From assembly GCA_024421085.1 (NCBI GenBank), contig JAHQYN010000023.1, positions 1 to 36,239 of the forward strand: a DNA stretch of 36,239 nucleotides. The letters run 5' to 3'. A program made the position numbers and the translations under genes. Of this stretch, positions 1 to 36,239 are shown one piece after another. Position 1 is the stretch's first letter. Each line of letters begins with the position of its first letter. This DNA is from Acidimicrobiia bacterium (GTDB lineage: Bacteria > Actinomycetota > Acidimicrobiia > Acidimicrobiales > Aldehydirespiratoraceae). The notes beneath the pieces were generated by a model. That model worked only from the letters and a program-made list of their open reading frames with translations, had not been told where the DNA came from and did not search any database.

Positions 1-356
1 GCCCACCGACCAGGCCTGGATCGAGTCTCTGTTCAGCCACGTCAAAGGCGAACACCCCCACCTCGAAACGCTCGACGATCCCGCCGACCTCACCGCAGAA
101 CTCGAACGCGTCCGCAACCACTACAACACGGTGCGGCTCCACGAAGGCATCGGCTATGTCACCCCCAACGACGAACACACCGGCAAAGGCGACCAAATCC
201 GCCACCAACGCCGACACGGACTCCAACAAGCCGACGCGCAACGACGCGCCCACCACCGAAACCAACCGCTAACATGACAAACCAACCACCACCAACCACC
301 CACCTATGCGCCGGGAAAAAACCCGCGATTTGTCGCGAAGAGTCAGACACACCTCA
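1..356 (+). mobile_element. Right-hand remnant of an IS3-type insertion sequence; apparent outer end near 356
   Basis: Transposase C-terminus (2..277) followed by hairpins CCGGGAAAAAACCCG and CGCGATTTGTCGCG. A toxin reading frame is interrupted at about 356/357. Confidence 0.7.
2..277 (+). CDS. IS3-family-like transposase (integrase core), 3' fragment, open at the window edge
   Basis: Frame 2 translation PTDQAWIESLFSHVKGEHPHLETLDDPADLTAELERVRNHYNTVRLHEGIGYVTPNDEH...PLT*, typical rve_3-type C-terminus (WIESLFSHVK, HYNTVRLHEGIGYVTP). Confidence 0.8.
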   Translation, partial: PTDQAWIESLFSHVKGEHPHLETLDDPADLTAELERVRNHYNTVRLHEGIGYVTPNDEHTGKGDQIRHQRRHGLQQADAQRRAHHRNQPLT

Positions 357-383
357 CCCGATTTCGTAGGGCTCGTTGGTCAT
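354..383 (-). pseudogene. RelE-like toxin remnant (MTNEPYEIG*) truncated by the IS
   Basis: ATG at 383 overlaps the antitoxin stop (ATGA). The MTNEPYEI start resembles actinobacterial RelE partners of Phd/YefM. The frame is lost at the IS boundary. Confidence 0.55.
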
Positions 384-649
384 GAACGCAGCAGCGCCCG
401 AACAGCACCGACACCGCGAACCACGTTGCCTTCAAGGTAAGAGCGGTGCGCCTCGGCTAGCTCCTCGACGGCTGAGGTGTCTTCGAGCACGGCCAAGGTC
501 TCTTCAAGCGACTCAAGATCTTCGGGGCTCATGAGTACTGCTGCAGGTGAGCCGTTTCGCGTTATGACGACCCGTTCGTGGTGGGCACTGACCCGTTCAA
601 TGAACTCTGAGAGACGGTCCCGCACCGTACGGAGTGATTCGCTCGACAT
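380..649 (-). CDS. Phd/YefM-family antitoxin
   Basis: MSSESLRTVRDRLSEFIERVSAHHERVVITRNGSPAAVLMSPEDLESLEETL, classic Phd/YefM fold signature. The upstream ORF extension to 679 is probably untranslated. Confidence 0.85.
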   Translation of the reverse strand: MSSESLRTVRDRLSEFIERVSAHHERVVITRNGSPAAVLMSPEDLESLEETLAVLEDTSAVEELAEAHRSYLEGNVVRGVGAVRALLRS

Positions 650-763
650 GGCCACAATTGTGCCGCACCGGAGCACCAAGTCAACCCCTCACCACCGAAA
701 TCGGTGTGTCGGTGGCCGACAAACCCTCCCGGGCCTTCTCGCGCTTCACGGGGTGGTGAACCG

Positions 764-2296
764 TCAGGGGCGGCAGATGCGCTGTCCGGTGAGGGGTGTT
801 GGTTGACCTCCGTTGAGGTGCCGCAGGGCTAGAGCCGGGTGAGCGAGCGTGTCGGCTAGCGACGACCAGGATGAGCTGGCGGACGCAGCCACGCAGGTGA
901 CCGAGTCGACGGCTCGCACCGCGGCCTCGCCGACGCTGAGTGCCGAGTTGACATGAGCCGTGATCGCCTCGACGAGGGCTATCCCTGTCGACTCGTCGGG
1001 GTTCTGGTCGGTCATCACGGTCATGGCGTAGGCCCCGCCGTCAGGGTCGCGCACGACTCCTGTGGTTCCCACACGCCAACCAGAGCCGCGCAACGGGTAG
1101 AAGCCGTTCTTGAGGGCCGCCTCGTAGCCGTCGGGCAGACCGGCTGTCACCCCCCAGCTCTGGGCTGCGCTCACGCCCGACATCGTGGCCCATGCGGCGG
1201 CCACCGACGCAGCGTCCAGCGGACCCCCACCCACAAGCAGCTTCTCGACGAGCACAGTCCGGTCCTCGGCAGTGCTGACCGTGGCGCCGTAGCGCCCGGT
1301 GTGGCTAGTGCCAGCTATTGCGAACCGCGCATCGAGCGCTTCCATCCCGGCGGCGCCTCCAACCGCGATGTACAACCGAGACGTGGGCGGGGTGTTGTGG
1401 CTGTAATGCATCATCAACTCGATGTCTGCAACTTCAGATGCGCTGAGCGGGCGGCCCCCTTCCTGGGCTGCCAGCAGAACTCCGGCCAGTACCTGCGCCT
1501 TGATCACGCTCGCTGTGGTGATCGCCAAGTCGGGATTGAGGTGGTACCAGCACCCGGTGCGAAGATCATGCACCGCGGCCGTGAAACGTGCACCACGGTG
1601 TGCCGCGGCGATTTCGGCGACGAAAGCTCCGTCGAACAGGCCGCTGCAGCGTTCACCTGAGGCTTCGCAGTCGTAGGGCTCACCCGTCGCGCTCGGCGGG
1701 GATCCGAGCCAGCGCCAAACAAACGTGAGGAGTTCCGCCCAAGTGACCGCGGCGTCGGGGTCGAAAAATGTGGCTGAGCGCCCGGTGGTGATCCGCTCGG
1801 CTGCCATCCACCCCACAGGGGCGCTCTGCCAGTCCCGTTTGACATCGACAAACCAACTCGGCCGACTGTCGGGTTGTCCCGATACCCGCCAGAGGAATGC
1901 GGCCACCTGCGCCCGGGTGGTAGGGTCGTCGGGGCTGAACGTCGTGGGCGAAGTTCCCCTCGTGATTCCGCTGTTGGCCGCCCACGCCACCGGGATGTGC
2001 AACTCGCCAGCGGTGATGTCGAGGAACCGATGGCGGGACCGGGCCGCCGGTTCGCCGAGGGACTTGTGCAAGACCGCTATGACCTCCCCGCGTGAGACCG
2101 AATCGCCCAGAGCCACACAACCTGTCACCACCCCGGCACCCTGCGCCCACACCACCGCATCGCGGTAGTACGGCACAGCGCCGGAGTCGCTCCGGCTTGC
2201 CGGCACAGGCGATGCGACAACGGCTGAACCGAGCAGACCGAACACGACGATTGCCGTGAGCAGCGCTTTGGCAGCCCGGAGCCTCATGCCCGCCAA
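764..2296 (-). CDS. Secreted serine hydrolase (class A beta-lactamase-like) with N-terminal SLH-like repeats
   Basis: Signal peptide; SLH-like repeats (YRDAVVWAQGAGVVTGC, ...SPDDPTTRAQVAAFLWR, ...FDPDAAVTWAELLTFVWR); SVIK (SxxK), YSHN (SxN-like) and KNG motifs. Confidence 0.8.
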   Translation of the reverse strand: MAGMRLRAAKALLTAIVVFGLLGSAVVASPVPASRSDSGAVPYYRDAVVWAQGAGVVTGCVALGDSVSRGEVIAVLHKSLGEPAARSRHRFLDITAGELHIPVAWAANSGITRGTSPTTFSPDDPTTRAQVAAFLWRVSGQPDSRPSWFVDVKRDWQSAPVGWMAAERITTGRSATFFDPDAAVTWAELLTFVWRWLGSPPSATGEPYDCEASGERCSGLFDGAFVAEIAAAHRGARFTAAVHDLRTGCWYHLNPDLAITTASVIKAQVLAGVLLAAQEGGRPLSASEVADIELMMHYSHNTPPTSRLYIAVGGAAGMEALDARFAIAGTSHTGRYGATVSTAEDRTVLVEKLLVGGGPLDAASVAAAWATMSGVSAAQSWGVTAGLPDGYEAALKNGFYPLRGSGWRVGTTGVVRDPDGGAYAMTVMTDQNPDESTGIALVEAITAHVNSALSVGEAAVRAVDSVTCVAASASSSWSSLADTLAHPALALRHLNGGQPTPLTGQRICRP

Positions 2297-2547
2297 GCCT
2301 AAGCCCTGCGTTCAGTCAGGACACCGAGCGCGGCCGTCATGACCGGCCAGCCACTTTCTCGGTTCAATATGACGCCCAGCGCTGATCCATCGGTCGTCGT
2401 TGCGGCGGCTCTTGATCCGCGACCAGACGACGCCGCGGCTGCGATGTGGTCTGTGGTCTCCAGCACCGTTGGCGGATGCCATTCGTTGCGTCTTTTTCAA
2501 TATATTTCATGTTGACCAATGTCATACACCTGTGCAAGGGTGTCAGA

Positions 2548-3063
2548 ATGTGCATGAGATGCGAGGGATTCAGCGAAGAGCAGGTCGGGCGGGTGCACGA
2601 CCTAGCGATCGATGTGCATGGGTTCGTGATAACCCAGGTGCGAGAACACGGCCAGAACGGCTGGACCTACACGATGGGGCTCCGTGAGGGCTTGGACCAC
2701 CCAGACCTGCTGGTCGTGCACATGCTGCCCGACGTCCAAGCAGAGTTGGTGTCGAAGTTGGGAAACATGGTGGTGGACGACGGACAGATCGACCCTGAGG
2801 TGTTGGCGGTGTCTGACATCGAACTCGTGCCGGTGGACCCCAGGCACCTCCGCGATGGGCTGGTTGCTGAGTGGGTCAACCGCTATGGCAGGTTCCCCGA
2901 GGAGGGCGACTTCCTGCAGGTCATGGCGGGTTCGAGCATGCTGTGCGAATGCTGTCAGCACCGGATGCAGCGTCTCGATGAACCGGCACCGCTGCAGCCG
3001 CACCGCAAGAACCGACAACAACGCCGGGCCGAGTTGCGCAAACCGCGTTCAATGGCGGGGTAA
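2548..3063 (+). CDS. DUF4262-like protein
   Basis: HGFVITQVREHGQNGWTYTMGLREGLDHPDLLVVHMLPDVQ resembles DUF4262. Start chosen at MCMRCEG rather than 2446. Confidence 0.6.
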   Translation: MCMRCEGFSEEQVGRVHDLAIDVHGFVITQVREHGQNGWTYTMGLREGLDHPDLLVVHMLPDVQAELVSKLGNMVVDDGQIDPEVLAVSDIELVPVDPRHLRDGLVAEWVNRYGRFPEEGDFLQVMAGSSMLCECCQHRMQRLDEPAPLQPHRKNRQQRRAELRKPRSMAG

Positions 3064-3076
3064 CGGCAGCAGGGTC

Positions 3077-3166
3077 GGCTCCTGGCGACCGCGCAGGGGC
3101 CGTGGACGCTTGCGCATCGTGCTTCGATGACGGTTCAGGCTCCTGGCGACCGCGCAGGGGCCGTGG
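3077..3166. repeat. Two identical 29-bp direct repeats separated by 32 bp
   Basis: GGCTCCTGGCGACCGCGCAGGGGCCGTGG at 3077..3105 and 3138..3166. Confidence 0.9.
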
Positions 3167-3179
3167 TGGTTGTTGCGGC

Positions 3180-3449
3180 CTAGAGGTAGGAGTCGAGGGC
3201 GTCTCGGATGACTTGGCTCTCGCTGGTGTCGTCGGTAGCTGCCCGCTGCTTGATCCGGTTCTTGTAGCTGTGGGGAGCGCGGAATGTGTACACCTCGGCC
3301 CGTGTCTCTCCGATTCTCGGTGAGCGGCGGCGCGTCCGCTTGACCTTGGCCAGCTCGTCGGGCGTGAACTCTCGCCCCTCAAAGTCCGTGGCGATGGCCT
3401 CGATCTCATCGCCGGTCAAGGTCCTGTCGGTCTTAGTCTCGTCGTTCAT
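3180..3449 (-). CDS. Putative ribbon-helix-helix antitoxin
   Basis: MNDETKTDRTLTGDEIEAIATDFEGREF...YKNRIKQRAATDDTSESQVIRDALDSYL; RHH-like C-terminus; starts 2 bp after the upstream gene's stop. Confidence 0.65.
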   Translation of the reverse strand: MNDETKTDRTLTGDEIEAIATDFEGREFTPDELAKVKRTRRRSPRIGETRAEVYTFRAPHSYKNRIKQRAATDDTSESQVIRDALDSYL

Positions 3450-3451
3450 CG

Positions 3452-3700
3452 TCAATCCCTGGTGAGGTAGGTGCGGAAGACTGGGCGCAGCGGCATCGCG
3501 TGGATGACCAGGTCCTGTTCCGCTGTCTGGAGGTACAGCAGTTCGAGCAGGTTGCCCGCACGGTCGGGGCCGATGCACAGGCTCTTGGTCGGATCATGGT
3601 CGCTGTCGATGTCATAGAAGCCCAAGGCGTGTTGCCACGCATGCGAGATGTCGTCGTCGGTCAACCCGTGCCGGTAGGCCGACTCGAATATCTGCACCAC
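3452..3700 (-). CDS. Putative small toxin paired with the RHH protein
   Basis: MVQIFESAYRHGLTDDDISHAWQHALGFYDIDSDHDPTKSLCIGPDRAGNLLELLYLQTAEQDLVIHAMPLRPVFRTYL. GTG start at 3700. The pattern is common upstream of RHH/CopG antitoxins in actinobacteria. Confidence 0.6.
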   Translation of the reverse strand: MVQIFESAYRHGLTDDDISHAWQHALGFYDIDSDHDPTKSLCIGPDRAGNLLELLYLQTAEQDLVIHAMPLRPVFRTYLTRD

Positions 3701-3720
3701 TTAAGCGTAACACGTTTAAG
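3700..3720. promoter_or_regulatory. 21-bp imperfect palindrome at the toxin start, candidate autoregulatory operator
   Basis: CTTAAGCGTAACACGTTTAAG; nine-base arms with one mismatch each side, abutting the GTG start of the 3700..3452 gene. Confidence 0.65.
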
Positions 3721-4026
3721 GGTGGCTGAACCACAGCAGGTCGAAGCTGGGGTCCACCAGAATGCCGCCAGGACGACGCTACCGGCCCGTTGCTACGTTG
3801 TGGGGGCTGCCTGCTGGGCCACTCCAGGGCCCCGTGGCGGCGTTCGTGGCTCGACGGGCCGCTCTGAGCGGCGTCGCGTTGATCTCGGCCGGTACGAAGG
3901 AAGTGAAGGGGTGCTCGATTCGGCGGCGCTGGTACCGTGCGGCTCCGGCAGAAGTGTTTTCGCAGCCCACCGACTCCGACCTAAAACGCGAAGCCCTCCT
4001 AAACGCCGACCCGTTACGGTTGGGAT

Positions 4027-4362
4027 ATGAGTCTTGCCGTTGAACCAACCGACCTAGCCGGTGTTGCGCAACTGCATGGACCGGCTGCCTACGTGCTGAC
4101 CACGGGTGCCGACAGCCGGCCCCGGGTCATACATGTACCGGTCGACATCGCCGATGACGGCACCATCTCCGCCGTTGTGGGTCGCAGCGCCGCCGCCAAT
4201 GCGACCGACCGCCCCAACGTGTGCGTGTTGTGGCCTCCCGCTCCCGACGGATTCAGCCTGATCGCCGACGGCACAGCAATCGTTGAAGGCCAACCCGGCC
4301 CCGACACACAGATAACCGTGACCGTCACCACCGCAGTCAGACATCGCCCCGCCCGCACCTAG
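4027..4362 (+). CDS. PPOX/FMN-binding split-barrel-like protein
   Basis: YVLTTGADSRPRVIHVPVDIADDGTISAVVGRSAAANATDRPNVCVLWPP resembles pyridoxamine 5'-phosphate oxidase-like folds. Confidence 0.5.
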   Translation: MSLAVEPTDLAGVAQLHGPAAYVLTTGADSRPRVIHVPVDIADDGTISAVVGRSAAANATDRPNVCVLWPPAPDGFSLIADGTAIVEGQPGPDTQITVTVTTAVRHRPART

Positions 4363-4574
4363 ACCTCAAGGACACCCGCCAGGGGACCGCGCGTAGTGCA
4401 TCATCGGGCGGGTTGAGAGCGGGGTGAGCGCTGAGTCAACACCTCGTCACCGAAATTCGGCACCGCCTTGGCCGGTAGGCCTTCCCGTACCTCCGCCTCG
4501 TTTGGCAGTGACCAAGTTTTTCGTGCTTATAGCTTGCAGAAAGACATTTCACTGGTAGGGTGAAGGGCTGAAGT

Positions 4575-4874
4575 ATGAGATTCGACTTTGAGGATGACGA
4601 TTTACGACGACTGTACGAAGACAGAGAGTTTGTGCTTCCCCGAATCGGGCCCGACGTTACCAAGGCATTTCGGAAGAAGATGGGGTTGATTGCCAATTCT
4701 GCGTCTGAGTCAGACCTTCGGAGTTTCAGGGCTTTACGTCTTGAGAAACTCAAAGGGGGCCGCACCGGTCAGCACTCGATCAGACTCAACGATCAGTGGA
4801 GGCTCATCTTTCGGATCGAGACCGATGCTGAAGGTCGTTTGCTCATCATTGTCGAGATAGTCGATTACCACTAG
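4575..4874 (+). CDS. HigB/RelE-family toxin
   Basis: LRRLYEDREFVLPRIGPDVTKAFRKKM...LRSFRALRLEKLKGGRTGQHSIRLNDQWRLIFRIE, HigB-like. Confidence 0.85.
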   Translation: MRFDFEDDDLRRLYEDREFVLPRIGPDVTKAFRKKMGLIANSASESDLRSFRALRLEKLKGGRTGQHSIRLNDQWRLIFRIETDAEGRLLIIVEIVDYH

Positions 4875-4891
4875 CAAGGAGATTCAGCGCC

Positions 4892-5983
4892 ATGACCACG
4901 ACCTACACCCCAGCTGAGGTGTTCCCGCCGGGCGAGTACCTCCGCGATGAACTCGACGAGCGCGGCTGGACTGTCACCGAGTTCGCGGGAATCATCGACC
5001 GCCCGCTTCAGGCAGTGTCGGAGATTCTGAATGGAAAGAAGGCGATCACTGCCGAGACCGCCTGCTCTTTTTCTGAAGCTCTCGGCACCACTCCGGAGCT
5101 GTGGCTCAACCTTCAGAGCGCCTATCGTCTTCACCGATTGCGCGAAAAGACCACTCGGGATCATCCGAGCCCGACGGCTCGGCGAGCGCGACTCCGCGAA
5201 GTAGTTCCGCTTGCGGAGGTGAGGTCTCGGGGTTGGATACCGCGAACCGACGATCTCGATCTCATCGAAGCATCAGTGCGCGAACTGCTCGAGATTGAGA
5301 CTCTCGGCGATCCTCCGAAGTTTGTTTTGGCGGCGAGGCGTTCGAATTCCACCGACCCGATCAGCATTGAGCAGTCGGCGTGGCTCGGCCATGTGCGGCG
5401 AGTTGCTGAGACTCAGACCGTCGCCGAGTATGACGTGAACGCGCTAGGGGCGCTCGCGCAGCGCCTTCCCAGGCTGCTCGTAGACGGCCCGGGAGAACTC
5501 CCGGGACTGCCGACTCGGTTCAGTGATTGCGGTGTCTGTCTAGTGTTCGCCCAAGGTCTTCGAGGAGGCAAACTGGATGGCGCTGTGACTCTTCTGCCCG
5601 ACGGCTGCCCGGTCATTGGGCTGACCACGCGGGGAGACCGTTTCGACAGCCTCCTATTCACTCTGCTCCATGAGTGTGCCCATTTGACACTCGGTCATAT
5701 TGATTCACGCACTCCCACAATTCTTGACGACGATCTGAGAGAGCCTCGGGACGACCCGGACGAGGTGGCAGCCGACGAACAAGCCTCAACGTGGCTCTTC
5801 CCGAGCGGGTTCCAGATCAAATCGGCATCGGTACCAGCGATGCTTGAAGCTTCGTTGGAATTTGGGGTGCATCCAAGTGTGGTCGTTGGTCGCGTTCAGT
5901 ACGAGACCCAGAATTGGAGTCGCTACCGCAACCATATTCCAAAGGTCCGTTCCGAACTTCGAGACGCAGGACTGCTCTCATGA
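4892..5983 (+). CDS. HigA-like XRE antitoxin fused to an ImmA/IrrE-type metallopeptidase domain
   Basis: FPPGEYLRDELDERGWTVTEFAGIIDRPLQAVSEILNGKKAITAETA (HTH) plus LLFTLLHECAHLTLGH (HExxH). Confidence 0.88.
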   Translation: MTTTYTPAEVFPPGEYLRDELDERGWTVTEFAGIIDRPLQAVSEILNGKKAITAETACSFSEALGTTPELWLNLQSAYRLHRLREKTTRDHPSPTARRARLREVVPLAEVRSRGWIPRTDDLDLIEASVRELLEIETLGDPPKFVLAARRSNSTDPISIEQSAWLGHVRRVAETQTVAEYDVNALGALAQRLPRLLVDGPGELPGLPTRFSDCGVCLVFAQGLRGGKLDGAVTLLPDGCPVIGLTTRGDRFDSLLFTLLHECAHLTLGHIDSRTPTILDDDLREPRDDPDEVAADEQASTWLFPSGFQIKSASVPAMLEASLEFGVHPSVVVGRVQYETQNWSRYRNHIPKVRSELRDAGLLS

Positions 5984-6468
5984 GCGCATTCACCGAGTGG
6001 GGTCTCCATGACCGGTCGGCTACTTTCTCTTTCTATCTGACGGCCCATCACTGCACTAGTCGACCACAGGACGCTCGGGCCGCTGCGAGCCTGGCCGACA
6101 AGCTCACGATCGCTGGTCCCAAAGGGCCAACCGCCGCCCATCGGTTGCGCGCCTCTGGATTCGACTCTCCGGTCATGTTCGACGGGACCGGTTACGAGCG
6201 CCAAGAATTGCCCCCACCTGATGTTTGGGTAGACCGGCAGCGACGTGTTGAAGCGGCTTGGCCTCTCCTCCCGGGTGTTTTCTTGCCTTGGGACAAAGAC
6301 TGTAGTGAAGCGTTCGTGGGTGCGGTTCAGGAACAGAGCCGCATCGCGGTGGACTTGGACGCCATGATGCTATTGGCGATTGACGCGAGGTGGATCGGAA
6401 AGCAGACTGACGTCGTTGTGGATACTCTGCGCTCGGCAGACCAAGCTTTAGTGGCTCTTCGCGTTTGA
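5980..6468 (+). CDS. Hypothetical protein, third gene of the HigBA-like operon
   Basis: ATG overlaps the upstream stop (ATGA); MSAFTEWGLHDRSATFSFYLTAHHCTSRPQDARAAASLADKL...; terminator hairpin directly downstream. Confidence 0.75.
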   Translation: MSAFTEWGLHDRSATFSFYLTAHHCTSRPQDARAAASLADKLTIAGPKGPTAAHRLRASGFDSPVMFDGTGYERQELPPPDVWVDRQRRVEAAWPLLPGVFLPWDKDCSEAFVGAVQEQSRIAVDLDAMMLLAIDARWIGKQTDVVVDTLRSADQALVALRV

Positions 6469-6478
6469 GGTCGGGGTG

Positions 6479-6511
6479 AGTGGGGTGAGGGTCCGCGACC
6501 CTCACCCCACT
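6479..6511. terminator. Perfect 15-bp stem, 3-nt loop hairpin between convergent units
   Basis: AGTGGGGTGAGGGTC-CGC-GACCCTCACCCCACT. Confidence 0.8.
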
Positions 6512-6656
6512 GGCCTTCGTGGCGGAGGTGGACGGGAAGAACCCAAACAAGAAACCGACAACGGGTCAATGCGCCGCGCGGCGAATTTCGCGTGACCGTG
6601 ACCTCCAACAGCGAGCCGGTCAGGGGGCGGGGGTCCTTGAGTCCCACTGCCAGGCT

Positions 6657-8282
6657 TCAGTGGGCGTCGAGTCGGCGGAGTACGACTGCCCAGGTGAGGA
6701 CCGAGCTGACCGCTACCAGGGCGAGCGAGGCGACCGCCCCCTGAGCGAGGGCCCCCCGTTCGCCGGCAGCCCACACCTCAGTCGCGAGCGTGTCGAAACC
6801 GATGGGTGCGAGCAGCAGCGTGGCCGGCAGTTCCTTCATGGTCGAGAGCATCACCAGGCCGGCTCCGGCAAAAAGGCCCGGCGCCATCAACGGCAGCTCA
6901 ACGGTGAAGAGGCGACGCGACCGGTTCGCTCCCAGAGTCGCTGCGGCGTCGCTCATGCTCTCCGCAACCGTCTCCACCGCGACATGGGCGGCCCGACTCG
7001 CCTGGGCGCCGAAGTGCAGGACATAGGCGACGATCAGCAACGGAAGCGTCTGGTACCAGCGTCCGATGAGCGGGGCGTCAATCGCCCAGAACACCAGCGA
7101 CAGGGCGATCACCACCCCTGGAAGCGCGAAGCCCGCCACCACCATGGAATTGGCTGCACCCGCGATCCGGCTCCGATAACGCCCCGTCAGCCAGGCAATC
7201 GGCAGCACCACCGCAATGGCTGCCACCGCGGTGATCAGACCCACCTCGGCAGTGTGCAGCGCCGGGCCCCAAAGACCTCCGACATCGACTCCCAGACCGA
7301 CCGAGTCGATGTCGGTGGTGAGGCCGCGCCAAGCCCAGAACCCGAGCACCGCGACGGGACCGATCAGCGCATTGCTCAGAAATGCGCCAACCACAACCAG
7401 CACCGGGATGCCCCAACCCTTGAGGGGAACGATCAGCGGTTCATGGCTGCGCTTTACCTCCACCTGGGCACGTCGCCGCTCGAGCGCGCGTTCGCCCGTC
7501 ACGACGCACAACGCCGTTGCCCCCAGGATCAGGGCGAGCCCCATCGACCGGGCCTGGTCGAACAGTTGGTCGGCATAGATCTGTTCGGCAAGGGTGCTGT
7601 AGCCGAGCAGCGAGACAGCGCCGAAATCGCTGATCGTGTAGAGGAAGACGAGCATCGTCCCGGCCAACACCGCACTCCAGACCTGCGGCAGCACGACGGT
7701 CACAAAGACGGTCGGCGGCTTGCGGCCGAGCAGACGGGCCGACTCTTCGAGCGACGGTGGAAGCGAAGCCAGCCGGGCCGCCACCGGGAGGTACACGTAG
7801 GGATAGGTGAACAGGGTCAGCACCAGCCAGGCACCGCGGAACCCCTTCATGTCGGGCAGGTCGCTGATGCCCAGCGGCGAGACGAGATCCTCGACCAGAC
7901 CACCGGTCGCGAACCCGGCGATCAGCGCAGTCGCCCCGACGAAGCTCGGGAACACCAGCGGAATCGGGGCGAGGATGCGCCAGACGCCGCGGCCCCGGAT
8001 GTCGGTGCGGATCGTCAACCAGGCCAGGCCCGTGCCGATCACCGCCGCCGCTACCGATACCGCGAACCCGAGCAGCAGGGAGCGGCGCAGCGGATCCCAG
8101 GTCGACTGCGACAACAACAGCGAACCGAGGTCGGTTCCCAGGTCGAGGTTGCGGCTCACGACGTAGGCGAACGGCCCCATGAAGACCACGCCGATCAACA
8201 CCGAGAGGGCCAGCATCGCTGCGGGCGGTCGACGCTTCGATGCTGTCAACCGCCCCGGGTCGGCGATGCCGGAGCCGCGCAT
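6657..8282 (-). CDS. Iron(III) ABC transporter permease (FbpB-like, two fused permease domains)
   Basis: 541 aa, many TM segments; EESARLLGRKPPTVFVTVVLPQVW and SDAAATLGANRSRRLFTVELPLMAPG (EAA loops). Confidence 0.85.
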   Translation of the reverse strand: MRGSGIADPGRLTASKRRPPAAMLALSVLIGVVFMGPFAYVVSRNLDLGTDLGSLLLSQSTWDPLRRSLLLGFAVSVAAAVIGTGLAWLTIRTDIRGRGVWRILAPIPLVFPSFVGATALIAGFATGGLVEDLVSPLGISDLPDMKGFRGAWLVLTLFTYPYVYLPVAARLASLPPSLEESARLLGRKPPTVFVTVVLPQVWSAVLAGTMLVFLYTISDFGAVSLLGYSTLAEQIYADQLFDQARSMGLALILGATALCVVTGERALERRRAQVEVKRSHEPLIVPLKGWGIPVLVVVGAFLSNALIGPVAVLGFWAWRGLTTDIDSVGLGVDVGGLWGPALHTAEVGLITAVAAIAVVLPIAWLTGRYRSRIAGAANSMVVAGFALPGVVIALSLVFWAIDAPLIGRWYQTLPLLIVAYVLHFGAQASRAAHVAVETVAESMSDAAATLGANRSRRLFTVELPLMAPGLFAGAGLVMLSTMKELPATLLLAPIGFDTLATEVWAAGERGALAQGAVASLALVAVSSVLTWAVVLRRLDAH

Positions 8283-8283
8283 G

Positions 8284-9321
8284 CTACTGCTCGATACCGC
8301 TTTCTCGAATCAGGTTGATCGTTCCCAGCAGACCGTCTCCGAGCAGGTCATAGTCGATGGTCTGGGCCGCGTATCCATCGAGCGACGGCAGGTCCGACGG
8401 CGGGGCGACACCCGCGACCAGCGGGTACTCCTGCGTCTGAGTGGCAAAGGTCATCTGTGCATCATCGCTCAGCAGGAACCTCAGAAGCGACTCAGCCGCC
8501 TCGCCGGAATCCGACGATGCCAGCACCGCACCCGCGGTGACGATCACCAGCGAACCGATGTCGTCGACAGGCAGGAAGTGGTTCCTGCTCGCCACGGTAG
8601 GGTCGGCCTCGACCGCTCGGAGGTTGTAGTAGTGGTTGACCAGTCCCATCGGGACCTCGCCGCGCCCGACGGCCTCCACGATCGCTGAGTTCTTGGGATA
8701 GTTGGGGGAGTTGTTCTCGGCCATCCCCACGAGCCAGTCCCGTGTCGCATCGTCGCCCAGTTCGTTGCGCATGGCGGTGACGAAGTCCTGGAACGAACCG
8801 TTGTTGGGTGCCACTCCGACCCTGCCCGCATACTCGGGACCGACCAGGTCGTCAACCGACGTCGGCAGGTCTGCCTGGTCGACGAGGTCGCTGTTGTAGA
8901 CGACGACCCGCACACGCCCGGTCAGGCCGACCCAGGTGTCGTCTCCCGCCGCGAACCCCTGCCCGACCGAGGAGGTGAGTTCGCTGCCGAGCGTGGCCAG
9001 GCGGCCCTCGCCGGCGAGCAGGCCGAGCGCTCCGGGGCTCTGCGAGATGAAGAGGTCCGCCGGGGTGTTGTCGCCCTCGGTCTGGATCAGCAGTGCCAAC
9101 TCCGCGGAGTCGCCGTAACGCACGTCGACGCTGGTCCCGGTCTCAGCGGTGAATTCGTCGACGAGTGGCTGGATCAGTTCTTCGTTGCGCCCAGAGTAGA
9201 GCGTGATGCTGTCGCCTGATCCGTCACCGCTGCCGCAGGCGGTGGCGAACAGCGCCATGCCGAGCAGTACGACGAGGGTGGTTGGGAAGGGCAGATGGAT
9301 TTTCATTGGGCTGGTTTTCAT
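8284..9321 (-). CDS. Iron(III) ABC transporter substrate-binding lipoprotein (FbpA/FutA-like)
   Basis: Signal peptide with lipobox (LFATAC); SITLYSGRNEELIQPLVDEFTAETGTSVDVRYGDSAELALLI...; YYNLRAVE region. Confidence 0.88.
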   Translation of the reverse strand: MKTSPMKIHLPFPTTLVVLLGMALFATACGSGDGSGDSITLYSGRNEELIQPLVDEFTAETGTSVDVRYGDSAELALLIQTEGDNTPADLFISQSPGALGLLAGEGRLATLGSELTSSVGQGFAAGDDTWVGLTGRVRVVVYNSDLVDQADLPTSVDDLVGPEYAGRVGVAPNNGSFQDFVTAMRNELGDDATRDWLVGMAENNSPNYPKNSAIVEAVGRGEVPMGLVNHYYNLRAVEADPTVASRNHFLPVDDIGSLVIVTAGAVLASSDSGEAAESLLRFLLSDDAQMTFATQTQEYPLVAGVAPPSDLPSLDGYAAQTIDYDLLGDGLLGTINLIRESGIEQ

Positions 9322-9348
9322 GCGGGGACTATAACCACGATCCCGTCG

Positions 9349-9368
9349 ATGTTAGGCATACCTAACAT
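9349..9368. promoter_or_regulatory. DtxR/IdeR-like iron box upstream of the substrate-binding protein gene
   Basis: ATGTTAGGCATACCTAACAT, near-perfect palindrome with TTAGGNNNNCCTAA core. Confidence 0.7.
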
Positions 9369-9396
9369 GTGACATCCGTCACAGCACCGATGCGGG

Positions 9397-10515
9397 CTAG
9401 CTGACCGTCTCAGCGACCCGGGCAACCGGCACAGAAGAACTCCCGTAAGCCAGGGTCGACACCCCCGAGTGACCGACCGAGACCTCAGCACCGACTGCGA
9501 ACCTCGGCGCGCCGGTCGCCCGGCTCCTGACCACCGTGCCCCCCGCTAACGCAACGCTGATCAGCGCATCGTGCCCGCAGTAGGCGATCCCGACGACCCG
9601 CCCGCCGTAACCCGACGACAGAACAATCTCCTCAGGGCGCACCAGGACCTCGACCGGGCCACTCACCGAGTTCGCGAGCGGAATGCGTCCGAGCACAGTG
9701 TCGGCCTCCGACCCCTTGGCGTACCCCGCCAACAACTCCGCCTCGCCCACGAACGCTGCCAGCCAGGGATCCGCGGGCCGGTCGTACAACTCAGCCGGCG
9801 TCGCCTGCTGTACCAGCACCCCGTCGCGCATCACAGCCACCTCATCGCCGAGTTCGAACGCCTCAGTCTGATCATGGGTGACGAAGATCGCGGTGATCTC
9901 CAGCTCGCGCAGCAGTTGGGCAACCTCGGACCGCACACCGGCGCGCAGGTTGGAATCCAGACTCGAGAACGGCTCGTCGAACAGCAGAACCGAGGGCCGC
10001 GGCACCAGGGCGCGGGCCAACGCCACCCGCTGCTGCTGTCCGCCCGAGAGCGAACCAGGCAGACGGTCACCGTACTCCTCGAGCCCGACCATCTCCAGCA
10101 TCATCCGCACCGCCTCGCGGCCACGGTCGCTGGTCCGCCCGAACCTGCGCCAACGATGCCCCCGCGGCAACCCGTAGGCCACGTTGGCGGCGACGCTCAT
10201 GTGCGGGAAGAGAGCACCGTCCTGGAACACCAGGCCCACCCGGCGCTTCTCGGGCACCATATGCACGCTGGAACTGGCAACCAGTTGTGAACCAACCCAG
10301 ATCTCGCCCTGCTCGACCGGCTCAAGGCCGGCGATCGCCCGCAGGAAGGTGGTCTTGCCGCAACCACTGGGCCCCAGTATCACCAGATGCTGACCCGGTG
10401 CAGCCACCAGGTCAGCCCCCTTCAACACCGGAACGGAACGGTTCACCCGGAGATCCTTGGCCCGGACCACCAACGCAATCAGCTCAGAGTCGGCACCCGT
10501 GTCCGTGTGAGGCAT
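9397..10515 (-). CDS. Iron(III) ABC transporter ATP-binding protein (FbpC-like)
   Basis: GPSGCGKTTFLRAIAG Walker A, LSGGQQQRVALARAL signature, VLLFDEP Walker B, TOBE-like C-terminus. Confidence 0.9.
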   Translation of the reverse strand: MPHTDTGADSELIALVVRAKDLRVNRSVPVLKGADLVAAPGQHLVILGPSGCGKTTFLRAIAGLEPVEQGEIWVGSQLVASSSVHMVPEKRRVGLVFQDGALFPHMSVAANVAYGLPRGHRWRRFGRTSDRGREAVRMMLEMVGLEEYGDRLPGSLSGGQQQRVALARALVPRPSVLLFDEPFSSLDSNLRAGVRSEVAQLLRELEITAIFVTHDQTEAFELGDEVAVMRDGVLVQQATPAELYDRPADPWLAAFVGEAELLAGYAKGSEADTVLGRIPLANSVSGPVEVLVRPEEIVLSSGYGGRVVGIAYCGHDALISVALAGGTVVRSRATGAPRFAVGAEVSVGHSGVSTLAYGSSSVPVARVAETVS

Positions 10516-10523
10516 GCCTTACA
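10506..10523. promoter_or_regulatory. Second DtxR/IdeR-like palindrome overlapping the FbpC-like start codon
   Basis: TGTGAGGCATGCCTTACA; shares the AGGCATRCCT core with 9349..9368. Confidence 0.6.
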
Positions 10524-10591
10524 TCGTATCGCTGCACGACGGTTTCAACGAATCGTCTGCCGGTCTTGTTCGCTGCGCTCGTCTCGGCGGG

Positions 10592-12658
10592 TCATCCGAG
10601 CAGTTCCGGCAGGGGCTCGCTGCAGACGACGGTCACCCGTTTCGTGGCCCGGGTCAACGCCACATACAGGGACCGGAATCCACAGGTTTCCTCGTCGACG
10701 ATCCGTCGTGGCTCGACCACGACCGCGGCGTCGACCTCGAGGCCCTTGACCAGACGCACCGGAACCACCGTGACCCGCTGGTCGAGACCATGGCGTGTCG
10801 GCCCGCCGAAGGGCAGCTCATGGGCTGCAAAAGCCGCAGTCACGCTCGCAAGCAGCGATACCGGGACGATCACCGCAACGTTGCCCTCCCCGACCTTGGC
10901 AAGCTCCGCTGAAACGACCCCGACCAGGGTCTCATCGGGCGAGTCGCGGACCTCGATGAGTTGCGGATCGTCGCCGTCTGACCGCACGGGCCTCGGGGGG
11001 CGCAACCCCGGCGCGGCGAACGGCAGAATCTTGTTCGCCAACATCATCGTCGGCCCCGGAATCCGGTAACCGACGCTCAGTCCGGCGATCCGAGGCTCGT
11101 GCTTGCTCGGGAACGCCGCTGTCACAGCGCCCCAATCGCTGTTGGCCCACGCACCCGTGGCCTGGGCGATGTCGCCGACGACGGTCAGCGACCCGTTGAG
11201 GGAGCGGCGCGCCACCATGCGCAACTCCATCGGCGAGAGGTCCTGCGCCTCGTCGATGCAGATGTGCCCGTAGGTGCGGACCGCGTCGACCGCACGCTTT
11301 CCCGGACGAGCGCCCAACAGGGCGCGGGCCTCGTCGAGCAACGGTACATCCTCGAAACTCCACACAACCTCATCGGCATGGCTGCTGCGGGGCCGGTGCA
11401 GACGCAGTATCTCCTGTTCGCTGAACGCCCCGCGGTTCGCAGACTTCAACAGCGCCTGCGAACCGAGCAGGTCGTGCAACAGGTGCGCCGGAGTCAACAC
11501 CGGCCACATCCAGTCGAGCGTCTCGCGGACGCCGACATCGTTTCGCATCCGTTCACGCACAACCTGGGGGTCGACCCGCTTGCGGGCGCTCTCGGCAAGG
11601 GTCTCAAAGAACAGGTCTTCGACGATCTTGCGGCCCGCATTGTGGGTCCGGGAACGCCGGCGGGCCACCGCGACGATCCTGGCAGACCCGGCGACGGTGA
11701 TCCGCAACCGCTGCAGACCGAAACCGAACACCTGGTCAGTTCGCAGCCGCCGCTGCCGATTCGACACCGCGGTCGCCAGCACCTCCACCATCCGCGGGTC
11801 GCCCTTGACCCGGGCGGCGCCTTCGTCGTCGAGGCGGTCGACCCGCACCCGGGGCTGCACCAGGTCGGCGAGCACCGCAATGGTCACACCCGACTCACCC
11901 AGCGACGGCAGCACCTGTTCGATGTAGGCGATGAACAGCCGGTTCGGCGCCACGACCAGGACCCCCTGAGACTCCAGCGAAAGCCGGTGGGTGTAGAGTA
12001 GATAGGCCGCGCGGTGCAGCGCCACCACGGTCTTGCCCGTGCCGGGACCACCCTGGACCACCAACAGCCCGGGCATCGGCGCGCGGATGATCTCGTCCTG
12101 TTCAGCCTGGATTGTGGCGACGATGTCGCCGAGCCGCCCGGTTCGGGCCGCCTCCAACGCAGCGATCAGAGCACCCTCGCCCCGCACGGCGGCATCGCTT
12201 GTGTGGTCGGGATCGGCGAGCTCGCCGAACAGCTCGTCGTCGATCCCGAGCAGGGTGCGGCCCCGAGTGGCGAAGAACCGGCGCCGCTCGAGCCCGAGGG
12301 GCTCACGTCCGGTCGCGCGGTAAAAGGGTTCGGAGACCGGCGCCCGCCAGTCGACCACCACCGCGTTCTGGTCGTCGTCCCAGACACCGACCCGGCCGAT
12401 GTAGAAGCGTTCACCGGTCCCTGCGGGATCGATGCGCCCGAACACCAGCGAGCGGTTTCCCAAGTTGAGCCTGCTCAGCCGGTTCAATGCTCCTTGAAGC
12501 ACAGACTCGCGCTCGAAACGGGCCTGGTTGGTGCCGCCTCGGGTCGCCTCGAACATCTCGGTTATCCGCCGCACCCGCTCACGCGAGTCGTCGAGGCAGC
12601 TGTAGGCAGCGTTGAGATGTGCCTGTTCAGCCTCTAGTTCCGGGTGACGTTGCGACAC
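10592..12658 (-). CDS. UvrD/Rep-type helicase of the HelD/HelR (RNA polymerase-associated) family
   Basis: N-terminal coiled coil, FYIGRVGVWDDDQNAVVVDWRAPVSEPFYRAT, GGPGTGKTVVALHRAAYLLY, CIDEAQDLSPMELRM, YVALTRATKRVTVV. Confidence 0.88.
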   Translation of the reverse strand: MSQRHPELEAEQAHLNAAYSCLDDSRERVRRITEMFEATRGGTNQARFERESVLQGALNRLSRLNLGNRSLVFGRIDPAGTGERFYIGRVGVWDDDQNAVVVDWRAPVSEPFYRATGREPLGLERRRFFATRGRTLLGIDDELFGELADPDHTSDAAVRGEGALIAALEAARTGRLGDIVATIQAEQDEIIRAPMPGLLVVQGGPGTGKTVVALHRAAYLLYTHRLSLESQGVLVVAPNRLFIAYIEQVLPSLGESGVTIAVLADLVQPRVRVDRLDDEGAARVKGDPRMVEVLATAVSNRQRRLRTDQVFGFGLQRLRITVAGSARIVAVARRRSRTHNAGRKIVEDLFFETLAESARKRVDPQVVRERMRNDVGVRETLDWMWPVLTPAHLLHDLLGSQALLKSANRGAFSEQEILRLHRPRSSHADEVVWSFEDVPLLDEARALLGARPGKRAVDAVRTYGHICIDEAQDLSPMELRMVARRSLNGSLTVVGDIAQATGAWANSDWGAVTAAFPSKHEPRIAGLSVGYRIPGPTMMLANKILPFAAPGLRPPRPVRSDGDDPQLIEVRDSPDETLVGVVSAELAKVGEGNVAVIVPVSLLASVTAAFAAHELPFGGPTRHGLDQRVTVVPVRLVKGLEVDAAVVVEPRRIVDEETCGFRSLYVALTRATKRVTVVCSEPLPELLG

Positions 12659-12754
12659 GTTGCAGATGAACTCTCAGAGGTCCCAAACGAATGGGATACT
12701 GCGAATGGGGAGTCATTTAGCCTAGCGCGGCGCAGACGCCCCTACGCTGCTGGT

Positions 12755-13705
12755 ATGTTCACAGTCGGACTGGTTCTCGGAGCAGGCGGAGCGGTCGGCG
12801 ACCCCTGGCATTGCGGGGTGCTGTCACGTCTGGAGTCGGAGGTGGGCTGGGATCCGCGTGAAGCGGACCTGATCGTCGGCACCTCGGCGGGTGCGTTCAC
12901 CGCCGTCGGCCTCCGCAGCGGAATTTCAGCGGCTGACCGGGTGGCGCGGTTCCGTGACGAGCCGGTGAGCCCGCAAGCCGCCGAGACCTATTCGAGGGTC
13001 AGCACCGAATTCGACGAACCCGCCGTTGAGCGGGACTGGCGGCCGCTCTCAGTGGAGATGTCGCTCAAGGCGCTGTGGCCCCCCTGGAAGCTGGACCCGG
13101 TCCGGGCCGCGCTCGGGGTCGTCCCGCGGGGCACCCGCTGCGGCATCACCTCCCAGAAACGCATGAACGAACTCCACCCTGGCCGCTGGACGAAAATGCC
13201 GACCTGGATCGTTGCGGTGCGCGCCGGCGACGGCCGCCGCATCGTTTTCGGGCGCGACGACGTGCGGGGCACGATCGGCCAGGCGGTACAGGCGTCGTCC
13301 GCGGTGCCGGGCGTGTATGTTCCGGCGCAGGTCGGCGAGGTCGAATACATAGACGGCGGCGTGCACTCCGCTACCAACGCAGACCTCACCGCGACGCTCG
13401 GCTTCGACGTTGTGATCGTCTCCTCGGCAATGACCGGGGGCAGCGGCCTGCTCGGTTGGGTCACCAATCCGCTCCGCACCTGGTTCAGCAACAAGCTGAC
13501 AAGCGAGGTCGACGAGGTGCGGCGCCACGGCACCGCAGTCGTGGTGATCGAGCCTCACCCCGACACGCTCGAAGATTTCTCCGACGACGACGCTGGCCGG
13601 CGCCGACAGGCCGTGCGCGCCGGTGAGACCGCGGTTGACCGGCTCCTGGAGACCCCGACCGGGGTCGGCCTGCAGGCGCTGATCCAACAGGGGAAGCACG
13701 GCTAG
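12755..13705 (+). CDS. Patatin-like phospholipase family protein
   Basis: GLVLGAGGAVGDPWHCGVL oxyanion region, GTSAG nucleophile motif, DGGVHSATNADL. Confidence 0.88.
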   Translation: MFTVGLVLGAGGAVGDPWHCGVLSRLESEVGWDPREADLIVGTSAGAFTAVGLRSGISAADRVARFRDEPVSPQAAETYSRVSTEFDEPAVERDWRPLSVEMSLKALWPPWKLDPVRAALGVVPRGTRCGITSQKRMNELHPGRWTKMPTWIVAVRAGDGRRIVFGRDDVRGTIGQAVQASSAVPGVYVPAQVGEVEYIDGGVHSATNADLTATLGFDVVIVSSAMTGGSGLLGWVTNPLRTWFSNKLTSEVDEVRRHGTAVVVIEPHPDTLEDFSDDDAGRRRQAVRAGETAVDRLLETPTGVGLQALIQQGKHG

Positions 13706-13706
13706 C

Positions 13707-14858
13707 GTGGTCGGCGTGGTCCCCAGCAGCGCATTCCCCACCGGCGCAATCCCCAGCGGCGCATTCCCCGCCGGCGTGGTCCCCAGCGGCGCATTCCCCA
13801 GCGGCGCATTCGACGACCATTGCTTCATCCGGGCCTGCCGGGGCCTGCCCCATGAGCGGGTTCCGGTCTGGTTCATGCGTCAAGCAGGACGCTCACTGCC
13901 CGAGTACCGGGCAGTCCGGGGCCCGGGCACGATCCTCGACGCCATCAAGGACCCGGACCGCTCCACTGAGATCACGCTCCAGCCCGTGCATCGCTACGGG
14001 GTCGACGCCGCCATCCTCTATTCCGACATCGTCGTGCCCGTCCATGCGGTCGGTTTCGGGGTCACGGTCACGCCCGGAGTCGGGCCCGAGATAGCAGAAC
14101 CGTTCCGTTCTGCCGCCGACCTCGAGCGGTTGCGCCCCCTTGATCCTGTTGCCGACACGCCCTATGTGCTCGAGACGGTGCATCAGCTGGTCGACGAACT
14201 CGACGTGCCGCTGATCGGGTTCGCGGGGGCACCGTTCACTGTGGCGTCGTATCTGATCGAGGGGCGCCCGTCGCGCGACTATCTCAACACCAAGTCGCTG
14301 ATGTACAACGACGAGCATCTCTGGCACTCGCTGATGGACCGGTTGGCCGACCTCGCCATCGCTTCGCTGACCTCGCAGATCGACAGCGGGGCAACGGCTG
14401 TGCAGTTGTTCGACTCCTGGGCGGGGGCTTTGTCGCCGGACCAGTATCAGCGCTACGCCGCGCCGCATTCGCAGAAGGTGCTCGGCGCGGTCGAGCAGAC
14501 CGGCGTGCCCCGGATCCACTTCGGGGTCAACACCGGCGAACTCCTGGAACTGATTCATGGCGTCGGCGCCGACGTCGTGGGCATCGATTGGCGTGTCCGG
14601 ATCGACCGGGCCCGGGCCCGTCTCGGCGGCTCGGTCGCGCTGCAGGGCAACCTCGACCCGGCCGCGGTGATCGCCGGGGTCGATGCCGCCGTCTCGGGAA
14701 CCCGCGAGGTTCTGGCGTTCAATGCCGGTAACCCGGGCCACGTCTTCAATCTCGGCCACGGTGTGCTGCCTGCGAGTGATCCCGACGTGCTGAGCGAGGT
14801 GGTGAGGGTCGTTCATGCCGAGGGGACGGTCGGGCTGGCCGATCCGGAGCCGCAGTGA
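13707..14858 (+). CDS. hemE: Uroporphyrinogen decarboxylase with a repetitive N-terminal extension
   Basis: RACRGLPHERVPVWFMRQAGRSLPEYR, YSDIVVPVHAVGFGV, GFAGAPFTVASYLIEG, FGVNTGELLELI. The start could lie anywhere in or before the repeat tract. Confidence 0.93.
   Translation: MVGVVPSSAFPTGAIPSGAFPAGVVPSGAFPSGAFDDHCFIRACRGLPHERVPVWFMRQAGRSLPEYRAVRGPGTILDAIKDPDRSTEITLQPVHRYGVDAAILYSDIVVPVHAVGFGVTVTPGVGPEIAEPFRSAADLERLRPLDPVADTPYVLETVHQLVDELDVPLIGFAGAPFTVASYLIEGRPSRDYLNTKSLMYNDEHLWHSLMDRLADLAIASLTSQIDSGATAVQLFDSWAGALSPDQYQRYAAPHSQKVLGAVEQTGVPRIHFGVNTGELLELIHGVGADVVGIDWRVRIDRARARLGGSVALQGNLDPAAVIAGVDAAVSGTREVLAFNAGNPGHVFNLGHGVLPASDPDVLSEVVRVVHAEGTVGLADPEPQ
13716..13805 (+). repeat. Six 15-bp tandem units at the hemE 5' end (pentapeptide repeat)
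   Basis: GTGGTCCCCAGCAGC/GCATTCCCCACCGGC/GCAATCCCCAGCGGC/GCATTCCCCGCCGGC/GTGGTCCCCAGCGGC/GCATTCCCCAGCGGC, encoding (VV|AF|AI)P(S|T|A)(S|G). Confidence 0.93.
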
Positions 14859-15075
14859 ACGACCGGACCCTGATAATCGGCGGGGGAATCACCGGCCTGT
14901 CCGCGGCCCACCAACTTCACCGACGGGGCGGGGACTTCGTGAGGGTCGTTCACGCCGAGGGGACGGTCGGACCGGCCGATCCAGAGCCGCAGTGAACGAC
15001 CGGACCCTGATAATCGGCGGCGGAATCACCGGGCTGTCCGCGGCCCACCAACTTCACCGCCAAGGCAAGGACTTT
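14802..15075 (+). repeat. Tandem duplication, period 137 bp, across the hemE 3' end / hemY 5' end
   Basis: GTGAGGGTCGTTCAYGCCGAGGGGACGGTCGG... at 14802 and 14939; about 12 differences by eye over 137 bp. Confidence 0.92.
14855..14995 (+). CDS. 46-aa chimeric mini-ORF (hemY N-terminus plus hemE C-terminal tail) created by the duplication
   Basis: GTG at 14855 overlaps the hemE stop (GTGA). MNDRTLIIGGGITGLSAAHQLHRRGGDFVRVVHAEGTVGPADPEPQ*, with its stop overlapping the hemY GTG at 14992. Confidence 0.5.
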   Translation: MNDRTLIIGGGITGLSAAHQLHRRGGDFVRVVHAEGTVGPADPEPQ

Positions 15076-16341
15076 GCGCTGCTGGAGGCGAGTTGCCGGG
15101 TGGGAGGCAAGATCGCCGGTGGTCCGGTGGAAGGCTCTGCTCTGGGGTTCGACGTGGACTGTGCAGCCGACGGGTTCCTGGCCCGGGAGCCGGAGATGTC
15201 GGAGCTGTGCCGTGAACTCGGCTTGGGCGATGAGTTGGTGTCGCCAGCCTCTGGCGGTGCCTTCGTCTGGGTCGACGGGGCGCTTCGGCGGATCCCGCCG
15301 AGCGTCCTAGGTGTGCCGCTGGAACCCGATGATCTCAGCGCCGGCGGGATCGTCTCGGCTGAAGGGATCGCCGAGTTTGCGGCCCGTGGTTTCGCGCAAC
15401 AGCCTGGGCTGGTGGGCGATGCCACGGTGGGCGATGTGGTGCGGGCCCGTGCCGGTGACGAGGTGTTCGAACGGCTCGTCGATCCGCTGCTCGGAGGAAT
15501 CAACGCCGGCAATGCCGACAACCTGAGCATCGCCTCGGGGGCGCGGGCGCTGGCAGACGCAGCCCGCCGCGGTGGTCCGTTCATTGAGGCTCTCCGCTCC
15601 CAGCGTGCCTCTGCGGTGCCCGGCCCGGTCTTTCATGGGGTCAAGGGCGGCACTCAACGGGTTATCGACGCGCTCCATGAGGAACTGCGCGACCGCATCT
15701 ACATTCACGCCTCAGCGGTTTCCCTTGAGCGCCACGGTCGAGCCTGGCGGGTAACAACGACGTCGGGTCACTTCGACGGCGACCGTGTGATCCTCACCAC
15801 GCCTGCGTTCGTCAGCGCAGCCCTAGTCGAGCCTCATTCCCCTGCGGCCGCTTCGCTGCTGTCGGGCCTCGTCTATTCCGACGTTGTGCTGGTCACTTTC
15901 GTCGTGTCGTCCGAACAGGTGGGCCACAGCCTCGACGGCGCGGGTTTTCTGGTTCCACGCGACCAGGGCCTGCTGATGACCGCCTGTTCGGTGGCATCGT
16001 CGAAATGGGCACACTACGACGACGGCAGCCACGTCGTCCTGCGGGTCTCCGCGGGCCGGGTCAATGATCGACGTTGGCTGCACCTCGACGAGTCGGCACT
16101 CGTCGATACCCTGGCCCAGGAATTGGCGCTGACCATCGGACTGCAAGGCGAGAGTGCCGTGCGGGTCACGCCCTGGCGTCGAAGCCTCCCGCAGTACCTC
16201 CCCGGCCATCTACAACGCTGCGACCAGATCGACGCATCACTGGCGCGTGACACCCCCGGCGTCACCGTGACCGGCGCATCCATGCGCGGCCTCGGCCTCC
16301 CCGCCTGCGTCCGCCAAGGGTCCACATTAGGGAACGAATAA
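14992..16341 (+). CDS. hemY: Protoporphyrinogen oxidase
   Basis: (V/M)NDRTLIIGGGITGLSAAHQL FAD-binding motif, ASCRVGGKIAG, VDPLLGGINAGNADNLSI, FHGVKGGTQRVIDAL; follows hemE. The longer ORF from 14815 is a duplication artefact. Confidence 0.9.
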   Translation: MNDRTLIIGGGITGLSAAHQLHRQGKDFALLEASCRVGGKIAGGPVEGSALGFDVDCAADGFLAREPEMSELCRELGLGDELVSPASGGAFVWVDGALRRIPPSVLGVPLEPDDLSAGGIVSAEGIAEFAARGFAQQPGLVGDATVGDVVRARAGDEVFERLVDPLLGGINAGNADNLSIASGARALADAARRGGPFIEALRSQRASAVPGPVFHGVKGGTQRVIDALHEELRDRIYIHASAVSLERHGRAWRVTTTSGHFDGDRVILTTPAFVSAALVEPHSPAAASLLSGLVYSDVVLVTFVVSSEQVGHSLDGAGFLVPRDQGLLMTACSVASSKWAHYDDGSHVVLRVSAGRVNDRRWLHLDESALVDTLAQELALTIGLQGESAVRVTPWRRSLPQYLPGHLQRCDQIDASLARDTPGVTVTGASMRGLGLPACVRQGSTLGNE

Positions 16342-16705
16342 GTTCGACTCCGTCCCGCAGCATCCTGTCAAAGCAATTATTCCTATTGTTTCAATCCGTT
16401 TCAACATTTTCTGATCAAAACATGCCAAATTTTTTCAGATTCCCGCGCGGCGCGAAGAGCTTAGGTGGCAAGTAATACACAACCCCTACCAACCCGCCCC
16501 GACCGCGGGCGAATGGACATGAAACTCACAAATTCGGAGCTTACGTCTGTGTCATTTGGTTACAAACTGCTTGGAATATCTCTTTCAACCCATGTGCAGA
16601 CAACAACGTGGATCCGAGAATCGAGCCCACATGCCTCCGGAATCCGATGTTGAGTCGGCTTGCCAATTGGACGTTCTGGCCGGCAGTTCTTGGTCTGACG
16701 TCGTG

Positions 16706-17332
16706 ATGTCTTCTTTCATGCGCAAGCCAAATATTGTGCTTTGCTGGGTCGCTGTGTTGGGATTGACGATTCCAGGATGCTCCAGTAGCGCAAAGGATTA
16801 CTCCGAGGGTGACATCCTGTACCAGAGTGGCGAGTTTGTGATTGAACAAGGACCACCGCTAGAATTGGATCGCGAATTCGCCGAAGCGGTCAGTAGAGCT
16901 GTAGACAAATACACTGTGTCACCCGATGTCGACGACTGTTCAGACTTGGCGCAATGGTATGTGGATGGATTAGAAGTGGTCCTGGAAGGAGAAATACTTG
17001 AGATTCTCCGCAATACCTCGAGCACTGACGTTGCGACTCAGTCCCTACCGCGAGTGAGCATAGCCCTTAAAGAAAAGATGGTAGAGACTCTTCGACGAAA
17101 TAGGTCGCTCTGTCCACGCGAGCCAAATTATCAAGGTGACGAAATTGCGGCACTGGAACTCGAACAAATCGCCCAAGAGGCTCTCGGCCTAATGGAGAAA
17201 ACGGGTGTCTATTTCTCGATTGATGCCCCAACTGTGTTGAGACTTGCTATCGATGCGGCTGAAGGACGGCCTCGAGTGTTCGAGTACAACCGAAACGATA
17301 TTCAACCTACGGACATCCAACCAAGAAATTGA
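16706..17332 (+). CDS. Putative lipoprotein, unknown function
   Basis: MSSFMRKPNIVLCWVAVLGLTIPGCSSS signal/lipobox-like; lower-GC context. Confidence 0.55.
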   Translation: MSSFMRKPNIVLCWVAVLGLTIPGCSSSAKDYSEGDILYQSGEFVIEQGPPLELDREFAEAVSRAVDKYTVSPDVDDCSDLAQWYVDGLEVVLEGEILEILRNTSSTDVATQSLPRVSIALKEKMVETLRRNRSLCPREPNYQGDEIAALELEQIAQEALGLMEKTGVYFSIDAPTVLRLAIDAAEGRPRVFEYNRNDIQPTDIQPRN

Positions 17333-17351
17333 CACCAGGAATGTACTCGTC

Positions 17352-18197
17352 ATGAAAAGACAGATCACAACAACAGTCCTACTATCCATTCTCGCCGCCT
17401 CCTGCGGTTTCATCAGCGACAATAACCGCGAGTTGAACCTTGGTGAGTTCTCTGATATCTCTGAAGTTCTCCAGGAAGATAATCGTTACATGATTCAGCG
17501 TGAACTAGAAGTTCAAGATTGGGTAGCAACTTGCATGGCAAACGCAGGTTTTGAATATATTTCGTGGGCTGGTGACAACTATTCCACTGACTATGTCGAC
17601 ATAAGCGAGAATTCTGAGACTCCAACTATTGACTCACTCATCGCCACTCAACAACCGCAACAAGTCATTGACCCCAATGAAGAGATTCTTGACAACCTTC
17701 CATTAGCGGAGAAATCTCCGTATTTTGAAGCGCTGTGGGGCAGAGAGGACATAGCTGAAGGTCAAAGTCCGAGCGGGGATGAAAGACGGGTCGGTTGCTA
17801 CAACGCTGCGTGGGTGAAACTATACGGCGCTGATGCTGTGGAAGCTCGGTGGAACCTGTTTGATCTGTCTGGGGAGATTGATGCGCGAGTCAAGTCTGAC
17901 TCTGCATTTCTGTCCGCCCAACGCCAATGGTCTTCCTGTATGGCAAGCAACGGATACGAGTTGGAGACACCGACCGGTATCGCACAGGTGATCGTGATGA
18001 TTGCCGAATCAGACACTAGCGATAATTATCGAGATACTCGTTCATTCGAACGAGATATTCGATCGGCTGACGATGACTGCGATGATGATCTTGACGAAAC
18101 TACAAGTTCCCTGCGCAACGATTTCCTTGGGAATTCTGCCCAAGCGTCAATCGACATCTTGTTGGCCGACATTGCGGATCGACAAGTTGACGAATGA
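17352..18197 (+). CDS. Putative lipoprotein with two CMAxxGxE motifs, unknown function
   Basis: MKRQITTTVLLSILAASCGF lipobox; ATCMANAGFEY and SSCMASNGYEL motifs. Confidence 0.65.
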   Translation: MKRQITTTVLLSILAASCGFISDNNRELNLGEFSDISEVLQEDNRYMIQRELEVQDWVATCMANAGFEYISWAGDNYSTDYVDISENSETPTIDSLIATQQPQQVIDPNEEILDNLPLAEKSPYFEALWGREDIAEGQSPSGDERRVGCYNAAWVKLYGADAVEARWNLFDLSGEIDARVKSDSAFLSAQRQWSSCMASNGYELETPTGIAQVIVMIAESDTSDNYRDTRSFERDIRSADDDCDDDLDETTSSLRNDFLGNSAQASIDILLADIADRQVDE

Positions 18198-18198
18198 C

Positions 18199-19434
18199 TC
18201 AGGCTCCTGAGGCTCGGAGGGATTCGACGGGTTCTAGGCGTGAGGCGCGCCAGGCGGGGTAGAGGCCAGCCAGCAGTCCCACCACCGCACCCAGCAGTGG
18301 GGCCGCAAGCGGCACACGGGCGTCGAGCACCGGGGTCCAGTCGTTGGACGCCGACACTGCCACCACCACCAGCACGCCAGCGCTCGCCCCGATCACCCCG
18401 CCGAACAGGCCGATGCCGGTGGATTCCAGCAGGAACTGATAGGCGATGTGCCGACGACCAGCGCCCAGGGCTCGCCGCAGACCGATCTCGCCGACCCGTT
18501 CCAGCACCGAGACGAGCGTGACGTTGGCGATTCCTATGGCACCAACCAACAGCGACACCGCACCCAGTACCAGGAACAACGCGTTCACATCGCTCTCGAC
18601 TTGCGTCTGCAGACTCTCCGGCGAGGGCGGCGACTGCACCCGAACCAGCGCAGGATCGTTGGGCGAAACCGCTATAGCAGCTTGCGAAGCGATCAGTTCC
18701 GCCGCCCCGACCTCCGTGTCGATCTGGATCGTGGTCGGAGATTTGAGACCGTACAGTTCACGTGCGGTGCCCTCAGGCACGATCACAGAGTTGAGAAGGT
18801 CCGCCTGACGCAGTACATCGTCGAGAATGCCGATCACCGCGAAGCTCAGATCACCGACGAACACCACGGGCTGCTGACCGACGCGGTTGATGTTGAGTCG
18901 CTGTGCCGCACCGACACCGAGCACGGCAACCCGGTCGGCGCGTTCGGAGTGGCCCTGGTCGAACCATCGGCCCGTGCGCAGTTTGCCCCGGACTGCGGGG
19001 TAGATGCCTGGAGAGGCCGCGATCATCGGCACTTGGAACTCGGTCTGGCCCAGCGGATCGTTCAAGGGAACCGAACTGGTCAAATCGCCGCCAATGTTGA
19101 CATCGACCATCGATCCCGCCGCCACCACCCCGTTGAGCCTGCTCAGGCGCGTCTCGGAATCCCACGGCAGAGCCACACGGGGTGCATTGTCGCCGAAGAA
19201 TCCTCGGTCGGTGGTGACCACGACCGAAGTCGCCGACAGTTCGTTGAACGACGAGATGATCTGGTTGCCTGCCGTGTGGGCCACCCCGAGGGTAGCTACC
19301 AGCGAGGCGATGCCGAGCACCGCTCCGAGCACAGTCAGCAGGGCGCGCCCCGGCCGGGCGAACAACCCCGCCAACGCCTCGACGATCAGATCCCGCCAGT
19401 CGAACCGCGCCCGGGTCGTCTGCTGAGACTTCAT
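18199..19434 (-). CDS. MacB-like ABC transporter permease (FtsX domain)
   Basis: DLIVEALAGLFARPGRALLTVLGAVLGIASLVAT..., ERVGEIGLRRALGAGRRHI, C-terminal GLYPAWRASRLEPVESLRA. Confidence 0.92.
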   Translation of the reverse strand: MKSQQTTRARFDWRDLIVEALAGLFARPGRALLTVLGAVLGIASLVATLGVAHTAGNQIISSFNELSATSVVVTTDRGFFGDNAPRVALPWDSETRLSRLNGVVAAGSMVDVNIGGDLTSSVPLNDPLGQTEFQVPMIAASPGIYPAVRGKLRTGRWFDQGHSERADRVAVLGVGAAQRLNINRVGQQPVVFVGDLSFAVIGILDDVLRQADLLNSVIVPEGTARELYGLKSPTTIQIDTEVGAAELIASQAAIAVSPNDPALVRVQSPPSPESLQTQVESDVNALFLVLGAVSLLVGAIGIANVTLVSVLERVGEIGLRRALGAGRRHIAYQFLLESTGIGLFGGVIGASAGVLVVVAVSASNDWTPVLDARVPLAAPLLGAVVGLLAGLYPAWRASRLEPVESLRASGA

Positions 19435-20150
19435 CGCTCCGCAGGTGCTGTTCGGTAGGACTGTGGCAACGTTTCCACCCGTCCGTCCTCCACTTCCAGT
19501 ATCCGGTCGGCCTGCAACCCCACCCTGGGATCGTGGGTGACGACCACGACCGTCAGACCCGACGCTCGCAATTCTTCGAACAGGTCGAGGATCGACCGTC
19601 CGGTGACCTGGTCGAGATTTCCGGTGGGCTCGTCGCAGAGCAGGACTGTCGGATGCGGTGCTATGGCGCGCGCAATCGCCACTCGCTGGCGCTCACCGCC
19701 CGAGAGCTTGGTCGGCAGGAAATCGGCTCGATGGCTTAGACCCACCCGCTCAAGGGATTCGAGCGCCCTGGTTCGGCGCGACGAACGAGGCATCCGGTTG
19801 TAGAGCATCGACATGACCACATTCTCAGTCACGCTGCGATGGGCGAGCAGATGAAACGCCTGGAAGACGAAGCCGATGCGGTGGGCTCGCAGTCCTGTAC
19901 GACTGCCTTCGGGGAGGCTCTGCGCGTCGACACCGTCGAATCGGTAGGTCCCTGACGTCTGGCGGTCGAGCAGCGCCATGATGTTGAGCAGCGTTGACTT
20001 GCCGCTGCCCGATGGACCCATGATCGACACGTAGTCTCCTCGATGCACCCGCAGCGTGGCATCGCTGAGAGCGTGGACAGCTGCTTCGCCGTCGCCGAAC
20101 ACGCGGCCCACCCGCTCAAGCTCCATCAGAGGTTCGGCGCTGCTATTCAC
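19431..20150 (-). CDS. MacB/LolD-like ABC transporter ATPase
   Basis: GPSGSGKSTLLNIMALLD, LSGGERQRVAIARAI, VLLCDEPTGNLD. Confidence 0.95.
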   Translation of the reverse strand: MNSSAEPLMELERVGRVFGDGEAAVHALSDATLRVHRGDYVSIMGPSGSGKSTLLNIMALLDRQTSGTYRFDGVDAQSLPEGSRTGLRAHRIGFVFQAFHLLAHRSVTENVVMSMLYNRMPRSSRRTRALESLERVGLSHRADFLPTKLSGGERQRVAIARAIAPHPTVLLCDEPTGNLDQVTGRSILDLFEELRASGLTVVVVTHDPRVGLQADRILEVEDGRVETLPQSYRTAPAER

Positions 20151-21714
20151 CGGACGCTACCCCGACCACAACCAGATCGCCTTCTCTCAGTTCGCCGTCG
20201 ACGGGAGTGACCTCAGCCCGTCCGCCTGTGGACAGGCCGGGCTCGACCGACACGAAACGGGTTGTGCCGTCGGGCTGCTCGACCTCCACTCGGGTCAGGC
20301 CGCTGGCGGTGGCCGACAACGCAGCGTTGGGGACCACCAGAACGGGGCCTTCCGTGCCGCCAACGGGTATGACGATCTTGACGTTCCTGCCGACAAGTTG
20401 ATCCGGTATTGCCTGCGAGACGATCTCCACGTAGTGCCGGTCGGGGGCTTTGCCACGGGTGCCCGCCCGGCGGTCCAGCAGCCGGATCGTGCCCGTGACA
20501 GGCGCCTCCAGACTTCGATCCTCGATACGAATCTTCATGCCCTCGCTGACCCGGTCAACGTCGCGCTCGGAGACCGAGCCTCGAACCGCCAGCTCAGAGC
20601 CGGTGACGGTCATGAACGAACCCGACACGGTGCTCCCCCGCTCCGCGGTCAGCAGATCAACCCGCACCGGCAGGCGCTTGAGGAATATCAGTTCACCCGC
20701 CGGGAGCCCCACGCCCGCAGGGGCCTCCCGGTCCGGCGTCAACAGAACACCCCGCGCCGGGAGGCGCTTGAGGAATATCAGTTCCCCCGCCGGGAGCCAC
20801 ACGCCAGTAGTGGCCTCCAGTTCTGCGAGGTCTTCGGTGGCGTCGCTCAGTTCATTGCTAGCCGATTCCACCAGACGCGCCGCGTCTTTGGTGTCCGGTT
20901 CGGCCAGAAGGTCGGCGAGCGCCTGCTGCGCCGCTGCCAAGCGGTCCTCGGCGCTGCGCACATCAAGCTGAGCTTGGGCATCGGTTGTGGCCTGAGACAG
21001 GGCTCGACGTGCTTGATCGAGCACCAACTCGGCTTGAGCCACCGCGGTTCGAGCCTGCTGCACAGCCAGTTCGGTCGCTCCCTTGCCGGCTTCGGCGAGA
21101 GATCGCTGCGCGTCGGCGAGCGTGTCGCGGGCCGTGTCGAGACGGTCGCGGGCCGCTTCCAGCGCCGCCTTCTCGGTGTCGCTGGGACCGTTGGCCCTGT
21201 AGCCAGCTTGTTCGTACCAGGAACCGACGGCGGCACCGGTAGCTTCATCCCACAACTGGTCGGGAGTGCCCTCGAAGTATCCGAGCCTCGCCAGAGCAGC
21301 CTCCAACTGCTCCACGTCGGGTCCACGGTCTTGGGGGCGCAGGTCCCGGTAAACGGGGACGGGGCCAACGAGCACGAACACCGGCTGACCTGCTACCTCG
21401 ATCGCCACCGATCCCTCGGTCAGCTCTGCTCCCCGTTCGGGCGCGGAGGTCACCACCAGGGCCGATTCCCGGTTGCCGAGCGCACCGGAGAGGCCCAGGG
21501 TGGTCGGCTCGTCGTACCCCACGTCGGCGCGGATGATCACATCAGCCGACAACTCCGCCAGTTCAACTTCGACCGTGATCAACGATACCGGCGGTGGTTC
21601 AGACTCCAGCGCAGCCTGGTCGGGTGAGGTGATGTTGCGCCCGGCAAGCCAACCGGCCCCGGCCGCGGCAACAGCGACGGCGATCGTCGCTATGGCAGCT
21701 ACACCTCGGCGCAA
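20143..21714 (-). CDS. Periplasmic-adaptor/HlyD-like protein with peptidoglycan-binding domain
   Basis: PQDRGPDVEQLEAALARLGYFEGTPDQLWDEAT (PG_binding_1-like), long coiled coil, beta-barrel C-terminus; operonic with the ABC genes. Confidence 0.85.
   Translation of the reverse strand: MRRGVAAIATIAVAVAAAGAGWLAGRNITSPDQAALESEPPPVSLITVEVELAELSADVIIRADVGYDEPTTLGLSGALGNRESALVVTSAPERGAELTEGSVAIEVAGQPVFVLVGPVPVYRDLRPQDRGPDVEQLEAALARLGYFEGTPDQLWDEATGAAVGSWYEQAGYRANGPSDTEKAALEAARDRLDTARDTLADAQRSLAEAGKGATELAVQQARTAVAQAELVLDQARRALSQATTDAQAQLDVRSAEDRLAAAQQALADLLAEPDTKDAARLVESASNELSDATEDLAELEATTGVWLPAGELIFLKRLPARGVLLTPDREAPAGVGLPAGELIFLKRLPVRVDLLTAERGSTVSGSFMTVTGSELAVRGSVSERDVDRVSEGMKIRIEDRSLEAPVTGTIRLLDRRAGTRGKAPDRHYVEIVSQAIPDQLVGRNVKIVIPVGGTEGPVLVVPNAALSATASGLTRVEVEQPDGTTRFVSVEPGLSTGGRAEVTPVDGELREGDLVVVGVASGE
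20646..20825 (-). repeat. In-frame 90-bp (30-aa) tandem duplication inside the adaptor gene
   Basis: VWLPAGELIFLKRLPARGVLLTPDREAPAG / VGLPAGELIFLKRLPVRVDLLTAERGSTVSG; DNA core AGGCGCTTGAGGAATATCAGTTCMCCCGCCGGGAGCCMCACGCC at 20672 and 20762. Confidence 0.9.
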
Positions 21715-21910
21715 TGCTCAACCCTCCCGACTGCGAGCAGAGCCGCCACAACGGTTCGCAGCACCGAAACCACGTTGGCCCTCATTCTGCCAGCCGATCC
21801 GCTCGATGCATCCTAAACCCCAACCCGCGCAAATCAGTATCAGTAAAGGAGGCAGGATGTCGCGCCATCTTTTGGTAGCGCGAGAACTCAGCGCTCCGTG
21901 TCCGATACAT

Positions 21911-22702
21911 CTAGGGTACCGACCATCCGCAGCTGGGGCGGTCGGTTCCGAGCGCGTCAAGGTGGGCGGAGTATACGACGAGAAGTTCGGTGTCAGACCA
22001 AAACATCGTGTCGATCAGACGGTAGGTGTGGTCTATTTCGGTGAACGGCACCTCGGAGTGGTAGTTGTAGTCGGAGTCGAACGTGTCGTAACGGATGGTG
22101 TCGGCGAGTTGGGGGATGCGCTGAGCGGATTCCGCGGGTGTTTGGGCCCATACTTCGGCACACATCGGTGACGTGATGCTATAGATGTAGCGCTCACCGG
22201 GGAACGCCGTGCGGCCGTATTGGATGACCAAGTCCCCGTCGATCCGTTGGGGCAGGATGATCGTCTTGCTTCTGCCCGCCGCGTCAATTTCGACTTCTAT
22301 GTTGGTGGATCCCGTGCTGAATGACCCGCTGACCTGGTTGAGCAGCTCTGGAGGTGCAGGCACCGCTTCGAGCGTGACGTCTATTCCAAGTTCTTCTCGG
22401 AGTTCTCGTTCCGCCGCGCGGGGGTCATTGACCAGATCAACGATCTCCAAATGGATCTCATGCTCCAGATAGACTATTCTGAACGGGTGGGCTGCCACTG
22501 GCCGCGGCCGAATCTCGGCCAGCACGAAAGCGGCGATCGCGACCACAGCGACAGTCGCTAGCGCTCCAATCAGAATCGAGTACAAACGCGGCGACAAACG
22601 TCTGGCTGGAGTTCTTGAACCGCGAGCCTCGACTCGGCGATAAGCCGCTGCTCGTAGTTCTTTTCCGAGTTGTTCTTCGAAATCGGAGAGGTCTTGAGTC
22701 AT
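21911..22702 (-). CDS. Single-pass membrane protein, candidate anti-sigma partner of the upstream ECF gene
   Basis: Cytoplasmic N-terminus plus one TM (LYSILIGALATVAVVAIAAFVLA) and extracytoplasmic domain; ATG overlaps the sigma-gene terminal TGA. Confidence 0.6.
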   Translation of the reverse strand: MTQDLSDFEEQLGKELRAAAYRRVEARGSRTPARRLSPRLYSILIGALATVAVVAIAAFVLAEIRPRPVAAHPFRIVYLEHEIHLEIVDLVNDPRAAERELREELGIDVTLEAVPAPPELLNQVSGSFSTGSTNIEVEIDAAGRSKTIILPQRIDGDLVIQYGRTAFPGERYIYSITSPMCAEVWAQTPAESAQRIPQLADTIRYDTFDSDYNYHSEVPFTEIDHTYRLIDTMFWSDTELLVVYSAHLDALGTDRPSCGWSVP

Positions 22703-23304
22703 GACTCGTCCCCAAAGGCTGCGGGACCGAATTCGGTCCTAAGGCGCCGCAGCCCTCGAAAAACCAAATCGCGAGCCGACTTGGGACTGCACCCCAATCG
22801 TTGGGCTATATCGCTTTAGTCGAGTTGTTCCATGACTCGCAGCCGCACTGCTTCACGAGTCCTAGCGGGCAACCGGTCCAGCGCCTCGACCATCCGGGCA
22901 GCGTCGATCCGGTCTTCTGCTGCTTCGATCTCCTCCCAACCCGTGGTTGCCGTGGGAGGCGTCTGGATTCCCAGGCGACGCCGCGCGTTCATCGAGACCC
23001 GTTTGCTGCGCCAGAACCGTTTGAGTTGGTTGTTGGCGATCCCATACATCCATTGCCGGGGGTTGCCCTTTGCGGGGTCGTAGCGCCCAATGCTCTCAAG
23101 CATGACAGTGAAAGTCTCCGCGACCAGTTCCGAAGTAGTGTCGCGGTCTCGTGTCCGATGCCAGAAGTAGGCGGTCATGGGCCGGAAATTCCGCTTGTAG
23201 AACTCATCGAGCGCCTCAGGATCCCGGCTGGCGTCAACCAGGAGTTCCGCGTCGCTACGACGATCTCGATTCCAGCCTTGGGAAGCCACCCTCGGCTTAG
23301 CCAC
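22699..23304 (-). pseudogene. ECF RNA polymerase sigma factor with in-frame TAA inside region 4
   Basis: ALDEFYKRNFRPMTAYFWHRTRDRDTTSELVAETFTVMLESIGRYDPAKGNPRQWMYGIANNQLKRFWR ... LPARTREAVRLRVMEQLD*SDIAQRLGCSPKSARDLVFRGLRRLRTEFGPAAFGDES*; TAA at 22816..22818. Start (GTG 23304) is tentative. Confidence 0.85.
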
Positions 23305-23431
23305 AGCCGCGAGGCTAGCCCTGGAGATCGAGCAAGCGCTTCCATGAGAACACCGGTTCGCGCCAACGGGCAGGTTGGCGACGCCGAACTCGTGCCACCG
23401 AGGATCAACAGTTTCTGCCCGTTCCTGCACG

Positions 23432-24673
23432 TTATAGCACTCGCCACCAGGGGGCGGCGAGCACATCGGGTGTGATCCATTCGGTGGTGTCGCCTCCGTG
23501 AAGTAGCAGGCCGCATCTGGCCTTCGCGCCGTACTCGGCCCGAAACGAGCGAACCGGTGCCGTGTCGCGCAGACGGGGACGCAGCGATGACTTGACTTCA
23601 ATCGGCAGCAGCCTGTCTGCGGCTTCCACCACAAAATCAACCTCGGTGCCTGCGGTCGTGCGCCAGTGCAGGATCTCTGCTTGCTCCAGTCGGGTGTCCC
23701 GCCAGGCCAGCAAGTCATGAAGAACCAGATTCTCCAGGTGTGCTCCAGTGGGCTCGTCCTGTTGAGCGAGATGCAGCGCCATGGCGGTGTCGGCCCAGTA
23801 CAGCTTGGGTGCCTTGATGAGCCTCTTGGTGCGGTTGAGCGAGTATGCTGGGACCCGCACCAGCAACTGTGAGACCTCCAACAGATTCAGGTAGCGATGC
23901 ATTGTCGGTTGGGAGAGGGCCAACTCTCGGTCCAGGGTGGTCTGGTTGACGGTCTGGCCCAGCCGCAAACAGGCGGCCCGCATCAGGTGCCGGAAGTCCG
24001 GCAGCGCAGCTATCGACGACAGGTCTTGCAAGTCGCGTTCCAGATAGGTTCGCTCATAGCCGTCGAACCAGATCGACCGCTGCTCGGCGGTCTCCAACTG
24101 CAGCGCAGTCGGCGGCATACCGCCGCGCCGCACCAGAGCACGCCAATCCTCCGGCTCTCAACTTTGGGCGGCGAGCAGGTGGGGCCACTGCTCGTCTCGC
24201 GTGTCCAGCAGTTGTTCCCAGATCCCGCCGACCCCGAGCCGCAACTGCTCTCGCCGGGTCATCGGCCACAGCGACAGATAGCTTGCCCGACCAACCAGAG
24301 ACTCCGACACACGATGCATCAACAACAGGTTGGCCGAACCCGTCAGCAGGAAATGGCCCGAACGGCGCCTGCGGTCAATGGCGCGTTTGACCGCTACCAG
24401 CAGCGACGGCACACGTTGCACGTCGTCGAGGATCACTGGCTCGTCGCCTCCGAGCAGCGCCTCGGGATCCCGGCGTGCCAAGTCCAGAACATCGATGTCA
24501 CCGAGTGAGAAGTAGCGCCTCGGCCCAGGAATCAGATCCCGAACGAGCGTGCTCTTACCCGTCTGGCGTGCTCCGGTCACCACCACTGCGGGCATCACCT
24601 CGAGCCGCCGTTGCAGCGTTGCTGCCGCCAGCCTCGGCAGGACAGTTTCATTCACAGCATGAATGATATCCAT
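23432..24673 (-). pseudogene. AAA/DUF4143-type ATP-binding protein with a single in-frame TGA
   Basis: PAVVVTGARQTGKSTLVRDLIPGPRRYFSLGDIDVLDLARRDPEALL...LTGSANLLL...LLAAQS*EPEDWRALVRRGGMPPTALQLETAEQRSIWFDGYERTYLERDLQDLSSI...VDFVVEAADRLLPIEVKSS; TGA at 24158..24160, both halves in one frame. Confidence 0.88.
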
Positions 24674-24741
24674 ACACACCCTGAATAGATGCTCACGATG
24701 TGCCGTCCCGTTTCTTATCTGGCGATGTTGCAGAGACGATT

Positions 24742-24803
24742 CTCCAAATCCCTGAGATCGACTGCTCCAAATCCCTGAGAAAACACCCTCCAAATCTTCA
24801 GAA
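24742..24803. repeat. Three direct repeats at exact 23-bp spacing between divergent ATPase genes
   Basis: CTCCAAATCCCTGAGA (24742), CTCCAAATCCCTGAGA (24765), CTCCAAATCTTCAGAA (24788). Confidence 0.88.
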
Positions 24804-24841
24804 CGGACTCACTCAGTTTCGATCCAGGTTATCGTGACGGT

Positions 24842-25469
24842 ATGACGCAGTTCGTTGAAAGGCGGATCGCCGCACATGTTCTGGACCGCCTGGGAGACGA
24901 GCCGGTGGTCGCGCTGCAAGGGCCGCGTATCGTGGGCAAGTCGACGCTGCTCGCTGAGGTTGCTCGTCGCCACGGTGTCGAGGTGATCGATCTCGACCAA
25001 CCATCGATTCGCAATGCCGACTCTTCGTTCACGTGCCGTCGCGTCGCCGAAGATTCATGTGCTCGACAGCGGCGTGGCAGCGAGGCTCATGGGCGTCACA
25101 CCGCAACGCCTGGCGCGTCGTGACCCCGCGGCGCTGGCCGAGTTCGGTCACCTGTTCGAGACGTTCGTGGTGGGTGAGCTGTTCAAGGCGGTGTCGTGGG
25201 CAGACGACGTTGCGTCGATCGGTCATTGGCGCACCCATGACGGCCTCGAGACAGACTTTGTCATCGAGCGCGTCGACGGGACGGTCGCGGCGGTCGAGGT
25301 GAAGGCAGCATCGCGGGTCGAGGTTCGCGATGCCCGCGGCCTGCGTGCTCTGCGCGAGACGCTCGGTGACGCGTTCCTCGCCGGAATTGTTATCAGCACC
25401 GGAGAGGTGTCATACCGTCTTGAGGACCGGATCTGGGTGGTCCCGGCAGATCGTTTATGGACCACATGA
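24842..25469 (+). pseudogene. Second AAA/DUF4143 ATPase, internally deleted and frameshifted
   Basis: N-terminus MTQFVERRIAAHVLDRLGDEPVVALQGPRIVGKSTLLAEVARRHGVEVIDLDQPS. Then another frame continues directly with the C-terminal half SRAVASPKIHVLDSGVAARLMG...LFETFVVGELFKAVSW...GLETDFVIERVDGTVAAVEVKAAS. Confidence 0.85.
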
Positions 25470-27001
25470 CCCGCGTTGACAGGAGGCGTGGTGCCGTGAG
25501 GCGTCGGGGATTGATCGTTGTTCTGGCGGTGGCCCTGTGTGGCGGTGCGTGCAGTGGAACCGGCAATGTTCTGGTTGCCGAGCCCACGGTCACCACGACA
25601 ACGACCGGCGCGACGGCCACAACCACGGCAACGACGGGCGCGACCACATCCACATCCACGACGTCCACGACATCCACGACATCCACGACGACGACAACGG
25701 TCGTGCCGCGTGAGGTCACTGCGGTAAACGGCTTGGGCGACAGTTTCTACCCGTACTTGGGGAACGGGGGCTACGACGTGGCGCACTACGAGATCGACCT
25801 CAACATCGACCCAGGTGCCAACACGATCCAGGCGCTCACCACGATCACCGCCCAGGCCACAAAGGAACTCTCGGAGTTCAACTTAGACCTGTCGGGCCTC
25901 ACAATCGGCGGGGTCACTGTCGATGGGTCGAAAGCCGAGCACTCCCGCTACGACACCGAGTTGGTCGTCGTTCCCGCCGATCCGCTCGCGGCAGGGGCAG
26001 AGTTCGTCGCCGAGGTGAGCTACTCGGGATCACCCGAACCGATCTCCGACCCGGGTGTGCCGTTCTTCAAATTGGGCTGGCACAACAACGACGGAGTGAT
26101 CTTCACCGCCAGCGAGCCGTCGGGGTCGATGAGCTGGTTCCCGTCCAACAATCACCCAACCGACAAGGCCACATTCGAGATTCGCCTGACAGTGCCCGAA
26201 CCGCTGACCGCGGCCTCCAACGGCATCCTCGTCGAGGAGACCAGCGTCGACGGCTACACAACCACGACCTGGCGGATGGACGACCTGATGGCCACCTATC
26301 TGGCAGCCGTCTACGTCGGTGACTTTGAACGAATCGAGACCGACCAGCCCGACGGCCCGCTGATTCGCGACTATGTCCCCCGAGCCGACTCAGACGAGAT
26401 CGTCGAAGCGCTGCGGATAACCCCGCAGGTGATCCGCTACTACGAAGACCTGCTCGGCCCCTACCCGTACGAGGTCTACGGCTCGATCGTGATGCCGTTC
26501 GGTCTCGGCTTCGCGCTCGAGAACCAGACCCTGTCGGTGCATGGCCGCGACACGATCAACCCGCTCACGGTCGCCCATGAGATCGTCCACCAATGGATCG
26601 GCAATTCGTCGACCCTGCAAGACTGGCGGGAAACCTGGCTGCACGAGGGCTTCGCCACGTATCTGTCTGCCATGTACATGGCCGAGCATCACGGATGGAA
26701 CCTCGACCAACGGGCGGCCGAATGGCACAGGCAACTGGCCGACGCGGTGCCCCCGCTGGAGATCGAGATCACTGAGATGTTCGGCGCCTCGGTGTATTTC
26801 ATAGGTGCCGTGGCCCTTCACGAACTGCGAAGGTCCGTCGGCGACAGCGTGTTCGCAGAGATTCTGCGCACCCACTACCAACGCAGCGCCAACGCTAACA
26901 CCACCACCGCTGCGTTCCTCGGCGTCGTGACCGAACTGGCGGGCCGCGAGGCCGCGGGGCTGGTCGAGTCATGGCTGCACGAAGTCCCGTCGCTGGCATG
27001 A
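25457..27001 (+). CDS. M1-family metallopeptidase lipoprotein
   Basis: Lipobox-like CGGAC, Thr/Ser-rich linker, HEIVHQWIGN plus WLHEGFATYL (HExxH...E). Confidence 0.92.
   Translation: MDHMTRVDRRRGAVRRRGLIVVLAVALCGGACSGTGNVLVAEPTVTTTTTGATATTTATTGATTSTSTTSTTSTTSTTTTTVVPREVTAVNGLGDSFYPYLGNGGYDVAHYEIDLNIDPGANTIQALTTITAQATKELSEFNLDLSGLTIGGVTVDGSKAEHSRYDTELVVVPADPLAAGAEFVAEVSYSGSPEPISDPGVPFFKLGWHNNDGVIFTASEPSGSMSWFPSNNHPTDKATFEIRLTVPEPLTAASNGILVEETSVDGYTTTTWRMDDLMATYLAAVYVGDFERIETDQPDGPLIRDYVPRADSDEIVEALRITPQVIRYYEDLLGPYPYEVYGSIVMPFGLGFALENQTLSVHGRDTINPLTVAHEIVHQWIGNSSTLQDWRETWLHEGFATYLSAMYMAEHHGWNLDQRAAEWHRQLADAVPPLEIEITEMFGASVYFIGAVALHELRRSVGDSVFAEILRTHYQRSANANTTTAAFLGVVTELAGREAAGLVESWLHEVPSLA
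25590..25700 (+). repeat. Low-complexity Thr/Ser linker-coding tract
   Basis: ACGACR/TCCACGACR repeats encoding TTTTTGATATTTATTGATTSTSTTSTTSTTSTTTTT. Confidence 0.85.
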
Positions 27002-27023
27002 GCGAATGTGACATTGTGTAGTT

Positions 27024-27719
27024 GTGACAGAATCCACGGACGGCGAAGCGATTCCCGGGCCGAACGAACCTAAGAGAGCGAATCCGCGACGAGTCGACTC
27101 GACCGGCGAACTGCTGCTGCCGCTGCTCGCCACAGACACCGGACCCGCCCGCGAATGGGCCGACGCGGCACAGACCGACCGAGTGGCACCCCCACACGAA
27201 CTGGCCGAGGGTGACGCCCACCTCAAGGTCACCCGAACCTTCTGCTTCGCGGACCTCAGCGGATTCACCGCATTCACACGCAACAACGGCCCGCACGCCG
27301 CTGTCGGCCAACTCGGGCAGTTCCGGCGGATCGCCCGCAACGTCGCAGCCAAGCGCGGTGTACGAGTAGCCAAATGGCTCGGTGACGGGGTCATGCTCGT
27401 GGGTACCGAGGTGCCACCCACGATCGCCTTGGGCGCGCACCTAGTCCATGCCTTCTCCGACAGCGAGATCCAGGTCCGCGTCGGAATCGCCACCGGCATC
27501 GCCCTGCTATTCGAGGGAGACGACTACATCGGCGAGCCGGTCAATCTTGCTGCCAAACTCTGTGCCGCAGCACACCCCGACGAGATCCTGGCAGTCGCTG
27601 AACCCGCCGATCTGCCGGAGTGGGTCATCAGCGAGGACAACGTGACCATCCGCATCAAGGGCGTGGGAGCGATCGGAGGCGTGCGCCGACTCAGAGTCAA
27701 CCTCCCTGAGCGACCATGA
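27024..27719 (+). CDS. Class III adenylate/guanylate cyclase-domain protein
   Basis: FCFADLSGFTAFTRNNG, RVAKWLGDGVMLVG, VRVGIATGIALLFEGDDYIGEPVNLAAKLC. Confidence 0.85.
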   Translation: MTESTDGEAIPGPNEPKRANPRRVDSTGELLLPLLATDTGPAREWADAAQTDRVAPPHELAEGDAHLKVTRTFCFADLSGFTAFTRNNGPHAAVGQLGQFRRIARNVAAKRGVRVAKWLGDGVMLVGTEVPPTIALGAHLVHAFSDSEIQVRVGIATGIALLFEGDDYIGEPVNLAAKLCAAAHPDEILAVAEPADLPEWVISEDNVTIRIKGVGAIGGVRRLRVNLPERP

Positions 27720-27738
27720 ACCGAACCGGCACCGGGCC

Positions 27739-29247
27739 GTGAAGAAGACACGGACACTGTCGATCCTCGCCGGTGTGCTCATCGCCGCCGGGCTCCCTCC
27801 CTGGGGTTGGTGGCCGCTCACAATCGCCGGGTTGGCGCTGTGGTTCTCGCTGCTCGACCGGTTGACCCCCCACGGCCGATTCGGGCGCTCGCTGCTCGTC
27901 GGTGCAGCCTGGTTCTTCCCGAGCACCGTGTGGATGGCAGACTTGACGCCCATCGGCTGGCCGTTGGCAGCGGCCGCGTTCAGCGTCATGACCGCCCTGG
28001 TCGGGTGGATCACACCGAGCGACCGCGGTTAACGCGCCGCCGTCGCGTTGCCCGAGCTGATCCGCTGGAACTGGCCGTTCGGCGGAGTCCCCATCTCAAC
28101 GCTCGCCATGGCAGGCGTCGCAACTCCGCTCGCCGCCTCGGTCAGGCTGTTCGGATCGCCGATCCTGGTGGTGTTGATGGCTCTCGCCGGGGTGATCCTC
28201 GCAGACCTGGTGAGCCGCCGCAGGGCCGGCCTCGGAGCCGTGGCCATGCTCGTCGCGATGCCCCTGGCGGGACTGCTGCCCCTCGTCGCCACAGACGAGG
28301 GTGACAGCATCCGGGTTGCGGTCGTGCAGGGCGGCGGACCGCAGAACACTCGGGCTGACCTGTGCGAGAACCGACAGGTGTTCGAACGGCACATGGCCGC
28401 CAGCCGGCTCATCGACGAACCCGTGGATCTCGTGCTGTGGCCCGAGGACGTCGTGCATCCCGTCGTCGACGCCACGACCTCAGAGCCCTGTCCCGAGCCG
28501 CTGCTGCGGCGCAGCGAAGCGGTGACCCGGGTCTCACAGTTGGCCGACGACCTCGACGCCGTGCTGGTCACGGGCTGGTTCGAGACGAGCGCCGACCGCA
28601 CCGCCAACCTGAACTACTCGATCGTCTCCGATTCGAACGGAACAACCCGGGACCGCTACGACAAGGTCCAGTTGGTGCCCTTCGGTGAGTTCGTACCGCT
28701 CCGCGGCTTCATTGAGCGGTTCAGCAGCGAGCTTCCCGGCCGCGACGCCAGAGCCGGAACGGATCCGGCGGTCGTCGACAGCGAACTCGGGCCCCTCGGT
28801 GTCGCCATCTCCTGGGAGGTCTTCTTCGACCACCGTGCCCGCGACGCGATCGGCAACGGCGGTGCCGTCCTGCTCAACCCCACCAACGGTTCGAGCTATT
28901 GGCTCACGATCGTGCAGAGCCAGCAGATCGCCTCGAGCCGACTTCGTGCGCTCGAGACGGACCGGTGGGTTCTGCAGGCAGCACCGACCGGCTTCTCCGC
29001 CATCGTCGACCCGTCCGGTGAGGTGGTCGCCCGCAGCGGAGTCAGCGAACAGAAGGTCCTGATCGAGACGATCGAACTGCGCGGGGGCCGCACCCCCGCA
29101 GTGGTGCTCGGATCGTGGCCGGTGCTCGTTGGTTCGGCGGCGATTCTGCTGTTCGCCCACCTCGACTCGCTGCGCCAGACGGTCGCCCGCCGTTCGCGGG
29201 CCCGCCAACAAGCCCACCAACGCGCCCACCGACGCGCCCGCCAGTGA
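27739..29247 (+). pseudogene. lnt: Apolipoprotein N-acyltransferase homolog interrupted by an in-frame TAA
   Basis: ILAGVLIAAGLPPWGWWPLTIAGLALWFSLLDR...GWITPSDRG*RAAVALPELIRWNWPFGGVPISTLAMAG...VLWPEDVV...YDKVQLVPFGEFVPLR...NPTNGSSYWLT; TAA at 28030..28032, same frame on both sides. Confidence 0.82.
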
Positions 29248-29326
29248 AAGCAGCCTTGGCATCGAACTCCTCGAGCGCTCTCGCGCCGCAGACAAGCCCG
29301 CCGACGCAACCGCCAGCAACAAAGCT

Positions 29327-29436
29327 CCCAGAACACCCGAAACGGACGATCCTACGAGACACCGAGAGGAACCGCCGAAGCAGGCCAGCGTCCTTCCACC
29401 CAGAACACCCGAAACGGACAATCCTACGAGACACCG
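29327..29436. repeat. Two 38-bp direct repeats, period 72 bp
   Basis: CCCAGAACACCCGAAACGGACRATCCTACGAGACACCG at 29327..29364 and 29399..29436 (one mismatch). Confidence 0.9.
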
Positions 29437-29601
29437 CACCGGGGCCAGCCACGCAACCGCCAGTGACAGGGCGCTCCGAGGCCCCTACGGGTGTGCCGTC
29501 GGGGCCGCCGAATCGTGCGGCCGGTCACGCGGGGTAGGGAAAAGGCGAATACTTGGGCATTATTCGGGGTCCGAATATCGTCCGCGGAAGTGTTTTGACC
29601 C

Positions 29602-30963
29602 ATGCCTACGGCGCAGAATCCGAGTGGCCGCGCCCTTCGCATCGCACTGTTGACCTATCGCGGAAAGCCCCATGTGGGAGGACAGGGCGTCTATGTCCGC
29701 CACCTGAGCAAAGCCCTCGTTGACCTCGGACACCACGTCGAGGTGCTCGGCGGCCCCCCCTATCCCGTCCTCGACGGACGCGTCCCGCTCATCGAGTTGC
29801 CCAGCCTCGACATCTGGAGCGACCCGCACCCCATGCGCAAGCCGCGGGTCTGGGAGTGGAAGGACTGGACCGACCTCGCCGAGCACGTCTCCTTCGGCAC
29901 CGGCAACTTCTCTGAACCCATGGCTTTCAGCCTGCGGGCATGGCGCCATCTCCGGCACCGCCGCGACGAGTTCGACCTCATCCACGACAACCAGACACTG
30001 GGCTGGGGCCTGCTCAAGCTGCAGCAGGAGGGCTGGCCGATCCTCGAGACGATCCACCACCCGATCACCGTCGACCGCAAGCTCGAGCTTGAGCACGCCC
30101 GCAGCGCCTGGGAGAGGCTCGGAAAGCGGCGCTGGTACTCGTTCACCAAGATGCAGCGCAGAGTCGCCCGACGCATGCCCCGGCTGATGACCGTGTCGGA
30201 GTCGTCGAAGAGCGACATCAGCGCCGACTACGGCATCGACCCGGAGCGACTGCACGTAGTGCCCGTCGGAGTCGACCCGGACCTGTTCTTACCCGTGAGC
30301 GGGGTCCAGCGCCGTGAAGGCCACCTGGTCACCACAGCATCAGCCGACGTGGCCATGAAGGGGCTCCGCTTCCTCCTTGAGGCGGTCGCCAAGCTGCGCA
30401 CCGAACGGCACATCGAACTGACCATCATCGGCAAGCGCCGGCCCGACAGCCACGCCAGCACGGTTATGACCCAACTCGGGCTCGACGACTGCGTCGAGTT
30501 CGTGTCTGGCGTGGCCGACTCCCGCATCGTCGAGCTCTACAGCGAAGCCGAACTGGCCATCGTGCCCTCGCTGTATGAAGGCTTCTCCCTGCCGGCCATC
30601 GAGGCGATGTCGTGCGGAGTTCCACTCGTGGCCACGACCGGCGGCGCGCTTCCCGAGGTCGCCGGAACCCACAACGAGACCTGTTTCCTCACCGAGCCGG
30701 GCAACAGCGAAGCCCTGGCCTCGACCATCCGCGAAGCCCTAGAGAACCCGGGACTGCGAGCCACCGTCGGTGCCCAGGGGCGGCAGAGGGTCATCGATCA
30801 ATGGTCTTGGCACCACACTGCACAACGCACCGTTGACCAGTACCGCGCCGTGCTCGAAGACCAGGCGCAGGGACGGGGAGCGCAGGGACGGGGAGCGCAG
30901 GGACGGGGAGCGCAGGGCCTCGGAGCGCGGGGACGGGGAGCGCGGGGACGGGGCACAGCCTGA
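29602..30963 (+). CDS. GT4-family glycosyltransferase
   Basis: GGQGVYVRHLSKALVDLGHHVEVLGG; ETIHHPITVDRKLELE; IVPSLYEGFSLPAIEAMSCGVPLVATTGGALPEVAG. Confidence 0.92.
   Translation: MPTAQNPSGRALRIALLTYRGKPHVGGQGVYVRHLSKALVDLGHHVEVLGGPPYPVLDGRVPLIELPSLDIWSDPHPMRKPRVWEWKDWTDLAEHVSFGTGNFSEPMAFSLRAWRHLRHRRDEFDLIHDNQTLGWGLLKLQQEGWPILETIHHPITVDRKLELEHARSAWERLGKRRWYSFTKMQRRVARRMPRLMTVSESSKSDISADYGIDPERLHVVPVGVDPDLFLPVSGVQRREGHLVTTASADVAMKGLRFLLEAVAKLRTERHIELTIIGKRRPDSHASTVMTQLGLDDCVEFVSGVADSRIVELYSEAELAIVPSLYEGFSLPAIEAMSCGVPLVATTGGALPEVAGTHNETCFLTEPGNSEALASTIREALENPGLRATVGAQGRQRVIDQWSWHHTAQRTVDQYRAVLEDQAQGRGAQGRGAQGRGAQGLGARGRGARGRGTA
30865..30954 (+). repeat. Six 15-bp tandem units at the GT4 3' end (pentapeptide AQGRG/ARGRG)
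   Basis: GCGCAGGGACGGGGA x3, then variants; encodes (AQGRG)3-AQGLG-(ARGRG)2. Confidence 0.93.
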
Positions 30964-31832
30964 TGCTGACCGTCGACTACGACCGACTCGAGGTGCGCGC
31001 GGGCGACCGGCTGCTCGACCTCGGCTGCGGTTTCGGGCGCCACACCTATGAGGCGCTGGTTCGAGGGGCTGACGTCGTCAGTTGCGACATGGCACTCGCA
31101 GAGCTCGAGTCCATTCGCAACACCGCACCCCTGCTCAGCGACGACGGCCTATTCGACGCCCGGCTCAGCCACACGGTGGTGCAGGGCGACGGCACCACCC
31201 TGCCGTTCGACGATCACAGCTTCGACAGGGTCATCGCCTCCGAAGTGCTTGAGCATGTGGTTGACGACGGCGCCGCCTTCGTGGAGCTCTGCCGAGTGCT
31301 CAGACCCGGCGGGACTCTGGCGGTCACCGTCCCGGCCTGGCTGCCCGAGAAGATCTGCTGGAAGATCAGCTCCGACTACCACGCCCCCGCAGCAGCAGGC
31401 GGTCATGTCCGCATCTACACGGAGAAGGAGGTGCGCCAGAAACTGCGGGCCGCGGGGTTCTCGCCCACGGTCTCGCACCGTGCGCACGCCCTGCACTCGC
31501 CGTACTGGTGGCTTCGCTGCGCGGTCGGCGTCAACAACGAGATCGACGACAACTTCTCGGTGCGGACCTACCACAAGCTGCTCGAATGGGACATCGTCAA
31601 GGCACCGTGGTTGACTCGTGCAACTGAGAAGATCCTCAACCCGGTGCTCGGCAAGAGCCTCGTCGTCTACGCCGTGGCGCCGGTCACCGCCAGCGTGCCC
31701 GTCGCCGCGGCGAGGCCGACGGCCACAGCACCCCCAGAACCCCCAACACCCCCAGAACCCCCAGTACAACACTCGACCCTCAACAAAGACATGGACAGAG
31801 CCACAAACAGAGAGAGCGCTCGTGCTACCTGA
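30963..31832 (+). CDS. Class I SAM-dependent methyltransferase with Pro-rich C-terminal tail
   Basis: LLDLGCGFGRHTYEAL, FDRVIASEVLEHV, LCRVLRPGGTLAVTVP; tail PPEPPTPPEPP. Confidence 0.92.
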   Translation: MLTVDYDRLEVRAGDRLLDLGCGFGRHTYEALVRGADVVSCDMALAELESIRNTAPLLSDDGLFDARLSHTVVQGDGTTLPFDDHSFDRVIASEVLEHVVDDGAAFVELCRVLRPGGTLAVTVPAWLPEKICWKISSDYHAPAAAGGHVRIYTEKEVRQKLRAAGFSPTVSHRAHALHSPYWWLRCAVGVNNEIDDNFSVRTYHKLLEWDIVKAPWLTRATEKILNPVLGKSLVVYAVAPVTASVPVAAARPTATAPPEPPTPPEPPVQHSTLNKDMDRATNRESARAT

Positions 31833-32892
31833 AATCCGCGGCGTCCTGTCCGCTGACGAGATCCGACAGACCGCTGACCACATCGCGCAGTGGCAGCTTC
31901 CATCCGGCATGATCCCCTGGTTCCCCGGCGGTCACGCGGATCCGTGGAACCATGTGGAAGCGGCGATGGCGCTGGTCATCGGCGGCCACCGAACCGAAGC
32001 TGAGGCCGCCTACCAGTGGCTCGTGGACCAGCAGCGGAGCGACGGATCCTGGCATCAGTACTACCTGGAGCACGAGGTTGCACAGGACAAACTCGACGCC
32101 AACGTCATCGCCTACGCAGCGACCGGGGTATGGCACCACTACCTGCACTTCCGCGACCTCGGCTACCTAGAGACGATGTGGCCGGCGGTCGAGCGGGCCA
32201 TCGACTTCGTGCTCGACCTGCAGCAACCGCGCGGTGAGATCCTCTGGGCCCGCCACCCCGACGGCACACCGTGGCCCTTCGCCCTGCTGACCGGTTCGTC
32301 GTCGATCGCCCACAGCCTGCGCTGTGCCGTCGCCATCGCTGAGGAGCTCCGGCACGAACGTCCCGACTGGGAACTGTCGGTGGCACGACTCGCCTGGGTA
32401 ATCCGCCACCAACGCGACGAGGCGTTCTCGCCCAAGCACCGCTGGGCGATGGACTGGTACTACCCGGTTCTCTCGGGGGTGATCAGCGGCGAGGCAGGGC
32501 GACTCCATCTCGCCGAGCGGTTCGCCACTTTCAACGAGGGCGACGAAGGCATCCGCTGTGTCAGCGACCGTCCCTGGGTCACCACCGCCGAGACCTGCGA
32601 ATGCGCCATCGCCCACCTCGGTGTCGGCGACTACGACACCGCCCTGCGCCTGTTCCGCGCCGCACAGAAGCTCCGCGAACCCGACGGCCGCTACATCACC
32701 GGCATGGTCCACTCCGAACTGACGATGTTCCCGCCCGGTGAACGGTCCACCTACTCAGCTGCGGCCGTTCTGCTGGCCGCGGAGGCGATCGAAGGCTCGA
32801 GCCCGGCCGCGAAGCTGTTCTCAGACCACCGGTTCCTGCCTCCGATCATCGACATCGACCCGGCCGACTCCAGCGTGGCCAACCCCAGCTGA
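31822..32892 (+). CDS. Prenyltransferase/squalene-cyclase-like alpha/alpha-barrel protein
   Basis: GTG at 31822; LPSGMIPWFPGGHADPWNHVEAAMALVIGGHRTEAEAAYQWLVDQQRSDGSWHQYYLE, repeats reminiscent of squalene-hopene-cyclase/prenyltransferase folds. Confidence 0.65.
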   Translation: MLPEIRGVLSADEIRQTADHIAQWQLPSGMIPWFPGGHADPWNHVEAAMALVIGGHRTEAEAAYQWLVDQQRSDGSWHQYYLEHEVAQDKLDANVIAYAATGVWHHYLHFRDLGYLETMWPAVERAIDFVLDLQQPRGEILWARHPDGTPWPFALLTGSSSIAHSLRCAVAIAEELRHERPDWELSVARLAWVIRHQRDEAFSPKHRWAMDWYYPVLSGVISGEAGRLHLAERFATFNEGDEGIRCVSDRPWVTTAETCECAIAHLGVGDYDTALRLFRAAQKLREPDGRYITGMVHSELTMFPPGERSTYSAAAVLLAAEAIEGSSPAAKLFSDHRFLPPIIDIDPADSSVANPS

Positions 32893-32898
32893 CCGTGG

Positions 32899-33525
32899 CT
32901 AGTCGGGTTTCGTGCGGCGGAGTGCCCGCAGCGAACCGGTGGCGCTGATCTCCTCGAAGGAACCCGAGTCGATTGCTCTGCAATAGATCTCATAGGGCGG
33001 GCGGCCGCCGTCGGCCGGATCACAGAACACATCGTGGATCGACAGCGTGCCGCCGACAACGACGTGGGGTGCCCAGGTCTCGAAGTCGCGGTGCGCCGGC
33101 TCGCGGCCGTGTCCGCCATCAATGAACAGCAGCGCCAACGGCGCAGTCCAGACCGAGCCGACCGTCACCGAGTCGCCGACCACGGCCACCACCGTAGGTT
33201 CTAGGCCGGCATCGTGGATCGTCCGGCGGAAGGTGCCGAGCGTGTCGATCTTGTTGGTGTCGGGATCGACTAGGTCCGGCTCGTGATGCTCCCAACCCGG
33301 CTGGTTCTCCTCGGATCCGCGGTGGTGGTCCAGCGCGAACAGCACCCGGCCCGACAAGCGCGCCGCAGCGCCGAGATAGACGGCGGACTTGCCGCAGTAG
33401 CTCCCCACCTCCAGGAACGGTCCGGTCACGGCGACCGCTGCGGCCGCGTCGTACAGGGCCAGGCCCTCGTCCGGCGGCATGAAACCGCGCGCCGCGCGGG
33501 CGCGGGCCAGCAGTTCAGGGTCCAC
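32899..33525 (-). CDS. Class I SAM methyltransferase (CmcI/TylF-like)
   Basis: GPFLEVGSYCGKSAVYLGAAARLSGRVLFALDHHRGSEENQPGWEHHEPDLVD, LLFIDGGHGREPAHRDFETWAPHVVVGGTLSIHDVF. Confidence 0.82.
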   Translation of the reverse strand: MDPELLARARAARGFMPPDEGLALYDAAAAVAVTGPFLEVGSYCGKSAVYLGAAARLSGRVLFALDHHRGSEENQPGWEHHEPDLVDPDTNKIDTLGTFRRTIHDAGLEPTVVAVVGDSVTVGSVWTAPLALLFIDGGHGREPAHRDFETWAPHVVVGGTLSIHDVFCDPADGGRPPYEIYCRAIDSGSFEEISATGSLRALRRTKPD

Positions 33526-33984
33526 TCAGAGCACCTCGGCGACCGAGTGTTCGCTGTCGTTGGGCCATAACAGACCATCCAAGACCAGGTACTTCGCAAC
33601 CCAGACGATGCCGTAGGCGACCACCGTTCCCGTCAGCAGGACCAGGGTGCGGTCGGTAATCGACCCGAGCACCGCGATGGTGGCGGTCGACAGCACCAGA
33701 CCGACCAGGGCAATTATCCAGAACGGCACGATCTCAGACTTCACGCTGTTGGCCCCGAGTTGTTGCCAGACCCAGTAGCGGCTCAGCAGATAGGCGGGAC
33801 CGGTACTGACCAGCCAAGCCGTCAGGTTGGCGAGCACCGGGTGGAAGTCCAGCACTTCGAGGGCGAACGCCAGCGTGCCGAGCCCGAGCACCACGTTGAC
33901 CGCCGAGACTGCGCAGTAGCGCAGTGCCTTGCTCCAGTGCTCCGCCACGGTTCTGCGGATCACCGCTCGGTTGATGACGGGCAT
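33526..33984 (-). CDS. GtrA-like flippase-family membrane protein
   Basis: 152 aa, four hydrophobic segments; LRYCAVSAVNVVLGLGTLAFALEV...TAWLVSTGPAYLLSRYWVWQ. Confidence 0.85.
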   Translation of the reverse strand: MPVINRAVIRRTVAEHWSKALRYCAVSAVNVVLGLGTLAFALEVLDFHPVLANLTAWLVSTGPAYLLSRYWVWQQLGANSVKSEIVPFWIIALVGLVLSTATIAVLGSITDRTLVLLTGTVVAYGIVWVAKYLVLDGLLWPNDSEHSVAEVL

Positions 33985-34018
33985 GGCTTTGCAGGATACT
34001 CGCCTCGTTTCACTACCG

Positions 34019-34133
34019 TTCGCGCCGATCCCCGCCAGCTGTTCGCGCCGATCCCCGCCGGCCGTTCGCGCCGATCCCCGCCGGCGGTCCGCGCCGATCC
34101 CCGCCGGCCGTTCGCGCCGATTCCCGCCGATAT
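34019..34133. repeat. Five tandem units of 23 bp in a divergent intergenic region
   Basis: TTCGCGCCGATCCCCGCCGGCCG-type units; the core CGCGCCGAT recurs at 34021, 34044, 34067, 34090 and 34113. Confidence 0.93.
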
Positions 34134-34150
34134 CAGAGCAAGATGGGGGC

Positions 34151-35023
34151 ATGCAGGACGACGTCGACGCACTGGTGAAGCTCCTCGACCTCGAGGTGAT
34201 CGAGGTCAACGTCTTTCGGGGCGTGTCGCCAGCCGAGAACCGCCAGCGGATCTTCGGAGGCCAGGTCGCCGGCCAAGCGCTGGTAGCGGCGGCACGAACG
34301 GTCGATCTCGACCGCGGCGTGCATTCGCTGCACGCATACTTTCTGCGGCCGGGCGACCCGACGGTGCCGGTGCTGTATGAGGTTGACCGCATCCGCGACG
34401 GCAGGAGTTTCACGACCCGCCGAGTGGTCGCCATCCAGCACGGGCGGGCGATCTTCAACCTGCAGGCGTCCTTCCAGGTGCTGGAGGACGGGCTCGAATT
34501 CTTCGACTCCATGCCCGATGTGGTGCCCGCTGATTCTTTGCCCACGCGAGCCGAGCGCTATCAGGCCCAGGGCATACCCGACCCGTTCGCCGGTTTCGGC
34601 CGTCCCGTCGACATCCGCTATGTCACCGCCAGCCCGTTCCAACGCACCGATCCGCTCCCGCCGGTGCAACAGGTCTGGTTCCGAGCCGACGGGCACCTTC
34701 CCGACGATCAGGTGCTTCACACCTGCCTGCTGACGTACGCGTCCGACATGACCCTGCTCGACACGACCCTGCTTCCCCACGGAACCAACTCCCATGCCGG
34801 CGACGTCCAGTTGGCGAGCCTGGACCACGCCATGTGGTTCCACGGCGCTTTCCGTGCCGACGAATGGCTGCTGTACGACCAGTACACGCCGGTTTCGACG
34901 GGGGCGCGGGGGCTTGCCAACGGACGGGTGTTCACCCACGACGGCCGCCTGATCGCCAACGTCGTGCAGGAGGGCCTGATCCGCCAAGTGTCTCGCCAAC
35001 CAGCCAAGCGCTCCCGCAGCTGA
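34151..35023 (+). CDS. Acyl-CoA thioesterase II (TesB-like)
   Basis: NRQRIFGGQVAGQALVAAARTV, VHSLHAYFLRPGDPTVPVLYEVDRIRDGRSFTTRRVVAIQHG, HAMWFHGAFRADEWLLYDQ. Confidence 0.93.
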   Translation: MQDDVDALVKLLDLEVIEVNVFRGVSPAENRQRIFGGQVAGQALVAAARTVDLDRGVHSLHAYFLRPGDPTVPVLYEVDRIRDGRSFTTRRVVAIQHGRAIFNLQASFQVLEDGLEFFDSMPDVVPADSLPTRAERYQAQGIPDPFAGFGRPVDIRYVTASPFQRTDPLPPVQQVWFRADGHLPDDQVLHTCLLTYASDMTLLDTTLLPHGTNSHAGDVQLASLDHAMWFHGAFRADEWLLYDQYTPVSTGARGLANGRVFTHDGRLIANVVQEGLIRQVSRQPAKRSRS

Positions 35024-35218
35024 GTATCCAGCGCGGGTAGCGGTTCCTGGTGGGCTCAGTTTGACATTCCGGGTAGGGGTTGTTGGGGGAGGGTTTTGTA
35101 GTTGCCTCCACATCCTACCCCTGCCCAAAGTTGGCCTCGCCAAGCGGCTCCGCATCAAAAGACGCGGGTGGCTTCGTTGGCTAGTCTGTGTTCGGAAACA
35201 GCTTGAGGAAGGTCGGCG

Positions 35219-36239
35219 ATGGCCAATACCCATCAACATGACGAGATTCGCGAAGCGTCGAGACGCAGCCTCTTGGCGGCTTTCGCTCTGACTGCGCTGC
35301 TGATGGTGGCTGAGATCGTCGGGAGCTTCGTCGCAGGCAGCCTGTCGCTGCTTGCCCACGCGGGCCACATGCTCACCCATGTGGCGAGTTTCGGGCTGGC
35401 CCTGTTCGCGATCCGCTTGGCGAAGCGTCCGGCGTCGGCCAATCGGACCTACGGCTACAACCGGGTCGAGATCCTGGCTGCCGCAGCCAACGCTCTGTTG
35501 ATGTGGCTCGTGGCGGCGTACATCGTGTGGGAGGTGATCGACGGCTTGGCCCTCGGTGGTCCCGACGGACACGGCGCCCATGGTCATGTCGGCCACGACC
35601 ACCACGAGTTGGAGGGCGGCACCATTTCTGTGCTGGGCGGTCTGGGAATCGTCGTGCAACTTCTAATCGTCTACGTGCTCAGCCGCTCCTCCAAACGCAG
35701 CCTCAACGTCGAGGGGGCGATGCGCCACGCAGCCGTTGACGTGCTCGCGTCATTGGCTCTGGTCGTCTCCGGGGTTCTGGTGCTGCTCTTCGGTGAATCG
35801 GAGTGGGTCGAGAGGGTCGATCCGGTTTTGAGCCTGATCCTCGTGGTCCTCATACTGGGCAGTTCGTGGCAGCTGGTCTCGTCGGTCGTGCTGGTGCTGA
35901 TCGAGGGCACCCCCGAGCACCTCGACCTGTACCGGTTGTGCCATGACATGGAGGAGTTGCCGGGTGTGACCCTCGTGCACGACATCCACGTGTGGACCGT
36001 GACTTCGGGCTACATCTCGCTCACCGCCCATGTGCTTGTCGACCCCGACTACCAAGGGGACCACAACAAATTGCTGCGAGCGCTGCGACGCATTGCCCGT
36101 GAACTCCACGGGATTAACCACTCCACGATCCAACTGGAGACATCGGTCGAGGACTGCGACGAGGATCACCATGTTGACCACCTGCTGCAACGTGAGAAGA
36201 TCCGTCGCAACCGCCGATGGATTCGCACCAGAATCTCAA
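35219..36239 (+). CDS. Cation diffusion facilitator (CzcD-like), runs off the window end
   Basis: My translation (absent from the ORF track because no stop is in the window): MANTHQHDEIREASRRSLLAAFALTALLMVAEIVGSFVAGSLSLLAHAGHMLTHVASFGLALFAIRLAKRPASANRTYGYNRVEILAA...AMRHAAVDVLASLALVVSG...HDIHVWTVTSGYISLTAHV. Confidence 0.92.
   Translation, partial: MANTHQHDEIREASRRSLLAAFALTALLMVAEIVGSFVAGSLSLLAHAGHMLTHVASFGLALFAIRLAKRPASANRTYGYNRVEILAAAANALLMWLVAAYIVWEVIDGLALGGPDGHGAHGHVGHDHHELEGGTISVLGGLGIVVQLLIVYVLSRSSKRSLNVEGAMRHAAVDVLASLALVVSGVLVLLFGESEWVERVDPVLSLILVVLILGSSWQLVSSVVLVLIEGTPEHLDLYRLCHDMEELPGVTLVHDIHVWTVTSGYISLTAHVLVDPDYQGDHNKLLRALRRIARELHGINHSTIQLETSVEDCDEDHHVDHLLQREKIRRNRRWIRTRIS

Follow-up and report, generated by a model that had tools for sequence, protein, structure and literature searches.

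A HigB-HigA/ImmA locus resembling PD-lambda-2, with a truncated third gene, in an Acidimicrobiia bacterium

Introduction

The window, which is the whole stretch of 36,239 nucleotides analysed here from an Acidimicrobiia bacterium, carries a gene for a HigB-like toxin, a gene for a HigA antitoxin fused to a metallopeptidase-like domain and a third gene, orf3. The question raised by this locus is whether the three genes form a working three-component system, and what the third of them encodes. An earlier note, made from the letters alone, had singled out the locus as a candidate for an undescribed defence or stress system of three components.

The combination of HigB-HigA/ImmA with a third component is already known, and the three-component idea is not new. 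PD-lambda-2 is an anti-phage system consisting of HigB, a HigA-peptidase fusion and a third gene; in this system B is toxic alone, A rescues and C is required for defence (Vassallo et al. 2022, PMC9519451). The passages of Makarova et al. (2009, PMC2701414) on fusions of Xre with COG2856 (ImmA/IrrE) describe them as adjoining RelE toxins and propose a 'three-component TAS'.

Results

The toxin gene, its operator and the antitoxin-peptidase gene

4548-4564, no strand: operator-like inverted repeat TTCACTGGTAGGGTGAA, ten bases 5' of higB
4575-4874, forward strand: higB, HigB/RelE-family toxin, 99 aa, intact
4892-5983, forward strand: higA-immA, HigA antitoxin joined to a metallopeptidase domain of the ImmA/IrrE/CapP type, 363 aa, intact
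5669-5683, forward strand: HExxH codons of the peptidase domain (HECAH, residues 260-264), seen in the sequence, with H, E and H invariant in alignment A8
5980-6468, forward strand: orf3, 162 aa, the 5' part (residues 1-157) of a gene that has about 340 codons when complete

The first two genes are real and were correctly placed in the earlier note, as shown by Pfam, NCBIfam and the HECAH motif. The higB product matches HigB-like_toxin in Pfam (PF05015, E 2e-14) and PHROG 3066, 'toxin of TA system', and the dN/dS of higB among relatives is 0.08-0.18. The palindrome in front of higB has the form TTCAC-N7-GTGAA, and the pattern TTCAC...TAGGGTGAA is kept in all five of the aligned upstream regions, with the DNA farther upstream diverging among the five loci. 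It is found once within the window, with 0 matches expected, and is probably the site of HigA autoregulation. To judge from the sequence, the features of a HigBA type II toxin-antitoxin (TA) system are present, with the toxin gene first, a HigA-family antitoxin second and a putative operator at the promoter. By analogy with PD-lambda-2, in which the roles run opposite to the textbook, the label of HigB as the toxin may be wrong here.

The HigA part comprises residues about 12-85 of the 363-aa protein and matches antidote_HigA of NCBIfam with 57.5 bits (cut-off 47.7). The PADLOC model PD-Lambda-2_B (PDLC03982) matches residues 41-356 with an E value of 4e-35. All 12 relatives aligned keep the zinc ligands H260, E261, H264 and E291. 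An AlphaFold model of the protein (pLDDT 83.6) matched HigA structures in Foldseek and, more weakly, CapP (7t5t, E 5e-4). The marks of an ImmA/IrrE (M78) peptidase, namely the HExxH zinc site with a downstream E and an IrrE/CapP-type fold, are thus present in the sequence and the model. The protein of the window misses the threshold of Pfam M78 in the Pfam scan, while Xre-ImmA proteins linked to ORF3 elsewhere do reach it.

The full-length third gene and the convergent fourth gene

In relatives ORF3 has a full length of about 340 aa. Locus L002, from an Acidimicrobiales MAG that is the sole relative obtained from the GTDB genome set and is among the closest, carries higB, higA-immA with its 363 codons and the ATGA overlap as the window does, followed by an ORF3 of 341 aa. 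The class-wide search gave full-length ORF3 beside HigB and HigA-ImmA in genomes G575, G337 and G555, and G315 and G466 have more distant members; G640 likewise has a full-length ORF3 next to HigB-HigA/ImmA. In the phylum-wide search ORF3 was also found in G036 and G043, and two actinobacterial plasmids carry it, Arthrobacter pAAG24-80 and a Tsukamurella plasmid. None was found in the scans of viral contigs or in phage records. Full-length ORF3 has no match in Pfam, NCBIfam or PADLOC, and profile searches against the PDB gave chance matches only.

Ten members share, among other invariant residues, two cysteines, a glycine and a histidine (C274, C279, G281 and H299 in L038), and the cysteines form C-x-C-x2-C in several of them. 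When ORF3 was aligned by hhalign with nine tRNA-guanine-transglycosylase (TGT) proteins of related genomes, the local P was 0.003, the global P 1.8e-4 and the probability 10-23%; reversed controls gave P 0.17-0.5. The alignment is colinear with the TGT zinc site C-x-C-x2-C...H, with AIGALAxG against AIGGLAVGE. A likeness to the TGT superfamily (TGT, DpdA) is therefore suggested by a weak colinear profile match that includes the zinc site, but the probability is low, Pfam TGT matches no ORF3 member scanned, and catalytic residues are not established in ORF3, so that this weak likeness is a lead only. An AlphaFold model of ORF3 from a two-row alignment had a pLDDT of 33.

Loci L021 (G575) and L022 (G518) have a DNA identity of about 0.85 in higB-higA. 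Within orf3 it is 0.55-0.57 for most of the first 390 nt and rises to 0.95 immediately past them. In the protein, the identity is 0.40-0.70 for residues 1 to about 140 and complete for residues of about 140-200. In the same N-terminal region of orf3 the identity between the window and L002 falls from about 0.95 to about 0.8. The pattern bears the mark of a block of about 130 N-terminal residues replaced by recombination; such a swapped N-terminus is compatible with a role in recognition and is no proof of one.

A fourth gene, ORF4, of about 210 aa (200-230 codons), lies on the opposite strand and abuts or overlaps the 3' end of orf3 at every intact ORF3 locus. The ORF4 loci are L002, L021-L026, L038, L039 and L072, with a divergent candidate at L019. 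Alignment A2 of seven ORF4 frames has 16 invariant columns, and the frames of L038 and L039 match its members by tblastn; those of L019 and L072 were placed by position and are candidates, not proven members. No convincing match to ORF4 was obtained in Pfam or NCBIfam, and it was not found in the genome of the window (G000) or in G264. The dN/dS of ORF4 among three copies of the same genus is 0.14-0.29, and all four genes (higB, higA-immA, ORF3 and ORF4) are under purifying selection, with values of 0.08-0.29.

Linkage to HigB-HigA/ImmA and repeated loss

ORF3 or a piece of it is present in ten genomes of the sampled class (G000, G264, G518, G567, G575, G640, G555, G337, G315 and G466). It lies directly 3' of higA-immA on the same strand in eight of the ten and adjoins an Xre-ImmA gene in nine, which bears out the co-occurrence of orf3 with higB and higA-irrE that the earlier note had proposed to look for. 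HigB is upstream in seven of the eight loci, wherever the contig reaches; the contig of G567 ends inside higA. In G315 ORF3 is divergent beside another Xre-ImmA gene (Pfam M78). Seen from the other side, nine of the 20 PD-Lambda-2_B-like copies in the sampled class adjoin ORF3 or a piece and 11 do not, the latter including plain HigB-HigA/ImmA pairs (G592, G451). The link of ORF3 with HigB/HigA-ImmA is real, and because of these 11 copies it is not obligatory. ORF3 may be optional, and many HigB-HigA/ImmA pairs have no third gene.

The genus of the window is represented by six genomes. ORF3 is intact in two of them (G640 and G575) and is broken in the other four by four different lesions: at the end of a repeat in the window genome, by an ISL3 end in G264, by one in-frame TGA in G518 and by a deletion from residue 20 into ORF4 in G567. 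HigA-ImmA is intact in all six, in G567 as far as the contig goes. The pattern would fit a core that addiction maintains, together with an accessory part that the cell can do without or that is a burden to it.

The same loss of ORF3 with HigA/ImmA kept, and the fact that HigB-HigA/ImmA loci without ORF3 are common, also favour the view that the locus is an ordinary two-gene addiction or stress module, with ORF3 and ORF4 as an independent mobile pair that accompanies Xre-type regulators and contributes nothing to the TA function. In line with this, ORF3/ORF4 are also found with an Xre-M78 gene in the Arthrobacter plasmid, a small Xre gene in G036 (L038), DUF6932 and an Xre-M78 gene at L039 and a weakly MazE-like gene in the Tsukamurella plasmid (L072). 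These partners are, however, nearly always Xre, Xre-ImmA or antitoxin-like genes and not a random set; the eight of ten loci that agree in order and strand, part of them also in the ATGA overlap, and the purifying selection on ORF3 in relatives likewise argue against this view, which we regard as a serious alternative but rather unlikely.

At L039 (G043, 2428-5353) DUF6932 (144 aa), a 480-aa Xre-M78 fusion and ORF3 are on one strand with a convergent ORF4, and the toxin-like slot is held by DUF6932 in place of HigB. HigB-HigA/ImmA pairs or an ImmA gene without ORF3 occur on Rhodococcus, Micrococcus and Mycobacteroides plasmids (L074, L075 and L080) alongside divergent ThiF genes, twice with a gene for a multiubiquitin domain; these ThiF operons resemble ubiquitin-like conjugation systems.

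Truncation of the third gene in the window

6453-6497, forward strand: mobile-element terminal repeat GGCTCTTCGCGTTTGAGGTCGGGGTGAGTGGGGTGAGGGTCCGCG, 45 bp, an ISL3-type inverted-repeat end
6479-6511, no strand: hairpin, a perfect 15-bp inverted repeat (6479-6493/6497-6511) with a 3-nt loop
2323-2382, forward strand: second orf3 remnant (residues 5-24), upstream of a DUF4262 gene

The overlap between higA and orf3 consists of ATGA, as the earlier note had described. The product of orf3 is 78-80% identical to residues 1-157 of the 341-aa ORF3 of L002, and the homology ends at about 6450. The last five codons and the stop (VALRV*; GTG GCT CTT CGC GTT TGA) are supplied by the repeat from 6453 together with one base before it. 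The remaining stub is without the half that bears the invariant Cys and His residues, and no further ORF3 sequence was found in the assembly of the window genome except a remnant of 20 residues that lies upstream of the locus within the window. Searches of Pfam, NCBIfam, PADLOC and PHROGs gave no family for orf3. The description of orf3 as a 162-aa protein that cannot be assigned holds for the family match but not for the protein as such, of which only residues 1-157 of about 340 are present, and truncation relative to the full-length relatives rules out a self-contained new protein. The earlier note had also named what would speak against it, an orf3 that is unlinked or a truncated unrelated gene; linkage is found in eight of ten genomes, and the gene is truncated and nonetheless belongs to the operon.

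The 45-bp repeat has dozens of copies in the window genome and many in sister genomes including G567, several of them near contig ends. A complete ISL3 element (L105) in the sister genome G575 has ends similar to the repeat of the window. It encodes an ISL3 transposase (PF01610, DDE_Tnp_ISL3, E 4e-27) between GGCTCTTC-type inverted repeats and has an 8-bp target duplication, TGATTAGT, read from both flanks. One end of an ISL3-type element remains in the window; the transposase and the duplication are seen on L105 and not here. The same ISL3 end interrupts orf3 of G264 at about residue 60, and the DNA past it reads, on the reverse strand, like the C-terminus of an ISL3 transposase.

The hairpin is perfect and beyond chance (RNA fold z -5.0 against shuffles), as the earlier note had it, but the role of operon terminator that was assigned to it is ruled out. 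It consists of the 45-bp repeat followed by an inverted partial copy of the repeat, lacks a T-run and was not picked up in the search for terminator-like sites. Where the hairpin lies, intact relatives have the remainder of orf3 and, overlapping it, ORF4; the hairpin is therefore not an ancestral terminator of the operon.

An ISL3-associated deletion has apparently cost this genome the 3' half of orf3 and the whole of ORF4. In the likely order of events, an ISL3 element would first have inserted into orf3, and an adjacent deletion would then have removed most of the element together with the 3' half of orf3 and ORF4. That the truncation is instead an artefact, in a real genome with full orf3 and ORF4 whose contig was misjoined at the high-copy IS-end repeat, is very unlikely. 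The junction does fall exactly at a repeat with dozens of copies, and the source assembly has 241 contigs and is 90% complete; yet the repeat, with only 45 bp, is below the usual read length, the missing half of ORF3 and ORF4 are absent from the rest of the assembly, and the sister genome G264 has the same kind of lesion at another position.

It is hardly credible that the 162-aa product is complete in a working three-gene system and only by chance near in size to the 161-aa third gene of proteobacterial loci, since the open frame with its ATGA overlap, the similar length and a dN/dS against L002 of still 0.18 are set against an orf3 that is shorter than all full-length homologues, ends inside the IS-end repeat, has lost the half with the invariant Cys and His residues and shows no sequence relation to the 161-aa protein. 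Since orf3 is truncated, a working three-component system is unlikely in the window.

The remnant at 2323-2382 is 70% identical over 20 residues (tblastn, E 0.002), its region matches L020 (G640) with 91% DNA identity over 64 bp, and by sequence it is a trace of an older decayed orf3 copy. At L020, 9170-9641, there is a second decayed copy, with residues 1-100 of HigA (80% identity) overlapping residues 27-71 of ORF3, adjoining a DUF4262 gene. In the window a Phd/YefM antitoxin gene (380-679, reverse strand), the DUF4262 gene (2446-3063, forward strand) and a short conserved ORF (4027-4362, forward strand) are found; all three recur near higBA-orf3 in G640 and G264 in differing orders, and the region is therefore a shuffled TA/defence neighbourhood. 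At L002 a ParE-type toxin gene is next after the Phd/YefM gene. Downstream of the hairpin, positions 6537-6590 and 6591-6660 of the window correspond to two sites on contig C120 of the same genome that lie about 1.2 kb from each other, as if one site bears an insertion or a repeated region is shared.

Comparison with known systems

The locus is like PD-lambda-2 in its HigB-like first gene (PF05015), in a second gene that joins a HigA-type Xre domain to a C-terminal peptidase (PD-Lambda-2_B) and in a third gene that follows next on the same strand. It differs in that the third gene appears to be of another family and is truncated in the window, in the convergent fourth gene of intact relatives, and in that a defence role, published for PD-lambda-2, is here putative. 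Neither orf3 nor full ORF3 matches any PADLOC model, and both are unrelated to the third gene of 161 aa found at similar loci; E. coli genomes gave no match to the DNA of the proteobacterial HigA-ImmA and third gene.

The HigB/HigA-ImmA loci of proteobacterial prophages and plasmids (Achromobacter phage CF418P1, a Paraburkholderia plasmid and IMG/VR contigs) have homologous first and second genes in the same order, but their third gene encodes a conserved 161-aa protein without sequence similarity to ORF3, and no convincing member of ORF3 or ORF4 was found at them. An assignment of orf3 to this 161-aa family is ruled out by the lack of sequence relation, despite the like length. In the Thauera plasmid pTX1 (L078, 4138-4357) the 161-aa gene is internally deleted, with about 34 and 39 residues left, so that third genes decay in proteobacterial loci too.

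The Xre-COG2856 arrangement shares the RelE-type toxin and the fusion of Xre with a Zn-protease, and the passages cited above (PMC2701414) mention no ORF3 or ORF4 family. In CapH/CapP and DdrO/IrrE(PprI) an HTH repressor is likewise under an ImmA-type metalloprotease, to which the structural match to CapP 7t5t corresponds; here, unlike there, a single polypeptide joins repressor and protease, and HigB is the partner of the repressor, a HigA antitoxin. HigBAC and CmdTAC, for which phage defence has been shown, share the three-gene TA layout and are distinguished by a SecB-like chaperone as third gene; orf3 and full ORF3 were also considered as such a chaperone (TAC) and rejected, with no match in Pfam, NCBIfam or PADLOC.

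The claim of an undescribed three-component system therefore falls as regards HigB, a HigA-peptidase and a third gene, which are published (PMC9519451) and were foreseen in 2009 in the passages on Xre-COG2856 (PMC2701414). It may stand as regards ORF3 and ORF4, of which no description as partners of HigB-HigA/ImmA was found in the family libraries or the literature.

Discussion

The locus is probably a HigB-HigA/ImmA TA operon of the PD-lambda-2 group, to which ORF3 and the convergent ORF4 are joined in this actinobacterial lineage, and in the window it would consist of a two-gene TA core that looks functional and a dead orf3 stub. To the observed anatomy, families, linkage, truncation and constraint we add the following functional steps, all of which we infer. 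HigA/ImmA would bind the palindrome upstream of higB, repress the operon and neutralise HigB. It is known that ssDNA activates IrrE/PprI and CapP to cleave HTH repressors (PMC10904395) and that zinc also activates IrrE (PMC7907104). By analogy the metallopeptidase domain may be activated by ssDNA or zinc, or by a signal from ORF3/ORF4, upon which HigA would be cut or released and the operon derepressed; the HigA domain need not be the substrate of the peptidase. Freed HigB would stop translation and lead to abortive infection or dormancy.

In this mechanism the infection-specific factor would be ORF3, together with ORF4, where PD-lambda-2 has its C protein. By analogy with that protein, an intact ORF3 is most likely an accessory factor needed for defence, and the recombination in its 130 N-terminal residues suggests that these may be the recognition part. 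The copy of the window probably acts as an addiction or stress TA pair only.

A more far-reaching version is put forward tentatively, as a possibility short of an even chance. ORF3 and ORF4 would be an undescribed convergent pair, a zinc-site and possibly TGT-like protein whose N-terminal part recombines, with its partner, that plugs into differing antitoxin or repressor modules (HigB-HigA/ImmA, Xre-ImmA, Xre and MazE-like). Within a new actinobacterial defence family the pair would supply the half that senses or the half that acts as effector, with the ImmA peptidase coupling detection to the release of the toxin, and the copy of the window would have been disabled by the IS.

Under the reading of a HigB-HigA/ImmA operon of the PD-lambda-2 group, the full-length version with ORF4 may be an undescribed variant of a PD-lambda-2-type defence system. 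The block-swapped N-terminus of ORF3 is worth testing as a phage-recognition domain, and the repeated loss of ORF3 in one genus with HigA/ImmA kept is a natural experiment that separates the addictive from the costly part. The analysis brings out an uncharacterised protein pair, ORF3/ORF4, that lies outside the family libraries searched. It also suggests that different lineages combine the HigB-HigA/ImmA core, known from a tested defence system, with third components that are unrelated to one another.
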